DNA of 59,647 bases from Bdellovibrio sp. ZAP7 (GTDB taxonomy: Bacteria; Bdellovibrionota; UBA1018; CAIMNF01), in NCBI GenBank assembly GCA_945874535.1, contig CAMCGZ010000015.1:1-59647 (forward strand), read 5' to 3'. The stretch's first letter is position 1, and the number at the start of each line of letters is the position of its first letter. Under the pieces are notes generated by a model that did no database searches, had not been told where the DNA came from, and saw only the letters and a list, made by a program, of their open reading frames with translations. This document shows positions 1 to 59,647 of the stretch, one piece after another. The position numbers and the translations under genes are program-made.

Positions 1-245
1 TTCCTGTAGAGCTCTTGCGTCCACGGCCATTGATCGAAGCGATTTCCAGTACCGGGGGAGTCGATCTCAATGAGGTTTCAATCGAGTTCGGCAATGAATT
101 AGCGCTCAAGCGATTCCCATCGGTGTTTGCGGGTGGAGAAATGCTCGATTGGTCGGCTCCTACCGGGGGCTTTTTGATTCAAGGTGCGGTGACTCAGGGA
201 GCGGTTGCAGGCCAGAGTATGTTGAATTACCTTCAAGGCCTATGA
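1..245 (+). CDS. HI0933/YhiN-type flavoprotein, C-terminal end (partial)
   Basis: The reading frame is open to the left edge, so only about the last 81 residues are present. The tail contains FAGGEMLDWSAPTGGFLIQGA followed by a Gly/Ala-rich helix. This is the C-terminal FAD-contacting signature of the HI0933/YhiN flavoprotein family (NAD(P)/FAD-dependent oxidoreductases of unknown substrate; TIGR03862-like members have AGEMLDWEAPTGG). An imperfect hairpin (7-bp arms at 248-254 and 269-275) follows the stop codon but has no T-tract, so it is not a convincing terminator. The function beyond being a flavoprotein cannot be judged from this fragment. Confidence 0.8.
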   Translation, partial: PVELLRPRPLIEAISSTGGVDLNEVSIEFGNELALKRFPSVFAGGEMLDWSAPTGGFLIQGAVTQGAVAGQSMLNYLQGL

Positions 246-271
246 AGCCACTCATTCAAGTTGAAGAGTGA

Positions 272-424
272 GTGGGGTCGGATCAGTGCTCCACTGGGCC
301 CATGAAACTCGTCCCGGGTGCGGGCGTGACGCCTTGCGCTGCTGCACTGGCAGCCGAGGTGGCAGGCTATCAGAACTTGGGAGTCTACGATGGCTCTTGG
401 AGTGAGTGGGGACAGATTCCGTAA
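272..424 (+). pseudogene. Rhodanese (SseA-type) C-terminal relic
   Basis: A 40-codon stretch beginning at ATG 302 and ending at TAA 422-424 encodes a peptide ending YDGSWSEWGQIP. The preceding part reads GAGVTPCAAALAAEVAGY. GSGVTA...LALELAG...YDGSWSEWG is the end of the catalytic domain of thiosulfate/3-mercaptopyruvate sulfurtransferases. The active-site CGSG loop is replaced by VPGAG, an in-frame stop at 269-271 lies just upstream, and the rest of the enzyme is absent. It is therefore a decayed 3' remnant and not a small gene. It is squeezed between the flavoprotein end and the convergent hydrolase gene. Confidence 0.65.
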
Positions 425-430
425 TTTCAG

Positions 431-1312
431 CTATTCGAGGAGCTTCAGAAACCGCTCCCGGTGGATCCCTGACTCGATGAACAGGGCCTGAATGTGGCCA
501 GCCTCAGGGATCAAAATCCACTCTTTTTTGCCGGGTAGTGCATCGAAGAGTTCTTTTCCCAGATCGGTTTTAATCATTCGATCCTTGGATCCATGGATCA
601 CGAAGTAATCCGCTTTTGGCAGTGTTTGGAGCTTCTTTTCGGGCGACCAGCGGTCGGAAAGGAGAAGCCACGAAAGAGGTTGGAACAGCGTCGTCATCCA
701 ATGCTGGGACAATACACTGGCGCCTGCACTCTGATAGGACATGAAAGTCGAATCCAGAACGACCTTGTGCAAGGTGTTCGGGACTTGTCCGCTCTCATTG
801 AGTTCGGAAAGAGCTCTGAGTGCCACAGCTCCACCCAGGCTTTGAGCAAAAATGATCTGGGGTACTCCCTGGTAGCGGAGTGACTTTCCAGTCTCAAAAA
901 ACCAACGAAGGGCAACCATGCCGTCTCTCACGGTCGACTCGGGGCTCGGTTCACCCTCCGAGTCTCCGTATCCGGCGTAATCGAAGATGTAGTAGTCGTA
1001 GCCTTGCTCCAGGATCCACGCGAGAGAGAAGAAGTGAGAGGAGCGGTTCTCGCCATTGCCATGAAAAAAAAGAATGAATCCCTTCGGCTTTGGAAGAGAA
1101 TTCTGCCTGAACCACCATCCATGAATCCGGGCAGGCTGACCTTGATTCACCGTATCCAATGAAACGGTTTCGTAGGGATATCCGAGTTTCTCGGGGTGAA
1201 TATGCCAGACACGGGTCGGGGCGTACAGCAGGGAGCTGCAGCCCGGTAAGAGACAGGCCAAGAGCAATAAAATGAACCTGCTCTTCTTCCACCTAAAAGT
1301 AGATGATGCCAT
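431..1312 (-). CDS. Alpha/beta-hydrolase lipoprotein
   Basis: 293 residues. An N-terminal signal with a lipobox-like LLPGC predicts a lipoprotein. The hydrolase domain shows the oxyanion-side FFHGNGEN motif (about 82-89), a nucleophile elbow AQSLGGA with a candidate catalytic Ser (Ala replaces the first Gly of GxSxG), an acid in HGSKDRM and a C-terminal EAGHIQA histidine. The set resembles the YqiA/BEM46-like alpha/beta hydrolases (esterase or peptidase-like). Its ATG lies inside the end of the upstream DUF4105 gene (20-nt overlap), so the two are co-transcribed and probably translationally coupled. Substrate unknown. Confidence 0.85.
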   Translation of the reverse strand: MASSTFRWKKSRFILLLLACLLPGCSSLLYAPTRVWHIHPEKLGYPYETVSLDTVNQGQPARIHGWWFRQNSLPKPKGFILFFHGNGENRSSHFFSLAWILEQGYDYYIFDYAGYGDSEGEPSPESTVRDGMVALRWFFETGKSLRYQGVPQIIFAQSLGGAVALRALSELNESGQVPNTLHKVVLDSTFMSYQSAGASVLSQHWMTTLFQPLSWLLLSDRWSPEKKLQTLPKADYFVIHGSKDRMIKTDLGKELFDALPGKKEWILIPEAGHIQALFIESGIHRERFLKLLE

Positions 1313-3146
1313 TCAGTCCAACCACCTCTCGAGTCTGTGAGCCTGCCCATTCTTTCCGGAGTTCGAGATCGAGTCCGAATCGATTCGCAAAAATGATCCG
1401 TTGGTCCATTCTCAAGCTGTGAGTCCATTGGGTCATGGCGGTAAAATCAAAACGAGACAGGGTTTCGATTCGGGTCTTGATCGATGGAGTCCATTCCCAA
1501 ATCATCCCGATGGTGGGCATCAGATCGAATTTCCACTTAGAGTCGGTGAAGTCTCCGCCATATCCGGGTTCTATGGAAAAGAGTCCGTAAAGAGTGCCCG
1601 AATGGGCCAGACTCATGGCCCTCCCGGCACCGGCCCGGATGGATCCTATCGGGCAGTCCTGCTGATTCATGCAATCGATAGACCAACGGCGTGAGAAGCC
1701 CAACTTGAATGCATAGGACCACTGGTGCAGAAGGGGGTGATCCGGAGACAGGGCAACGAGATCGATCAATGTCAAATCATTGAGAATCGCACGATTCAAT
1801 TCCGGCTGAATGCGGATCCCGATCCGTCCGAAATCAATTTGCAGATGCCGGGGGTATCCGATGGAAGGATCCATCAGGTCATGGTGTGCAGCCCGGGCCT
1901 CAAACATGGGGTTCAATCGTGCTCCATGACCGCTGAAGCTCCATTCAGCTCCGAATTTGATCCGCCTCGAACCATGGCCCAGATCGGGGCGTTCGAATTC
2001 GGGGGGTGTGACATTCCTGACTGCCCCAGGCCCGTTTGCGGCCGCCCTTGCCCTCAAGAGGCCGTCTTTTTCCTGAATTCTGGATGGATCCTTTTTCAGA
2101 TCCGAAGCATCGATCAAAACATCGAGAACAGCCGGATCCTCGGGGCGATGAGATCCTGGACTCCAGCCTTCACGTACGGATGTTTGCTGTTGTTCATTGA
2201 GGTGGGAATAGGTTGTCTTTGCCGTCATGAAGAGGGAGGGGCGGTACCGGACATTTTGGACTAATCCTGGAATCGACTGGAGAGCTTTGATCGATTCGGA
2301 GGGAATCAGATAAACGGGTCTGGACTGGAAGAATCTGATTTCGGGAAGTGCCCCCTCAATCCCTCTTAAAATGTGGTACGAGCAGTTCTCGTTGAAGTAA
2401 AAATACTGAAAATGGGTGTTTCCGAGTTCCCAAAGGTGAAGAATCAAACGGTCGATCTGTTCGGGCGTGAGGTTCAGTTCATAAAGCCAGAGGTCTCTCG
2501 ACTCTGAATCATTGTATTCACGGACCTTGTAATAAAAGGGTAGTGCCGAAAACGAGGCTGGGAACACTCCGATCAAACCATAGAGGGCATAGAGCGCCGG
2601 GTTCGATGTGGTGGGATTGGCAGCAAAGTTGATACCGGTATCGAACAATTCATTCTCGTTATCGCCCGAGAATTTCAAAAAACTGTGTCCGAAGACCGAA
2701 GCCGCACTGCCCGGATGGTAGGACGTGAAGACCACGCTCGCTTTCTTGCGTTGGATTCGACTCAGGTAATTCTCAAGGTTTTTGCATGAGGTTGCAGGAA
2801 GGTCTTTCCAGAGGCTTTGATCCTGAAGCTGGGATCTGAGGTATTTGAGTCGGGCAGGAAACCGGCACTGGGCATGAAGGTCTCCGTATTCGGAGACAGG
2901 TTGGAAGAACCCGGCTAAGGTCTGCCGGAGTTCGCTCTCGGGGTCCTCTTTTCCCGAGCCGGAGAAGAAGAAATCCTGACCATCGACTTCGCTCTGTTCG
3001 CGCCCTGCCCAGTCGACCTGGTACTGGAGCAATCCCTTCCATCCGGATGAATTCGAGATCTCCCGGATGAGGGTTTCATTCCATGCGGGGGCGGCATGTG
3101 CCGTTCCAACCAAAAGAAAGTAGAGGTGAAAAAAGAAAAGGCCCAC
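1293..3146 (-). CDS. DUF4105 (Lnb N-terminal-like) exported protein
   Basis: 617 residues, starting at GTG with a signal peptide ending near THAA. The middle carries the DUF4105 signature: TSYHPGSAASVFGHSFLKF, a DTGINFAA segment, YYKVREYND and NENCSYHILRGIEGA, with conserved His and Cys typical of this NlpC/P60-like periplasmic domain. The C-terminal third is rich in alternating hydrophobic and aromatic strands and may be a membrane-associated beta domain. Family members occur in many Gram-negatives; the Lnb name comes from lacto-N-biosidase, but most members have no known substrate. The GTG start and signal-peptide codons overlap the terminator of the upstream DUF3015 gene. It is followed by the overlapping hydrolase lipoprotein gene. 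Confidence 0.85.
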   Translation of the reverse strand: MGLFFFHLYFLLVGTAHAAPAWNETLIREISNSSGWKGLLQYQVDWAGREQSEVDGQDFFFSGSGKEDPESELRQTLAGFFQPVSEYGDLHAQCRFPARLKYLRSQLQDQSLWKDLPATSCKNLENYLSRIQRKKASVVFTSYHPGSAASVFGHSFLKFSGDNENELFDTGINFAANPTTSNPALYALYGLIGVFPASFSALPFYYKVREYNDSESRDLWLYELNLTPEQIDRLILHLWELGNTHFQYFYFNENCSYHILRGIEGALPEIRFFQSRPVYLIPSESIKALQSIPGLVQNVRYRPSLFMTAKTTYSHLNEQQQTSVREGWSPGSHRPEDPAVLDVLIDASDLKKDPSRIQEKDGLLRARAAANGPGAVRNVTPPEFERPDLGHGSRRIKFGAEWSFSGHGARLNPMFEARAAHHDLMDPSIGYPRHLQIDFGRIGIRIQPELNRAILNDLTLIDLVALSPDHPLLHQWSYAFKLGFSRRWSIDCMNQQDCPIGSIRAGAGRAMSLAHSGTLYGLFSIEPGYGGDFTDSKWKFDLMPTIGMIWEWTPSIKTRIETLSRFDFTAMTQWTHSLRMDQRIIFANRFGLDLELRKEWAGSQTREVVGLNGIIYF

Positions 3147-3178
3147 AGCCTTCCTGAATATCAGGAGAACTGTGGGCC
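3130..3178 (-). terminator. Intrinsic terminator of the DUF3015 gene, overlapping the next start codon
   Basis: Arms GGCCCACAG (3140-3148) and CTGTGGGCC (3170-3178) pair perfectly over 9 bp. An inner 7-bp stem (3151-3157 with 3161-3167, loop ATA) extends the hairpin. Read on the minus strand it is followed by CTTTTCTTTT (3139-3130), a textbook U-tract. The GTG start of the DUF4105 gene (3144-3146) lies inside the downstream arm, and the U-tract encodes the Phe run of its signal peptide. Confidence 0.85.
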
Positions 3179-3195
3179 GTCGAGTTCAGAATGGA

Positions 3196-3681
3196 TCAGT
3201 ACATTACGCTGAAGAGGTTGTTGGTGATTTCGTTTGAAGTCTGATTCGACTTGGCAAAAATCTTGGTGTAGTTCGACTTCAGATAATTGCCGAATTGCTC
3301 GCGGTTGTTAGCGCCCACGAGGTCTGCCAGACCATTCAGGGTCTCGCCATTTCCTCTGGAGATCTCGTTTTTCAGCATCTCCTGGTTAGCAGCGACATAC
3401 TGTTCGATTTTTTCTTTGGATGCGAAAATCGAACCGCCTTCGCAGTTCGAGGTGCCGAATGAGATTCCGAAAGTCTGACTTCCGAAAGTGCCATTGGTGG
3501 TGGCGGCAAAGATTTGCATCTTATTGTTTTCTGGAAAAACGATCGATCCCAGTCCGCACCCTGCCATGCCGTAGCCGCCGGTGTTGGCACGTCCTGCGAT
3601 GCCTTTGGCATTTGCGGACGCTGCAGTCAGAGTGATGATCAGAAGGGTGAGGCCAAGGGCCAGAATACGGGTTGAGTTCAT
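3196..3681 (-). CDS. DUF3015 family secreted protein
   Basis: 161 residues. The start is ATG 3681, chosen because AAGGAG lies 6 nt upstream on the minus strand and because a typical signal peptide (LALGLTLLIITLTAASANA) follows. The mature part begins KGIAGRANTGGYGMAGCGLGSIVF and contains AATTNGTFGSQTFGISFGTSNC, the hallmark of DUF3015, a small periplasmic family common in Bdellovibrio and some gammaproteobacteria. The two Cys could form a disulfide. Function unknown. Transcription probably ends at the strong hairpin just downstream. Confidence 0.88.
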   Translation of the reverse strand: MNSTRILALGLTLLIITLTAASANAKGIAGRANTGGYGMAGCGLGSIVFPENNKMQIFAATTNGTFGSQTFGISFGTSNCEGGSIFASKEKIEQYVAANQEMLKNEISRGNGETLNGLADLVGANNREQFGNYLKSNYTKIFAKSNQTSNEITNNLFSVMY

Positions 3682-3759
3682 GAATCGCTCCTTGTGAGTG
3701 TTGGGTTGAAATCTTATTTTAGTTCCGGGTTCTGGCATCCACAAGAGCCATGAGTTTGG

Positions 3760-4130
3760 CTATCGGATCAATGTGATCGCATTCGAGGTGAAGGCCCAGG
3801 TCGCAGGGGATTGGTTGTAAACAGATGCACCGGCGGTGTGGGTGGTTTTCTCGATTTTGAGTTGACCGTCCGCAACCAGTTGAACCAAAAAACTTTCAGT
3901 GGATATCGTCAAATCCGTGTCGTAACAGTAGATGAGTCCATCGGGTGTGATGGCGGAAGGCACGACATTGAATAGAGTTGTGTCTTGATCGTGTCTTCGA
4001 AAAAATCCCACGAACAGAGCACGCCCGGGTTCCCGGATTTGCCGTACCTTGAAGGATTGATGTAACCGGCTGCAAAAAGGGTGACCATCAACAGAAATGC
4101 TCGGACGAGGATGTATGGATGTGGCTTCAT
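3760..4130 (-). pseudogene. Frameshifted small secreted protein
   Basis: The ATG at 4130 overlaps the stop of the upstream FAD oxidoreductase gene (ATGA). It begins a signal-peptide-like frame (PYILVRAFLLMVTLFAAGYI) that runs to a stop at 3909. The rest of a plausible protein (TTLFNVVPSAITPDGLIYCYD... ending SNAITLIR, stop at 3760) lies in the -1 frame. A U_UUU_UUC heptamer sits exactly in phase in the zero frame at 4005-3999. This allows a -1 programmed shift, but a simple one-base mutation or an assembly error is more likely. No family recognised. Confidence 0.55.
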
Positions 4131-5335
4131 TTCTTTGAGGCCGGGAGTCGGCCTTCTTTGTTCTGTTTCTCAACTTTTGAAAGCACCGGCGAGTAGTAGT
4201 GATCCCAGAGTTTGTTCCGGAATTTGTGGGTGGGATCCAGTTTCTTTTTCAACAGGAAGTACTCGTGGGCCCGCGGGTATTCGGTCTGGAATTGTGCGGG
4301 AGTGGCATGGATCTGGTAGGGCAGGTAGTGCCGACCCTTCACAGAGATGACTTCGTCGATCAGCTCACGTGTCCAAGTGGCCACCCGGGTCCGGGCCTTT
4401 TCACCGGTTCCCTGCTCGTAATAGACTACCAGAGCAAATACCTCCTCGGGCGCCCAGGCGAGAAGCGTTCCCGGATCGGGGAGTGCGTGCCGGATGGAGA
4501 CATTGAATACTTTCACGCGGTGCTTCGCCAAGACTTTCCGCATTTTCGGGATAAACTCATTCAGCCGTTTTACCGGGACAAAATACTCTTGTAAGACGAA
4601 TGTCGATCGATCCCGACTGGGGGGTTCGAGTTCCGCCACATCGTAGCTGGCTTCGTGGTTTCTCCAAACCACCGATTCGGTGGAGTTCAGGATCGGGTCG
4701 ATCACGCCACTCCGGATGAGTTTCCCTCCCGGCAGGTGATTCAGCGTTTTGATTGCGCGTGGCTGGAACACGTACTTCTGGTTCCGTGGAATCAAGCGTT
4801 CGGTTTCGGTCAGGGACTTATCGGTTCTTCTCCACTCGACGGAATTCACAGTCTTGTAGAAGGGGGGATATAGATCGGCGTTCTGGAACACGACTGACTT
4901 GTCGTCCCTGATTCTGCTCAGAAAGTACTGCAGGTATTGATCGACTCGGATTCGTTGATGGTGTTTCTCGACCTTGTGATTTTCGGTCAGAGAGAGGGTG
5001 ACTTCAACAATGACTCCGATGCCTCCGTAACCGCCAATCGCTCCGTAAAAGATTTCACTGTTTCGGGTCGGACTGGCTTCGATCAGTGATCCGTCTGCCA
5101 GAACCACCCGGATCGACTCCACCGATCGAACGAGAGGTCCTTCTCCGATGTACCGTCCATGGACATTCACGCTCAGGGAGCCACCCACAGTGAAATTCGA
5201 ATAGGTTTGCATGATCCGGAGCGAAAGATCGTGCGGGTCGATCGCTTCTTGGATGTCGCGCCACGTGATTCCTGCCTGGACTCGGATCTTACGATTCTGA
5301 ACATCCAGCGCCAGAACCCGGTTTAGACCCCGCAT
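4127..5335 (-). CDS. FAD-binding (PCMH-type) oxidoreductase, N-terminus disrupted
   Basis: 402 residues from ATG 5335. MRGLNRVLALDVQNRKIRVQAGITWRDIQ opens the part of a PCMH FAD-binding domain that follows the flavin loop; VGGSLSVNVHGR and GAIGGYGGIGVI complete the FAD site. The C-terminal half fits the ALO/BBE-like oxidases (D-arabinono-lactone or gulonolactone oxidase relatives). The first part of the domain, usually containing a SIGGGRxSMGGQ-like loop, is missing here. Fragments of the natural N-terminus lie upstream in another frame (5323-5469). The enzyme is therefore probably inactive or expressed as a truncated form. The stop overlaps the start of the next gene. Confidence 0.7.
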   Translation of the reverse strand: MRGLNRVLALDVQNRKIRVQAGITWRDIQEAIDPHDLSLRIMQTYSNFTVGGSLSVNVHGRYIGEGPLVRSVESIRVVLADGSLIEASPTRNSEIFYGAIGGYGGIGVIVEVTLSLTENHKVEKHHQRIRVDQYLQYFLSRIRDDKSVVFQNADLYPPFYKTVNSVEWRRTDKSLTETERLIPRNQKYVFQPRAIKTLNHLPGGKLIRSGVIDPILNSTESVVWRNHEASYDVAELEPPSRDRSTFVLQEYFVPVKRLNEFIPKMRKVLAKHRVKVFNVSIRHALPDPGTLLAWAPEEVFALVVYYEQGTGEKARTRVATWTRELIDEVISVKGRHYLPYQIHATPAQFQTEYPRAHEYFLLKKKLDPTHKFRNKLWDHYYSPVLSKVEKQNKEGRLPASKK

Positions 5336-5469
5336 GTCGATCTGGACCGCTCTTTCGGTCGGGAAACAGATTGCACCCGGATCGGATTGAGCCCTGTGAT
5401 GTCATTCACAATCTCAGTTGCCTGAGAACTCAGTATCGGAAAAACGAATATCAGGATCAGCCATCCCAT
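5323..5469 (-). pseudogene. Out-of-frame N-terminal piece of the FAD oxidoreductase
   Basis: From ATG 5469 a 48-codon frame encodes a signal-peptide-like start (MGWLILIFVFPILSSQA) followed by TEIVNDITGLNPIRVQSV. This is the usual beginning of exported FAD-binding oxidoreductases ('VNDxTxLNPxxV'). It stops at 5323-5325, overlapping the 402-residue remainder in the other frame. The two pieces do not add up to a full domain: roughly 30 residues covering the flavin-binding loop are absent. A deletion that also changed frame explains this better than a single-base error. Confidence 0.5.
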
Positions 5470-5510
5470 GCTTCGAGTTTAACTTCGAAAGCCGGGTAGG
5501 TGAAGCAGGT

Positions 5511-6152
5511 TCAAGGAAGTGTTGCTTTGAAATAACGGTCGAGTGCGACGGTCGTCAGGCGTTCGATGGACTCGGCAAAATATTCCTCGTTGTCATCATT
5601 GAGGGTGACGTAAGGGTCGTTGTAGTAGTCCACCTTCGGATTTGCCTCGGTGGTGATGAGAAATCGAGCCAAGTGCACAGGCTCATGGCTTAAAACCCGG
5701 ATGGCGTATTCGGTACTGGAGGCCAGTCGGGTCAGGTTGAAGAACATGAAGATTTGTCGTCCGTGGATGTTGGTGAGTCCCGCAATGAAGGCGCCGTCTT
5801 TCTCGGTTCTGCCTTCGGACGCAAGTACCCTGATTTTGGCTTCGGCGTCCGAACGTTTCAGACCTGCCACTTCGTCGACACCGAGGGCATCGAAGATCGA
5901 AAGACTACCGTAGCCGAAGATGATTCTGAATTCCGTGAAATCGGCTTGATTCTTACCGGGGGCATCGAAGGGGTCAAGATCGATGATCTGATCGAGTACG
6001 ACTCCGGGTTTTCCAGGATTGGCCATCCACTGGAATGGAAAACTCAGGTCATCGCGGTTGAATCCCGGACGGACCGGATTCTGGGCTGAAGCCGTCTGGA
6101 TCCCTCCAGCAACCGCCAACAAAACGAGACACAGTAAAGATGAAGTTTTCAT
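5511..6152 (-). CDS. Secreted protein with HEPVH motif, unknown function
   Basis: 213 residues from ATG 6152; a TTG 12 nt further upstream is an alternative start. The signal peptide ends near TASA. No family recognised. Residues 156-160 read HEPVH and are followed about 30 residues later by an acidic helix EEYFAESIE (189-197). This superficially resembles the HExxH...E zinc site of zincins, but Pro inside the HExxH helix is unusual, so enzymatic activity is only a possibility. N-terminal and C-terminal halves are uninterrupted and codon use looks like its neighbours. It lies upstream of the disrupted FAD oxidoreductase on the same strand. Confidence 0.7.
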   Translation of the reverse strand: MKTSSLLCLVLLAVAGGIQTASAQNPVRPGFNRDDLSFPFQWMANPGKPGVVLDQIIDLDPFDAPGKNQADFTEFRIIFGYGSLSIFDALGVDEVAGLKRSDAEAKIRVLASEGRTEKDGAFIAGLTNIHGRQIFMFFNLTRLASSTEYAIRVLSHEPVHLARFLITTEANPKVDYYNDPYVTLNDDNEEYFAESIERLTTVALDRYFKATLP

Positions 6153-6225
6153 ATCAAATACCAATTTTAAGGTTCAGCCGATGCGGAATCGAGCCAGAAT
6201 GTACTCAGGCGTAAGAGGAGAAGAT

Positions 6226-6483
6226 TCACTTCGACTTGGTCACAGTCCCGTCAACCGGATTGAAGTAAATTTCCACTTTCTTACCGGATTTGTCCTGGCC
6301 GTAGATCTCGTAGCAAGTGCCGGGCTGTTTGAATTTCCGGATCTTGTAACCTTCGGCTTCTTTCTGTTTTTTAAATTCCTCGACGCTCATCCACTTTTCT
6401 TTGGGCTGGTCGGTGCAATTCTTCTTTGCATGGGCGGGGAGTGACGCGATCGTGAGAACGGAAACAAATAAAACGAGGTTCAT
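6226..6483 (-). CDS. Small periplasmic PepSY-like protein
   Basis: 85 residues; start ATG 6483 with AAAGGAG 6-7 nt upstream. A signal peptide ends at PAHA. The mature part, KWMSVEEFKKQKEAEGYKIRKFKQPGTCYEIYGQDKSGKKVEIYFNPVDG, matches the PepSY_2/PepSY-like pattern (helix, then two strands ending in a 'V-E-x-Y-x-[DN]P-x-[TD]-G' turn). Such proteins are thought to bind or inhibit partners in the periplasm. The first Cys (CTDQ) and GTCYE Cys may pair. Divergent from the frameshifted gene at 6566. Confidence 0.82.
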   Translation of the reverse strand: MNLVLFVSVLTIASLPAHAKKNCTDQPKEKWMSVEEFKKQKEAEGYKIRKFKQPGTCYEIYGQDKSGKKVEIYFNPVDGTVTKSK

Positions 6484-6565
6484 GTGGGACTCCTTTTGCC
6501 CGGACCTTAGCATATCCTGGGCCCGAATGCTTGTGCTAAGCGTCAGCCTGTGGTACTTGACCCGC

Positions 6566-7545
6566 ATGATTCCATCTATCGGATTATTTTTGGCTGTTTT
6601 TACGGCATTTTTTGGATCCAGTGAAGCATGGGGCGGGGATTTGATCTTGGATTCCACTCGAAAGGCGGGGTGTTCTCGAGGGAGTTTTTGCCCTACGAGC
6701 TCGGGAAGGTGGTCACACCCTATTTTTTGAACCCTGAAACAGGGTTGGCATCCAGACGCTACCGGGGGGATTCTTGTTGTTTTGAAGTCAGCTACTTGTC
6801 CGGGATGAACCGTGTGAAGCGGATCAAGTGTTCCGGTCTGGTGTCTGACCTGAGAGTTCCGGGATATCCCGGATTCAGACCGGTGAGGGTTTCGGAGCTG
6901 GCCTCAGATCAGGAGAAGAGTTTCACTATTTTTAATGAAGACCTGAGCTTCATCTTGAACGGGTATGTCCACGACGAGGAGACCATTCGGATGGATCAGG
7001 CCATACTCGGTCTTCCTGATCGGAGTACCTTTCCGAGAAAGCTCTTTTCAGTGACCGTCCAGACCCGGGGATCTGTTTCTCTGGATGGCAAGAAAGGGCT
7101 CCATGTCAGTCAAAGATTCGAACTTGAAATAGGCAAGTTCGGGATTCTGGATTCCCGCAAAAAGGACGTTGCAACTTCTATCATCCGGAAACCCGGTGAC
7201 TTGGTTTTCAGTGATGGAACTGGAAAAATCCTGATCGTGAACGATCTCCTGTTGCCGAATGCGCTTCGGAATTTCATGATGGAGGCGGACCCTGCTTTGG
7301 CCGAAGTACTGGGTGACTTGGAACTACGCTCGCGGAACGAGCCGGTTTGCTATCGGATTATCGATCGGATTCCGACGGTGCGTTGGGTGCCCTTCAAGCT
7401 CTTACTGGTAGACTTCTTGTCCCGGCAGACTGCTGTGGTAGAGTGCGAGTTTCCCAAGCTCGAGGTCGCGGGTTCGAACCCCGTCCGCCGCTCCATTGAA
7501 TACATTGATTCTGAGTGTGTCCTTTTTTACGCACTGTGTTACTGA
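6566..7545 (+). pseudogene. Frameshifted secreted protein, 3' end fused to a tRNA fragment
   Basis: ATG 6566 starts a clear signal peptide (MIPSIGLFLAVFTAFFGSSEA) in one frame. The mature protein continues in the -1 frame from about 6628-6640 (GFHSKGGVFSREFLPYELGKVV...), where the G-rich run GGGGCGGGGA marks the likely lost base. The second frame stays open to 7545, but its last about 37 codons are the translated tRNA-Gly relic and what follows (EVAGSNPVRRS is the usual false translation of a tRNA 3' half). The true C-terminus is therefore probably missing. No family recognised. Broken at both ends, this is very likely a pseudogene. Confidence 0.6.
7435..7495 (+). pseudogene. tRNA-Gly(CCC) 3' fragment (possible attachment or recombination scar)
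   Basis: From GTGGTAGAGTG onward the sequence matches a tRNA-Gly: D-stem 3' strand GAGT, anticodon stem CGAGT/GCTCG with loop TTCCCAA (anticodon CCC), T-stem GCGGG/CCCGT with loop TTCGAAC, acceptor 3' strand CCGCCGC, discriminator T and an encoded CCA (7493-7495). The 5' acceptor strand should be GCGGCGG, but nothing like it lies where it should start (about 7422) and the D-stem 5' strand is mismatched. It is therefore a truncated tRNA, the pattern left when an element integrates into a tRNA 3' half. Confidence 0.72.
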
Positions 7546-7570
7546 AGACGTCTTGTGTCATGATGGATGC

Positions 7571-8929
7571 ATGGGGCGTTTAGGATTGATTTTGTTCTTT
7601 TGTTTGGGATGGGGCCTGGTGGGTTGCAACACAAAGTTGGGTAGAGGCAGAGCCTCGGCTACTCAGCCGCCAGGGTCGAGTGTCGCATTAGCAGGAGTTC
7701 CTTTTCCCGGATTTGGAAACTTGGAGGGGATCCTGAGTCTGGATCTTTTTCCAGATTCCCCATCATACAAGGATGCTTTTGTGGATATCGAGGTCCAAAA
7801 AGACGGCAAGATTCTCATGGCTGGTTGGGGCAGTGCGCCCTCTTTTGCAGATGCTGTAGTGGTAAGGACTGATTCAAATGGTAGTCTTGATCCAACTTTC
7901 GGTAATGGTACAGGCATGTTCCGGTATGAGCGTGTAACGGGACTTTTGGATCTGTTTCATGGTGTCGAGCTCGATGGGGATCGGATTGTTGCTTTCGGAA
8001 CCTCTTTTGCCAGTCGTTCAACCAGTCGAGGGGAGGCTTTGATTGTCGCGTTGGATGGGAATGGTGTCTTGGATGCGTCATTTGCCTCTGGAGGCGTTTT
8101 TCTCGATCCGATCAAAGTCGGAAATTCATCGATACTCTCTTTGAAGATTAATTCAGATCGAAAAATAGTTGCTTTAGCTTCTGCTCATGACGGGACCGGA
8201 TTCAAGTATTTCTTGATCCAGCTCACTAGCGATGGAAGGTATGACGCAACTTTCGGACAGAATGGTGTTGTGGAGCTTGATGCAACAGTCATTCCCCATA
8301 CCTATGGTGCAATCCGATTCTTTGGCGATCAAATTTACATCCTCGCAACTCTCGGTGCCAGCAGAGCTGAAAAACAACGCCTTTACCGTGTGTTTGCCGC
8401 CGATGGAACTCTTGATTCGTCATTCGGAGGATCTGGTAAGATCGACTTGGGCGATGGAAATCGGAATTGGGGCTCAGGACTGGCGGTGAATGATTTGGGG
8501 GTTTATGTTGCCAGCAACTATGAAAGTTCTTCAGTCATGTTTCATAGTCAAATTAGGATGTTCGATCATTCCGGCGTCCCATCAAGTGATTTCGGATTGA
8601 ATGGACGACTGGACCATTCTTCTGATTTCATATTCGGTTCGCACATCCATCAGTTGAGAGAATCCGCAAACAGGATCTATGCGGTCGGTGGAAGAATGAT
8701 GAGCGCCGATGTCACTGGCCTTGATTCCGAGTATTTCCTCGACTGTATCAGTCCATCCAGCGGATCCCGGGTTGAATCTTTTGGGAATCGAGGGAGAATC
8801 CAGGGAGCTTCCACTGGGGTGGGACGGTCGGTGCGCGCTATCGCTATTGATGGAGATGTTTTGTGGGCCGCAGGACATTCAGATTACAAGTCTGGAAACG
8901 GTGTTGCCACGCTCCAAAAGTTAAAATGA
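7571..8929 (+). CDS. Delta-60 repeat beta-propeller-like lipoprotein
   Basis: 452 residues from ATG 7571. The signal sequence ends in the lipobox LVGC, so the protein is probably lipid-anchored. The body has about six repeats of the delta-60 pattern 'DGxxDxxFGxxGxx' (for example GSLDPTFGNGTG, DGRYDATFGQNGVV, DGTLDSSFGGSGKI, GVPSSDFGLNGRL) spaced about 55-65 residues apart, as in TIGR02608 proteins thought to form propeller-like folds. Function unknown; such proteins are often surface-exposed. The gene looks AT-richer than its neighbours and starts only 75 nt after the tRNA-Gly fragment, which is compatible with acquisition. No strong ribosome-binding site is visible. Confidence 0.82.
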   Translation: MGRLGLILFFCLGWGLVGCNTKLGRGRASATQPPGSSVALAGVPFPGFGNLEGILSLDLFPDSPSYKDAFVDIEVQKDGKILMAGWGSAPSFADAVVVRTDSNGSLDPTFGNGTGMFRYERVTGLLDLFHGVELDGDRIVAFGTSFASRSTSRGEALIVALDGNGVLDASFASGGVFLDPIKVGNSSILSLKINSDRKIVALASAHDGTGFKYFLIQLTSDGRYDATFGQNGVVELDATVIPHTYGAIRFFGDQIYILATLGASRAEKQRLYRVFAADGTLDSSFGGSGKIDLGDGNRNWGSGLAVNDLGVYVASNYESSSVMFHSQIRMFDHSGVPSSDFGLNGRLDHSSDFIFGSHIHQLRESANRIYAVGGRMMSADVTGLDSEYFLDCISPSSGSRVESFGNRGRIQGASTGVGRSVRAIAIDGDVLWAAGHSDYKSGNGVATLQKLK

Positions 8930-9171
8930 CTTGCCTTGTTGTCATGAATTCAATGCGATTGCGATGAATCATGAAATCGCGAAGGGACTTTTTTGGTCTC
9001 TCCGTAAGGTTACATCTGGTGTTGTGTCTGACCTAATGCCGTCCCTTGTGAAGACTGATCATACACGGGATGATTTGTCCTCGACTGTGACGGAGTCAGC
9101 ATCTGGACTCTCTCACTGAAAATGTCTAAAAACGGTTTCCTCAGATTGTTCTGAGAGAAAAAGGAGATCGT

Positions 9172-9693
9172 ATGTTGAAAGTATTCAGTGCATTTATGGT
9201 TGCGGCTCTGGTGTGTAACTCTGCCTTCGCGGCGCCTGTGGCGAGTCCGGCAAGCCATCATGACATGATCGCTGAAGCACTGGAGCAGTTCCAGTATTCG
9301 GTCAGTGTGAATCTGGATGCCCGGGATTCGGCTTCCAAGGAGATCGCACTGATCCAGTTGAAGGACAGACTCTCGGTGTTGGAAGCAAATGGTGTGACCC
9401 CGAACGAGATGATGGATTATGTCCGGAATCACATTCTGGATCGTGAAACCCGTATCGATTTCGACCGCCTGATGGTGGCCATGAAGGAAGGTGCGATTTC
9501 TCCGGATGCTGCGAGCCAGTTGGCCATGAAGTTCATCGAGAACTCGAAGTCTACCGGTGCGAACTTCCTGGGCGGTAAGGGTGGTCAGAATCCGATCCTG
9601 ATCGTTGCAGGCGTGGTGATCGTTGGTGGCGTGACTTATTATGCTATCCGCTACATCATGAACAATGGCTTTCCCTTCTTCTCTGCTGAGTGA
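9172..9693 (+). CDS. Small exported protein with C-terminal membrane anchor
   Basis: 173 residues with an excellent ribosome-binding site (AAAAAGGAGATC before ATG 9172). The signal peptide ends near SAFA. The mature part is mostly helical and ends with one membrane segment, NPILIVAGVVIVGGVTYYAIRY (about 140-162), and a short tail. No family recognised. The strong translation start and the hairpin terminator directly downstream suggest a well-expressed single-gene unit. The 240 bases upstream (8930-9171) hold no convincing gene. Confidence 0.8.
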   Translation: MLKVFSAFMVAALVCNSAFAAPVASPASHHDMIAEALEQFQYSVSVNLDARDSASKEIALIQLKDRLSVLEANGVTPNEMMDYVRNHILDRETRIDFDRLMVAMKEGAISPDAASQLAMKFIENSKSTGANFLGGKGGQNPILIVAGVVIVGGVTYYAIRYIMNNGFPFFSAE

Positions 9694-9719
9694 AGGAAGG
9701 TTTTCATCATGATGTTTCC

Positions 9720-9752
9720 GGCGTCTCCCGAAAGGGGGGCGCCGGTTTCTTT
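9720..9752 (+). terminator. Intrinsic terminator with GAAA tetraloop
   Basis: GGCGTCTCCC and GGGGGGCGCC pair over 10 bp (two G-T pairs) around a GAAA loop (9720-9743), followed by GGTTTCTTTT. It ends the 9172 gene. The T-tract touches the stop codon of the convergent transglycosylase gene at 9752. Confidence 0.85.
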
Positions 9753-10996
9753 TAGAGGTTGTTGCGGTAAGGACAGGGACTCAAAAGGCACTTCGATACC
9801 CGGTCCCGTTGCTCGTTCTGGCGAACCGTCCTGGTCTTGGGAGTCCATCTGACATCGTCATCGAAATCCAATTGCTCGGCTGAATACTGCTGGGAGCAGT
9901 CCCGGATCCTCATCACATAATTTACGATCGCCCGGACATCCCTTTTGCGCTCGCTCTCCAGTTTAGGGTCGTCAAAGTGGCCTTCTGTCATCCGGTCGAG
10001 GCACTCCTTCAGTTTTTGGGTGCCGCTGCAAAACGTGGACAGTAGTCGGATCGTTCGGGTCACCCCGAGATTGTAGCTTCCGGCGAGGATCAGAAGTGAA
10101 TCTCCTTTGTCCATGTCCTCCACTCTGAAATCACCATCTTCGTCAAATCCCACCTTGAGGCCTGTTGAGCTGGTGGCCATGATCAGCATGTCTGTTTTGA
10201 GGGACATCGCCTGCGCCAAGAAAGCTTGCCTGTAACAAGTCAGATCGTTTTTACAAAGCTTGGCAGGGGCGTGCCGGGTGTCTTTCCAAAATTCCCCCCA
10301 AAGCGTGGAGATTTCGTTTTGAACCGTCTGAATCCGGGCCTCCTTCGGGTGGAGGCTGCTGGCGGGCCTCCGCTTCACGGCGATCTTCTGGGCCTGCTTC
10401 AGGATCTTGTTCATGTGTTCGACATTCATGGGGCGGATCTGGGAAAAACCGATAGCCCCTACCGATGAGCGTGCATTGTGTTGAAAGCGACTTTCGACGT
10501 AGGACTGGCAAGCCAGGAAGGAGTAGTCCATTCCTGAGACTTTGGCTGCTAGACCGAGGTAAGGTCTGAGCTTTTTCCGGTACAAACAGTACTTGTTCTC
10601 GGGAATGGAACACCTGAAGTATTCATCCATCTCGGTTGCGCTTTTCGGGATGAATTTGCTTTGGAGGGTCAGGACTGAGGCATCCTTGGTGGCCCGGGTG
10701 TAGTATTCCGGATAAAACAGTCTGGACCGGTCGCTTTTCTCAAGAAATTGCACAAACGCCTTCAACAGGGCCGAACGGTCGGCCAGGGTTTTCAAACGTT
10801 TGTGGTCCTTCGGAACATCGAATCCCAGTTTTCGTGCAATGATTTCGGGAGGCTGGCTCATGAACGCCGGGGTGATTCCGCAGGGTTTGAGTCCGTCAGG
10901 GGAGGTGCATTCGCACGCGACCGATGCGAATACACGGGGAATGGCCAGGACGATGGCCGAGCAGAGGAGTAGGGTCCTGACCGGGAAGAAGCGCAT
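9752..10996 (-). CDS. Periplasmic lytic transglycosylase (SLT family)
   Basis: 414 residues with a signal peptide ending near VFAS. The catalytic region has ACQSYVESRFQ (Glu about 168, the expected general acid), SSVGAIGFSQIRP and AGSYNLGVTRT, the three sequence blocks of the SLT lysozyme-like fold. Large Cys-containing insertions between the GFSQI and YNLG blocks, and a Cys-rich N-terminus (CECTSPDGLKPC), make it longer than usual and suggest disulfides. It should cleave the MurNAc-GlcNAc bond in peptidoglycan. Convergent with the 9172 gene, sharing the terminator region. Confidence 0.85.
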   Translation of the reverse strand: MRFFPVRTLLLCSAIVLAIPRVFASVACECTSPDGLKPCGITPAFMSQPPEIIARKLGFDVPKDHKRLKTLADRSALLKAFVQFLEKSDRSRLFYPEYYTRATKDASVLTLQSKFIPKSATEMDEYFRCSIPENKYCLYRKKLRPYLGLAAKVSGMDYSFLACQSYVESRFQHNARSSVGAIGFSQIRPMNVEHMNKILKQAQKIAVKRRPASSLHPKEARIQTVQNEISTLWGEFWKDTRHAPAKLCKNDLTCYRQAFLAQAMSLKTDMLIMATSSTGLKVGFDEDGDFRVEDMDKGDSLLILAGSYNLGVTRTIRLLSTFCSGTQKLKECLDRMTEGHFDDPKLESERKRDVRAIVNYVMRIRDCSQQYSAEQLDFDDDVRWTPKTRTVRQNEQRDRVSKCLLSPCPYRNNL

Positions 10997-11095
10997 CTCT
11001 ATAAATGTCTCTCGTAGAAGTCAGGTCGTGAAGTGTGTAAATGCCGACACATTACCCGACTCGATTTTATTGAACAAAAATTGTGTAAATAATGA

Positions 11096-11124
11096 TTGAA
11101 ATGATTCGGTTCTGTGTTAAGATT
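11096..11124 (+). promoter_or_regulatory. Candidate sigma70-type promoter
   Basis: TTGAAA (11096-11101), a 17-nt spacer and AAGATT (11119-11124). The -10 matches the consensus at only three positions. The position, 17 nt before the ATG at 11141, is compatible with a short leader for the next gene. Confidence 0.35.
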
Positions 11125-11140
11125 CGCCCCTCGGAGATCC

Positions 11141-11617
11141 ATGATGAAAAATGTTTGGCTCGGTTTGTTGGTGTTTTCGTTCAGTTCCGCGAATGCGTCG
11201 GTTTACCGCCTCGATCTGAACAAGGTGTCTGATGCCGATCGGGAGATGGTGGAAGCCTCGTGTGTGACGGAATTAAATGTGAATGACAGCCGTTCCGCTG
11301 AGTCACAGGTCATTTCCCAGGTGCTGGACCGTCGGATGTCGGTTGAGAAGATCGAGAGTTCCAAGAGTACCCTGAGCACCGATGGCGCTGACGCCTATTC
11401 GGGCGAGGTCAAGACCGGCGTGTATCTGGTGAAACAAGATGGCTTTGGTTCGTACTTCCCGCATATTGCCAAGCGGGTTGAGATCAACCGTTACCGGACC
11501 GCCCTGACGGTCAGGATGGAGCTTTTGAACCATCGTGATTCCGCCGAACTCGCGGAAGAATCCGTTTGTGGGAACCTCAGTTACCTTGAGGTTTCTGGCG
11601 CCCGATCAGCACGATAA
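11141..11617 (+). CDS. Small secreted protein, unknown function
   Basis: 158 residues from ATG 11141 (a second ATG follows directly). The leader CGGAGATCC supplies a modest ribosome-binding site. A short signal peptide ends at ANAS. The mature part has two Cys (VEASCVTELN and EESVCGNLSYLEV) about 110 residues apart that could form a disulfide, and alternates strands and charged turns. No family recognised. Isolated between the divergent transglycosylase and a convergent outer-membrane-like gene. The intergenic stretch 11618-11751 has no convincing gene. Confidence 0.75.
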   Translation: MMKNVWLGLLVFSFSSANASVYRLDLNKVSDADREMVEASCVTELNVNDSRSAESQVISQVLDRRMSVEKIESSKSTLSTDGADAYSGEVKTGVYLVKQDGFGSYFPHIAKRVEINRYRTALTVRMELLNHRDSAELAEESVCGNLSYLEVSGARSAR

Positions 11618-11751
11618 ATCGAGACCACGCGCAAACGGCGGGACATGCTCCTCTCTTTGACCGGGGTTTCCGGGTTCCTGACTTTTTTGCGGGATGGGTT
11701 GGGGACCTCTGCTTGGGCGATGCTACTCGAGTGGTTGAAGTGAGGTGTCGT

Positions 11752-12252
11752 TCAGAAACAATATCCCAAAGTGAGTCCTGACCAGATTTCAGGCCATCCG
11801 GGAACGGTACCGATCGGCGATGCTTTCGGGAGATAAAAGGTGATCCGGAGGGTGGGCCCCACGTGCGTCCTGAATTCAATCCCTGCGCCGGGCCAAAGAG
11901 TCAGGTCTACTTTAGTATTACTCGGAATATAAATTGCGCCTCCGGTTACGAAAGGGGAGATGTATTCACCCGCGAGGTAGTAGTTGGCGTACATGAAGTA
12001 CCAGGGCTCGACTTGAGTCGAGGTGACTGAAGTCAGGCTGCGTACAACGGCATAGGTCGTGGCTGTGACGGCTCCCACCCCGGCACCGACAGAGAATTTA
12101 CGATGGATGGCGCGATCGTATTGGATCGACCCGTAACCTCCACGCCCCAATACCTCGAGTGAGATCAGGTTTTTCTCTTTTTGCCGGGGACCGTCCGCCT
12201 GCGCCGGAGCCAAGGCTCCCCAACCCAGAAGCAGGAAAAAAACCCACCTCAA
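11752..12252 (-). CDS. Outer-membrane beta-barrel-like protein
   Basis: 166 residues starting at TTG 12252, within a TTGA overlap with the pirin stop; GGGGAG lies 9 nt upstream. The signal peptide ends at AQAD. The mature sequence alternates glycine- and aromatic-rich strands (LEVLGRGGYGSIQYDR, SVGAGVGAVTATTY, LTLWPGAGIEFRTHVGPTLRITFYL) and ends in aromatic GLTLGYCF. A terminal aromatic residue is typical of small barrels inserted by the BAM complex. No specific family recognised. Translationally coupled to the pirin gene. Confidence 0.72.
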   Translation of the reverse strand: MRWVFFLLLGWGALAPAQADGPRQKEKNLISLEVLGRGGYGSIQYDRAIHRKFSVGAGVGAVTATTYAVVRSLTSVTSTQVEPWYFMYANYYLAGEYISPFVTGGAIYIPSNTKVDLTLWPGAGIEFRTHVGPTLRITFYLPKASPIGTVPGWPEIWSGLTLGYCF

Positions 12253-13115
12253 TTTTGGAATCTCCCCATCTTTCCGCTTCGGTAGTCGAGGAATGCTTGT
12301 TGAATCTCCTCGGGAGTGTTCATCACAAAGGGGCCGTAACCGACGATGGGCTCATGGAGAGGTTCGCCTCCGAGAAACAGGAGTTTGGCCGGCCCATCGG
12401 TTTCGAACTCCAGCTCGGTTCCGGACGGATCCAGAACCACCAGTTCGGCATCGGTGGCCTGATGGCCATCTTGGAATCTGACAGAACCATTCAAGACGAA
12501 GAGAGCTGCAGTGTGCCCTTCCGGTACACGTGAAGAAAAGCGCGTGGTCTTGTCGATCCGGATGTCCCAAAGATCGATCGGAGTATGGGTCGAGGCAGGG
12601 CCTCTGATTCCTTGGAATTCACCGGCGATGACTCTGACTTTGCCGGAGTTTTCGGGCAGATCCACTGCGGGAATCGTTTCTCGGGTGATGCCCTGGTACG
12701 CCGGTGCGCTCATCTTCAGGCGGGCTGGAAGATTGACCCACAGTTGGATCATTTCGAACAGGCCACCGGTTTTTGCGTAGTCACGTCCGTGAAACTCCTC
12801 GTGCACCAGTCCGGAAGCAGCGGTCATCCACTGGACTTCGTCCTGACCGATCGTCCCACCACCTCCTGCAGAGTCGCGATGTTCGACTTCGCCTTCGTAT
12901 ACGATGGTGACCGTTTCGAATCCGCGGTGGGGATGCTCACCCACGCCCTTTCTTTCTTCGGTTGGGGGAAACCGGGTGGGACTTGCGTAATCCATCATCA
13001 GAAACGGAGAAATCTCAGCGGCAATGTCGGTGTATGAGAAAACCGACCTCACGGGAAAGCCATCTCCGACCCAATGCATCCTCGGATTGTGTCTCTTGAA
13101 CCTGACCTGCTTCAT
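12249..13115 (-). CDS. Pirin family protein
   Basis: 288 residues, a normal length for the bacterial pirin/YhaK-like bicupins. The N-terminal cupin has the metal-binding set GEHPHRGFETVTIVYEGEVEHRDSAGGGG and the Glu/His of LVHEEFH. These correspond to the three-His, one-Glu iron site of pirins, some of which have quercetin dioxygenase activity. The C-terminal cupin (SGKVRVIAGEFQGIRGPA..., HEPIVGYGPFVMNT) is also typical. Probably cytoplasmic. It is divergent from the YceI gene, sharing a 131-bp intergenic region with a 7-bp inverted repeat, and overlaps the downstream barrel gene. Confidence 0.93.
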   Translation of the reverse strand: MKQVRFKRHNPRMHWVGDGFPVRSVFSYTDIAAEISPFLMMDYASPTRFPPTEERKGVGEHPHRGFETVTIVYEGEVEHRDSAGGGGTIGQDEVQWMTAASGLVHEEFHGRDYAKTGGLFEMIQLWVNLPARLKMSAPAYQGITRETIPAVDLPENSGKVRVIAGEFQGIRGPASTHTPIDLWDIRIDKTTRFSSRVPEGHTAALFVLNGSVRFQDGHQATDAELVVLDPSGTELEFETDGPAKLLFLGGEPLHEPIVGYGPFVMNTPEEIQQAFLDYRSGKMGRFQN

Positions 13116-13173
13116 AAACGCACTCTAACCCGCAGGGCCCTCAGGGGCCAGCCGGATTCCGTCTATGAGGCAC

Positions 13174-13191
13174 TGCATCATGATTGATGCA
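13174..13191. promoter_or_regulatory. Inverted repeat in the pirin/YceI divergent promoter region
   Basis: TGCATCA-TGAT-TGATGCA: two perfect 7-bp arms separated by 4 nt, 56 nt before the YceI start and 59 nt beyond the pirin start. Size and spacing suit a dimeric regulator. No T-tract follows, so it is not a terminator. The regulator is unknown. Confidence 0.45.
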
Positions 13192-13246
13192 CGGATCATT
13201 GAGGGTTAGACTCTGCCCACAACCTCACCATTGAAAGGACGTTGAA

Positions 13247-13873
13247 ATGAAACTGAAAGCACTTGTACTGTCTGCTTGGCTCGCATCCTCGGTCGCTGTT
13301 GCAGCACCTAAAAAAATCGATCCTGTGAAAAACTTCACCAACCTCGACACCGCTGCCAGCTTCGCAGTTTGGACCGGTAAGAAACTCGCCGGCACTCACT
13401 CCGGGAAGATTCTTTTCAAAGGCGGGAAGTTCGAGTTCAAAAAGAACGCCTTGAGCGGTGGTGAAGTGGTCGCTGATTTGAACAGCATCACCAACGAAGA
13501 CGTGAAGGATCCGACTTACAACCAGAAGCTCGTAGGTCATTTGAAGGGTGAGGACTTCTTCGATGTTGCGAAGCATCCGGAAGCCAAGTTCAAGATCAAG
13601 TCTGCGAACGAGCTTCACAACATTGTTGCCGGTCAGCCGAATGTGGAAGTCAACGGGACACTCTCGATCCGCGGAGTGGAAAAGGCGTTCTCTACCAAGG
13701 TCATGATGAATCCGGTTGAGGGCGGATTCGAGATCAAGGGCAAGATCCTGATCGATCGTACCCAATTCGGCCTCAAGTACAATTCCAAGAAGTTCTTCGA
13801 TGTCAAAGAACTTGGCGACAAGCTGATTGATGATCAGTTCGAATTGGATCTGAATCTCGTCGCTAAACGCTGA
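13247..13873 (+). CDS. YceI family periplasmic protein
   Basis: 208 residues. The ribosome-binding site GAAAGGACG precedes ATG 13247 and the signal peptide ends at VAVA. The single lipocalin-like YceI domain is complete: SFAVWTGKKLAGTHSGKI, the DLNSI...D turn with GHLKGEDFFDVAKHPEAKF, and TLSIRGVEKAFS. YceI proteins bind isoprenoid-type lipids in a hydrophobic tunnel and are often linked to stress or polyisoprenoid handling. The gene is followed after 2 nt by the Tim44-like membrane protein and is divergent from pirin. Confidence 0.93.
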   Translation: MKLKALVLSAWLASSVAVAAPKKIDPVKNFTNLDTAASFAVWTGKKLAGTHSGKILFKGGKFEFKKNALSGGEVVADLNSITNEDVKDPTYNQKLVGHLKGEDFFDVAKHPEAKFKIKSANELHNIVAGQPNVEVNGTLSIRGVEKAFSTKVMMNPVEGGFEIKGKILIDRTQFGLKYNSKKFFDVKELGDKLIDDQFELDLNLVAKR

Positions 13874-13875
13874 AA

Positions 13876-15174
13876 ATGTCCCGTTTTTCGGAACAATTCA
13901 GGTCACCGGCCTCCGGATTTTTCCGGGGGCCGGTTCTGTTTTTACTCATCCTATTCTGTGGGTCGGCTTCGGCTCAGGGGCTGGAGGAGTGGCCCACTCC
14001 GGATCCGAAAAGTCTTCAGGCGCAGTTCTCGGCCAGATACAGTTGCAGAAAATTCAGCGAGTATTCGGATGAGGCTTTGGAATGCGGGAAACGCCGGAAC
14101 CGAGATCTGCTGATTGTGGGGGTGTTTCTAGCCATGGCCTTCCTGATCATCCGGGGAATCCAGATCGGGATGAAGATGGAACGCCTCCCTACCCGGAAGG
14201 ATGTCGAGATGGGGGTCCAAGTGGAGGCCCGTCTCGGCGAGATCGGACTGCGGGATTCCAAGATGCGGGTGCAGTTGTTGAAGGAGTTCGCTCGCGATCT
14301 TTTTTTGAAGATGGAACAGTGCCAGGTTTCGCGTGATCTGGCCCCCATCCGGGACCGGGTCATTCCTTACTTGGCCCGTAACCTCGTATTGCGCTGGGAG
14401 AGTCTGAAGCGCTCGGGAGAAGTGCAGAAGCGCTTTGATCTGGTGCTGGAAGGGGTGAATATCGTCCATTTCATCCATTCTCCTTCGGAATCCCACATCG
14501 AGTTCACAGCGCTCATCCGCGGTTCAGCGATGACCCAATTTTTGCGCCAGGAGACAGGTCGCTTCATTGATGGGGATGTGATTCGTCGTCCGGTGGAAGA
14601 GTGTTGGACTTTTCAGTGGATGAACGGTGCATGGATCTTGCGGGAAATGGAACCGGCTCGGGATTCGAGCAAGCTTTGTCAGGACTCCTGGGATGACGGG
14701 AAAGACGGAGGTTGGGTCGGAGTCCTTCATCGGATCCGTTCGAACCAGGTCAGCGACGCCATCTCACGACTCGGGGCCTTCAATCCGCTGTGGCAAGAGA
14801 AGAAGATGCTCCATTTCGCAAGAAACATCGCTCTGGCTTATTTTTCATCGGTGGAAAAGGGCTCGGGCGATTGGCTTGAAGCGGACTCCACATTCGAGCT
14901 GCTTGCGCAGATCCGGTCTGACCACAGACTTTTCGGGGGACAGGACGGCACTTTGCACTTCAGGAATCTCGGGTGTCGGAACGTCGAGATTCATCAGGTT
15001 GATGTGGAGGGGAAAGGCTACACCGCCGAAGTTCTTTTGCACGCTCAGAGGGTGATCAGCCAAGGCAACCGGGTGATCAGTTCGGACAGTGAATTGAAGT
15101 CTTTGACAGTGAAGTTGGACTTTTTGCTCCAAGCCAAACGTTTTGTGCTGAATCGTGTCCGTTACGGCGAGTGA
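13876..15174 (+). CDS. Membrane protein with two Tim44-like domains
   Basis: 432 residues. The N-terminal signal (FLLILFCGSASAQ) is followed by a short Cys-containing segment and a membrane helix DLLIVGVFLAMAFLIIRGIQIGM (about 77-99). The first C-terminal unit (about 120-270) ends IEFTALIRGSAM...GRFIDGD...RPVEECWTFQWMNGAWILREMEP, the NTF2-like Tim44 pattern ('xxEyWTFxRxxxxWxLxxI'). The second unit (about 275-430) repeats the fold, with degraded signatures (TAEVLLHAQRVI...SLTVKLDFLLQ). Bacterial Tim44-like proteins are membrane-bound and of unclear role. Starts 2 nt after YceI, so the two are almost certainly one transcription unit. Confidence 0.7.
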   Translation: MSRFSEQFRSPASGFFRGPVLFLLILFCGSASAQGLEEWPTPDPKSLQAQFSARYSCRKFSEYSDEALECGKRRNRDLLIVGVFLAMAFLIIRGIQIGMKMERLPTRKDVEMGVQVEARLGEIGLRDSKMRVQLLKEFARDLFLKMEQCQVSRDLAPIRDRVIPYLARNLVLRWESLKRSGEVQKRFDLVLEGVNIVHFIHSPSESHIEFTALIRGSAMTQFLRQETGRFIDGDVIRRPVEECWTFQWMNGAWILREMEPARDSSKLCQDSWDDGKDGGWVGVLHRIRSNQVSDAISRLGAFNPLWQEKKMLHFARNIALAYFSSVEKGSGDWLEADSTFELLAQIRSDHRLFGGQDGTLHFRNLGCRNVEIHQVDVEGKGYTAEVLLHAQRVISQGNRVISSDSELKSLTVKLDFLLQAKRFVLNRVRYGE

Positions 15175-15184
15175 TCCGCCGAAT

Positions 15185-15394
15185 TCAGTCCAAGCGCTTC
15201 AGGGAGTGCTGGATGAGAATCCGGATCCACCTGCGGTACTCCTCGGGTTTCATTTCGGGCCCGTTTTCGAAACGGGCTCGCACAAACTCGAGGACCGTTG
15301 GTTTCTCGGGATGGAATTCCGGCTCTGGAAGGGTTTCGGACTCAGGATCGAAGAGGGAGAGCTGACGGGCTTCACTGGTTTTCTTGGAACGCAT
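15185..15394 (-). CDS. Small hypothetical protein (69 aa)
   Basis: Starts at ATG 15394, selected because AGGAGG lies 5 nt upstream; a GTG two codons earlier is an alternative. Basic N-terminus (MRSKKTSEARQ), acidic proline-containing middle (SLFDPESETLPEPEF) and a C-terminal helix (EFVRARFENGPEMKPEEYRRWIRILIQHSLKRLD). No signal peptide, so cytoplasmic. The strong Shine-Dalgarno and clean helix make it likely to be real. The N-terminal RQLSLFDP resembles the short clamp-type peptide QLSLF that binds DnaN (beta clamp), but this could be coincidence. Convergent with the Tim44-like gene. Confidence 0.65.
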   Translation of the reverse strand: MRSKKTSEARQLSLFDPESETLPEPEFHPEKPTVLEFVRARFENGPEMKPEEYRRWIRILIQHSLKRLD

Positions 15395-15545
15395 GCACAC
15401 CTCCTGTGGCGATAGGGCGCGAATCCTTCGCGCCTCTGAACGATAGAAATGCCAGAATCATGCCGCCTCCGGGAGTGTTCTGATGCCCACCCGGCGCTCC
15501 GGTGTCGGAATGTCGCTGGAGTTTTTACACCGGCGGCGTGTCAGG

Positions 15546-15902
15546 TCAGGGGTTCGAATCCCGGCAATGGATTTTTTCGCTATAGCTGAAGGAGCCGTTC
15601 CCGAAGAACAGCATGCCCTCATAGCGTTTTCCCAGGGTTCGCTCGACTTGAATGGTGGGACCTGTTCCGAGTCCGATTTCAATTCTATTCAGACCCTCTT
15701 GAGACTGGGATTTTTGGACGCGGGTGAGTTTACCTCCGTCGACTTCCGATTGACGGGTACGGATCACAAAGGGGCATCCGGTTTCGAGGCAGCTGATTTC
15801 AATAAAATGCGGGATATACCAGCCATCGCGGTATTTGCATTCGAACGCGTTCGATTCTGCGGACAGGGTCAACAAGGAAAGGATGTAAAGCAGTGCCTTC
15901 AT
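15546..15902 (-). CDS. Small secreted Cys-containing protein
   Basis: 118 residues from ATG 15902, with a short signal peptide (MKALLYILSLLTLSAESNA). The mature part has four Cys (FECKYRDG, ISCLETGCPF, KIHCRDSNP) suited to two disulfides. No family recognised. The last codons (RDSNP) coincide with a sequence on the opposite strand that resembles a tRNA T-arm (GGTTCGAATCCC at 15551-15562), so the natural C-terminus may have been altered by recombination there. Divergent from the receiver-cNMP gene. Confidence 0.7.
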   Translation of the reverse strand: MKALLYILSLLTLSAESNAFECKYRDGWYIPHFIEISCLETGCPFVIRTRQSEVDGGKLTRVQKSQSQEGLNRIEIGLGTGPTIQVERTLGKRYEGMLFFGNGSFSYSEKIHCRDSNP

Positions 15903-15988
15903 GGGAGCGCACTTTATCATGTTTTGTGTAAAAAATAGAGGAAAAGTTGTGACATTCGGTCGGTCTCTCGGCTAAACTGAAATCGTCT

Positions 15989-16723
15989 ATGATCAAAACC
16001 GATGGTAAGAAGTTTTTCCTCCTCGCCAGTGCGGAAGAGCCGAAGAAAAGACGTCTGAAGGGATGGATTCAGGAGCGGATCCCCGAGGCGGTGATTTATA
16101 CCGCGTCAGACTACATGGAGGCACTGATCAAGATCAAGAATGCCCCGCCTCATGTCATGGTCACAGATTATGAACTCGGAAAAGGGCGGCCCGGTCAGAT
16201 TCTCGATACCGTTCTCTCGGATGAGGCCAGCAAAGTGGTGATGATAACCATGGGTGGCCTGGCGCGTACGGATCGGGAAAGGGACGGTGTCACGCTCGGA
16301 CGCCTTCACTTCGTCGGACAATTGGAGACTCTGGAAGAGTGGTTGCAGGTCTTGAACAAGGTCGAGCACGCCTTCAAGTCCGAGGCTCAACAGTACACCG
16401 TCCGGCACCTGAAAGCGGGAGAGGTCCTGATCAAAGAGGGGGATACTTCGCAGCAGATCTACATCGTAAAAAAGGGCCTGTTGCGCGCGACACGTCGGGA
16501 TTCCTCGGGTGCCCCCCGTTTGTTGGGAGAAATTCGTGAAGGCGAATTCGTGGGCGAAATGGCCTATTTCAACGAAGAGGCCCGAATGGCGACCGTTGAA
16601 GCCGTAAACGACTCGGAACTGGTCGAGATTCAGCCAGCCGTGTTCGAAAAAGTGATTTACCAGCGACCTTCTTGGGCGAAGACCCTGTTCTCGACTTTGG
16701 CAAAAAGATTGAAAGGTAAGTGA
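15989..16723 (+). CDS. Receiver-like plus cyclic-nucleotide-binding regulator without DNA-binding domain
   Basis: 244 residues, cytoplasmic. The first about 120 residues look like a response-regulator receiver domain, with Asp60 in HVMVTDYELG as candidate phospho-acceptor; the acidic pocket near the N-terminus is weak (ASAEEPKK). Residues about 130-240 form a Crp-like cNMP-binding domain: HLKAGEVLIKEGD, IYIVKKGLLRA and the phosphate-binding cassette GEFVGEMAYFNEEARMATVEA with its Arg. No helix-turn-helix follows, so it is not a CRP-type transcription factor; it may sense phosphate transfer and a nucleotide and act on a protein partner. Stands alone, convergent with a small gene. Confidence 0.82.
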   Translation: MIKTDGKKFFLLASAEEPKKRRLKGWIQERIPEAVIYTASDYMEALIKIKNAPPHVMVTDYELGKGRPGQILDTVLSDEASKVVMITMGGLARTDRERDGVTLGRLHFVGQLETLEEWLQVLNKVEHAFKSEAQQYTVRHLKAGEVLIKEGDTSQQIYIVKKGLLRATRRDSSGAPRLLGEIREGEFVGEMAYFNEEARMATVEAVNDSELVEIQPAVFEKVIYQRPSWAKTLFSTLAKRLKGK

Positions 16724-16732
16724 TCGGCTGAT

Positions 16733-16987
16733 TCAGGCCGCTTTCTTGCCGAATTCCTCAGGATACAAAGACACTACGATATCGTGAGGCAGAACGCCGA
16801 AGATGAGTTCATGGAATTCGGCCGGGTGGATCCCTTCGACCGCCGCCGCCTTGCCGAGGCGTTCGAGTCGTGATTTCAGCTCGGGCGTGTCCACTGTTCC
16901 ACTCTCGTGCTCGCATTCCAGATAGGCTTCAAAGATTCCATCCGCGTATTGTTTCTTCAAGTTGTCGATATGATCTTCGCGATCCAT
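16733..16987 (-). CDS. Small acidic hypothetical protein (84 aa)
   Basis: Starts at ATG 16987 with GGAGG 5 nt upstream. The sequence is helical and acidic (DHIDNLKKQYADGIFEAYLECEHESG...), ending EFGKKAA, without signal peptide or membrane segment. No family recognised. Convergent with the receiver-cNMP gene, 9 nt apart. Confidence 0.7.
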   Translation of the reverse strand: MDREDHIDNLKKQYADGIFEAYLECEHESGTVDTPELKSRLERLGKAAAVEGIHPAEFHELIFGVLPHDIVVSLYPEEFGKKAA

Positions 16988-17117
16988 AGGACCTCCACCT
17001 TCTCATCTCTGATCGGTTTAGTCAGGTAAAACATGAGTGAAAAAACGAATGGCACTCCAATTGCTCCGGAGGGGTTTGAATTTGAGTCTCTCGAATTCAA
17101 AGGAAGGAAAAGGAACC

Positions 17118-17771
17118 ATGAAGAAAAGTCCTATGATTTTAATTATTTTAGCAGCCATGAGTGTCGCGGAGGCCCGAGCCCAGAGCCGCGGGAGGACGAT
17201 GATGGAAGTGAAGGGGGGTGGGTCGGAAAAAACCCTGAAGGACCAGTCGTGGGGACTTTCCGCCCAGCTGGGCGCTGTGGCCTACACCGACAATCAGGGA
17301 GATGCCACGAGCCGGATCGCATTCGGTGCCGCACTGGATTGGAATTTGAATCCTCTGATACGAGAGGATGCTCCAACCAATCAATACGTGGGTCTGGCGA
17401 CAGGCTTTCTGTATTCCCACCCCGGAGCGAGCGATTCGAATTTTCTCGGCGGAAGTGAGTCGAGCGGTAAGAATTCGGATTTCTTGTTCATCCCGTTGGA
17501 TGCCAAAATCGGCTATGATTTCACGGATTCATTCCGTCTGGCCGTTCGGGGTGGGGGGAACCTCATTTACCGGAGCAATCCTTCGGTGACCAACATCGGA
17601 GCGGGAACGGGCGATTCAGGTGGCCTGTGGAAGCTCTATCCGAACATCGGTCTGGATGCAGATATCCAGCTTTCCGAGAATTTCAGTCTGACGGTCAGGC
17701 CCGACATCACCCTGACCCCGGGGAATGACCTGTATGTGGCCACCATCGGGGCCACTTACGTCGGGTTTTAG
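17118..17771 (+). CDS. Outer-membrane beta-barrel-like protein
   Basis: 217 residues. ATG 17118 is preceded by AAGGAAAAGGAACC, and the signal peptide ends at ARAQ. The mature protein is rich in Gly, aromatic and alternating polar residues in about eight strand-like blocks (WGLSAQLGAVAYTD, DAKIGYDFTDSFRLAVRGGGNLIY, LYPNIGLDADIQLSENFSLTVRPDITL) and ends in aromatic ATIGATYVGF. This matches the OmpA/OmpW-like small barrel type. No specific family assigned. The GH1 gene starts 41 nt downstream, separated by a hairpin, so partial co-transcription with the sugar-hydrolase operon is possible. Confidence 0.78.
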   Translation: MKKSPMILIILAAMSVAEARAQSRGRTMMEVKGGGSEKTLKDQSWGLSAQLGAVAYTDNQGDATSRIAFGAALDWNLNPLIREDAPTNQYVGLATGFLYSHPGASDSNFLGGSESSGKNSDFLFIPLDAKIGYDFTDSFRLAVRGGGNLIYRSNPSVTNIGAGTGDSGGLWKLYPNIGLDADIQLSENFSLTVRPDITLTPGNDLYVATIGATYVGF

Positions 17772-17781
17772 ACCACTTGCG

Positions 17782-17816
17782 TCATGGGGCGAGCTCTGCT
17801 AGGGTTCGCCCCATGA
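17782..17816 (+). promoter_or_regulatory. Inverted repeat burying the GH1 start codon; 10-codon mini-ORF
   Basis: Arms TCATGGGGCGA (17782-17792) and TCGCCCCATGA (17806-17816) are perfect over 11 bp with a 13-nt loop. The GH1 ATG (17813-17815) lies in the right arm and its AGGG ribosome-binding site (17801-17804) in the loop. An ATG in the left arm (17784) opens a 10-codon frame whose TGA overlaps the GH1 ATG. No T-tract follows. It could be a translational switch, an RNA-processing site or a protein-binding operator. Confidence 0.6.
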
Positions 17817-19174
17817 TTCAATTCAAGACTCTTTTTATTCTCCTGTTAGCCCTGGGATGGACTTTGCCGATTCCGGTTTTGGGTTTCACCCCTGACTTCA
17901 AGTTTTGTGTCGCTACTGCAGCCCATCAGATCGAGGGCGGGAATTTCAATTCAGATTGGGATCGGTGGGAGCAGACCCCGGGCAAAATCAAGCAGGGGCA
18001 CACTGCTCGCGTTGCCACGGACTCCTGGAACCATTTGGACGAGGATGTCGCCCACATGAAGGACCTCGGTATCGACCTTTACCGGTTTTCAGTCGAGTGG
18101 GCCAAGATTGAGCCGGCTCCCGGACAGTACCGAATGGATGAAATCATCCGTTACCGGGATCTGGTCCGGCGGCTTCGCGCCGAGGGAATCGAGTCCATGG
18201 TCACCCTTCATCACTTCACGCTTCCGAAGTGGGTGGCGGATCGCGGAGGTTGGGATTGGAGCGGGATTCCAGAAGCCTTCGAGAACTATGTGACTCGAGT
18301 GACGGGGGTGTTGGGTCCAGATGTCAGCTTTTGGGTCACCATCAATGAGCCGATGACGGTCATTGCCGGTGGCTATGTGAGTGATGTCTTTCCTCCTGCC
18401 AAAAACAATCTGGGGTTGATCGCACTTCCTATGGCCAATATGCTCCGAGCGCATGCCCGGGCTTATCATGCGATTCATCGGGCGCTGGATGCGGATGATT
18501 TCCTCCCGAAGGTTGGATTTGCGCACCATTTGAGAAATTTCGACCCCGCCCGCAGATCGAATCCTCTGGATCGGTACCTGGCCCGCAAATTCGACGAGGT
18601 TTTCAACTGGGCTCTTCCTTTGGCCACATTGGATGGAAGATTGCGGTGGAATGTTCCTTTTTTGACCCGCTCGAAAGTGTTTATTCCAGAGGCGATCGGA
18701 ACCCAGGACTTCTTCGGCTTGAATTATTACTCGAGGGATCGGCTACGACTGACACCCTTCAAGGCTCCCTTCATCCAGAGGGAGACATCGAGAGGCGCAG
18801 ACACTACCGAACTCGGGTGGGAGCTGTATCCCGCCGGAATGAGTCGACTTCTGTATCAGATCCGGAGTCGGTTTCCGGGTATGGAGATCCACCTGACCGA
18901 GAACGGGCTGGCGGACGCGGATGACACCCAGCGAATTCCGTTCATTCGAGAACATCTCGCGGTGCTGGAAAAGCACATCCGTGACGGTGCTCCGATCCGA
19001 AGCTACTGTCACTGGACACTCAACGATAATTTCGAATGGGCGGAAGGTTACACTGCGCATTTCGGCTTTTATTCAATGGAGCCGGGAACCCTGAGGCGGA
19101 TTCCCCGCCCGAGTGCGCTCTGGTTCGGAGAGATGACCCGTTCAGTGAGGCAAACCGGCAGGATTCCACAATGA
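17813..19174 (+). CDS. Exported GH1 beta-glycosidase
   Basis: 453 residues. ATG 17813 gives a signal peptide (MIQFKTLFILLLALGWTLPIPVLG) followed at once by the GH1 opening DFKFCVATAAHQIEGG. The acid/base Glu179 lies in FWVTINEPM and the nucleophile Glu363 in HLTENG. RFSVEWAKIEPAPG and HWTLNDNFEWAEGY are further GH1 blocks, so the enzyme looks active. GH1 enzymes cleave beta-glucosides and related sugars; export to the periplasm is uncommon. It overlaps the NAGPA gene by 4 nt (ATGA) and heads a three-enzyme operon; translation may be controlled by the hairpin at its start. Confidence 0.93.
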   Translation: MIQFKTLFILLLALGWTLPIPVLGFTPDFKFCVATAAHQIEGGNFNSDWDRWEQTPGKIKQGHTARVATDSWNHLDEDVAHMKDLGIDLYRFSVEWAKIEPAPGQYRMDEIIRYRDLVRRLRAEGIESMVTLHHFTLPKWVADRGGWDWSGIPEAFENYVTRVTGVLGPDVSFWVTINEPMTVIAGGYVSDVFPPAKNNLGLIALPMANMLRAHARAYHAIHRALDADDFLPKVGFAHHLRNFDPARRSNPLDRYLARKFDEVFNWALPLATLDGRLRWNVPFLTRSKVFIPEAIGTQDFFGLNYYSRDRLRLTPFKAPFIQRETSRGADTTELGWELYPAGMSRLLYQIRSRFPGMEIHLTENGLADADDTQRIPFIREHLAVLEKHIRDGAPIRSYCHWTLNDNFEWAEGYTAHFGFYSMEPGTLRRIPRPSALWFGEMTRSVRQTGRIPQ

Positions 19175-20100
19175 ATCTTGCTCTGAAAGTGATGTTCGGA
19201 CTTTTTTGCGGGGGGATGGCCAGTGCTGCGGCTGTTCCGGCAAAGGCCCAGGGCTTCAAGTGTGAGCCGGTCGCGATACCGGAATGGCAGACATTGGCAG
19301 AAGGGGCCGAGTGGGCGAAGTTCGATGTCCGCTTCACCCCTTACCATCGCGAGACGCAGACTTGGGAGGGTGAAACCACTCGGTCTGTGACGGTGAGGGC
19401 CTTCAGGATCGATCCAGAAAAAATCGAGATGCGATTTCACCGGTCGACGAATGATCTCGAGTGCGATCCCACGAAGGATCGGTATATCCGGAAGCTGATC
19501 GGGGATTCCCGTGCGAAGGCACTGGGTGCGATCAATGCAAGTTTCTTCATCATGCCGAATGGCAAGACACTCGGTGTGATCGTGGATGAGAGGAAGGTGT
19601 GGGGACGGAATGCCGGTGAGCAGGGCATTTCCTCGTCGGGTGTACTCAGCCTTCAAAAAGGAGAATGGAAGCTCGAGTCCCGGGACCAGTTCATCGAGCG
19701 TCATGGACCTGTTATGAGTACGGTGGATGCCCGTGATTACCAATTTGCCGTACAGGCCTATCCGCGTCTGTTGTCGGACAGTCAGGTGGTGGTGTCGGAA
19801 CGGGTCAAAGAAGACAAGAGGCCCCGGACTTCGATCGGCCTGAGTGCCACTTCCAACCAGATCTTGTTGGTCACGCTCGATGCAGGCGGGGAAACCTCCG
19901 GAACAGGCATGAGTTTGTTTGAATTCGCACAGCTTTTAGGGTCGCGGGAATGCGGATTGGCTCAAAAAACGGTACTCAATCTGGACGGCGGCGGCTCGAC
20001 GGCTTTCGCGATCCCGTCAAATGGGATTTACCATCAGGCAGACCGATGCCGCCATCTTGGCAACATCTTGATGATTCAATCGAGGGCCAGGAAAAAGTGA
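19171..20100 (+). CDS. NAGPA-type phosphodiester glycosidase, exported
   Basis: 309 residues. ATG 19171 overlaps the GH1 stop. The signal peptide ends near AAAVPAKAQ. The NAGPA (DUF2233) domain follows, with ALGAINASFFIMPNGKTLGVIVDERKVWG, RTSIGLSATSNQILLVTLDAG and the signature TVLNLDGGGSTAFAI. In the mammalian uncovering enzyme this domain removes GlcNAc from a phosphodiester; bacterial members act on phosphodiester-linked sugars or are uncharacterised. The exact substrate cannot be read from sequence. It lies between GH1 and NamZ, with 4-nt overlaps on both sides. Confidence 0.9.
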   Translation: MNLALKVMFGLFCGGMASAAAVPAKAQGFKCEPVAIPEWQTLAEGAEWAKFDVRFTPYHRETQTWEGETTRSVTVRAFRIDPEKIEMRFHRSTNDLECDPTKDRYIRKLIGDSRAKALGAINASFFIMPNGKTLGVIVDERKVWGRNAGEQGISSSGVLSLQKGEWKLESRDQFIERHGPVMSTVDARDYQFAVQAYPRLLSDSQVVVSERVKEDKRPRTSIGLSATSNQILLVTLDAGGETSGTGMSLFEFAQLLGSRECGLAQKTVLNLDGGGSTAFAIPSNGIYHQADRCRHLGNILMIQSRARKK

Positions 20101-21299
20101 TTCTGGGCCTGATTCTTGACTTAATCGTTGGTACCACAGCTGTTTTCGCTTTCGATTACGGAATTGATCGCATCGACGAGCCGGGAGTGCGGTTCGAGTT
20201 GGAGGGGAAGAGTCTCGCTGTACTCGCCCATGCCGCATCGGTGGATCGGGAAGGCCGCCATCTCATCGATTTGTTGAGGTCGAGGCACCGCCTGGTCAAG
20301 ATCTTCACACCCGAACACGGACTCCGTTCGATGGATGACGGTTTCATCGATGACGGTGTGGACCCAGAGAGCGGACTCCCCGTGATTTCTCTGTACAAGA
20401 AAAACGGTCGTTTGCCCCGTCCGGAAGATTTATTCGATGTCGATGTCATCGTGATGGATCTCCAGGATGTCGGAATGAGGTACTACACCTATTTCTCGAC
20501 GCTTGCCGGATTCATGAAGGTCGCGGCTATTCTGGGCAAGAAAGTCATCTTACTCGACCGACCGAATCCAATCGGGGGTGATCGGGTCGAGGGATCGGTC
20601 TTGGACGCGTCCTTGGCCGGCAATTTCATCGCTTACCATCAGGTCCCGACCCGGCACGGGATGACCCTCGGGGAGCTTTCACTCCTGTTTCTCACCGAGT
20701 CCCGAGTGAGTTTGCCGCTTCAGGTGGTGGGGGTGACCGGGTGGCGTCGGCAGATTTTCAATGCGGAATTCGGCAGAGAATGGCGGGCATCCTCTCCTGC
20801 GTTGCCTGCCATTGAACAAGTCGAACTTTATGCATGGGTCGGGGCACTCGAGCAATTCAATTTGTCGGTAGGAAGAGGGGTCACCAATGAGGCGGCTTTT
20901 CGGGTGTTCGGAGCGCCTTGGATCACAGAGGAAGAATCGCTCCTGCTGGCCCGTGAATTGAATGAACTCCGACTGCCAGGCCTCGTCTTTCTTCCTCACC
21001 GCCAGCGGGTCACCCGGGCGATCTATGAGGGTCAGGATATCCGCGGAGTTCGGATTGAATTGGTTGGACCGCCTGAAGAAAGGGTTCGCTCGGACGAGGC
21101 AGTGTACCGGGTCAGCTCGATCCTTCTCCAACGATTCGCGGGGCGGATCACTTTCGGAAAATTCGCCGATCTCTACTTCGGGAACTCATCGTGGAAGAGC
21201 GCATGGGCGAAGGGGCAAGGGTGGGAAGAGTTCTCTGCCAGCCTAGAATCTGACTTAATGGAGTTTCGCCTGCGTCGCGCTCCCTTTTTGCTGTACTGA
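20097..21299 (+). CDS. namZ: NamZ-type exo-beta-N-acetylmuramidase (DUF1343/GH171), exported
   Basis: 400 residues from GTG 20097, chosen because it overlaps the NAGPA stop (GTGA) and yields a signal peptide (VILGLILDLIVGTTAVFA). The DUF1343 blocks are present: FTPEHGLRS, VISLYKKNGRLP, DVIVMDLQDVGMRYYTYFSTLAGFM, ILLDRPNPIGGDRVEGS, YHQVPTRHGMTLGELSLLF and LSVGRGVTNEAAFRVFGAPWI. Bacillus YbbC (NamZ) releases MurNAc from the non-reducing end of peptidoglycan chains, and CAZy family GH171 is based on it. In Bacillus it works with NagZ and AmiE; here the partners are GH1 and NAGPA. The 3' end overlaps the convergent esterase gene by 45 nt. Confidence 0.9.
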   Translation: MILGLILDLIVGTTAVFAFDYGIDRIDEPGVRFELEGKSLAVLAHAASVDREGRHLIDLLRSRHRLVKIFTPEHGLRSMDDGFIDDGVDPESGLPVISLYKKNGRLPRPEDLFDVDVIVMDLQDVGMRYYTYFSTLAGFMKVAAILGKKVILLDRPNPIGGDRVEGSVLDASLAGNFIAYHQVPTRHGMTLGELSLLFLTESRVSLPLQVVGVTGWRRQIFNAEFGREWRASSPALPAIEQVELYAWVGALEQFNLSVGRGVTNEAAFRVFGAPWITEEESLLLARELNELRLPGLVFLPHRQRVTRAIYEGQDIRGVRIELVGPPEERVRSDEAVYRVSSILLQRFAGRITFGKFADLYFGNSSWKSAWAKGQGWEEFSASLESDLMEFRLRRAPFLLY

Positions 21300-22202
21300 G
21301 AGTTCCTTGAAAAACAGGAAAGCGCTCTCGTGACCGTTCGGAGTCGGTTGACCGTCCACGCGGATCTCAGTCCGGTGGGGAATGCCCAGTTCAGTCGCCC
21401 GGAGTGAGAGCTCTCTGGCGTGGCGGGGAGAATGAACAAAGTGATTGTGATCCCGGTCCGGGGTGTCGTCGAGATTGTTCCAGAACAGCACGGGGGCATC
21501 ATCAGAAGAAAGATTTCCGTACATATCGAGGTACTTCCTGACTTCAATCCCACGGGTGGTGTCGAGCTCAGCCGCTGACTTGAAATGATACCTGGAATAA
21601 ACCTGGTCTTTCATGTATCGATCCGTCATTTCTTTACCGAAAATTTTGTACCAGACGTAATAATCATAAGACACTTGGGCATTCATGTGTCCGGCACCTT
21701 GAACCCGCGTCGATTCTCTTCTGCCACGCTTTTTCGATTCCGGCGAAGCAAGATCGTCATGGCTGGCTAGCCAGAGACTCGCACTCCCTCCGGCGCTGTA
21801 GCCGTAGGCATAGATCCGTGTTTTATCGATTCCATATCGATCGGCATGAAGGCGGATGAACTGGATGAATCCGCCGATGTCTTCGCGCATGATGGTTTGC
21901 AGGGGAGCGTGTTTCAAAAACCGGTAGTTGATAGCCGCAAACGCAAAACCCGATTTCAGGTACCGGGCGCGTGTTCCCGGGGCCTTTCTCATTTCGTCTT
22001 TGCTTCCTACCTGCCAACCGCCACCGTGGATGTACACCACCAGGGGTGCGTTTTTCGAGTTGGACGGGGCCCAAAGGTCGAAAACCTGACGGGAGTGTCT
22101 TCCGTAAGGGATATCGAGCCGTTCCTCCACCTCGACCCCCACGGGGGTTGCAGCCTGTGAAGTCGGTAATAGAAACGCGATCCAAGTCAGGAAGAGCAAC
22201 AT
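21255..22202 (-). CDS. Secreted alpha/beta-hydrolase (esterase/lipase-like)
   Basis: 315 residues from ATG 22202 (an ATG six codons upstream is possible). The signal peptide MLLFLTWIAFLLPTSQA precedes a BD-FAE/HSL-like hydrolase: oxyanion motif VVYIHGGGWQVGSKDE, nucleophile YGYSAGGSASLW and a C-terminal GHESAFLFF histidine. Likely a carboxylesterase acting in the periplasm or outside. A segment with YYVWYKIFGKEMTDRYMK is a family-specific insertion. It converges on NamZ with overlapping 3' ends; a role in deacetylating wall or plant polysaccharide is speculative. Confidence 0.88.
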   Translation of the reverse strand: MLLFLTWIAFLLPTSQAATPVGVEVEERLDIPYGRHSRQVFDLWAPSNSKNAPLVVYIHGGGWQVGSKDEMRKAPGTRARYLKSGFAFAAINYRFLKHAPLQTIMREDIGGFIQFIRLHADRYGIDKTRIYAYGYSAGGSASLWLASHDDLASPESKKRGRRESTRVQGAGHMNAQVSYDYYVWYKIFGKEMTDRYMKDQVYSRYHFKSAAELDTTRGIEVRKYLDMYGNLSSDDAPVLFWNNLDDTPDRDHNHFVHSPRHARELSLRATELGIPHRTEIRVDGQPTPNGHESAFLFFKELSVQQKGSATQAKLH

Positions 22203-22300
22203 GGTGGGTGATTCTATCAAAGACCGGCCAGACCTAGAAGAGAAAAGTTGTGGAAAAAACTCGGCTTTTATATCGGATTCATTGATTTATACTCTTCTTC

Positions 22301-22909
22301 ATGAAGAGAGAACAGCAACTGAAGCTCCGGCAATTGAAGACCCCCTGGAGGGTTCAAGAGTTTGTGCATGCGATTCCCTACAACCCGGGTTCGAATTGCG
22401 CATCGGCTGAGGGAGTGCTCGCGCAGGGCGCTGCCCATTGCATGGAAGGCGGGCTCCTGGCCGCGCATCTGTTGGAAGGAATCGGACATGAACCCAAAAT
22501 GCTCCACCTCCGTTCGCACCGGGATGATGATCACGTGGTGGCGCTCTTTAAGGAGAAGGGGCTCTGGGGAGCGGTCGGGAAGAGCAATACCACTTTGCTC
22601 GGCTGGAGATCTCCCGTTTACCGCTCGGTGGAGGCTCTGGCATTGAGCTATTTCCCGTTTTACTTCAACACCAAGGGTCAGATGAGTCTGGTAGCCTGGG
22701 CCGGTCCGATTCGGCTCAACAAGTACTTGAAACGCTGGAATTGGAAAAACGGGCAGGGCGACATCGGGGATTTGAGCCTCGAGTTCTATGACGAAACGGC
22801 ATGGGAGATTTACAGTCCCGGGCAGATCGAGCGGCTCCCTCCCGCTCCGCGGCTTCTGACGGATGCCTGTTTTCTCGGTGCTAACCGGAAGGGCTTGTTC
22901 CAAGCCTGA
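22301..22909 (+). CDS. Transglutaminase/papain-like cytoplasmic protein
   Basis: 202 residues, no signal peptide. NCASAEGVLAQGAAHCMEGGLLAAHLLEGIGHEP contains Cys47 at a helix start, and RDDDHVVALFKEKGLWGAVGKSNT contains His78 on a following strand. This is the Cys-helix then His-strand order of transglutaminase-like folds, so a cysteine peptidase or transferase is plausible. No named family recognised. It starts a same-strand run with DUF302, a methyltransferase and mgtE. Confidence 0.7.
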   Translation: MKREQQLKLRQLKTPWRVQEFVHAIPYNPGSNCASAEGVLAQGAAHCMEGGLLAAHLLEGIGHEPKMLHLRSHRDDDHVVALFKEKGLWGAVGKSNTTLLGWRSPVYRSVEALALSYFPFYFNTKGQMSLVAWAGPIRLNKYLKRWNWKNGQGDIGDLSLEFYDETAWEIYSPGQIERLPPAPRLLTDACFLGANRKGLFQA

Positions 22910-22941
22910 GGGGGGAGTAGGATGCGAGTGAAGGGGGCCTT

Positions 22942-23334
22942 ATGATGAATTCCATCAATTTGAAAAGGACTGTTACCGGAGATCTGGAAGGTGTCATTTC
23001 CCGCCTGACTGAGTCATTGAAGGTGCAGGGTTTCGGGATCCTGACCCGGATCGACTTCCACGCCAAGATGAAGGAAAAGCTCGGTCACGACATGCCCCCC
23101 GTGGTGATCCTCGGGGCGTGCAATCCTGCCTTGGCCTTCGAGGCCTACTCGAGGACTCCCGATGTGACTTCGCTCCTGCCTTGCAATGCGGTCGTCAGAG
23201 AGCTTGCATCCGGGCGGTATTCCGTAGAGTTGGCCAAGCCCTCCTCCATGATGGAGATTCTCGGGGATGCAGATCTCACCGAAATGGCCTGCGAGGCGGA
23301 TGCCCGTCTCGAGAAGGCCTTGGAGGCAATGTGA
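22942..23334 (+). CDS. DUF302 domain protein
   Basis: 130 residues; start ATG 22942 (or the adjacent ATG) behind AAGGGGGCC. The full DUF302 fold is visible: LEGVISRLTESLKVQGFGILTRIDFHAKMKEKLG, PPVVILGACNPALAFEAYSRTPDVTSLLPCNAVVREL and VELAKPSSMM. DUF302 proteins are small cytoplasmic proteins of unknown function, often near redox or sulfur genes. The stop codon is directly followed by the methyltransferase ATG, so the two are coupled. Confidence 0.9.
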   Translation: MMNSINLKRTVTGDLEGVISRLTESLKVQGFGILTRIDFHAKMKEKLGHDMPPVVILGACNPALAFEAYSRTPDVTSLLPCNAVVRELASGRYSVELAKPSSMMEILGDADLTEMACEADARLEKALEAM

Positions 23335-23844
23335 ATGGCCGACCCTCAGAACCCATGGGATTCACGCTACGGGCAGGACGGCTTCTATTACGGAACCGAG
23401 CCGAATGACTTTTTAGTCGAGCAGGCAAGCCGGATTCTCCCCGGTGGCCGCGTCTTGTGCCTGGCCGAGGCCCGTGGCGTGCAGATCGAAACCTGTCTGG
23501 CCGACTTGTCCGGGTTTGCATTCGACCGGAATGCTTTTGATGCGGTGGTCTCCATTTGGTGTCACTTACCCCCGCCACTCCGATCCGAGGTCCACGCCCG
23601 ATCAGTGGAGGCGTTGAAGGAAGGGGGCGTGCTCATTCTCGAGGCCTATCGTCCCAAACAGTTGGAATACAAAACCGGCGGGCCTCCGGTTCCGGAGCTG
23701 ATGATGAACCGGGAGATTCTGGCTCATGATTTTTCAGGGCTCGAACACCTGGTCCTCGAAGAGAAGGACCGGATCATTCATGAGGGCCAGGGGCACGAAG
23801 GACTCAGTGCTGTGGTTCAGTTTTCCGGGGTGAAAAGGACATGA
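23335..23844 (+). CDS. Class I SAM methyltransferase with internal deletion
   Basis: 169 residues. N- and C-terminal parts match a well-known small methyltransferase type: NPWDSRYGQDGFYYGTEPNDFL...LPGGRVLCLAE at the start, FDAVVSIWCHLPPPLRSEVHARSVEALKEGGVLILEAY and YKTGGPPVPELMM later. Between CLAE and RGVQIETCLADL about 35 residues usual in this family are missing in frame, namely the rest of motif I (GxGRNAVxLA) and the acidic strand that binds the SAM ribose. The protein should not bind SAM normally. It may be a decaying gene or a repurposed scaffold. 4-nt overlap with mgtE. Confidence 0.75.
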   Translation: MADPQNPWDSRYGQDGFYYGTEPNDFLVEQASRILPGGRVLCLAEARGVQIETCLADLSGFAFDRNAFDAVVSIWCHLPPPLRSEVHARSVEALKEGGVLILEAYRPKQLEYKTGGPPVPELMMNREILAHDFSGLEHLVLEEKDRIIHEGQGHEGLSAVVQFSGVKRT

Positions 23845-25172
23845 ATTCTTTCGAGGGTCTTCACACGCATTCTCCGGATGTGGACCTCCTGAAAGAGAGT
23901 TGGTCCCAGTTTGCGCCCGAGGAGCGCCTGGAATGGTTCAAGCGCCTATCCAGGAGTGATGCCGAGGAATTGTTTTTGAATCTGAGCCCGTCCGATCAGG
24001 CCGAGTGGTTTTCTGTGCTCGATTGGAGTGAAAGGCGTTCCTGGCTTCGTTTATTGCCCCTGGATGATTCGGCCGATTTGATCCAGGAGTTTCCGCTCGA
24101 GGAGCGAGAGCGTTTGATCGGGCTCCTCGACCGCGATACCGCCGCCGATGTGACCGCACTGCTGGCCTATGCAGAGGATGCAGCGGGTGGTTTGATGAAT
24201 CCGCGGTTTGTGAGACTCCGTCCGGATGTGATGGTGGATGTGGCCGTCCGCTACCTGCGCACCCAGGCAAGAAAACAGGTCGAAACGATTCACTATGCCT
24301 ATGTCATCGGGCCTGATGCGAAGCTCATGGGTACCGTTTCGTTCCGCGATCTTCTGTTGGCTTCTCCCGAAAAATTAGTATCTGAAATCATGGAGACCGA
24401 CCTCATCACCATTCCCGAACACATGGATCAGGAAGAGGTGAGTCGGAAGTTCTCGCATCATGGTCTCACTGCGATTCCCGTGGTCGATGGTCAGGGTCTC
24501 ATGAAGGGGATTGTCTCGGTCGATGACGTGGTGGATGTGGTCCAAGAAGAAGCGACCGAGGACATGCACAAGCTCGGGGGTACGGCTGCACTCGAGGATC
24601 CGTATTTGCAGGTTTCTCTGTTTGATTTGGTAAAAAAACGGGCCGGGTGGCTGGTGCTCCTCTTTGTCAGCGAAATGTTCACGGCTACGGTGATGGGATT
24701 TTACGAAAAACAGATCGAACGGGCTGTGGTGTTGGCGCTGTTCATCCCGCTCATCATCTCGAGCGGAGGTAATTCCGGTTCGCAAGCCTCGACCTTGATC
24801 ATCCGGGCCATGGCATTGGGTGAAGTGAAGTTGAAAGACTACGGGCGGGTGTTTTTCAGAGAATTGCGTGCCGGGCTCATGCTCGGAGGGATTCTGGGGG
24901 CGATCGGACTCCTGCGGATTCTCTTTTGGCCCGGCACCGAGGCTATTTACGGTCCGCATTACTTCTGGATCGGCCTCACGGTTTCATTGAGTCTGCTCGG
25001 CATTGTTCTCTGGGGAACCTTGACCGGTTCCATGCTGCCCTTTGTGCTGAAGCGCTTCGGGCTCGACCCGGCCAGCGCCTCGGCTCCGTTTGTGGCGACC
25101 CTCGTGGATGTCACCGGGATCATGATTTATTTCACTCTGGCGAGTTTTTTGCTGAAGGGGCTGCTTCTGTAA
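23841..25172 (+). CDS. mgtE: MgtE magnesium transporter
   Basis: 443 residues with all MgtE parts in order: N-terminal helical domain with RLLPLDDSADLIQEFP...DTAADVTALLAYAEDAAGGLMN, two CBS domains (about 135-255, including VVDGQGLMKGIVSVDDVVDV) that sense cytoplasmic magnesium, the plug helix, and five membrane helices with the conserved GGNSGSQASTLIIRAMALGE pore motif. It imports Mg2+ (some homologues also Co2+) across the inner membrane. Start ATG overlaps the methyltransferase stop (ATGA). Length is normal for the family. Confidence 0.96.
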   Translation: MNSFEGLHTHSPDVDLLKESWSQFAPEERLEWFKRLSRSDAEELFLNLSPSDQAEWFSVLDWSERRSWLRLLPLDDSADLIQEFPLEERERLIGLLDRDTAADVTALLAYAEDAAGGLMNPRFVRLRPDVMVDVAVRYLRTQARKQVETIHYAYVIGPDAKLMGTVSFRDLLLASPEKLVSEIMETDLITIPEHMDQEEVSRKFSHHGLTAIPVVDGQGLMKGIVSVDDVVDVVQEEATEDMHKLGGTAALEDPYLQVSLFDLVKKRAGWLVLLFVSEMFTATVMGFYEKQIERAVVLALFIPLIISSGGNSGSQASTLIIRAMALGEVKLKDYGRVFFRELRAGLMLGGILGAIGLLRILFWPGTEAIYGPHYFWIGLTVSLSLLGIVLWGTLTGSMLPFVLKRFGLDPASASAPFVATLVDVTGIMIYFTLASFLLKGLLL

Positions 25173-25212
25173 GGGACTTGACCCTTCAGGAAAATCCGGT
25201 TCTGATACCCCC

Positions 25213-26025
25213 ATGGGCGGGATGATCAGAATCCTTGGGGTGGTGTTCGTTTTATATATGGTTTTGATGGCTGCTCCGTCAGTGCAGGCAGGGGATTTTT
25301 GCGCCCGTTCTGAAGAAGACCTGCGGGCCGTCTTCGAGGATCCTTCCCAGCGCATGGGTTTTGAGAACCAAGGCGGACTCATGAATGGCGGCACTTGCTG
25401 GTGGCACAGCCGACTGCAGCGGGCTGCGATCTACCTGGTCCGCTTCCGTCCCGAACTCCCCCGGCCTGATCGGTCAGCAGTGGAGCGGATTCTGAAAGAT
25501 CTCGTGCACCAACGGCAGGTGGTTGAGATTCCCGGGTATGCCGGCTTTGCCGAATTCACCCGGGATCATCAGGCACAGGTTCAGCGGGAGCTCGATTTGT
25601 GGCAGATCCGGGACGGATTTGTGAATCAACAATGGATCCGCGGGTTGTCGGGTAGACCGGTCATGCCCGCAAGGAAATTGGCAAAACGCATGGAGCGGAT
25701 TCACCGGGCGTTTCGGGCATCGAAGCCCGGACTTTGGGTGATGGCCCAGATGAAGGGGATCACCTCACATGCCTTGCTCCTGCTGGGAATGGAATCCACC
25801 TCAGCGGGCTACCGGCTTCAATTCATCGATTCGAATTTTCCGGGCGAGACCCGGGGGCTCGAATACCGTCGTGGGGACCGGACCCTCGATCTCGGCTATG
25901 CTGAGTTCATTCCTTATGCAGGGTTTCGAAATGATTTTCGGCGCATTGCGGCAGCGCTTGACGCGCATTGCGGCCGTGGAACCGTTTCTGATCCATTTGA
26001 GATTTCCGACGAACTGATTTTTTGA
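25213..26025 (+). CDS. Secreted papain-like cysteine-protease-like protein
   Basis: 270 residues from ATG 25213 (ATG 25222 also possible), signal peptide ending at SVQA. MNGGTCWWHSRLQRAA places Cys62 at the start of a helix, ITSHALLLLGM gives His186 on a strand, and QFIDSNFP gives Asp206: the Cys-His-Asp/Asn order of papain-fold peptidases. The middle is helical and basic. No named family recognised. If active it would work in the periplasm or outside. Located between mgtE and fbaA on the same strand. Confidence 0.72.
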   Translation: MGGMIRILGVVFVLYMVLMAAPSVQAGDFCARSEEDLRAVFEDPSQRMGFENQGGLMNGGTCWWHSRLQRAAIYLVRFRPELPRPDRSAVERILKDLVHQRQVVEIPGYAGFAEFTRDHQAQVQRELDLWQIRDGFVNQQWIRGLSGRPVMPARKLAKRMERIHRAFRASKPGLWVMAQMKGITSHALLLLGMESTSAGYRLQFIDSNFPGETRGLEYRRGDRTLDLGYAEFIPYAGFRNDFRRIAAALDAHCGRGTVSDPFEISDELIF

Positions 26026-26038
26026 TACGACGGGGGGC

Positions 26039-27103
26039 ATGAAATTCAAGCCCGGTATCGTATTCGGATCAGCTCTTCAGGACCTTTATCAATACGCCAA
26101 GGAGACCGGCTTCGCGCTCCCTGCGGTGAACGTCATCGGCACGGATTCGGTGAATGCCGTTCTGGAGACGGCCAAGGCCGTGAACTCTCCGGTGATCATC
26201 CAGTTTTCGAACGGCGGTGGACAATTCTATGCGGGTAAGGCCCTGAAGCTTCCGAATGACGGCGGAGCGGTGCTGGGGTCGGTCAGTGGCGCGCGGCACA
26301 TCGCCCTCATGGCCGAGCATTACGGGGTTCCGGTCGTGATCCACACCGACCATGCGGCGAAGAAACTCCTGCCCTGGATCGACGGCATGCTGAAGCTGAG
26401 CGAGGAACACTACCAGGCAACCCAAAAACCCCTGTTCTCATCCCACATGCTCGATCTTTCAGAAGAGTCGCTTCAGGAGAACATGGAGATCTCTGCGAAC
26501 TACTTCAAGCGCATGCGCGCCATCGAGACCGGTATCGAAATCGAGCTCGGCGTGACCGGCGGAGAAGAAGACGGGGTCGACAACACCCATGTCGACAATG
26601 CCAAGCTCTACACCCAGCCCGAAGATGTGGCCTATGCCTACCAGCACCTGAAAGAAATCGGAGAAGGATTCACTGTTGCAGCGTCTTTCGGAAACGTGCA
26701 CGGGGTCTACAAGCCCGGTAACGTGAAACTCACTCCGGTCATTCTCAAGAACTCCCAGGACCACATCGAGAAGAAATTCGGCACTGCCAAAAAGCCTGTA
26801 AACTTTGTATTCCACGGTGGATCCGGTTCCACCCGAGAAGAGATCCGCGAGACCATCGGGTACGGAGTCATCAAAATGAACATCGACACCGACATGCAGT
26901 GGGCTTTCTGGGAAGGGGTCAAGGACTACTACCTCGAAAAGAGCGCCTACTTGCAAGGTCAGCTCGGAAATCCCGAAGGCGACGATGCTCCGAACAAGAA
27001 GTATTACGATCCCCGCGTTTGGCTCCGGAAAGGTGAAGAGAACTTCGTGAAGCGCCTGAAGGGTGCCTTCGAAGACCTCAACAACCTGAACCGGAATGCT
27101 TGA
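26039..27103 (+). CDS. fbaA: Class II fructose-bisphosphate aldolase
   Basis: 354 residues, matching E. coli FbaA length. Zinc and catalytic motifs: PVVIHTDHAAKKLLPWIDGML (His and Asp), SSHMLDLSEESLQENM, IEIELGVTGGEEDG, NVHGVYKPG with zinc His, and FVFHGGSGSTREEI. Catalyses cleavage of fructose-1,6-bisphosphate to glyceraldehyde-3-phosphate and DHAP, linking to gap, pgk and tpiA later in the window. A G-run directly before the ATG serves as ribosome-binding site. The end overlaps selO by 8 nt. Confidence 0.96.
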   Translation: MKFKPGIVFGSALQDLYQYAKETGFALPAVNVIGTDSVNAVLETAKAVNSPVIIQFSNGGGQFYAGKALKLPNDGGAVLGSVSGARHIALMAEHYGVPVVIHTDHAAKKLLPWIDGMLKLSEEHYQATQKPLFSSHMLDLSEESLQENMEISANYFKRMRAIETGIEIELGVTGGEEDGVDNTHVDNAKLYTQPEDVAYAYQHLKEIGEGFTVAASFGNVHGVYKPGNVKLTPVILKNSQDHIEKKFGTAKKPVNFVFHGGSGSTREEIRETIGYGVIKMNIDTDMQWAFWEGVKDYYLEKSAYLQGQLGNPEGDDAPNKKYYDPRVWLRKGEENFVKRLKGAFEDLNNLNRNA

Positions 27104-28496
27104 GAATAGCTTTCAGACACTTCCGCCATGGCTCCATGCCGAGGTGACGCCGACCCCGGTGATCGGGGCGCGCTTGGTGCATGCACACCCGGAACTGCGA
27201 CATGAGCTTGGGCTTCAGTCATTGTCGGATGGCGAACTCCTCACCTGGTTGAACGGTCAGAGCCGGATTCCCGGCGATCAGCGGATCGCCACCCGGTATG
27301 CCGGGCATCAGTTCGGCGTCTGGGCCGGCCAGTTGGGCGACGGGCGGGCGATTTCGCTGGGTGAGTTTGTGACCTCCTCACGTGGCCGGCTTGAAGTTCA
27401 AGTCAAGGGCGCGGGACCCACTCCGTTTTCGCGGCGTGGAGACGGGCGTGCGGTGCTCCGCTCTTCAGTACGGGAATACCTCTGTTCGATTGCCATGAAG
27501 GGGCTTGGGATACCCACCTCCGAGGTACTGGCTTTGGTTACGGGTACCGAGCCCGTAGAGCGCGAGACCACTGAGACGGCAGCTCTGGTGGCTCGAGTGT
27601 TTCCGACCAATCTCCGATTGGGCCACTTCGAACTCTGCCGTCACTTCAATCGGCCCATGGAGTTCGATGCTTTGACTCATTACACCCGCGAGCTCTTTTT
27701 TCCGGAGTGCACGATCGAGGAAATGCTTCGGGAGATCACCCGGCGTACCGCGCATTTGATGGCCGCTTGGCAGGATGTGGGATTCTGTCACGGGGTCATG
27801 AACACCGATAATTTTTCCATCTTGGGATTCACGCTCGATTACGGGCCTTTCGGGTTTTTAGAAGACACCCGACTCGATCATGTCTGCAATCATTCCGACC
27901 ACGAAGGACGCTACGCCTACCACCGGCAGCCGGACGTGGGGGTTTGGAACATGGAGCGCTTTTTGGCTTGTTTCCGCGATCTGGTTCCAGTTGAGACCTT
28001 GACCCGGATCCTGGACTCGTATTTCCATGACTTCAAGGCCGAAACGGATCATCGGATCCGCCGGAAGCTCGGTTTTTCGACTTCCCGTGATACCGATGCA
28101 GGACTGTTTCTCGATTTGCTCCGGATCCTCCACGATCAACGGATCGACTACACCTGGTTTTTCAGGGAGCTCGCTCAAGCAGGCTTCGGTCGGGTGTCCG
28201 CGATCAGGAATGAAGCTCTGGCCGGCTGGCTGAAACAGTACGCGGAACGATTGGTCCTCGAGGGGCGTGATGAGGGGGAGCGCTCCCTTGCCATGCTCCG
28301 GAACAATCCCAAGTACATTCTAAGGAATTACATCGCCCAAGAGGTGATCGAGGCAGTGTCCCGAGGCTCGGACCGTGAGCTTTTGGATTGGATCCGGATT
28401 CTCGAAACACCTTACGACGAACATCCCGGGTTTGAGCGCTATGCTGAGCCCACTCCGGACGCATTCAAGCACTTTGAGATCTCTTGTTCGAGTTGA
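27096..28496 (+). CDS. selO: SelO/YdiU protein adenylyltransferase
   Basis: 466 residues. Complete SelO pseudokinase-fold enzyme: YAGHQFGVWAGQLGDGRAISLGE, VQVKGAGPTPFSRRGDGRAVLRSSVREYL, CHGVMNTDNFSILG and YGPFGFLEDT are conserved. It transfers AMP from ATP to Ser/Thr/Tyr of proteins, with a redox role in E. coli. The C-terminus ends SCSS, as in bacterial Cys-form SelO; no selenocysteine codon is needed. Overlaps fbaA by 8 nt, so expression is tied to glycolysis here. Confidence 0.95.
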   Translation: MLENSFQTLPPWLHAEVTPTPVIGARLVHAHPELRHELGLQSLSDGELLTWLNGQSRIPGDQRIATRYAGHQFGVWAGQLGDGRAISLGEFVTSSRGRLEVQVKGAGPTPFSRRGDGRAVLRSSVREYLCSIAMKGLGIPTSEVLALVTGTEPVERETTETAALVARVFPTNLRLGHFELCRHFNRPMEFDALTHYTRELFFPECTIEEMLREITRRTAHLMAAWQDVGFCHGVMNTDNFSILGFTLDYGPFGFLEDTRLDHVCNHSDHEGRYAYHRQPDVGVWNMERFLACFRDLVPVETLTRILDSYFHDFKAETDHRIRRKLGFSTSRDTDAGLFLDLLRILHDQRIDYTWFFRELAQAGFGRVSAIRNEALAGWLKQYAERLVLEGRDEGERSLAMLRNNPKYILRNYIAQEVIEAVSRGSDRELLDWIRILETPYDEHPGFERYAEPTPDAFKHFEISCSS

Positions 28497-28507
28497 GGCC
28501 AGACGGG

Positions 28508-28879
28508 TCACTCCGAGGATTGAATCCACAAGCGGACAGCAGCGAATACCAGTAACAAGGAAAATCCTTTTTGAAGGATCTTGACGGGCAAATGAACAGC
28601 CAGACGCGCACCCACGAAGGCTCCGAGGAACATCCCAAGTGCAATCCAGAGGCTGTACTTCAGGTGCTCGCCGGTAATCAGGCCGGATTTGAAATACTGG
28701 TAAACCCCGAGTGCGCCCACCGGCAGGAGCATGGCTGCCAGTGAGACTCCACTTGCAGTCTTTTGGCTGATGTTGAGGCCATAGACCATGGCTGGAACCA
28801 GAACCACGCCTCCTCCGATGCCAAAAAGGCCGGAAAGAATGCCTGCGGTGATTCCCATGAAGAGCAACAAAAGGGTCAT
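28508..28879 (-). CDS. Half-size TSUP (TauE/SafE) membrane protein
   Basis: 123 residues from ATG 28879; a GTG at 28933 gives an 18-residue longer form without added membrane sequence. Four membrane segments, with GILSGLFGIGGGVVLVPAMVYGLNISQKTASGVSLAAMLLP, the N-terminal signature of the TauE/SafE/DUF81 sulfite or organic-anion exporters. Full-length members have two such halves; half-size proteins exist and may dimerise. Substrate unknown. Convergent with selO and divergent from the OPT gene. Confidence 0.85.
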   Translation of the reverse strand: MTLLLLFMGITAGILSGLFGIGGGVVLVPAMVYGLNISQKTASGVSLAAMLLPVGALGVYQYFKSGLITGEHLKYSLWIALGMFLGAFVGARLAVHLPVKILQKGFSLLLVFAAVRLWIQSSE

Positions 28880-28964
28880 AGGAGGGGTATCCTCCTTCGG
28901 AACCGCTTCGTCAAGGGTCTGGGAGCTTGCCACTCCCGTTTCGGGTCGTTAGACTGGGTCGAAT

Positions 28965-30857
28965 ATGGAACTGAAGGAACTGACTCCCGAACAGGTGCGT
29001 GACTGGACCCTCGAACAAAAAGACCGTTGGTGGTTGAACGAGGTGTACCGGGGCGATATGCCCCAATTGAATCTTCGCTCGGCCCTGACTGGAATGCTGC
29101 TGGGGGGAGTGCTCTCTCTCACCAATCTGTATGTCGGGATCAAGACCGGCTGGACCCTCGGGGTGGGCATTTCATCCGTGATCCTTTCGTTTGCCATGTT
29201 CAAGCTCATCTCGAAGCTGAAGCTCGGGCGGGAGATGACCATCCTCGAGAACAATGCGATGCAATCGGTGGCAACCAGCGCCGGCTACATGACGGCTCCG
29301 CTGATCAGCGCCATTCCCGCTTACATGCTCGTGACCGGCAAAGTGATTCCCATGGAACACACTCTGGTGTGGATCATCCTGCTTTCGATCCTCGGAGTGT
29401 TGTATGCGTTCCCCTTGAAAAAGCGTTTTATCAACGACGAGCAGCTGCCCTTTCCGGAGGGATACGCCGCCGGCGTCGTGCTTCAAAACCTCCATGCCGA
29501 TGAGGGGAATCCGAACGGTAAGAGTGACGGACTCTTCAAAGCCAAAATTCTGGGCTACGGAGCCGGAGTCTCGGCCTTGCTCGAGACGCTTCGGAACGAG
29601 AAAGTCATGCATTCGCTGAAGGTCGGGTTTTTGGCTATCCCGGAGCACCTCGACGATCTGGTTTACAAGTTTTTCACGCCCACTCTTTTGGGAACCCCGC
29701 TCAAGGACCTGACCATCCGGATGGACACCTCTATTGTGATGCTCGGGACCGGTGGGCTCATGGGTACTAAAACCGGCGCCTCACTCATCATCGGAGCCAT
29801 TTTGAATTATGGCGTGCTGGCACCTTTCCTGATCCGTGAGGGAGTGATCCCGTCAGCCACCTTCAAGGCGATCACCATGTGGTCGCTTTGGTTCGGTGCC
29901 GCGCTGATGACCACCGCTTCACTCTATTCATTTTTTTCTAAGCCCCAGGTCTTTGTAGCAGCCTTCAAGAAGATGGCACAAAAAGGACCCAAAGCAGCCG
30001 ATCCGCTCGAGGCGATCGAGCTTCCCGGTAAAGTGTCTTTAGTGGGCATCCCTTTGGTGGGCGCCGTGATGGTGTGGCTCGGGCACGCCTGGTTCGAGTT
30101 CGGGATTCTGGAAGGCATCATCGCCATTCCACTCGTGTTCGTTTTCACTCTCATTGCCGTCACTTCGACCGGCCTCACTTCGATCACTCCCGGTGGAGCC
30201 CTCGGGAAGCTGACTCAGCTCACGTATTCGCAAATTTCTCCCGGCAATGTGCCAACCAACATCATGGCAGCGGGCATCAATTCGGAAGTGGCCTTGAATG
30301 CTTCAAACCTCTTGATGGATATCAAACCGGGCTACATGCTCGGTGCCAAGCCTCGCCAACAGGCGGTGGGCCATGTGCTCGGGATCTTTGCCGGTGCGGC
30401 GGTTTCGGTTCCGGTGTATTACCTGATTTTCAAGGGGGACATCTCCTTGTTGACCAGTGATCAGCTCCCGATGCCGGGGGCTACGATCTGGAAAGCGGTG
30501 GCCGAAGCGCTCACGAAGGGGCTCTCCGCGCTCCATCCCACCGCTCAGATTGCAGCCCTGGTGGGGGCGGTGCTCGGGATCGTGCTTGAGTTTTTGAATC
30601 AAAGGACGAAAGGAAAGTTCCCGGTGTCAGCGATCGGACTCGGGCTCGCGTTTGTTCTGCGTTTCACTGATTCGCTTGCCATGGCGCTCGGAGCATTCTT
30701 TTTCTGGTACTGCTCCAAGAAATTCAAGGATTCTGAGAGCACCGGGCACAAAGTCTTCGTCGAAAACTCGGAGACCTTGTGTGCGGGGGTGATTGCGGGG
30801 GGTTCGATCATCGGGATTTTGCTGATCATCCTCGAGACCGTGGTGTTCGGGAATTGA
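28965..30857 (+). CDS. OPT family oligopeptide transporter
   Basis: 630 residues with about 14-16 membrane segments. The N-terminal block PQLNLRSALTGMLLGGVLSLTNLYVGIKTGWTLGVGISSVILSFA, ENNAMQSVATSAGYM, and NDEQLPFPEGYAAGVVL are the signature of the prokaryotic OPT superfamily (proton-coupled uptake of peptides or metal chelates). MGTKTGASLIIGAILNYGVLAP and a NIMAAGINSEVALNASNLLMDIKPGYMLGAKPRQQ block are also conserved. An ordinary length and uninterrupted frame suggest function. Substrate not predictable. Confidence 0.93.
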   Translation: MELKELTPEQVRDWTLEQKDRWWLNEVYRGDMPQLNLRSALTGMLLGGVLSLTNLYVGIKTGWTLGVGISSVILSFAMFKLISKLKLGREMTILENNAMQSVATSAGYMTAPLISAIPAYMLVTGKVIPMEHTLVWIILLSILGVLYAFPLKKRFINDEQLPFPEGYAAGVVLQNLHADEGNPNGKSDGLFKAKILGYGAGVSALLETLRNEKVMHSLKVGFLAIPEHLDDLVYKFFTPTLLGTPLKDLTIRMDTSIVMLGTGGLMGTKTGASLIIGAILNYGVLAPFLIREGVIPSATFKAITMWSLWFGAALMTTASLYSFFSKPQVFVAAFKKMAQKGPKAADPLEAIELPGKVSLVGIPLVGAVMVWLGHAWFEFGILEGIIAIPLVFVFTLIAVTSTGLTSITPGGALGKLTQLTYSQISPGNVPTNIMAAGINSEVALNASNLLMDIKPGYMLGAKPRQQAVGHVLGIFAGAAVSVPVYYLIFKGDISLLTSDQLPMPGATIWKAVAEALTKGLSALHPTAQIAALVGAVLGIVLEFLNQRTKGKFPVSAIGLGLAFVLRFTDSLAMALGAFFFWYCSKKFKDSESTGHKVFVENSETLCAGVIAGGSIIGILLIILETVVFGN

Positions 30858-30864
30858 TGCCGCT

Positions 30865-31353
30865 TTAACGGCGGGGCTTCACCACGAGTTCCCGGTAGCC
30901 GCTCTGTGAGTCCGGCTCACGGGTAAAATCAGCATCCTCGAGTTCGGCGATCACGATTTCAGCCGTGGTGTAGATGGTGTTTCCGGGCATCAGGTGTCCG
31001 CCCCGGGTGGATCCTTTACCATCCGAGACGCTCAGGTGCAGGTGCATCGAGTCCTCGTTCAGGGTTCCGACCAAAGAAACGATCTCGAAGTGACCTTCTT
31101 CTGCTAGGGCCTCTTTTTGATTGGCATAGCGGAGGTTCACCCGGGTGAGACTTCCGACCGTGGTCACGATCGCCGCTGCGCGGATGTGTTGGCTCTTGGC
31201 CCAGGCCTGGAGTTCCTCGGTGAGGCCCTGGCCCGGTTTCAGTCGCAGAGTGTGCGCCCGAACGCGCGAGGGTGCCGTAGCAGAATCAGACTTCGGCATG
31301 GAGCCGCAGGCCACGCAAGGGAGAAACATCAGAATCGATTTCCAGGATTTCAT
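30865..31353 (-). CDS. Exported PPC/DUF296 (PD1-like) domain protein, probable lipoprotein
   Basis: 162 residues. The N-terminus MKSWKSILMFLPCVACGSMPK looks like a lipoprotein signal, although VAC is not a canonical lipobox. The PPC domain is complete: HTLRLKPGQGLTEELQAWAKSQHIRAAAIVTTVGSLTRVNLRYA, GHFEIVSLVGTL and MHLHLSVSDGKGSTRGGHL with conserved His and Gly. PPC domains form trimers; bacterial ones are usually cytoplasmic, so export is notable. The start overlaps the mnmH stop (ATGA), making it the third gene of the selD-mnmH operon. Function unknown. Confidence 0.85.
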   Translation of the reverse strand: MKSWKSILMFLPCVACGSMPKSDSATAPSRVRAHTLRLKPGQGLTEELQAWAKSQHIRAAAIVTTVGSLTRVNLRYANQKEALAEEGHFEIVSLVGTLNEDSMHLHLSVSDGKGSTRGGHLMPGNTIYTTAEIVIAELEDADFTREPDSQSGYRELVVKPRR

Positions 31354-32402
31354 TTGAGCCCTTTCAAATAGTCGATACAGGCCCGAGCGTCTCCGCGAAA
31401 GGCCACGCGATCGAGACTCTTGGCAATCGATTTGTCATAGAGCGGATCGTAGTAGCGGAGCAGGAGCGCCTCGATCCAGGGACTGTGCATCTCGAGAGTC
31501 GGGGTTTCATCGTTTTGGAAGGCGGCATCGATCAGACTGCGGATCCGGGCGGTTTCGAGGCCACCGAGTTTTTTAGATATCCGATCGAGCGATTCCTGCA
31601 TGAACTTCGCCACGGTAGGAGTGTCGCCCCCGTGCGAGTGCAAGCGCTCTAGCACATAGCCTTCGAAGATGTTCCGGATGCGTTCTTGAATCGGGAGCTC
31701 CAGGAGCAGAATCGGAGCCTGATTCATCGAATCCTTGAGTGTCCGGGGCACGACACAGGACCCGATCATGACAGACTCGTCTTCGACCAGGGTCACGGGT
31801 GCCGGAGCGTGTTTCAAGAACTGAATGGCCACGCGATTTTCAAAGGTGATTTGGGCCGGCTGGGGTCCCATCTTCCCGAAGCTCGAACCCTTGTGGTTCG
31901 CGGCGCCCTCCAGGTCGAGGGAGGGGAGCGGGGTGGCGTTTAGAATGAGTGTCTTTCCCGAACCGGTCCTGCCTCCGACCACGAGCAACTTCCGATTCAA
32001 GCTTTCTTGTTCCAGGGTTTCCAATAAAAAGCGCCGGAGTGCCTTATAGCCCCCGGGAATATAGGGAAGCTTCAGACCGCGTTCTTCGATCCAGGAGACA
32101 CTGATCTGGGACCGGAGTCCCCCGCGGAAGCAATACAGCCGGGTATCAGGATTCTGCTTCAGGAACGCAACCCACGCATCGATCCGGGCTTCACGCAGCT
32201 CGCCCGCAACCAGCTCATGCCCGAGCTTCAGAGCTTCTGCCTGACCGGCCTCTTTGTATCGGGTTCCGACTGCGGCCCGTTCCTTATCGTCCATGAGCGG
32301 GAGGTTCACCGAGGCAGGGAAATGCCCCTCGTGGAATTCCACCGGTGCGCGGACATCGATGAGGGGCGTGTCGTTTCTGAAGAGCTCGCCGAATTCATGC
32401 AT
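31350..32402 (-). CDS. mnmH: tRNA 2-selenouridine synthase (MnmH/SelU)
   Basis: 350 residues, family-normal length. N-terminal rhodanese domain with the active-site loop LYCFRGGLRSQ (Cys91), then a P-loop domain with VVGGRTGSGKT (about 142-151) and the characteristic DLEGAANHKGSSFG block. It replaces sulfur by selenium in 5-substituted 2-thiouridine at wobble position 34 of Glu, Gln and Lys tRNAs, by way of a geranylated intermediate, using selenophosphate. It overlaps selD by 8 nt, so selenophosphate maker and user are coupled; the PPC lipoprotein follows. Confidence 0.95.
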   Translation of the reverse strand: MHEFGELFRNDTPLIDVRAPVEFHEGHFPASVNLPLMDDKERAAVGTRYKEAGQAEALKLGHELVAGELREARIDAWVAFLKQNPDTRLYCFRGGLRSQISVSWIEERGLKLPYIPGGYKALRRFLLETLEQESLNRKLLVVGGRTGSGKTLILNATPLPSLDLEGAANHKGSSFGKMGPQPAQITFENRVAIQFLKHAPAPVTLVEDESVMIGSCVVPRTLKDSMNQAPILLLELPIQERIRNIFEGYVLERLHSHGGDTPTVAKFMQESLDRISKKLGGLETARIRSLIDAAFQNDETPTLEMHSPWIEALLLRYYDPLYDKSIAKSLDRVAFRGDARACIDYLKGLK

Positions 32403-33450
32403 GGATATGGATCTCGGGCGTTCCGGCGTGGCTGGCGTCCTGAACCCCGCCGATGATCGAGGCTCTCGGAAAGCGGGTCTTGATTTTGTTCAGTAGTAGC
32501 GTGGCCTTTTCTTCTGGAACAGAAAGCAACAGTCCACCGCTGGTCTGAGGATCGAACAGGATCTTTTTCTCGATCGGATCCGGCTCCTTCTCGAAGCGGA
32601 TCGAACCCTGAGTGTAACTTTCGTTCGAGCGGTGCGCCTTGGTCAAGTTCTCGGCATGGAGGGAGGCAAAGGCTTTCTCGAAAACCGGAATCTCACGGAA
32701 TCGAAGGTGAAACCCGGCCCCTGAGGCCCGACTCATTTGCTGGAGATGGCCGGCAAGCCCGAACCCCGTGATGTCGGTGGCCGAATGAACCCAGCCGAGT
32801 TCTTCTTCAGAGAGCAGCGATGGAACTGCGTTCAGCTGGCTCATCGAATCGAGGGCCTCCCGGATTCCGTCTTCATCGTAGTCTTGATTCTTCAGCCCGG
32901 CCGTGAGGGTTCCGGTTCCGAGGGCTTTGGTGAGGATAAGCCGGTCGCCCGGTCGGGCACCGGAATTGCTCCAGATGCGATCCGGATGGACAAAACCCGT
33001 GACCGAGAGGCCGAACTTGAGGGTGTCATCGTCGATCGAATGACCGCCAACCAGAGTCGACCCGGATTCGGCGATTTTTTTTCTGGCTCCCTCGAGCACC
33101 TCCCGCATGAGGATCGGATCGAGGGTCGCGAGCGGAAATGCCAGGATCGCCATACAGGTTTTCGGAACTCCTCCCATGGCGTACACGTCAGAAAGTGCAT
33201 TGGCCGAGGCGATGGCGCCAAAGAGCTCGGGAGTGTCGACAATGGGGGTGAAGAAATCAAGAGTCTGGACCAGGGCCACATCATCCGAGACGCGATAGAT
33301 GCCCGCATCGTCGAAGTCACGACCATCGATCATCACTGCCGGGTCCGATGATGAGAAATCGAGACTACCCAAAGTCTCCCTGAGGACTTCAGCGGATATT
33401 TTTGCAGCACATCCGCCTTTTTGTACGGTTTGCGTCAGTCGGATCTTCAT
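32395..33450 (-). CDS. selD: Selenophosphate synthase
   Basis: 351 residues. The N-terminal loop reads QKGGCAAKIS: Cys14 and Lys17 are the equivalents of the essential E. coli Cys17 and Lys20, so this is the Cys form and not a selenoprotein. ATP and metal motifs follow: DDAGIYRVSDDVALVQTLDFFTPIVD, IASANALSDVYAMGGVPKTCMAIL, GGHSIDD and ATDITGFGLAGHL. Makes selenophosphate from selenide and ATP. First gene of the operon with mnmH; no selA or selB is in this window, so tRNA selenation is the visible use. Confidence 0.96.
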   Translation of the reverse strand: MKIRLTQTVQKGGCAAKISAEVLRETLGSLDFSSSDPAVMIDGRDFDDAGIYRVSDDVALVQTLDFFTPIVDTPELFGAIASANALSDVYAMGGVPKTCMAILAFPLATLDPILMREVLEGARKKIAESGSTLVGGHSIDDDTLKFGLSVTGFVHPDRIWSNSGARPGDRLILTKALGTGTLTAGLKNQDYDEDGIREALDSMSQLNAVPSLLSEEELGWVHSATDITGFGLAGHLQQMSRASGAGFHLRFREIPVFEKAFASLHAENLTKAHRSNESYTQGSIRFEKEPDPIEKKILFDPQTSGGLLLSVPEEKATLLLNKIKTRFPRASIIGGVQDASHAGTPEIHIHA

Positions 33451-33519
33451 GGACGCAGTATAGCACCGTACCGAAATTCCGGCACGTGGTTTGCTCGTTC
33501 AGACCACGGAGGATTCTGT

Positions 33520-33915
33520 ATGAAGAGTAAAATGAAGGTCGGGACCCAATGGACGGTTCAAGTTCTTTTGGCCGTGGTCATGATTTCAGCGGGATTGGCC
33601 AAACTCACCTCGGTTGACTCGATGGTCCGGATGTTCCAGGAAATCGGGCTTGGGCAATGGCTCAGGGGGGTGGTCGGTGCGATCGAAGTGGTGGCAGGGG
33701 TGCTCATGTTCTCGAGTATCTACAGTTCTATCGGTGCTGCCCTCATTTTGATGACCATGGCCGGAGCGATTCTGACGCATTTGTTTCTGATCGGAGGGAG
33801 CGCACTTCCGGCATTGGTGATCGGTCTCTTGGCGGCTCTTTTGCTCGCATTGAAGCGGAGTGATGTGGTCGAACCTCGCAGAAAGAGCCGGATTGAGATT
33901 CAGCACCGGGCCTGA
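33520..33915 (+). CDS. DoxX-like membrane protein
   Basis: 131 residues from ATG 33520 with CGGAGGATTCTGT upstream. Four membrane segments: VQVLLAVVMISAGLAKLTS, LRGVVGAIEVVAGVLMFSS, IGAALILMTMAGAILTHLFL and ALPALVIGLLAALLLAL. The first contains the AGLAKL motif of DoxX-type proteins and the second the E-x-x-x-G pattern. DoxX family proteins are inner-membrane proteins linked to quinone or thiosulfate redox and oxidative stress. Divergent from selD. The 170 bases after it hold no clear gene. Confidence 0.87.
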   Translation: MKSKMKVGTQWTVQVLLAVVMISAGLAKLTSVDSMVRMFQEIGLGQWLRGVVGAIEVVAGVLMFSSIYSSIGAALILMTMAGAILTHLFLIGGSALPALVIGLLAALLLALKRSDVVEPRRKSRIEIQHRA

Positions 33916-34088
33916 GGGTCTCAACTCGAACGATTGAATGGACCAGTGCGGAATCAACGGGAGGTCGTGGAAACTGTATGGGTATTGGTAAGTGTCGTCC
34001 GGATGGTCGTCCGACCTGGATCGGGTGTCCCCAAGTGCTTGGTTTTTCAGGGGTCGGACTTGGCCCGAACCTTGAAATACACCCCAGT

Positions 34089-34817
34089 ATGCGGAACAGG
34101 ATGCTTGTACAATTGGTGGTATTGATGACGGGTTTCAGTTTAATGGCTGAGGCAGCACCAAGAGTGCCGGCTTCGGTGGCCATCCGACTCAACCATGCCA
34201 AAGAGCTGCTCGGTGGTTCGTATAAAAAGAAGGTGCTGAAGGCGAACGAGAGCGCATCCGAACTCACCGGCTTCGTCACTGCCACCACCCGCAAGTTTCT
34301 TCCCAAGGCCCATCAGAAAGAGGCCCAGGGCATCGCAAAAGCCATTCTCGAGGCGTCCAGCGAATTTGAACTCGATCCGGTGTTTTTGATGGCGGTGATC
34401 CAGAACGAAAGCAGCTTCAACCCCCGCCGGAAAGGCGGGGTGGGAGAGATCGGCCTCATGCAGATTCGTCCTAGCACAGCCGCATGGATTGCCGGCCTCT
34501 ATGGCATTGAGTACGAGGGAGAAGATTCTCTTTATGATGCAGAAACCAATGTTTGGATCGGTGCGGCTTTGCTCGATAAGCTCCGCAACCAGTTTGATTC
34601 TTCCAGTCGCTTGTACCTCTCTGCGTACAATCTCGGACCGAAGAAGCTCCGTCAAATGCTGAAGGAGAACAAGAAGCCCAAGGAATACGTGCAAGCGGTG
34701 ATGAAGCGATACATCGCACTCTATTCGGGATTCACAATGAAGGGTGACTCGAAACTCCAGAGCGCCATTGCCTGGAAGAACACCCTCAATCTGACCCGTA
34801 AGCTGGCCCGGAATTGA
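34089..34817 (+). CDS. Lytic transglycosylase, SLT domain
   Basis: 242 residues from ATG 34089 (ATG 34101 is an alternative). The signal peptide ends near LMAEA. The SLT domain is standard: DPVFLMAVIQNESSFNPRRKGGVGEIGLMQIRPSTAAWIA, with catalytic Glu107, then AETNVWIGAALLDKL and YLSAYNLGP. A coiled-coil-like segment precedes it. It should cut the glycan strands of peptidoglycan in the periplasm with formation of 1,6-anhydro-MurNAc ends, material that could feed NamZ-type enzymes. Monocistronic by position, convergent with the ABC-F gene. Confidence 0.92.
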   Translation: MRNRMLVQLVVLMTGFSLMAEAAPRVPASVAIRLNHAKELLGGSYKKKVLKANESASELTGFVTATTRKFLPKAHQKEAQGIAKAILEASSEFELDPVFLMAVIQNESSFNPRRKGGVGEIGLMQIRPSTAAWIAGLYGIEYEGEDSLYDAETNVWIGAALLDKLRNQFDSSSRLYLSAYNLGPKKLRQMLKENKKPKEYVQAVMKRYIALYSGFTMKGDSKLQSAIAWKNTLNLTRKLARN

Positions 34818-34840
34818 GCCGGATCACAGTACAGCCCAAA

Positions 34841-36748
34841 TCAAAGCCCGGCGAGCAAGGTTCCGAGCTCCTCCCAACGGAGCATGCACTCATCCAGTTC
34901 TGTTTGGGCCTGGGTCTGTTCCTCGATCAAGCTTTTCAAGCCAGACGGATCGGCATGGAGCTCTCCGTTGGCCAAAAGATCGTTGATTTCATTCAAGCGT
35001 GCCTCGAGCGTCTCGATACGACGCTCGCGTTCTCCGATTTCCTTTTTCCAGGAAATGATCTGGTTGTTGGAGGGACGTAAGGACCTGGATTCTTTTTTGG
35101 GTTCTGCTTTGGGTGCATTTGAGGGAGGCCTGACACGTTCCCGTGCCTCGCCCGTCTTCTTTTTGACGTATTCCTCGTAATTCATCACCAGAGGCACCGC
35201 CTCTGATCCGGTCATCTCGAGCAGGCGATCTGCCAAGGGGCCCACAAATTCCCGATCGTGAGACACCACGCAGAGAGTTCCTTCATATTCGAGCAAAGCG
35301 TCGAGCAAAACTTCGCGACTGGTGGCATCGAGGTGATTGGTCGGCTCATCGAGAATGAGAAAGTTGTGAGGCGTCAGCAACAGTCTTGCAAGGGCGACTC
35401 GGGCCTTTTCGCCTCCCGAGAGGACACGGATGGGCTTGTGGATGTCTTCACCCGTAAAGAGAAAAGCCCCGGCAATACCGCGAATTCTTGAGAGCTCCAG
35501 CTGTGGAGCGGCGTCTTCAAGCTCCTCGAGAATGGTTTTCCTGAAGTCGAGAGTCTCAGCCTGGAGCTGTGAATAAAATCCGACCTGGACTCCGTGCCCG
35601 AGTCGCAGACTTCCGGAAGTGATCGGTAGTTTTCCCGCCAAGGACCGGAGCAGAGTGGTTTTTCCGGCACCGTTCGCCCCGACGATGGCTGTTCTCGATC
35701 CGCGTTGAATGATCCAGTCGAGACCGGAGAACAGCTTTCGGCCCGGGAATTCGATTCCGGCTTCTTTCAAAAAAAGCACTTCACGTCCACTCTGGGAACA
35801 AGGGGGGAATCCGAATCCGACTTCTCTCTCCGGGCCGGCGATCTCGATTCGATTGGCTTCGAGCTTCTCGATCTGTTTCATCCGGCTCTGGGCCTGACGG
35901 GCCTTGGTGGCCTTGGCCCCGAACCGTTCGACAAATGAACGGAGCTCGGCAATCCGCGCGTCCTGACCGGCTCTTTGGGCCTCGAGCATCCGCAAACGCT
36001 CTTCTTTTTGCACGAGGAAATCATCGAGGTTTCCGGCATAGGCGCGGATCTCCTGATGGTCGATCTCCCAGACCGATCCGACCAGGCGGTTCAAGAAGGC
36101 CCGATCGTGGCTCACCAATAAGATGCATCCCGGGTAGTCTTGCAGGAACTCCTCAAGCCAAAGCAAGGATTCCAGATCGAGGTGGTTGGTCGGTTCGTCA
36201 AGAATGAGCAGATCGGGCCCCAGCAGGAGAATCCGGGCGAGAGCGGCTCGCATCAGCCAGCCTCCGCTGAATTCTGAAAGAGGGCGGTCGAAGTCTGTAT
36301 TCTTGAATCCCATCCCTTCGAGGATGCGTTCGGCCCGGGCGGGGAGCCGGTACTCATCGAGACGGTCGTATTCTTCGAGGATTCGTGCGTATTCCTTCAA
36401 AAGCGACTCGTCCTGACGGTGGGTCATTTGCTCTTCACAGTCCTTCTTTGCCAGAAGGATCTCCTCGCGCCGTCCGTCGAGTCGCATCACCTCGTCCCGG
36501 AGCGTTCTGCTGCTCGAAGGATGGAGCTCCTGGGCCAGGTGGCCGATCCGGAGGTGCTTTCTGAGTCGGATCTCACCCTGGTCCGGGTGTTCCTGACCGA
36601 GGATCATCCGGATCAAGGTACTCTTACCGGTACCGTTTGATCCGAGCAACGCGACCCTCTGGCGGTCGCTCAGATTGAGGTCGACGTTTTCAAAAAGGGT
36701 TTTCGGGCCGTAGTGCTTTCCGAGTCGACGGATCTCGAGCATGCTCAT
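34841..36748 (-). CDS. ABC-F family ATPase
   Basis: 635 residues, soluble, with two ABC domains. The first has LLGSNGTGKSTLIRM, LSEFSGGWLMRAALARILLLGPDLLILDEPTNHLDLESLLWLEEFL; the second has AIVGANGAGKTTLLRS, VLSGGEKARVALARLLLTPHNFLILDEPTNHLD. A linker of about 80 residues with basic helices (AKATKARQAQSRMKQIEKLEANR) and a C-terminal coiled coil (IISWKKEIGERERRIETLEARLNEIND) mark the ABC-F class (Uup/YbiT/YheS-like), which bind the ribosomal E site or antibiotic-stalled ribosomes. Start ATG overlaps the metallophosphoesterase stop by 4 nt. Confidence 0.94.
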   Translation of the reverse strand: MSMLEIRRLGKHYGPKTLFENVDLNLSDRQRVALLGSNGTGKSTLIRMILGQEHPDQGEIRLRKHLRIGHLAQELHPSSSRTLRDEVMRLDGRREEILLAKKDCEEQMTHRQDESLLKEYARILEEYDRLDEYRLPARAERILEGMGFKNTDFDRPLSEFSGGWLMRAALARILLLGPDLLILDEPTNHLDLESLLWLEEFLQDYPGCILLVSHDRAFLNRLVGSVWEIDHQEIRAYAGNLDDFLVQKEERLRMLEAQRAGQDARIAELRSFVERFGAKATKARQAQSRMKQIEKLEANRIEIAGPEREVGFGFPPCSQSGREVLFLKEAGIEFPGRKLFSGLDWIIQRGSRTAIVGANGAGKTTLLRSLAGKLPITSGSLRLGHGVQVGFYSQLQAETLDFRKTILEELEDAAPQLELSRIRGIAGAFLFTGEDIHKPIRVLSGGEKARVALARLLLTPHNFLILDEPTNHLDATSREVLLDALLEYEGTLCVVSHDREFVGPLADRLLEMTGSEAVPLVMNYEEYVKKKTGEARERVRPPSNAPKAEPKKESRSLRPSNNQIISWKKEIGERERRIETLEARLNEINDLLANGELHADPSGLKSLIEEQTQAQTELDECMLRWEELGTLLAGL

Positions 36749-37860
36749 GGAGCGTTCGTCCCCCCGAGCACGATTTCACTGACCTCACTTGCTGTGCCGA
36801 GACGGATCGGGGGGCCCCAGTAGCCCGTTCCCCGATTCACATAGACTTTGAGCGGTCCTTGGAGCGAGAGCCCGCCATGGTGACGATGAACCCAACGGAC
36901 CATCAGGTTCCAAGGAAAAAACTGTCCGCCATGAGTGTGTCCTGAAAGTTGCAAGTCGTAGCCGAGTTCCTGCGCCCGGGCAGCGATCCCGGGCTGATGG
37001 GCGAGAAGGATTTTGTAGTCCGTGTGCGATGGGGGCGTGGGCACCTCCGGTGCCGGTCCGCCGAACCACTGCTGGGCCGGATCACCCGTTCCGGCCAAAT
37101 AAAGGGTTCTGTCCCCGATCTTGATTTCAGTTCCCTCGTTCACCAATGGAACAATTCCGATTCCGCGCATCGCTTCGATCGACTTCTGGTGTCCCCAATA
37201 GCACTCGTGGTTCCCGAGTACGAAGTAGGTCCCGTAAGGGCATCGGAGACGTGAAAGTTCCTTGAGCTCGGCTTCGAGAAATCTGATATCGCCGTCGATG
37301 ATGTCACCCGTGAGGACGATCAAATCGGGATTCAATTCCAGCACCCGGTCCACCTGGGATCGGATCTGCTCGAGTCCAGGCCCGGTCCCGAGGTGCATGT
37401 CACTCAATTGGACCAGCTTGGCCTGTAACTTCGAATGAAACAGGAGGCTCCGGGTCACGATTCTAAAACGAGCATTCCAGAGACCGTAGGCATAGCAGAC
37501 TCCCGTCAGGAAAATCACAGCGCCTGATGATGCCCATCCGCTTAGTCGGTCTCCTTCACCAGCCAAAGCCACCGGAAAGCGAACCAAGTCCCGGATGACT
37601 GTGAAAGTGAGCAAAAAACTGTTGAGCCCCATTCCATGAAACGCCAGGGATTTCATCGCGGATTCGGCAAAGAGCGGTTCATCGGCCTCAGCCCGGAAAA
37701 AAACCAGGAATAGCCAGAGTTGGGCTGCGAAAGAGACCAGGATCAGGATCAGCAGAAGAAAGTATCCACCCCTGGAAACCTCATGAAAGGGAGCCAGTAA
37801 AGACCGCACCAAATAGGTGGCCAGAAGACCCATGAAGAGCAGAGGGATCAGACGACGCAT
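36745..37860 (-). CDS. Membrane-anchored metallophosphoesterase
   Basis: 371 residues. Four hydrophobic segments (about 5-30, 35-57, 70-90, 105-130) precede a calcineurin-like phosphoesterase domain with LSDMHLGTG, VLTGDIIDGD, VLGNHECYWGH, LLAHQPG and LQLSGHTHGGQFFP, i.e. all metal ligands of the YkuE/YaeI type. YkuE-like enzymes act at the membrane; YaeI and relatives have been linked to lipid phosphate substrates. First gene of a two-gene unit with the ABC-F ATPase. Confidence 0.92.
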   Translation of the reverse strand: MRRLIPLLFMGLLATYLVRSLLAPFHEVSRGGYFLLLILILVSFAAQLWLFLVFFRAEADEPLFAESAMKSLAFHGMGLNSFLLTFTVIRDLVRFPVALAGEGDRLSGWASSGAVIFLTGVCYAYGLWNARFRIVTRSLLFHSKLQAKLVQLSDMHLGTGPGLEQIRSQVDRVLELNPDLIVLTGDIIDGDIRFLEAELKELSRLRCPYGTYFVLGNHECYWGHQKSIEAMRGIGIVPLVNEGTEIKIGDRTLYLAGTGDPAQQWFGGPAPEVPTPPSHTDYKILLAHQPGIAARAQELGYDLQLSGHTHGGQFFPWNLMVRWVHRHHGGLSLQGPLKVYVNRGTGYWGPPIRLGTASEVSEIVLGGTNAP

Positions 37861-37914
37861 GGTCGTTTCACCTTATCATGGCGGAGAGCCTGGAAAAGGG
37901 GTATCTTTTCCGTC

Positions 37915-38556
37915 ATGGAACATCATTCGATTCTTGAAGCACTCCATTGGCGTTATGCGGTGAAAAAATTCGACTCTTCTCGGAAGATTCCGGCCAAAGA
38001 ATGGTCGCTCTTGGAAGAGTCGCTCCGACTGAGTCCTTCTTCCTATGGACTCCAGCCTTGGAAGTTCATCCGGGTCAAGACTCCGGAAATCCTGCAGCAG
38101 CTTCGAGCTGAATCTTGGAATCAGACTCAGGTCACCGATTGCTCGGACTATGTGGTCTTCACGACCCGCACCGAAATGCTCGAGGCGGATGTTGAGGAGT
38201 TCCTGAAGCTTCAGAGCGGGATTCGCGGGACTCCGATCGAAAAGCTACAGGGTTACCGGGATGTCATCGTGAATGACATCGTCAAGGGGCCAAGGGCTGC
38301 CCAAGCGGCCACCTGGGCGCAACGGCAATCTTACATCGCCATGGGGTTTATCATGGAAACCGCCGCACTGATCGGTGTCGACACTTGTCCGATGGAAGGG
38401 CTCGATCCGAAAGCATATGACCGGATTCTGGGTCTCGAATCCACGGGATACCGGACCGTCGCAGCAGTAGCTCTCGGCTACCGCCACGCGGAAGACCGGT
38501 ATGCGGACCAGAAGAAAGTCCGCTTCCCGATCGACCGGATCATGGAAACCCGCTAA
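37915..38556 (+). CDS. NAD(P)H-dependent nitroreductase family protein
   Basis: 213 residues. FMN-binding signatures at both ends: HWRYAVKKFDSSRKIP...LSPSSYGLQPWKFI near the N-terminus and YIAMGFIMETAALIGVDTCPMEGLDPKAYDRILGLESTGYRTVAAVALGYRH later. This is the NfsB/YodC-like nitroreductase fold, typically a homodimer with FMN that reduces nitroaromatics or quinones. Divergent from the metallophosphoesterase gene and convergent with typA. Confidence 0.93.
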   Translation: MEHHSILEALHWRYAVKKFDSSRKIPAKEWSLLEESLRLSPSSYGLQPWKFIRVKTPEILQQLRAESWNQTQVTDCSDYVVFTTRTEMLEADVEEFLKLQSGIRGTPIEKLQGYRDVIVNDIVKGPRAAQAATWAQRQSYIAMGFIMETAALIGVDTCPMEGLDPKAYDRILGLESTGYRTVAAVALGYRHAEDRYADQKKVRFPIDRIMETR

Positions 38557-38560
38557 CGCC

Positions 38561-40444
38561 TTATTGAATCCGCTCGCTCCGCTTCACAGAACGGAGGTTC
38601 TGGGCGAGCATTTTCTTGCGCATCCGGATGTTCTTCGGGGTCACTTCGATCCACTCATCCTCGTCGATCCACTCCAGGCAACGCTCGAGTGACATCTCGC
38701 GGATACCGGAGAGGGTCACCAGGACTTCTGCGTGGGCAGAACGGATGTTGGTCAGTTTCTTTTCTTTGCAAGGGTTCACGTTCAGATCGTTGTCCTTGCT
38801 GTATTCACCAATGACCATTCCCTCGTACACCTTCACACCCGGTTTCACGAAGAGCATGCCGCGTTCTTCGAGCGAAAGGAGCGCGTATTCCACAGTGTCA
38901 CCACTGCGGTCTGCGATCATGGCGCCGTTCGCGCGGTGAGGAATCTCTCCACGGTGGGGAGTGTACTCGGTCAGGTAGGAGCTGAAGAGCCCGTCACCCC
39001 GGGTTGCGGTCAGATAGCGTGATCTGATTCCCAGCAGACCCCTGGACGGGATATCGAATTCCAGACGCACCCGTTGTTTCCCGATCCCTTCGAGATGGGG
39101 AAGGGTTTCGTACTTGGTGAGAGTGCCTTTTCTTTCCTGGAAAATACGGGTCACATCCGAAGCATATTCTTCGGGGAGGTCGAGCACGGCACGTTCATTC
39201 GGTTCAAAACGGTTGCCGTTTTCTTCACGATAAAGAACGAGTGGCTTTCCGACCATGAACTCATAGCCTTCCCGGCGCATCTGTTCGATCAGAATGGCGA
39301 ACTGGAGTTCACCCCGTCCGAGAACGCGGAACTGGTCTGAGGTTTCCGACTCTTCGAAACGGAGGGCGACGTTGTGGCGGACTTCCTTCAAGAGGCGCTC
39401 ACGGAGCTTACGGGACTGGATGGCTTCGCCTTCCTGGCCCGAGAGCGGCGAGGTGTTCACCGAGAACAGCATGGCCAGGGTCGGTTTTTCGACGATGATC
39501 CGGGGGAGTGGCGCAATATCGGCATTCGAGCTGATGGTGTCGCCGATCTCGACTCCTTCGTTGCCCGAAAGCACCACGATGTCACCTGCGGTGACTTCGG
39601 GGACTTCATGTTGCTTGAGGCCCACGTAAGTGAAGACTTGTGTGGTGGTGAAGGCCTGGGTCAGGGGAGATCCGTCTGCTTGGATTCCCTGGCGGAAAAA
39701 TTTCAGTCCTTTTTTCACCGATCCGGAAGTCACGCGACCGATGGCCAAGCGACCCACGTACTCGGAGTGAGAGAGGTTCGAAACCAGCATCTGGAAGGCT
39801 TCGCTTTCCTGAATGCGGGGAGGAGGAACGCAGTCGAGAATGAGCTGGAACAGAGGTTCGAGAGAACCGGTTTTCTCTTTCTTGAGGTAAGCCGGGATGT
39901 CTTCGAATTGGGTCGTGCACCAGCCCTGGCGGGCGGCCGCATAAACGATCGGGAAATCGGCTTGTTCTTCGTTTGCTCCGAGCTCGAGAAAAAGGTCGAA
40001 TGTGGCGTTCACCACTTCTTGGATGCGTCGGCCATCCGAACATTCGGGACGGTCTACCTTGTTGATGACGAGAATGATCTTGTGGCCTTTCGAGAGGGCC
40101 TTTTGCAGCACGAACCGGGTCTGGGGCAGGGGGCCTTCCGCTGCATCCACGAGGAGCAACGCTCCATCGACCATACCCATGATTCGCTCCACTTCACCGC
40201 CGAAGTCGGCGTGACCTGGAGTGTCGACAATGTTCACCTTGGTGTTTCCGACCATGACGCTGGTGTTTTTGGCCAGGATGGTGATTCCGCGTTCCCGCTC
40301 GAGGTCCCCCGAGTCCATGACCCGCTCCGCTACCGACTGATGCTGCTGAAAGGTGCCGGACTGCTTCAACAGGTGGTCCACGAGGGTGGTTTTCCCATGG
40401 TCGACGTGGGCGATGATGCAGACATTACGTAGGTTTAGGCTCAT
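38561..40444 (-). CDS. typA: Ribosome-associated GTPase TypA/BipA
   Basis: 627 residues from ATG 40444 (start chosen by homology: MSLNLRNVCIIAHVDHGKTTL). GTPase motifs AHVDHGKTT, RERGITILAK, DTPGHADFGGEVER and NKVDRPEC are intact, followed by domain II, two EF-G-like domains and the BipA-specific C-terminus. BipA acts in late 50S assembly and in stress and virulence control. A longer 19-codon upstream extension is open but lacks similarity. Divergent from rpmB with a 117-bp shared promoter region. Confidence 0.96.
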   Translation of the reverse strand: MSLNLRNVCIIAHVDHGKTTLVDHLLKQSGTFQQHQSVAERVMDSGDLERERGITILAKNTSVMVGNTKVNIVDTPGHADFGGEVERIMGMVDGALLLVDAAEGPLPQTRFVLQKALSKGHKIILVINKVDRPECSDGRRIQEVVNATFDLFLELGANEEQADFPIVYAAARQGWCTTQFEDIPAYLKKEKTGSLEPLFQLILDCVPPPRIQESEAFQMLVSNLSHSEYVGRLAIGRVTSGSVKKGLKFFRQGIQADGSPLTQAFTTTQVFTYVGLKQHEVPEVTAGDIVVLSGNEGVEIGDTISSNADIAPLPRIIVEKPTLAMLFSVNTSPLSGQEGEAIQSRKLRERLLKEVRHNVALRFEESETSDQFRVLGRGELQFAILIEQMRREGYEFMVGKPLVLYREENGNRFEPNERAVLDLPEEYASDVTRIFQERKGTLTKYETLPHLEGIGKQRVRLEFDIPSRGLLGIRSRYLTATRGDGLFSSYLTEYTPHRGEIPHRANGAMIADRSGDTVEYALLSLEERGMLFVKPGVKVYEGMVIGEYSKDNDLNVNPCKEKKLTNIRSAHAEVLVTLSGIREMSLERCLEWIDEDEWIEVTPKNIRMRKKMLAQNLRSVKRSERIQ

Positions 40445-40561
40445 GGGGAGATCTTTCTGGGGCGGGATTTCTTGATTTTTTGGGTTGCGTTTCGGGGACA
40501 ATACAGGTAAACCCTGATTCTCGTAAGTAAAATTTTTGTTTAGTTTGAAGGAACCAAGACC

Positions 40562-40876
40562 ATGGCACGCGTATGTGATTTAACTGGAACCAAGCCGTTC
40601 AGCGGGAACAAAGTCAGCCACTCGAACATTAAAACCCGTACGAAGTGGATGCCCAACCTGAAGGACAAGCGTTACACCATTCCCGAACTCTCCAAGACGG
40701 TGACCCTGAAGCTTTCGACCCGTGCGATCCGCACCATCGACAAGCTCGGCGGAATCTCTCAGGCCATCATGAAGGCCAAGGCAGAGAAGATGAGCGAAAA
40801 GGCTCTTAAGCTTCGCAACGAGATCAAGAAGGCCCGCACTCTGATCTCCGCTGGCAAGAAAAAAGTCGTTCTCTGA
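40562..40876 (+). CDS. rpmB: Ribosomal protein bL28
   Basis: 104 residues, starting MARVCDLTGTKPFSGNKVSHSNIKTRTKWMPNL, the classic bL28 opening; RYTIPELSKTVTLKLSTRAIRTIDKLGGI matches the conserved core. AAGGA lies ahead of the ATG. The C-terminus is about 25 residues longer than in E. coli (helical and basic, KAEKMSEKALKLRNEIKKARTLI), as seen in some other bacteria. Structural component of the 50S subunit. Ends at a strong hairpin terminator. Confidence 0.95.
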   Translation: MARVCDLTGTKPFSGNKVSHSNIKTRTKWMPNLKDKRYTIPELSKTVTLKLSTRAIRTIDKLGGISQAIMKAKAEKMSEKALKLRNEIKKARTLISAGKKKVVL

Positions 40877-40900
40877 TTCGATCTGAAGTTTGAACAGGAG

Positions 40901-40934
40901 CGGGCGACGGCCTCGAGCCGGACGCCCGTTTTCT
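40901..40934 (+). terminator. Intrinsic terminator of rpmB
   Basis: CGGGCG-A-CGGC (40901-40911) pairs with GCCG-GA-CGCCCG (40917-40928) around CTCGA, followed by TTTTCT. The next start codon (ATG 40939) is only 5 nt beyond the T-tract. Confidence 0.85.
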
Positions 40935-40938
40935 ATTG

Positions 40939-41397
40939 ATGGAATCGATTCACATTGTGGCCGGAACGGCCAAACATCATGACTTCATCTCCGCTTGCCA
41001 GATCCGTATGGCACTCGAGACCGAAGAACTCGCCCTCGATCCGGAGACTGTCCGGCTCGGAGTCGGTGCCGTTTTGCTCGACGAGAACAAGGGTCAGTAC
41101 TTTGTGGCTGAGGATGCCGATGGAAATCCTTTGGCATGCCTGCTCACGATCCCGGAGTGGAGTGATTGGCGGAATCGGACAGTCCTCTGGATCCACTCGC
41201 TCTATGTTCATCCTGCCCACCGGGGCAAAGGGATTTACAAGAAGCTCTATTCATTCTTGAAGGACAGGGTCCGGAACGATCCGGCCTATGCGGGGCTCCG
41301 GCTCTATGTCGATAAAAGGAACGCGAAGGCCGCAACCGTTTATCAAAAGCTCGGGATGAGTGCCGAGCACTATGAACTCTTCGAGTGGATGGCCTAG
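40939..41397 (+). CDS. GNAT family N-acetyltransferase
   Basis: 152 residues. The core has WIHSLYVHPAHRGKGIYKKLYSFLKDRVRNDPAYAGLRLYVDKRNAKAATVYQKLGM, i.e. beta4, the acetyl-CoA-binding R-G-K-G-x-x-K loop (motif A) and the Asn/Tyr motif B. N-terminal half is less conserved, so the substrate is unknown. The ATG directly follows the rpmB terminator and has no visible ribosome-binding site; initiation must either depend on a leaderless transcript or on read-through. The end overlaps the convergent HAD gene by 4 nt. Confidence 0.9.
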   Translation: MESIHIVAGTAKHHDFISACQIRMALETEELALDPETVRLGVGAVLLDENKGQYFVAEDADGNPLACLLTIPEWSDWRNRTVLWIHSLYVHPAHRGKGIYKKLYSFLKDRVRNDPAYAGLRLYVDKRNAKAATVYQKLGMSAEHYELFEWMA

Positions 41398-42143
41398 ATT
41401 CCTTGATTGGTGATCAACAGGCTCCGGAGGTGCTGGTAGTTTCCTCTCCAGGCCCCGGGATGGGTCTCAGTCGGCGCTTCGATACAGGTCAGGGCTGAAG
41501 CCTCCGGTCGGATCAAAAACACAGCCATTCCGACCGCTGTGGCCGGCAAGTCCATCTTGCGCTCGTTTCCGATCATCAGGCAACGGGATGCTTCAAAGGA
41601 TTCCTGCTTCAAGATTTCGAGATAGTACTCGCGGCTCGGCTTGCACGCGTGCATCCGATCGGCAGTGGTGATGCTTTTGAAAATGCCCGGATCGATTCCT
41701 CCCCAGCCCATTCTCAAATGCACGAGCTCGACCGGCCATACCGGATTGGTCGCGAGCACCAGAGGATAATGATCTTTTGCCCAGTCAAGGAATTTGGCAG
41801 CTCCGGTGATTTTGCCGAAGTGGGACTTCAATTTCGGAAACACCTCGCTCAGACTCTGTTCCAGTTCCTTCGCTGCTTCTTCTTTCGGGAGTTTCAGGTG
41901 TTTGGCAAAAGTCTCGATCAGACGTTCCCGGTTGGTCTTGGTCCGGGAAGGTTTCTTGAGCTCCTCGGCTCCCTGGCTGAGAGCTTTGTATGCCGCCATC
42001 CAACCCTGGTGGCGTTTCATGATCGGTAGTGTCCGGGTGATGAATTCGAAGTGGACTCCGATTCCCCCGGAGTCGATCAAGGTGCCGTCGAGATCACACA
42101 GTAGATTCTGGAACCGTTTTCTTGGAAGACTCATGGGGCTCAT
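41394..42143 (-). CDS. HAD-superfamily hydrolase
   Basis: 249 residues. Motif I is LLCDLDGTLIDSGG (Asp17 nucleophile, Asp19), motif II LVLATNP, and motif III/IV lie in CKPSREYYLEILKQ and LMIGNERKMDLPATAVGMAVFLI. The helical cap between 25 and 100 is of the phosphoglycolate-phosphatase type. The substrate is undefined, a small phosphorylated metabolite being typical. Convergent with the GNAT gene and divergent from the PIG-L gene. Confidence 0.9.
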   Translation of the reverse strand: MSPMSLPRKRFQNLLCDLDGTLIDSGGIGVHFEFITRTLPIMKRHQGWMAAYKALSQGAEELKKPSRTKTNRERLIETFAKHLKLPKEEAAKELEQSLSEVFPKLKSHFGKITGAAKFLDWAKDHYPLVLATNPVWPVELVHLRMGWGGIDPGIFKSITTADRMHACKPSREYYLEILKQESFEASRCLMIGNERKMDLPATAVGMAVFLIRPEASALTCIEAPTETHPGAWRGNYQHLRSLLITNQGI

Positions 42144-42222
42144 GCTCGTTTCCCATCCTCGTCCCTGATTCTAGAGGAAAATCCGCTTGTCGTCATGTTC
42201 GAAGCTCTGGTCTAATCCGGTT

Positions 42223-42966
42223 ATGGACTTTGCCGGCTTTGTCAGACAACAGAGTGCCTTGTGGTACGCCACCCTCGGGCAAGACGCGGGTGCTCCCGGC
42301 CCGCTCAGTGCCACCGGACTCGAACCGGCCGGAACTCTACTCCTCGTGGCCCCGCACCCGGACGACGAATGCCTGATGAGCGGGTTTGCTCTCCGAGCCA
42401 GGGAGGAGTGGGGCACCCGGGTGATCGTCCTGCCCTACAGTTACGGAAGCAGGATGGAGCGTAGGCCGGAGCGTCAAGAGGAGCTCAAGCGAGCCATCGC
42501 TTGCTTGGGGTTCGAGTTATTCGACCCACGGGAAAACCCCCGCTTGGAGGAACTCTCTCCCTCAGATTTGGCCCGATCGCTCTCTGTGTGTGCACCCGAT
42601 GCAGTGCTCTTCCCTCATGCAGGTGACGGCCATCCCGCCCACATCCGGTGTTCCCGATTGGTTTCCGAAGGGGTCACCCTGTGGGCCAATGCCTCCCGGA
42701 AGCGGGTTCATCTGTATGAAACCGCCTATTGGCAGGACCTGCCTGATCCCAACCTCATGGTCGAACTCGCGTCAGATCATGTCATCCGGATGGGGACGTC
42801 TCTTTTGGAACACCGGGGTGAGGTCGAGCGCAACCCCTATCACCTGAGTCTTCCGGCCCACCTGATCGACTCACGGAGAAAAGGTGTCGAACGGGTTTCC
42901 GGTATGGGATCCCGTGCCGGCTCGGGACTGTTTGCCCAGCTCCTCCGTCATTCCGTCATGAACTGA
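42223..42966 (+). CDS. PIG-L/LmbE-type deacetylase
   Basis: 247 residues from ATG 42223. LLLVAPHPDDECLMSGFAL (His45, Asp47/48) and DGHPAHIRCSRLV supply the zinc-binding AHPDDE...HxxH set of the PIG-L family, which deacetylate GlcNAc-containing metabolites or conjugates. Cytoplasmic: there is no signal peptide. Could deacylate amino-sugar derivatives, which would fit the nearby nagB, but the substrate is open. The 3' end overlaps the convergent CBS gene by 11 nt. Confidence 0.88.
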   Translation: MDFAGFVRQQSALWYATLGQDAGAPGPLSATGLEPAGTLLLVAPHPDDECLMSGFALRAREEWGTRVIVLPYSYGSRMERRPERQEELKRAIACLGFELFDPRENPRLEELSPSDLARSLSVCAPDAVLFPHAGDGHPAHIRCSRLVSEGVTLWANASRKRVHLYETAYWQDLPDPNLMVELASDHVIRMGTSLLEHRGEVERNPYHLSLPAHLIDSRRKGVERVSGMGSRAGSGLFAQLLRHSVMN

Positions 42967-43363
42967 GGCGCGTCCGGAGTAGCTCCGCAAAGGCCATCAT
43001 GGCATCGGTAGCCGTGAAAATGCCCACCAGGTTCTTGCGGTCGAGGATCAGTGCACTTCCGATCCTGCGTTCCGCCATGGTGGCTACCACCTCATCGAGC
43101 TTGGCGGTCGGGCTCACAATATAACAGTCCTCGAGGGCGATATCTTCGACCCGGGTGGTGATCGGGTTCACTCCCTCGAAGCCGAGCGCCATCTTGATAT
43201 CCCGATCCGAGAGGATTCCTCTGAGCTCGCCTCCGGATAAGACCGGCAGGTGACGGATTTTATGTTTTTGCATGAAGTCCCTGGCGGTGGCGAGAGACTG
43301 CTCTGCGCCGATCGTGTGGGGGACCTCGGTCATGTATCGTGTGATTTGTGGAATGGGTTTCAT
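42956..43363 (-). CDS. Two-CBS-domain protein
   Basis: 135 residues built only from two CBS motifs: VPHTIGAEQSLATARDFMQKHKIRHLPVLSGGELRGILSDRDI and ALEDCYIVSPTAKLDEVVATMAERRIGSALILDRKNLVGIFTATDAMMAF. Such proteins bind adenine nucleotides and often respond to energy or redox stress. Divergent from the Crp/Fnr gene; the FNR box between them lies 73 nt upstream of this start, a good position for activation. Confidence 0.92.
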   Translation of the reverse strand: MKPIPQITRYMTEVPHTIGAEQSLATARDFMQKHKIRHLPVLSGGELRGILSDRDIKMALGFEGVNPITTRVEDIALEDCYIVSPTAKLDEVVATMAERRIGSALILDRKNLVGIFTATDAMMAFAELLRTRLSS

Positions 43364-43435
43364 GAAACATTCCTCCTCGGGCCGGATCTTAGTGCCTGGA
43401 CCTCCTGCGCGCCTTGATCCCGGCGATGAAACGGA

Positions 43436-43449
43436 TTGATTTGCATCAA
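43436..43449. promoter_or_regulatory. FNR/DNR-type box TTGAT-N4-ATCAA
   Basis: TTGATTTGCATCAA is a perfect symmetric match to the FNR/ANR/DNR consensus. It lies 31 nt before the Crp/Fnr ATG and 73 nt before the divergent CBS ATG. It is too close to the regulator's own start for classical activation, so autorepression plus activation of the CBS gene is more likely. Confidence 0.75.
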
Positions 43450-43480
43450 TATTGCATCCAAGCCGGGCAGGAGGTGTTCC

Positions 43481-44101
43481 ATGGAACTGTCAAGTATCAT
43501 CGAGGCATTGAGGGCGTCGGGAGCCGGATTGAGCACACTCCGCTTTCGTCCCGAACAGGTGATCTATTATCCCGGGAATGCCGCCACCGGCTTGTATCTG
43601 GTGCACGAGGGCAAAGTGAAGCTCGAGCGGGGTGACGAATGGGGGCGAAGTCAGATCCTCGGGATAATCGGTCCCGGGAACTGTATCGGATTCGACGCGG
43701 TTTTCACCAGGCGTCCTCATCATCACCTGGCTTTGGCATTGACCGAAGTGGGGCTGGTGCATGTCCAGGCGGGGAATGTACCGGACTGCCTGGCAAAGAG
43801 TCCGGAGCTCATGCGTGGATTGCTCCGCCAAATGGCTTTCGAGCACGAAGAACTTCAAATCCGTCTGGGCCTTGCTTTCGGCTCCTCGGCCCAGGAGCGC
43901 ATTTCAGACGCGATCCTGAAGCTTAGGGAAATCGATCCCGAAAGAATCTGGACTCGGAGGGACATCGCCGAGTGGGCCGGGACGACCCCTGAAACCGTCA
44001 CGCGCACCATCCAGGAAATGGAAAAAGAAGGCTTACTCGTTTTGAGAGGGCGATCCATCCTCCTGACCCGGAAGTTCTTGAGTTCGAATCAGCGTCACTG
44101 A
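43481..44101 (+). CDS. Crp/Fnr family regulator, DNR-like
   Basis: 206 residues from ATG 43481, with GGAGG upstream. Effector domain 15-130; helix-turn-helix 158-183 (TRRDIAEWAGTTPETVTRTIQEMEKEG). Glu171 and Arg175 in the recognition helix (ETVTR) are the residues FNR-type proteins use to read TTGAT. Only two Cys (68 and 103) are present, and none forms the N-terminal iron-sulfur set of FNR, so it resembles heme-based NO sensors (DNR) or other cluster-free members. It probably binds the box in its own promoter. Confidence 0.9.
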   Translation: MELSSIIEALRASGAGLSTLRFRPEQVIYYPGNAATGLYLVHEGKVKLERGDEWGRSQILGIIGPGNCIGFDAVFTRRPHHHLALALTEVGLVHVQAGNVPDCLAKSPELMRGLLRQMAFEHEELQIRLGLAFGSSAQERISDAILKLREIDPERIWTRRDIAEWAGTTPETVTRTIQEMEKEGLLVLRGRSILLTRKFLSSNQRH

Positions 44102-44115
44102 CAATGGATCAGTGA

Positions 44116-44844
44116 TCAGAGCAGGCCGGACGATTCCTGATCCAGCATCCAGGTCACATCCGGGTGGTTCCGGAGTGCACTCGCAGGTAACGAGGTGCTG
44201 ATCGGGTCTGCAATCGCCGAGCGAACCGCGAGTGCTTTTGACTTACCCATGGCGACAATCACAATCTTTTTAGCCTGTAACAAAGTGCCGATTCCGAGAG
44301 TCAGGGCTGAAGACACAGGAGGCACTCCTTTGAAGTTCGCCAGAAGAGTGTCCGGATGGAGGTGAACCCGACGCGTTCGGGAATCGAACTCGGAGCCCGG
44401 TTCGTTGAAGGCAATATGACCGTTGGTGCCGACTCCGAGCAGTGCCAGGTCGATTCCACCGCGGGTCATGATTTCTTGTTCGTAACGGGCGCACTCCTCT
44501 GCGGCATCGGGCGCGGTTCCATCCAGCTCCATCCGGTGCTGTGGCGGGTGGATCAATCTGGAATAAAAGTGCTGCTCGAGATAGTTCTTGAAGGCATAGG
44601 GCACGTCGCCGGATGGGAGCGGATGGTATTCGTCGAGATTGAAGCAAGTCCAATCCCGAATCCCCAAGCGCTCCTCGGACTCCACAGCGAGACGGTAGAA
44701 GGGGATCATCGTGTTGCCGGTAGGCAAAGCCATCATGGGCGAACGTGAGGAATTGAGAATCGGACGCACCGCAGAAGCGATCTCGTCGATGAGAGCGTAA
44801 TAAAGGGAATTCGCATTATCAAAGCGCCAGATCCGTGGCTTCAT
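44116..44844 (-). CDS. nagB: Glucosamine-6-phosphate deaminase
   Basis: 242 residues from ATG 44844 (start by homology). ALPTGNTMIPFYRLAV binds phosphate, FNLDEYHPLP carries Asp71 (E. coli Asp72), and GTNGHIAFNEPGSEFDSRTR carries His143 and Glu148, matching E. coli numbering. Converts glucosamine-6-phosphate to fructose-6-phosphate and ammonia, the last step of amino-sugar breakdown, and would drain sugars released from peptidoglycan. Shorter C-terminus than E. coli NagB (266), so E. coli-type allostery may be lacking. Convergent with the Crp/Fnr gene. Confidence 0.92.
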   Translation of the reverse strand: MKPRIWRFDNANSLYYALIDEIASAVRPILNSSRSPMMALPTGNTMIPFYRLAVESEERLGIRDWTCFNLDEYHPLPSGDVPYAFKNYLEQHFYSRLIHPPQHRMELDGTAPDAAEECARYEQEIMTRGGIDLALLGVGTNGHIAFNEPGSEFDSRTRRVHLHPDTLLANFKGVPPVSSALTLGIGTLLQAKKIVIVAMGKSKALAVRSAIADPISTSLPASALRNHPDVTWMLDQESSGLL

Positions 44845-44886
44845 GGGTTGGCTAGAGCCTAGCACACGTGTTAATTCTGTCCAAAC

Positions 44887-45363
44887 ATGAAGAGTCTTCA
44901 AGAAACCCATGCTCCGAACAGCATTTGTTTTGGATGCGGACCGGCCAACTCCAAGGGCCTTCGCATTCGCAGTTTCGCGCAGCCTGATGGAAGCGTCGAA
45001 GCCGAGTTCCATCCTGAACCGCATCATGAGGCCTTTCCGGGAATGTTGAATGGCGGGATCATCGGTTCGCTGCTCGACTGTCATTCGAACTGGACGGCAG
45101 CCCATGCGCTCATGGTCCAGTCGGGACTTTCGGAGCCGCCCTGCACGGTTACTGCCGATTTCCATGTAAAATTGAGGGCTCCGACTCCGAGTGGATCTCC
45201 GGTGAGGCTGGTGGCCCGGGTTCGGGAATTGGGAGCGGATCGGGCAGTGATTTCGGCTGAATTGTTCACTAATGCCAATCCGGGCGGAAAGCCGACCGCC
45301 ACTTGCGTCGGTACCTTTGTCGCGGTCAAAGAGGGGCATCCGGCTTATCACCGGTGGGGATGA
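44887..45363 (+). CDS. PaaI-like hotdog thioesterase
   Basis: 158 residues. The hotdog core is visible: CFGCGPANSKGLRIRSFAQPDGSVEAEFHPEPHHEAFPGMLNGGIIGSLLDCHSNWTAAHAL, with the helix starting at the GMLNGGIIGSLLD segment typical of PaaI/DUF4442 thioesterases, then VTADFHVKLRAPTPSGSPVRLVARV. Likely hydrolyses acyl-CoA thioesters in the cytoplasm as a homotetramer. An N-terminal CFGCG pair is common in this family. 10 nt before exonuclease III gene; same strand. Confidence 0.88.
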   Translation: MKSLQETHAPNSICFGCGPANSKGLRIRSFAQPDGSVEAEFHPEPHHEAFPGMLNGGIIGSLLDCHSNWTAAHALMVQSGLSEPPCTVTADFHVKLRAPTPSGSPVRLVARVRELGADRAVISAELFTNANPGGKPTATCVGTFVAVKEGHPAYHRWG

Positions 45364-45373
45364 GGGAATCAGG

Positions 45374-46147
45374 ATGAAAATCGTATCGTGGAATGTGAAC
45401 GGGTATCGCGCCATCCTAGGCAAGGGATTTCAAAACTGGTTTCACAAAGTGAACGCCGATGTGGTCGGACTGCAGGAGGTCAAGGCTCATCGCGAAGCGG
45501 TGGACCCCAAGATGCTCGCCTACGAGGGATACGAGGTTTTTTGGCATGCCGCTAAAAAACCCGGCTATAGCGGGACGGCGGTTTTCAGCAGGGTGAAGCC
45601 CTTGGCCTACCGCGAAGGGATCGGTGAGCCGAAGTTCGACGACGAGGGGCGGATTCAAATCCTCGAGTTCGAAGACTTCCACCTCTTGAATTGCTATTTT
45701 CCGAACTCGCAGGACGAGCGAGCGCGACTTCCCTACAAGATCGAGTTTTGTGAAGCGATCCTCGACTATTGTAAAAAGACAGCAAAAACGGGGAAGGGCG
45801 TGATTGTCCAGGGTGATTTGAACATCGCGCACACCGAGCTCGACATCAAGAATGCCAAAAGCAATCAGGACTCACCCGGCTTCTACATCGAAGAGCGTGA
45901 ATGGATGTCGAAGTTCCTGAAGCACGGAATGAGGGATGTTTTCCGGGAGCGCCATCCCGGTGAGACCGGTCAGTATACCTGGTGGAGTTACCGTGCCAAT
46001 GCCCGTGCGAACAACACCGGTTGGCGTATCGATTATCATGTGGTGTCTGAGAACCTGGTAGAGCGGGTGAAGGACATCGGACACGAGCGGCAGGTGTTCG
46101 GGTCGGATCACTGCCCGGTCTGGATCGAACTCACAAAGCCCAGATAG
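45374..46147 (+). CDS. xth: Exodeoxyribonuclease III
   Basis: 257 residues starting MKIVSWNVNGYRAILGKGF. Metal and active-site residues are in GLQEVKAH, GYSGTAVFSR, VIVQGDLNIAHTELDI and VFGSDHCPVWIEL. AP endonuclease and 3'-5' exonuclease in base-excision repair. GAGGGAATCAGG acts as ribosome-binding site. The 3' end overlaps the convergent orn gene by 40 nt. Confidence 0.95.
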   Translation: MKIVSWNVNGYRAILGKGFQNWFHKVNADVVGLQEVKAHREAVDPKMLAYEGYEVFWHAAKKPGYSGTAVFSRVKPLAYREGIGEPKFDDEGRIQILEFEDFHLLNCYFPNSQDERARLPYKIEFCEAILDYCKKTAKTGKGVIVQGDLNIAHTELDIKNAKSNQDSPGFYIEEREWMSKFLKHGMRDVFRERHPGETGQYTWWSYRANARANNTGWRIDYHVVSENLVERVKDIGHERQVFGSDHCPVWIELTKPR

Positions 46148-46656
46148 TGGCGGAGTTCGGCGATCGACTCTTCCAGGTCCCCGATCGCCCGGTGGGCGTT
46201 CTTTTTCTCGTATTTAATACCGTATCGTTCTCGGAACACTTCCTTGAAGGAGCTGACGTCGACCATCCGGTAATGCAGGAGTTCGGCGAAAGCCGGTAAA
46301 TGGGCATCGATGAATCGCCGGTCATTGTGGATGGAGTTTCCGGCCAAAACCGCACCGTCTTTCCCTTTCTTCGACCCGAAGTGTTTCCTGACCCAGGCGC
46401 AAAGCTCCTCTTCCACGGTTTCCTGTTTCCAGCCGGTTTTCACCAGTTCGGTCAGACCGCTCTTGCCGTGATGCTCTTTGCACCAATCATTCATGTTCTC
46501 CATGACTTCGGCGGGTTGGTGGATGACGTAGTGCTTTTGATCCACCGGGTTCAAATCGTAGTCGGTGACGATCGCAGCGAGCTCAATGATCCGGTCAGTC
46601 TTCTCGTCGAGACCCGTCATTTCGAGGTCCATCCACAGGAGCATTTTTTTTGCCAT
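46108..46656 (-). CDS. orn: Oligoribonuclease
   Basis: 182 residues. DEDDh 3'-5' exoribonuclease: LLWMDLEMTGLDEKTDRIIELAAIVTD holds the first Asp/Glu, GNSIHNDRRFIDAHLPAF the next Asp, and NAHRAIGDLEESI the His and last Asp. Degrades di- to pentaribonucleotides, including pGpG from cyclic-di-GMP breakdown. Length equals E. coli Orn. Divergent from fusA. Confidence 0.96.
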   Translation of the reverse strand: MAKKMLLWMDLEMTGLDEKTDRIIELAAIVTDYDLNPVDQKHYVIHQPAEVMENMNDWCKEHHGKSGLTELVKTGWKQETVEEELCAWVRKHFGSKKGKDGAVLAGNSIHNDRRFIDAHLPAFAELLHYRMVDVSSFKEVFRERYGIKYEKKNAHRAIGDLEESIAELRHYLGFVSSIQTGQ

Positions 46657-46828
46657 GACCCGAGAATAGCACAGGGAATCGGGCCCGGAAGTCAGAATGT
46701 TTGACTCGCTCGGTCAGGCATGTCGAAAAGGTTGCAAGAAACCCTTGAGTCAGGTATCACTTTCGGTTTCAACCACAACATATACCGCGTAATGTCGCGA
46801 CATCGAGCAAAGATGAGGAGCTAGAACC

Positions 46829-48949
46829 ATGGCTGAAGATACTTCAAAAGTACCGATCGATAAGGTGAGAAACATCGGAATTTCCGCGCACATCGACTCC
46901 GGAAAAACCACTCTTTCCGAGCGGATCCTGTTTTACACCTCCAAGATTCACGCCATTCACGAAGTGAAGGGCAAGGATCAGGTCGGTGCGACCATGGACT
47001 TCATGGAACTCGAGCGCGAGAAGGGGATCACCATTCAGTCCGCTGCAACTTATTGCATGTGGAAGGGTTTCAACATCAACCTGATCGATACTCCGGGCCA
47101 CGTTGACTTCACCATCGAAGTGGAACGCGCTCTCCGCGTTCTCGACGGCGCCGTGCTGGTGCTTTGTTCGGTTGCGGGCGTTCAGTCCCAGTCGATCACC
47201 GTTGACCGTCAGATGAAGCGTTACAAAGTTCCACGCCTCTGTTTCATTAACAAAATGGACCGCGCCGGTGCGAATCCTTTCCGTGGCATGCAGATGCTCC
47301 GCGAGAAGCTCCGCCACAATGCTTACCTGGTGATGTATCCGATCGGTGCTGAAGACCAATTCCAGGGTGTGGTCGATCTCGTCCAGATGAAGGCCTTCTA
47401 TTTTGACGGCGACAACGGAGAGAACATCCGTGAAGAGGCGATTCCTGCCGATATCAAAGGCGAGTGCGACAAGTTCCGTGAAGAACTCGTTTCCGCGGCA
47501 GCCGAGTTCGACGAAACAGTCGGAGAGAAGTACTTGAGCGGCGAGGAAATCAGCGTTGCAGAACTTCGCGAAGCCATCCGGAAGGGGACTCTTTCCCTTC
47601 AGTTGACTCCGGTATTCGTGGGCTCCGCCTACAAGAACAAGGGCGTTCAGCTCCTGCTCGACGGCGTGACTTACTACCTCCCGAACCCTTCAGAAAAAGA
47701 GAACATCGCTCTCGACCAGAACAACAATGAAGCCGAGATTTCGCTCAAGTCGGATTCTGGTCTTCCGTTCGTCGGCCTGGCGTTCAAACTCGAAGACGGA
47801 CGTTACGGTCAGCTCACCTACATGCGGATCTATCAGGGTTCGCTCAAGAAGGGCGAGTTCATCGTCAACTCCTCGAATGACAAGCGCGTGAAGGTGCCCC
47901 GGATCGTCCGGATGCACGCCAACGAGATGAACGATGTTGAGCACGCAAAAGCGGGCGACATCGTAGCCCTTTTCGGTGTGGAATGTTCCTCCGGTGATAC
48001 CTTCACCGACGGAACCGTGAAGTACTCCATGACTTCCATGTTCGTACCGGACGCGGTGATTTCGCTTTCCGTACAACCCAAGGACAAGTCGGGCGAGAAC
48101 AACTTCTCGAAGGCTCTGAACCGGTTCACCAAGGAAGATCCTACTTTCCGCGTGCATCGCGATGAGGAATCCAACCAGACCATCATCAGCGGGATGGGCG
48201 AACTCCACCTCGAGATTTATTGCGAGCGGATGAAGCGCGAATACAACTGCGAAGTGGTCGTGGGTAAACCCCAGGTCGCTTACCGCGAGACCATCCAGGC
48301 GAAGGGTGAGTTTAACTACACCCACAAGAAGCAGACCGGTGGTAGCGGTCAGTTCGGTCGCGTGGCCGGATACCTCGAGCCACTTCCATCTGACGCCGTA
48401 CTCCAGTACGAGTTCGTGGATGAAATCACCGGCGGTGTCATTCCCCGGAACTTCATCCCAGCTGTGGACAAGGGCTTCAAAGAGGCGATCAAAGAAGGTC
48501 GTCTCATTGGCTTCCCGATCGTGGGTGTTCGTTGCGTGATCAACGACGGCGCATACCACGCGGTCGACTCGTCTGAACAAGCGTTCAAGACCGCAGCGCT
48601 CATGGCGTTCCGGGAAGGTTACGAGCGTGCGACTCCGGTCGTTCTCGAGCCGATCATGAAGCTTGAAGTCTCCGCCCCTGAAGAATTCCAGGGTTCGGTG
48701 ATGGGCCAAGTGAACCAGCGCCGCGGTGTCATTGTGAACTCCGGTTCCCAGGACGGCTATTGCGTGATCGAAGCCGAAGTGCCGCTCTCCGAGATGTTCG
48801 GCTACTCCACCGATCTCCGCTCCGCCACTCAGGGTAAGGGCGAGTTCTCGATGGAATTCCAGAAGTACTCTGCAGCTCCTCGGAACGTGCAGGACGAACT
48901 GGTGAAGAAGTTCCAGGAAAAGAAAGCCAAGGAAGCCGCAGGAAAATAA
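46829..48949 (+). CDS. fusA: Elongation factor G
   Basis: 706 residues. G-domain motifs [44 protein letters not shown] and [10 protein letters not shown], followed by domains II-V ([16 protein letters not shown] in domain IV). Strong codon bias as expected for an abundant protein. TGAGGAGCTAGAACC gives the ribosome-binding site. This copy stands alone and not in the str operon, so a second fusA may exist elsewhere. A 12-bp palindrome ATGTCGCGACAT (46792-46803) lies in the leader. Confidence 0.97.
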
Positions 48950-48979
48950 TCCCGCCTTCCGAATAAGCGTGAGGGAAAA

Positions 48980-49013
48980 CCCCGGTGCGGATTCCGCATC
49001 GGGGTTTTTCTTT
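48980..49013 (+). terminator. Intrinsic terminator of fusA
   Basis: CCCCGGTGCGG (48980-48990) pairs with CCGCATCGGGG (48994-49004) over 11 bp (one G-T) around ATT, followed by TTTTTCTTT. Confidence 0.92.
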
Positions 49014-49049
49014 GTTCTTCCTTGAGGCTGTGAATGCTAGAATGGTTCC

Positions 49050-50450
49050 ATGAAAATCCTTCTCACAGGCGCAACCGGTCTCATCGGTAAAGAAGTCGGA
49101 AAACTGCTCTCTCAAGACGGAATCGAAATTATCGCTTTGACCCGCGATGCGGACCTCGCCAGACAGGATCTTCCCTTCTTCTGCAAGATTGCCGAGTGGA
49201 AAGGGGCGGGGCACGCGTTTCCGGACTCCACGCTCGCCGCATTCGAGGGCGTGGATGCGGTCATCAATCTGATGGGTGAGAATCTCTCGGGCGGGCGTTG
49301 GACGGAGGAGTTCAAAAAACGGATTCTCACCAGCCGTGCGGATGCCACCCGAGAGCTGGTCGGTGCGGTGTTCTCCCGTGCCACTCCGAAACACTGGATC
49401 CAGGCCTCAGCAGTGGGCTGGTACGGAGAGTCCCGTGATGGAACCGTGTTCGACGAGAACTCCGGAAGGGGAGCCGGTTTTCTGGCCGATATTTGCGAAC
49501 AGTGGGAGGGTGGCCTCAAAGCCCTTCCCGCGGGTGTCCGGCAAGTGATTCTCCGGACCGGTGTGGTGATGAGCCATAAGGGCGGAGCATTCCCGAAAAT
49601 GCTCGACCCGATCCTGAACGGGATCGGTGGCGTGATCGGCAACGGTCACCAGATGATGAGCATCATTCACCTCGAAGATGCCGCCCGTTTTGTGGTGCAT
49701 GCATTGAAGACCCCGGCACTCGAGGGGGCTTACAATCTGGTGGTCGAGCAGCCGGTGATGCAAAAACTGCTCACCCAGCGTTTGTGCGTGCTTTTGCACG
49801 TGCAGCCCGGGCCCCCTGTGCCGACGTTGGCACTGAGAATGGCTTTGGGAGAAATGGCGGATCTGGTGCTACAGAGTCAGTCTGTGGCTTCAGTACGGAT
49901 TGCCGGAACCGGATTCAAGTTTCGTTACGGAACAGTTCACGAGCTTCTTCAGGAAATCTGTTCCTGGTATCAACACCCGCTTGAGCCTCACCGGGCGACT
50001 TTCATCCAGTATGCCGAACAGTTTGTGCCGCGCGAGCTGAGCCAGGTTTTTCCGTTCTTTTCTGACGCCCGAAATTTGGAGTCGATCACTCCCGAATGGC
50101 TCAATTTCAAAATCAAGTCGGTTTCGACCGGAGACAAAATCGAGAAGGGGACGAAGATCCGTTACCGGCTCAAGTTGCATGGTGTGCCGATCGCATGGCT
50201 CACCGATATCGCAGAATGGAATCCGCCCACTCTGTTTGTCGACAATCAGCTGAAGGGTCCGTATTCGCTTTGGTACCACGAACACACCTTCGAAACAGTA
50301 CCCGGTGGAACTTTGCTCAAGGACTGGGTTCGATTCCGGTTGCCGATGGGCAAGCTCGGGGCTCTGATGGGGCTCGGTAAGGTCCGCTCGGATGTGAGCA
50401 AGATCTTCGCTTACCGCAAAGAGATCATTCTTCAAAAATTCGGAGCCTGA
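49050..50450 (+). CDS. TIGR01777 epimerase-like protein fused to SRPBCC domain
   Basis: 466 residues. Residues 1-300 are a Rossmann SDR protein of the TIGR01777/YfcH type: MKILLTGATGLIGKEVGK, DAVINLMGENLSGGRWTEEFKKRILTSR, QASAVGWYGE and IHLEDAARFVVHAL with a DUF1731-like tail. Residues about 310-466 are an SRPBCC (START-like) domain: ATFIQYAEQFVPRELSQVFPFFSDARNLESITPEWLNFKI...YHEHTFETVPGGTLLKDWVRFRLP. The fusion is known in several phyla, but its substrate is unknown; the SRPBCC part could present a hydrophobic ligand to the reductase. Monocistronic between the fusA terminator and convergent secG. Confidence 0.9.
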   Translation: MKILLTGATGLIGKEVGKLLSQDGIEIIALTRDADLARQDLPFFCKIAEWKGAGHAFPDSTLAAFEGVDAVINLMGENLSGGRWTEEFKKRILTSRADATRELVGAVFSRATPKHWIQASAVGWYGESRDGTVFDENSGRGAGFLADICEQWEGGLKALPAGVRQVILRTGVVMSHKGGAFPKMLDPILNGIGGVIGNGHQMMSIIHLEDAARFVVHALKTPALEGAYNLVVEQPVMQKLLTQRLCVLLHVQPGPPVPTLALRMALGEMADLVLQSQSVASVRIAGTGFKFRYGTVHELLQEICSWYQHPLEPHRATFIQYAEQFVPRELSQVFPFFSDARNLESITPEWLNFKIKSVSTGDKIEKGTKIRYRLKLHGVPIAWLTDIAEWNPPTLFVDNQLKGPYSLWYHEHTFETVPGGTLLKDWVRFRLPMGKLGALMGLGKVRSDVSKIFAYRKEIILQKFGA

Positions 50451-50472
50451 GATAAAAAGCCAGGAGTAAGGC

Positions 50473-50778
50473 TTATTTCTTTTCAGTCGGAGCGGCCGGT
50501 GCAGAGGCCGGTGCAGCTGGCGGAGTGTAGCCGTCGAGCACCGAGCGCTTCATCTTGGTGGGCAGCACGGTCAGGATCAGCGAGGTGCACATGAAAATTC
50601 CCGCCAGGGCGTAGGTGAGTTTCTGAAAAAAGTTCTGGCCTCCGGAGCTGCCGAACACGGTCTGGCTCGATCCGCCGAAGGTGGCGCTGATCTCGGCACC
50701 TTTGCCGGACTGAAGCAACACTGCCACAACCAGAAGGACCACAGTAAAGATATGTACGACCGTGATGAAGGTAATCAT
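50473..50778 (-). CDS. secG: Preprotein translocase subunit SecG
   Basis: 101 residues from ATG 50778 (ribosome-binding site GGAG). Two membrane helices (VVHIFTVVLLVVAVLLQSGKGAEIS and LTYALAGIFMCTSLILTVL) enclose the SecG signature LLQSGKGAEISATFGGSSQTVFGSSGG. Ala/Pro-rich tail (PPAAPASAPAAPTEKK). Last gene of the gap-pgk-tpiA-secG unit, 48 nt after tpiA. Confidence 0.94.
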   Translation of the reverse strand: MITFITVVHIFTVVLLVVAVLLQSGKGAEISATFGGSSQTVFGSSGGQNFFQKLTYALAGIFMCTSLILTVLPTKMKRSVLDGYTPPAAPASAPAAPTEKK

Positions 50779-50826
50779 AGTTCTCCGTAAGGTATCAAGA
50801 AACCCCAAGAATGCAAAGGCTTCACT

Positions 50827-51591
50827 CTAAATGAGGTTCCAAAGGGCGCCAAAACTGTCGGGTTTCAGGCTTGCCCCACCGACCAGGCCACCATCGATAT
50901 CCGGACAGGCCAGTAGCTCGGCAAAGTTGGCTGGCGTGACGCTGCCCCCGTAGAGAATTTGCACCGCGTCAGCTGTACTCTGCCCGAGGGTCCGGGTCAG
51001 GAGGGCACGGAGGCTCGCGTGGGTCTCTTGCGCTTGGGCCGGGGAGGCTGTGACTCCGGTCCCGATGGCCCAAACGGGCTCATAGGCCAGATGCAGTGTC
51101 TTTCCAAAAGCCTCTGCACAGGTTGGATCGGCCAGAGTGGACTCGAGCTGATGGGTCAACACCGAAATCGTCTGTCCGCTGTTCCGCTCCTCGAGAGTCT
51201 CACCGATGCAGAGCAGGACTTCGAAGCCCTGATGCAGGGCACTCAGGGTCTTTTTCAGGATCACAGCCGGTGTTTCGGCGAAGTACTGCCTGCGCTCCGA
51301 ATGTCCGAGGAGCACTTGTTGGATGCCAATCTCCTCCAGCATGGGTCCCGAGACTTCGCCAGTGAAGGCGCCTGATTTCTCGGCATGGAAGTTTTGGGCC
51401 CCGATCTCGATTTCTTGACCGTTCGCCTTCACCGCATCGAGTGCAGCCTGAAGGGTCAAGAAAGATGGATAAACCCTCATGGTCGCACCCGGTTTTTTCG
51501 AGAAGGGCAGGCCTTCAAAAAAGCCGCGTGCCGAAGCTGGGCCGTGGTTCATCTTCCAGTTTCCGGCCAACAGGATCCCGCGTGGCTTCAT
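50827..51591 (-). CDS. tpiA: Triosephosphate isomerase
   Basis: 254 residues. AGNWKMNHG (catalytic Lys), LLGHSERRQYF (His), LAYEPVWAIGTGVTA (catalytic Glu and loop 6) and ILYGGSVTPANFAEL (phosphate-binding loop) are intact. Interconverts DHAP and glyceraldehyde-3-phosphate. Start overlaps the pgk stop by 4 nt. Confidence 0.96.
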   Translation of the reverse strand: MKPRGILLAGNWKMNHGPASARGFFEGLPFSKKPGATMRVYPSFLTLQAALDAVKANGQEIEIGAQNFHAEKSGAFTGEVSGPMLEEIGIQQVLLGHSERRQYFAETPAVILKKTLSALHQGFEVLLCIGETLEERNSGQTISVLTHQLESTLADPTCAEAFGKTLHLAYEPVWAIGTGVTASPAQAQETHASLRALLTRTLGQSTADAVQILYGGSVTPANFAELLACPDIDGGLVGGASLKPDSFGALWNLI

Positions 51592-52754
51592 ACCAGGTCC
51601 GGTGAGGTCGGGCGGTAAGGAGCCCGGAGGATTTCAATTCCCGGAAGCGTTCCGGTTTCGAGGTATTCGAGCGCCGCTCCGCCACCGGTCGAGAGGTGGT
51701 CGAATTTTTCAGCGAGCCCCGCTTGAGTGACGGCAGACACCGTGTCGCCTCCGCCCACGACTTTCACGCAGGCTTGGTCGGCAAGTGCAACCGCCACTTC
51801 GCGGGTGCCGCGGTCATAAGGAGCTTTCTCGAACCAGCCGAGCGGGCCGTTCCAGAACACGGTCTTTGCTGTAGCCAGGAAACGGATGTATTCCTCGATG
51901 GTTCTCGGCCCGATATCGAAGCCGAGATTTGTATCGAGCGGAAGCAAAAAGGGAATGTGCTTTTTCTCGGCTTCGGCCAAGAGGTGCCTTGCAGCTTCGA
52001 CATCTTCGGGAGCGGGTTGCTTCCATTCAGCTGGAATGGTCTCGCCCCGTGCTTTCATGAAGGCATAGGCCATGGCTCCGCCGATCACGACACCGTTCAC
52101 ATGCTTCATCAGTGCCGAGATGGTCTTGATCTTGTCACTGACCTTGGCTCCACCCAGGATCAGGTGGAACGGAGCGGCCGGATTCCCGAGAATGCCGTCG
52201 AAGTACTTCACTTCTTTTTCAATCAAAAAGCCCATGCCCCGGTCGGGCATGATCGAGGGTAGCCGGTGGGTCGAAGCGTGTTCGCGGTGGGCGGTGCCAA
52301 AGGCGTCCGTCACATAAACATCGCAGAGACGGGCCAGTTTCTGGGCGAAGCCGAGATCGTTCTCTTCTTCTTCTTTGTGGAACCGGAGATTCTCCAGCAC
52401 CATCACGTCCCCGTTTTGAAGACCTGCGGCCTTGAGCTCCACCCCTTCACCGATGCAATCGTCCATCAGCGTCACTTCGGTTCCGAGCAATTCGGCCAGA
52501 CGATCGGCAGCTGGCAAGAGCGAAAAGTCGTCGTTCCGGAGTCCTTTAGGACGCCCCAGATGAGACGCGATGATCACCTTGGCTCCCTGTTCGCGCGCAA
52601 AGCGGATGGTGGGCAGTGCTTCGCGGATCCGGGTGTCATCTTCGACCTTGCGGATGCCTTCCGCGTCGGGCGCCGAAAGCGGCACATTGAAGTCGAGGCG
52701 GAGGAAGAGCTTTTTGCCCCGGAGGGGGAGTTCACGGATCGATTTCAGTCTCAT
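51588..52754 (-). CDS. pgk: Phosphoglycerate kinase
   Basis: 388 residues. LFLRLDFNVPLS, IASHLGRPKG, VLENLRFHKEEEEND and the C-terminal VVGGGDTVSAVTQAGLAEKFDHLSTGGGAALEYLE define PGK. Makes ATP from 1,3-bisphosphoglycerate. Three nt after gap and overlapping tpiA by 4 nt. Confidence 0.96.
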   Translation of the reverse strand: MRLKSIRELPLRGKKLFLRLDFNVPLSAPDAEGIRKVEDDTRIREALPTIRFAREQGAKVIIASHLGRPKGLRNDDFSLLPAADRLAELLGTEVTLMDDCIGEGVELKAAGLQNGDVMVLENLRFHKEEEENDLGFAQKLARLCDVYVTDAFGTAHREHASTHRLPSIMPDRGMGFLIEKEVKYFDGILGNPAAPFHLILGGAKVSDKIKTISALMKHVNGVVIGGAMAYAFMKARGETIPAEWKQPAPEDVEAARHLLAEAEKKHIPFLLPLDTNLGFDIGPRTIEEYIRFLATAKTVFWNGPLGWFEKAPYDRGTREVAVALADQACVKVVGGGDTVSAVTQAGLAEKFDHLSTGGGAALEYLETGTLPGIEILRAPYRPTSPDLV

Positions 52755-52757
52755 GGA

Positions 52758-53771
52758 TCAGATCCCTTTCGAAGCCATGTACTCGGTCACATCGAGCATC
52801 CGGTTCGAGAAGCCGGATTCGTTGTCGTACCAAGTGATGATCTTCACCAGGTTGCCTTCCATCACCATGGTCAGTTCGGAATCGATGATCGAGCTCCGGA
52901 CATCGCCGTTGTAATCGCTCGACACCAATGGCGCCTCGGAGAATCCGAGAACACCCTTGAGGGTGGTTTCGGATGCGGCCTTGAGTGCTGCATTGACTTC
53001 GTCTTTGGTGGTGGGTTTGTTCACAATCGCGGTGAAATCCACGACCGAGACATTCGGAGTCGGCACGCGGATCGAAAGACCATCGAGCTTGCCTTTCAGG
53101 TGTGGCAGCACGAGTCCCACTGCTTTTGCGGCGCCGGTCGAAGTCGGAATCATCGAAAGTGCGGCGGCACGGGCGCGGCGCAGATCCTTGTGGGGAAGAT
53201 CCAGAATGCGCTGGTCGTTGGTGTAACTGTGGACGGTCATCATGGTACCTTTGAGGATCCCGAAATGCTCGTCGAGTACCTTGGCGGCCGGAGCGAGGCA
53301 GTTGGTGGTGCAGGAGGCGTTCGAGACCACCGTGTGCTTTGAAGGGTCGTATGAGGTGTGATTCACTCCGTAACAAAGAGTGAGATCGGCATCTTTCGAT
53401 GGGGCGGAAATGAGAACCCGCTTCGCGCCACCCGCCATGTGTTTCATGGCTTTTTCTTTGTCGGTGAATGCGCCGGTGCACTCGTGCACCATGTCCACGC
53501 CTTCTTGTTTCCAGGGGAGCTGAGTCGGGTCACGGTCAGAAAACACGTGAACGCTTTGCCCGTTGATGATCAGGCCCTTGCCTTCGACACGCACGTCGGC
53601 ATCCCAGGTGCCATGAACTGAATCGTACTTCAGCAAATGGGCGAGAGTTTGGAGATCGCCTGTATCATTCACAGCAGCTACCCGGATGCCGGGGCGCGAG
53701 AAGGCAAGGCGAAGCACTTTGCGACCGATGCGGCCGCATCCATTGATTCCGATCACAGTTGGTTTTGACAT
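52758..53771 (-). CDS. gap: Glyceraldehyde-3-phosphate dehydrogenase
   Basis: 337 residues from ATG 53771 (start by homology: TVIGINGCGRIGRKVLRLAF). Catalytic SNASCTTNCLAPAAKVL (nucleophile Cys) and YTNDQRILDLPHKDLRRARAAALSMIPTSTGAAKAV are standard. The N-terminal Rossmann domain contains the usual Asp after beta2 (VAAVNDTGD), indicating NAD use. No clear ribosome-binding site is visible before the ATG. Leads the glycolytic operon; divergent from the outer-membrane protein gene. Confidence 0.96.
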   Translation of the reverse strand: MSKPTVIGINGCGRIGRKVLRLAFSRPGIRVAAVNDTGDLQTLAHLLKYDSVHGTWDADVRVEGKGLIINGQSVHVFSDRDPTQLPWKQEGVDMVHECTGAFTDKEKAMKHMAGGAKRVLISAPSKDADLTLCYGVNHTSYDPSKHTVVSNASCTTNCLAPAAKVLDEHFGILKGTMMTVHSYTNDQRILDLPHKDLRRARAAALSMIPTSTGAAKAVGLVLPHLKGKLDGLSIRVPTPNVSVVDFTAIVNKPTTKDEVNAALKAASETTLKGVLGFSEAPLVSSDYNGDVRSSIIDSELTMVMEGNLVKIITWYDNESGFSNRMLDVTEYMASKGI

Positions 53772-53844
53772 GGGGGCGAGTGTACTCTGCAGCATGGCAT
53801 TGGGGCAATGCGTCACGCCGTCAATTTAATCTCATAGCCTTGCA

Positions 53845-53863
53845 ATAGAACCGGTTCTATAAT
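53845..53863 (+). promoter_or_regulatory. 16-bp palindrome fused to a perfect -10 box
   Basis: ATAGAACCGGTTCTAT (53845-53860) is a perfect palindrome whose right end forms TATAAT (53858-53863). The gene's ATG is at 53870, 7 nt on, where transcription from this -10 would begin, so the mRNA may be leaderless. No consensus -35 lies 17 nt upstream, which suggests a factor binding the palindrome. Confidence 0.55.
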
Positions 53864-53869
53864 GATGAA

Positions 53870-54388
53870 ATGATGAAAAAATCCTTCTTGTTGGCAGGTC
53901 TGATCGCTCTGGTTTCTTTGGTGACTGTCGGGTCCGAGGCCCAAGCCAGTTCCCGTTCGGTCAAGCGTCTGGGGCTCTCTGTCGGGATTCTGACCGAGCC
54001 GGTTCCATCTTTGATCGGTTATAATCTTTCTTACAACCTGTCGAATCGCCTCAGGCTGACCCTCGGTTACGGAAGTGTTTCGGCCAATGACCCGAACTTC
54101 ACCGTGGATGTGCAGACTTACGGGATTGATGGGAAGTTTTTTGTGACCAACTCCAATGTGGCTCCGTTTATCGGATTCGGCGCCTCCCGTGTGATCGGTA
54201 GTGTGAGCGGTTCCGGTTCGGTGGGTGGGCTCTCCCTGACGACCGGAGGTACGTTTTACGGACCTTCCATCGGGTTCGATTGGCAGGCTAACCTCGGGTT
54301 TAACTTCGGTATCGAGTATAAGTACCTGATGGGACAAGGAATTGAGTCCACCGGTCTGCCTGGAGTCTACTTCGGCTGGTACTTCTAA
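53870..54388 (+). CDS. Outer-membrane beta-barrel-like protein
   Basis: 172 residues from ATG 53870 (ATG 53873 also possible); signal peptide ends at EAQAS. The mature part alternates barrel-like strands (KRLGLSVGILTEPVPSLIGYNLSYNLSNRLRLTLGYGSV, VAPFIGFGASRVIG, TFYGPSIGFDWQANLGFNFGIEYKYLMG) and ends with aromatic GVYFGWYF, the usual terminus for BAM insertion. Similar in type to small OmpW-like barrels; no family assigned. Terminated by the hairpin at 54418. Confidence 0.8.
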   Translation: MMKKSFLLAGLIALVSLVTVGSEAQASSRSVKRLGLSVGILTEPVPSLIGYNLSYNLSNRLRLTLGYGSVSANDPNFTVDVQTYGIDGKFFVTNSNVAPFIGFGASRVIGSVSGSGSVGGLSLTTGGTFYGPSIGFDWQANLGFNFGIEYKYLMGQGIESTGLPGVYFGWYF

Positions 54389-54417
54389 GGCCTTCAGCTG
54401 ATCGATATTTTCAATCG

Positions 54418-54444
54418 GGAGATCAATGGGATCTCCTTTCTTTC
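54418..54444 (+). terminator. Intrinsic terminator
   Basis: GGAGATC (54418-54424) pairs with GATCTCC (54430-54436) over 7 bp, followed by TTTCTTTC. Lies between the barrel gene and the peroxidase gene. Confidence 0.65.
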
Positions 54445-54471
54445 GGTAAGCGCTGGAGAGATACTATCACT

Positions 54472-55494
54472 ATGAAAAATTTGACTCCTGTTGTGTTGGC
54501 ATTTTTGATTCCTGTCGCAGCTTCTGCCTTTGAGGCGCTACCTAAAAAGGTTCCGGTTCCGGCGGCCAACCCTATCACTCCGGCCAAAGTGGAGCTCGGA
54601 AAGCAGTTGTACTTCGACGGTCGACTTTCCAAAGACGGGACCGTCTCCTGTAATTCGTGCCACAATGTGATGGCCGGTGGGGATGATAACCGCCCGAACT
54701 CGGTCGGAATCAAGGGTCAACATGGCGGGCGTTCGGCGCCGACGGTCTGGAACTCTGCTTTCTTGTCGGTTCAGTTCTGGGACGGCCGTGCCAAGAGCTT
54801 GGAAGATCAAGCCAAAGGGCCACTCACCAATTCGATCGAGATGGGCATGGAAAGCCACGATGCGGTGATTGCCCGGATCAAGTCGATTCCCGGCTATGTG
54901 GAAGGCTTCAAAAAAGCATTCCCCGGAAGCAAGGAGATCAACATCGATCAAGTGGCCATGGCGATCGCCACCTACGAGCGGACGCTCACGACCCCCGATT
55001 CGCCCTTTGATCTGTACATGAAAGGGAACAAGAAAGCCCTTTCAGCCGCTGCAGTTCGTGGCATGGGCCTCGTCCAGTCTGTGGGTTGCACCTCTTGCCA
55101 TTCGGGTCCGATTTTCGCCGGTCCGCTGCTGCCTGAGGGCACGGGCTTTTACCAGAAATTCCCGACTTTCCCGGGATCCTCCTACGATTCCAAGTATGAC
55201 CTGACGGCCGATGAAGGTCGTTCGGCTGTGACTAAAAACGCGTCCGATAAACATTTCTTCCGGGTACCGACTTGGAGAAACGTGGCATTGACTGCTCCCT
55301 ACATGCACAACGGCAAAGTCCCGAACCTGCCTGAGGCGGTACGGGTGATGGCCAAGACCCAGCTCAACAAAGAGTTGAAGGAAGAGGAAGTTTCGGACAT
55401 CGTGGCCTTCTTGAATTCACTGACCGGCAAGTTCACGGAGCAGAAGATGCCCCGTCTGCCGGCTACCGATGGAGTCACTCTGGTTTCTGAGTGA
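54472..55494 (+). CDS. Diheme cytochrome c peroxidase (CcpA/MauG-like)
   Basis: 340 residues, signal peptide ending ASAF. Two heme c sites: VSCNSCHNVMAGGDDN near residue 62 and VGCTSCHSGPIF near residue 205. LGKQLYFDGRLSKDGTVSCNSCH, APTVWNSAFLSVQFWDGRA and FRVPTWRNVALTAPYMHNGKV (possible axial Met) are the standard blocks. Reduces H2O2 in the periplasm with electrons from a cytochrome or cupredoxin. The 3' end overlaps the convergent MMPL gene by 20 nt. Confidence 0.94.
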   Translation: MKNLTPVVLAFLIPVAASAFEALPKKVPVPAANPITPAKVELGKQLYFDGRLSKDGTVSCNSCHNVMAGGDDNRPNSVGIKGQHGGRSAPTVWNSAFLSVQFWDGRAKSLEDQAKGPLTNSIEMGMESHDAVIARIKSIPGYVEGFKKAFPGSKEINIDQVAMAIATYERTLTTPDSPFDLYMKGNKKALSAAAVRGMGLVQSVGCTSCHSGPIFAGPLLPEGTGFYQKFPTFPGSSYDSKYDLTADEGRSAVTKNASDKHFFRVPTWRNVALTAPYMHNGKVPNLPEAVRVMAKTQLNKELKEEEVSDIVAFLNSLTGKFTEQKMPRLPATDGVTLVSE

Positions 55495-57916
55495 CGGGTT
55501 GAAGGACCGAGATCAAGGCCGGAAGTGCCACTACAGCTGCGAAGACACAGGTAAACTCGCCTAAAACGGCGAGTTTACCAAAGCTGACGAAGGCCTGGTT
55601 GCTGGCTATCAAAAGCGAGCCGTATCCGGTGACGGTGGTGAAGCTGGCCAACATCACTGCACTTCCTGTGTGCTTCAGCACCGGCAGGATGCCTTTGCTT
55701 TTCTCCAGACGATAACGTTGGAATATGTTCACTCCGTAGTCGACGCCGATCCCGAAGGTGATGGGAAGGGCGATGAAATTCAGGAAGTTGATTTTCTCTT
55801 TGAAGATCAGGATGTATCCGAACATGAGGAGTACCCCGAGGAGCAAGGCAAAGGAACACTGGGCCACGGTCGGGATATCCCGGAAGAGAATGACGATCAG
55901 GAGGAAAACCGCCAGAAATGCGAACACTGTCGCGGCTGGGCCGTCTTTCACAATCGATTCGAACAGATCGGAGGTGACCGGAAGGGTTCCGGCCACGGCG
56001 GTTCCGGGGGCCACCTTGTCAGCCGCATCTCGAACGGACTTCACAAAGTGGATCAGGTTTTCACTCCTTGCGAGTTCCGGGCTGAGCGAGGGCTCGATCA
56101 TGACAATTTTTCCGATGGTGCCGTCCCGCTCGAGGAATTTGTTTCGAACAAGAGGGGGAAGGTCGGAAAGTCCGAAGGGTTGGAAGGACTGGGGCGAAAG
56201 GAGCTCGCGGGTCATTCTCTTTTCTTGAGGAGAGAGTTTCTCGATCAACTGACGGGGCAGGAGTTGATCGATTTCTTTCAGGATCCGGATTTTCTCGGAT
56301 TGGTCTTCAGCGATGAAATCATCGAGCGTACTGACATTGACAATGAAACTCTTGTCACCCTCGGCGGCTTTTGTTTTCCGGACTTCGTCGGCGATTTTTT
56401 TCACGTCCGACTTCTCTTTGGGAAGGATCACCACGGGCAGAAGGTACCGCTGGAAAATGTCATCCACCACGGCACTCCAGTAGATGGATCCGTTGACGGC
56501 ACTGTGCTTGTTCCGTAGTTTTTTCATGTCGGTCTCGATCAGCTCGGGGCCGATCCGGACCAGACTCAAGAGCGAGATGAGGGTCAGTGCAGCGGTGACG
56601 CCCAGGATGGCCTTCGGGTACCGCTGGATGCCTCGAGTGATCCATCCCGAAATGACCGGATCGGATTTCTTTACGGGCTTCCTGAAGAATCCGGCACGGT
56701 AGAGCAGGATCATGAAGGAGGGCATGAAGGTGTAGGAAGCGAGCCAACAGAGGGCCATGCCTGTGAAACCGATGACCCCGAATTGCCTGAAACCCCTGAA
56801 ACTGGTCAGCATCAGGGATCCGTAGGCCAGACCTGCAGCCAGGGCAGCCACCCCGGTCGCGGACAGTGTCTTTTGAACCGCAATGTAAAGACAACGGGGA
56901 GTTTCTTTGCGTTTCCGGCGCTCTTCCATGAAGCGGGCCAGGAGGATGATCCCGAAGTTGATCCCGTTACCGATCACAATGCTGGCCATGAAGGCCGAGT
57001 TCGCATTCAAGTAGCCGACCTGGAAGAATCCGACCCCGAAGGTCCAGAAAGTTCCGATAAACAGAGAGATCAGGAGGGCCAGGGTACCCATGAGGGACTT
57101 GAAGTAAATCAGCATGGCTGCAGACACGAGGATGCAAACCAGGACAGTCGACAACAACAGGTCTTCGATCAGGGCTTCGTGCTCGTCAATCAGGTCTTGA
57201 ACCCCGCCTCCGAAGTGGATCTCGATATCCGATGCATAATTCTTGGGTCCGAGTTTTGCGATCAACGAGTCGGTGGCTTCTCTCAGTTTTTTGGAGGCGG
57301 TGATCCCCGATGCATTCGCAGGAAGGTTTGCGAGTAAGACCCGCTTCTTCTGATCCGGGGAGGCGTAGTAGCCGTCAGGAAAGCGCGAATACGATGAGGT
57401 TTTTGATTCATACTTGCGCTTCAGTGCGACAAAGTCGAGCTCCGGTTCCCGGATGTTCCGGTTCTCGACGATAGTGAGAGGGTTGTACAGGTTCACCTCG
57501 TAGTCGATTTTCTCGCGGATGTAGTTCCTGATAGAAAGAAGGTCGCCACGGTCGATAAAGAGCGATCTTCTGCCTTCAAAGAACGCGAGTTCCTTGTCGA
57601 TCCGGTATTCCACACCGGCGATCGTCTCTTCCGGAAGACCCGAAAGTTCCTTGGCCAGGTCATCGACGAAGCGTCGTGAGGCCTGGGTGTTTTCAGACAG
57701 CACCAGCACGGCCAGATTGTTGGTGGTCAACAGACGGGTCCGGACTTCGTTCAGGTCCAACACGCTCCTCGCTTTGGCAGGGAGGAGTTCTTCCAGGTCG
57801 GTACGGAGATTCGAGAAGAGGTGGACCGAAAAATACCCACCGACCACTCCGAGGATGCTGCAAAGTGTGACCACCAGCCAGGCTTTTTTGATGAGGAAAC
57901 GGATGATGCTGTTCAT
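55475..57916 (-). CDS. RND/MMPL-family exporter
   Basis: 813 residues with two similar halves. Each has one leading helix, a periplasmic loop of about 200 residues and five further helices. SSD-like membrane blocks are seen in ALLISLFIGTFWTFGVGFFQVGYLNANSAFMASIVIGNGINFGIILLARFMEERR and FALLLGVLLMFGYILIFKEKINFLNFIALPITFGIGVDYGVNIFQRY, the latter with GVDYG as in HAE3/MMPL proton-driven transporters. Such proteins move lipids or hopanoids across the envelope. The start overlaps the upstream SRPBCC-like gene by 4 nt. No periplasmic adaptor is adjacent. Confidence 0.9.
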   Translation of the reverse strand: MNSIIRFLIKKAWLVVTLCSILGVVGGYFSVHLFSNLRTDLEELLPAKARSVLDLNEVRTRLLTTNNLAVLVLSENTQASRRFVDDLAKELSGLPEETIAGVEYRIDKELAFFEGRRSLFIDRGDLLSIRNYIREKIDYEVNLYNPLTIVENRNIREPELDFVALKRKYESKTSSYSRFPDGYYASPDQKKRVLLANLPANASGITASKKLREATDSLIAKLGPKNYASDIEIHFGGGVQDLIDEHEALIEDLLLSTVLVCILVSAAMLIYFKSLMGTLALLISLFIGTFWTFGVGFFQVGYLNANSAFMASIVIGNGINFGIILLARFMEERRKRKETPRCLYIAVQKTLSATGVAALAAGLAYGSLMLTSFRGFRQFGVIGFTGMALCWLASYTFMPSFMILLYRAGFFRKPVKKSDPVISGWITRGIQRYPKAILGVTAALTLISLLSLVRIGPELIETDMKKLRNKHSAVNGSIYWSAVVDDIFQRYLLPVVILPKEKSDVKKIADEVRKTKAAEGDKSFIVNVSTLDDFIAEDQSEKIRILKEIDQLLPRQLIEKLSPQEKRMTRELLSPQSFQPFGLSDLPPLVRNKFLERDGTIGKIVMIEPSLSPELARSENLIHFVKSVRDAADKVAPGTAVAGTLPVTSDLFESIVKDGPAATVFAFLAVFLLIVILFRDIPTVAQCSFALLLGVLLMFGYILIFKEKINFLNFIALPITFGIGVDYGVNIFQRYRLEKSKGILPVLKHTGSAVMLASFTTVTGYGSLLIASNQAFVSFGKLAVLGEFTCVFAAVVALPALISVLQPVTQKPE

Positions 57917-58539
57917 GGGCGAAGGGTTCTCAGGGTTCCGAGCAAGCCGTCGGCCACCTCGTCCGGATCCCTTTGATCCGCGTCGATTTGTTCATAAAGG
58001 AACACACCCGTGGTGGTGGGGTTCAGGCTTTTAAGCAGGATGTTCCCGCAAAAATGCCTGATGTGCGAGGTGCCCCGGGTCTTTTGATAAGAGATCAGGA
58101 TTTCCTTCGGCGATTCGACAGTTCCCTCAAGCAGTGTGTGAGCCCATTCCTCTTCCCACTCAAGAGTGATGAAGAACACCGGCTTGACCCGGATCGCGAC
58201 GCGGGTCCGCGTGAGCGCCCCGTTGAGCGGAAGGGCTTCTGTTGAGATGGTGGTGGTTTTTGGGTTCCGGGTGGTCATTTGATCGAGAAGTTTGAGGTTC
58301 ACCTTTTCGATCGGGAGTTTCACCACGCCCGCCACCTGACCCCAGTCGAGCCCGGTCTTCGAATCGGTCCCGAGCTCCCGCGACTCCCTTCCCGTGTCCG
58401 GATAAGAAAAGGGGGCCGGTGCCAGCATCCGGGTGCTATTTTTCGAGAAATCAAAACAGAGCGGTCGCTCGGTGGCTAGGGCCACAGAAGATATAACCCC
58501 TAGCCAGAATGGAATGAGGGCGATTCGGAGCATCACCAT
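57913..58539 (-). CDS. Secreted SRPBCC-like (START-fold) protein
   Basis: 208 residues from ATG 58539 (ATG 58533 and a GTG at 58557 are alternatives). Signal peptide ends near VALA. DWGQVAGVVKLPIEKVNLKLLDQMTTRNPKT... followed by HIRHFCGNILLKSLNPTTTGVFLYEQIDADQRDPDEVADGLLGTLRTL has the strand-strand-long-helix end typical of START/SRPBCC folds that bind lipids; this is inferred from pattern only. It overlaps the MMPL exporter gene by 4 nt, so it may hand a hydrophobic substrate to it. Confidence 0.7.
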   Translation of the reverse strand: MVMLRIALIPFWLGVISSVALATERPLCFDFSKNSTRMLAPAPFSYPDTGRESRELGTDSKTGLDWGQVAGVVKLPIEKVNLKLLDQMTTRNPKTTTISTEALPLNGALTRTRVAIRVKPVFFITLEWEEEWAHTLLEGTVESPKEILISYQKTRGTSHIRHFCGNILLKSLNPTTTGVFLYEQIDADQRDPDEVADGLLGTLRTLRP

Positions 58540-58572
58540 GGAAGGAGGGGTTACCACTTCCAGTGGATGAAA

Positions 58573-58926
58573 TCATGTTTTTCTGTCTGAACCGGCTTTA
58601 GCGGCCTGCGTCAATCTGGCTTCGAGCTGGATCCAGAGGATCCGGGAGTAGCGGAACAGGAAAGGTTGCATCAGGAGCGTTTGGCCGATGCATAGAGCGA
58701 TCGCCCAGGCAGCTTCGAGGTCGAACCGGAAAATGGCGAGGAGAAGCACAGGTAGGGCCAGGAACACCCCTAAGAAATAAGACGCGATCATCGCTCCCAC
58801 AAAGTAACCGGACTCCTTCTCAAAGACGGATTCACATTGCGGACATCTGGAATTCATCCGAACCAGATCCCGGAAGATCTTTCCCTTCTGGCAAGCGGGG
58901 CAGAGGTTCGACCAAAGTGCGAGCAT
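58573..58926 (-). CDS. DUF983 family membrane protein
   Basis: 117 residues from ATG 58926, which overlaps the stop of the PLP-enzyme gene by 1 nt (TGATG). Zinc-ribbon-like pairs LCPACQKGKIF and SRCPQCESVFEKESGYFVGAM, then two membrane segments (MIASYFLGVFLALPVLLLAIF, WAIALCIGQTLLMQPFLF) with the DUF983 signature. Function unknown. Lies between the sulfur enzyme and the exporter unit. Confidence 0.88.
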   Translation of the reverse strand: MLALWSNLCPACQKGKIFRDLVRMNSRCPQCESVFEKESGYFVGAMIASYFLGVFLALPVLLLAIFRFDLEAAWAIALCIGQTLLMQPFLFRYSRILWIQLEARLTQAAKAGSDRKT

Positions 58927-59647
58927 CAGGCGAACACCTTTTTCCAAGAATCGAGGAACCGTCTGAGCATGACGTCAGGATCTCCGGTGAATCCGATACT
59001 GAGGCGGAGCAATCCCGGAGAGAGGTCCATTTCTTTTTGTTCGTTCGCGGGGATCTCACTCGAGGTACTGACCGAGGGGCAACTCATCAGAGTGCGTGAG
59101 AAGCCCAGAGACACCGCATACAGCCCGAATTTCACTTTTTGCAGTTCATTGGCGAGTTCCATCGCCTTCAGTGCGGTACCGCAATCCACCGTGAGCATTC
59201 CTCCATGGCCAAACCCCGGATTCAACAATCCATTCATCAGCGCATGCTCGGGGTGCGAAGTGAGGCCCGGATAAATCACCGGAATACCACCTTTTTCCAT
59301 GCCTTTTGCAAGATGAAGGGCCATTTCCGAGTGGGCTTTCACCCGAATCGGCAGGTGATCGAGGCGGACATAAAGTTCATGGCCGATCCGGGCGTCCATG
59401 ATGGGGCCGGTCAGCATGACGACGCCGGTGTTGACGTCGATCAGGCTCTGGATGAACTCTTTGGTTGAACAAATCACTCCTGCGATCATGTCGGCTGAAC
59501 CGGACACATACTTGGTACACGAATGAATGATCACATCCGCACCATGATCACCCGGATGGACCAGAAGAGGGGCGAACGTGTTGTCGACCACGAGCTTGAG
59601 ACCGTGGCGTTTGGCGATGGAGGAATAAGCCCGCAAGTCGGATATCC
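58926..59647 (-). CDS. PLP-dependent Cys/Met metabolism enzyme, C-terminal two-thirds (partial)
   Basis: About 240 residues; the N-terminus lies beyond the right edge. VVDNTFAPLLVHPGDHGADVIIHSCTKYVSGSADMIAGVICS contains the PLP Asp and the Schiff-base Lys (SCTKYVSG), and GPIMDARIGHELYVRLDHLPIRVKAHSEMALHLAKGM plus a C-terminal LLRLSIGFTGDPDVMLRRF complete the fold. This is the trans-sulfuration family (cystathionine gamma-synthase/lyase, methionine gamma-lyase, O-acetylhomoserine sulfhydrylase); the specificity cannot be settled here. Translationally coupled to DUF983. Confidence 0.93.
   Translation of the reverse strand, partial: ISDLRAYSSIAKRHGLKLVVDNTFAPLLVHPGDHGADVIIHSCTKYVSGSADMIAGVICSTKEFIQSLIDVNTGVVMLTGPIMDARIGHELYVRLDHLPIRVKAHSEMALHLAKGMEKGGIPVIYPGLTSHPEHALMNGLLNPGFGHGGMLTVDCGTALKAMELANELQKVKFGLYAVSLGFSRTLMSCPSVSTSSEIPANEQKEMDLSPGLLRLSIGFTGDPDVMLRRFLDSWKKVFA

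Follow-up and report, generated by a model that had tools for sequence, protein, structure and literature searches.

The window, that is, the whole stretch of DNA analysed (59,647 nt, contig CAMCGZ010000015.1 of Bdellovibrio sp. ZAP7), belongs to a 2.4 Mb genome in 39 contigs, in which one NAGPA gene and two NamZ genes were found. The host is related to the predatory Bdellovibrio group, and the labels of most of the named relatives supported the placement in Bdellovibrionota presumed in the first-pass annotation. The region of interest contains three overlapping genes on the plus strand and a convergent gene on the minus strand, and its features were as follows:

17037..17771, plus strand: gene for an exported protein with no Pfam match; likely start ATG at 17118; about 42 nt 5′ of GH1 in all three species carrying the cluster
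17782..17816, plus strand: hairpin with a stem of about 17 bp, spanning the Shine-Dalgarno-like AGGG and the start codon of GH1
17813 (ATG) to 19174 (stop), plus strand: GH1, exported beta-glycosidase, probable passenger (PF00232, 5e-84, 282.7 bits)
19171 (ATG) to 20100, plus strand: NAGPA/DUF2233, exported, phosphodiester-glycosidase-like (PF09992, 4.5e-19, 69.7 bits, over the cut-off)
20097 (GTG) to 21299, plus strand: NamZ-B, operon-type, exo-beta-N-acetylmuramidase-like, GH171 (PF07075, 8e-61; PF20732, 7e-21)
21255..22220, minus strand: exported alpha/beta hydrolase, carbohydrate-esterase-like (PF20434, 2.8e-24, 86.3 bits; cut-off 26.8)

The GH1/NAGPA and NAGPA/NamZ-B junctions were 4-nt overlaps (ATGA and GTGA, respectively), and the 3′ end of the hydrolase gene overlapped that of NamZ-B by 45 nt, tail to tail. 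The first-pass annotation had described an operon of three exported sugar-cleaving enzymes joined by 4-nt overlaps, and its coordinates were exact. The assignments to GH1, NAGPA and NamZ were each supported by Pfam in the window; NamZ-B scored 205.3 bits for NamZ_N and 76.1 bits for NamZ_C, over the curated cut-offs. The families and the signal peptides together supported the description of exported glycan-processing enzymes. A separate signal peptide had been claimed for each gene, and this was clear for GH1 and NAGPA but weak for the NamZ-B of the window, whose leader (VILGLILDLIVGTTAVFA-F) lacks a basic residue close to the N-terminus and carries an Asp inside the hydrophobic stretch. Almost all NamZ-B orthologues possessed ordinary signal peptides. 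The convergent hydrolase gene and the long hairpin across the GH1 start had been overlooked. The product of the gene at 17037..17771 is probably a small outer-membrane barrel, as judged by eye.

The conservation of the cluster was investigated among 143 relatives. The GH1-NAGPA-NamZ-B triplet was found in the same order and with both 4-nt overlaps in the congeners G006 and G009, and this recurrence of genes, order and overlaps indicated that the triplet was not a product of chance. The hairpin was kept in both species with compensatory changes, and the 45-nt tail overlap of the hydrolase and NamZ-B genes was common to all three cluster species. Purifying selection was observed on GH1, NAGPA and NamZ-B (dN/dS about 0.06–0.10 where dS was measurable) and on all region genes tested (0.02–0.10, likewise where dS was measurable). 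In another congener, G007, NamZ-B and the hydrolase adjoined on one contig with a tail overlap of 53 nt, and NAGPA lay on a different contig next to a CheX-like gene (named by eye). No GH1 match was found in G007, though NAGPA and NamZ-B were present. Triplets of this kind had been envisaged across Bdellovibrionota and other phyla; none was found beyond the genus, either for GH1 with a Pfam NAGPA in the 143 relatives or, for NAGPA with NamZ-B, across 250 genomes from the phylum. Phyla other than Bdellovibrionota were covered by a pattern scan for NAGPA only.

Both catalytic residues of GH1, reported earlier as intact, were in place as Glu179 (TINEP) and Glu363 (TENG). The enzyme shared these two residues and the canonical glycone-site residues with other GH1 beta-glycosidases, namely Pyrococcus horikoshii 1vff and the classical BglA. 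Unlike these, it was exported, with a clear signal peptide, and so were its relatives in the order; an export signal was present in all ten of the closest relatives inspected. A canonical GH1 glycone site is suited to plain hexosides and ill suited to 2-acetamido sugars. A pocket fitting GlcNAc or MurNAc had been considered possible, but, on comparison of sequences, the predicted -1 subsite residues (Q39, H134, N178, W401, E408 and W409) appeared to be the ordinary beta-glycosidase set, with no 2-acetamido or lactyl adaptation. The first-pass annotation had named a pocket for plain glucosides as an outcome that would undo the shared-pathway idea, and for GH1 this was the outcome.

GH1 genes were common across the order, irrespective of NAGPA, NamZ-B and the hydrolase, and GH1 stood beside NAGPA and NamZ-B only in the three sister species. 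The GH1s of g88, a genus of another family, were distant (best full-length match about 31%), and their distribution did not track the NAGPA/NamZ-B pattern in that genus. Because GH1 is widespread, does not follow the g88 pattern, is absent from G007 and has a canonical glycone site, it is probably a passenger of the module. The proposal that GH1 takes part in a common pathway was accordingly not supported. The only other proximity of GH1 and NamZ-B was seen in G044, where the two genes, oppositely oriented, were separated by about 4 kb that included a UvrD gene; it was taken as coincidence.

The AlphaFold model of NAGPA had a pLDDT of 77, with a weak stretch at 126–153. Its best PDB match was 3ohg (DUF2233), followed by vertebrate NAGPA uncovering enzymes (6pk- series), with E values of 3e-14 to 4e-8, which suggests a common fold. 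Compared with the mammalian uncovering enzyme (UCE) and BACOVA_00430, the protein had the same predicted fold and the core motifs INASFF, RTSIG and NLDGGGS, whereas it represented a divergent subfamily, which the searches made detected in only a few genomes, all of this phylum. Plasmid searches for NAGPA and NamZ-B returned distant matches only. No natural substrate has, to our knowledge, been firmly assigned to the DUF2233/NAGPA proteins of bacteria. The weak PF09992 matches in G001, G008 and G011 had resembled divergent NAGPAs accompanying the hydrolase pattern, but they were dropped, being part of a different conserved gene set. In addition, a 545-aa ORF overlapping NAGPA upstream (loci L054 and L057) was rejected as a partner, as it was absent beside NAGPA at other g88 loci.

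NamZ-B aligned throughout with its PDB relatives 4k05 and 4jja. It kept the PEHG motif, and the AGE/AGD block of these relatives was replaced by MDDG/ADD or ADE. The housekeeping NamZ copies of the phylum that were aligned carried PQHG in place of PEHG. Like the GH171 enzymes NamZ/YbbC of B. subtilis and NamZ1 and NamZ2 of Tannerella, NamZ-B had the same two NamZ domains, was exported, and possessed the PEHG and DRPN motifs. It was different from them in falling into a clade separate from the housekeeping NamZ of its phylum, in lacking the AGE/AGD block after PEHG, and in its genomic setting, which was linked neither to NagZ nor to an amidase but comprised NAGPA and the alpha/beta hydrolase. 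A GH15/trehalase-like gene beside NamZ-B in g88 was discounted as functional evidence, because it belonged to a syntenic block.

The AlphaFold model of the hydrolase (pLDDT 86) had its best PDB matches in 6xyc and 6tkx, which are carbohydrate/acetylxylan esterases. With BD-FAE and with acetylxylan and other carbohydrate esterases, the protein thus appears to share the fold, as well as the conserved Ser nucleophile motif GYSAGG, the S142 of which was invariant across orthologues. It differed from 6xyc and 6tkx in its identity of about 16%, in its genomic partners, and in the usual C-terminal His, which was not conserved in the orthologues. Most of them lacked the C-terminal GH seen in the window protein, but H178, H260, H263 and H267 were invariant. 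Because the usual C-terminal His is missing from most orthologues, we are unsure of the predicted activity of the hydrolase.

The distribution of the genes was examined across 250 phylum genomes for NAGPA and NamZ-B and across 46 genomes for the hydrolase. NAGPA of this type was present in 15 of the 250 genomes (4 in genus g1, that of the window, and 11 in g88), and NamZ-B accompanied it in 14 of these 15. Among the 26 genomes of g88, NAGPA and NamZ-B each occurred in 11 and both in 10, the exceptions being G203 (NAGPA without NamZ-B) and G224 (NamZ-B without NAGPA). The g88 genomes with the hydrolase were exactly the 11 with NamZ-B, every other g88 genome tested being negative for it, and all three core genes were present in 10 of the 11 NAGPA-bearing ones. 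In g88, NAGPA and NamZ-B were unlinked: in G211 they shared a contig at a distance of 145 kb, and elsewhere they were on separate contigs; the hydrolase gene was also unlinked and had more than one chromosomal setting. NamZ-B without the other two core genes was seen in G044, G071, G144 and G236, and the hydrolase without NamZ-B in G001, G003 and G011.

The association of NAGPA and NamZ-B in g88 gave a Fisher p of 2e-5 with phylogeny ignored. When traits were simulated on the housekeeping NamZ tree, the agreement of NAGPA and NamZ-B (21/23) gave a p of about 0.0015 and the identity of hydrolase and NamZ-B (23/23) a p of about 0.0001; these statistics derive from one marker gene, few events and incomplete MAGs, and the hydrolase was picked for its adjacency. 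On the same tree, the patterns required 3–4 changes, and only about 2–4 independent gain/loss events underlay the g88 pattern, too few for the independent-pairs test, which was underpowered. The first-pass annotation had reasoned that the shared-pathway idea would fail if relatives kept the genes apart. Since the unlinked g88 genes still co-occur, such separation does not refute the NAGPA/NamZ pair, and the functional link suggested for these two was strengthened by their co-occurrence in this distant genus. Moreover, the co-occurrence of NamZ-B, NAGPA and the hydrolase in g88, though unlinked, supports a shared function of the three. The hydrolase suits the shared-pathway idea better than GH1.

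We regard it as about an even call that NamZ-B, NAGPA and the hydrolase form an exported module acting on one muramic-acid-bearing envelope polymer. In such a module, the hydrolase would strip ester-linked acyl groups from the polymer, NAGPA would take off a sugar (or a whole glycan) attached via a sugar-1-phosphate diester, and NamZ-B would afterwards split off MurNAc, or a sugar related to it, at the terminus of the chain so cleared. GH1 would be a later, lineage-specific addition, which may complete the breakdown of this material by removing beta-linked hexoses or may just share the promoter. We infer the joint substrate and its identity and the order of the steps; the polymer may come from prey, from debris or from the cell's own envelope. 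The compatible trees of the three core genes and the fold matches of NAGPA and the hydrolase speak for such a module. Against it stand the small number of gain/loss events on a one-gene tree, the genomes that have some of the core genes without the others, the AGE/AGD block missing from NamZ-B and the doubt about the activity of the hydrolase.

NamZ-B, NAGPA and the hydrolase could all act at or near the C6 of MurNAc. Mammalian NAGPA cuts a bond of the alpha-GlcNAc-1-phosphate type, which, together with the groups found on MurNAc C6, makes a C6-clearing role attractive. O-acetyl groups occur on MurNAc C6 (PMC6174289), and phosphodiester-linked glycopolymers attach at the same position (PMC6174289, PMC7831098). 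The hydrolase would then take off the 6-O-acetyl group, NAGPA would cut the alpha-GlcNAc-1-phosphate diester through which MurNAc O6 carries glycopolymers such as wall teichoic acid or arabinogalactan, and NamZ-B would degrade the bared chain from its end. We consider this specific form of the module quite improbable. The hydrolase would resemble the peptidoglycan O-acetylesterase Ape1 in this proposed role only, as Ape1 is an SGNH hydrolase whereas the window enzyme is an alpha/beta hydrolase. If true, C6-clearing would let Bdellovibrionota process decorated walls, Gram-positive-type walls included, and would give bacterial NAGPA-family proteins a defined role, chemically parallel to that of the mammalian uncovering enzyme.

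The cluster might instead be a scavenging operon, assembled in a small clade, in which unrelated carbohydrate enzymes stand under one promoter and act on their own substrates (beta-glucosides, sugar phosphodiesters and peptidoglycan). This would agree with the restriction of the full four-gene cluster to three sister species, with the wide and independent distribution of exported GH1s in the order, and with the dispersal of the genes in G007 and g88; for GH1 itself, it is likely right. However, dispersal does not abolish the co-occurrence of NamZ-B, NAGPA and the hydrolase, and as an account of the whole cluster a scavenging operon seems possible but doubtful. Co-occurrence might also reflect inheritance without joint function, if a three-gene cluster moved between the g1 and g88 lineages, was later scattered, and was retained via similar habitats. 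The trees of the three genes are compatible, and g1 (G007 included) separates from g88 in each of them; the independent gain/loss events are few, and the named relatives are MAGs from environmental sources, one of them from a pond; a shared habitat could produce the same presence profile. Nevertheless, unrelated genes would be expected to be lost separately, whereas presence and absence of the dispersed genes still go together across g88, where the hydrolase gene has more than one chromosomal setting, so that we find such a history unlikely.

The module might also trim the cell's own peptidoglycan ends and aid MurNAc recycling, as in the NagZ-AmiE-NamZ route of Bacillus. NagZ is indeed encoded in the genome, and the housekeeping NamZ gene overlaps a gene for an S13 D,D-carboxypeptidase (contig C16). 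Because of this very overlap, self-wall work is probably the task of the housekeeping copy, which is present in most phylum genomes examined and suits recycling better than the patchy NamZ-B. In contrast to the MurNAc rescue locus of Bacillus, no exported NagZ is linked to NamZ here; the single GH3/NagZ gene lies on another contig (C5), and its product has no visible signal peptide. Furthermore, AnmK, sought in 9 genomes with regard to MurNAc recycling, was not found, and recycling has no need for NAGPA. It is therefore very improbable that the module serves the cell's own wall in this way.

The proposed exported module of NamZ-B, NAGPA and the hydrolase is made up of known enzyme families. 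Their combination and unlinked co-occurrence are new to us, and no description was found in the literature searched, which left out the primary NamZ and DUF2233 papers. NamZ-B and the esterase-like hydrolase track NAGPA even where the loci are unlinked, and this suggests a class of substrate that can be tested: wall polymers that carry acyl groups and phosphodiester-linked sugars in addition to muramic acid. The visible operon would be partly misleading, in that it includes a probable passenger and leaves out a true partner encoded on the opposite strand. With regard to the taxonomy of the named relatives, most were MAGs labelled Bdellovibrionales, Bacteriovoracaceae or Bacteriovorax.

The start of the GH1 gene was found to lie within an inverted repeat:

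17782-17816, hairpin with a stem of about 17 bp, spanning the Shine-Dalgarno-like AGGG and the ATG of GH1

A 75-nt stretch that holds this hairpin folded with about -32 kcal/mol, and sequence comparison with two congeners having the same gene order (G006 and G009) showed that both keep it, with compensatory changes. The hairpin may serve as a translational gate, or else as a processing or attenuation element.

In the alignment, the housekeeping NamZ carried PQHG at the site of PEHG in the operon-type NamZ-B and the solved relatives. PQHG was seen in the aligned housekeeping copies of the phylum, namely that on contig C16 of the same genome (L043:10026-11234) and those of genus g88 (L060-L082). 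Downstream of the C16 copy, and overlapping it, is a frame for an S13 (PBP4/DacB-type) D,D-carboxypeptidase; the two, which together cover L043:10026-12603, possibly form a self-wall pair.

Besides the GH1-NAGPA-NamZ clusters, GH1 and NamZ-B were seen in proximity only in G044, from another family (L036:6764-13091; about 4 kb apart, opposite strands). In two Bacteriovoracaceae MAGs, a 545-aa ORF overlaps the NAGPA start by 4 nt (L054:7307-9834, L057:1060-3101). In the congener G007 (L031:13052-16405), NAGPA shares a 4-nt overlap with a CheX-like-looking gene, while NAGPA and a GntP-type permease gene run towards each other.
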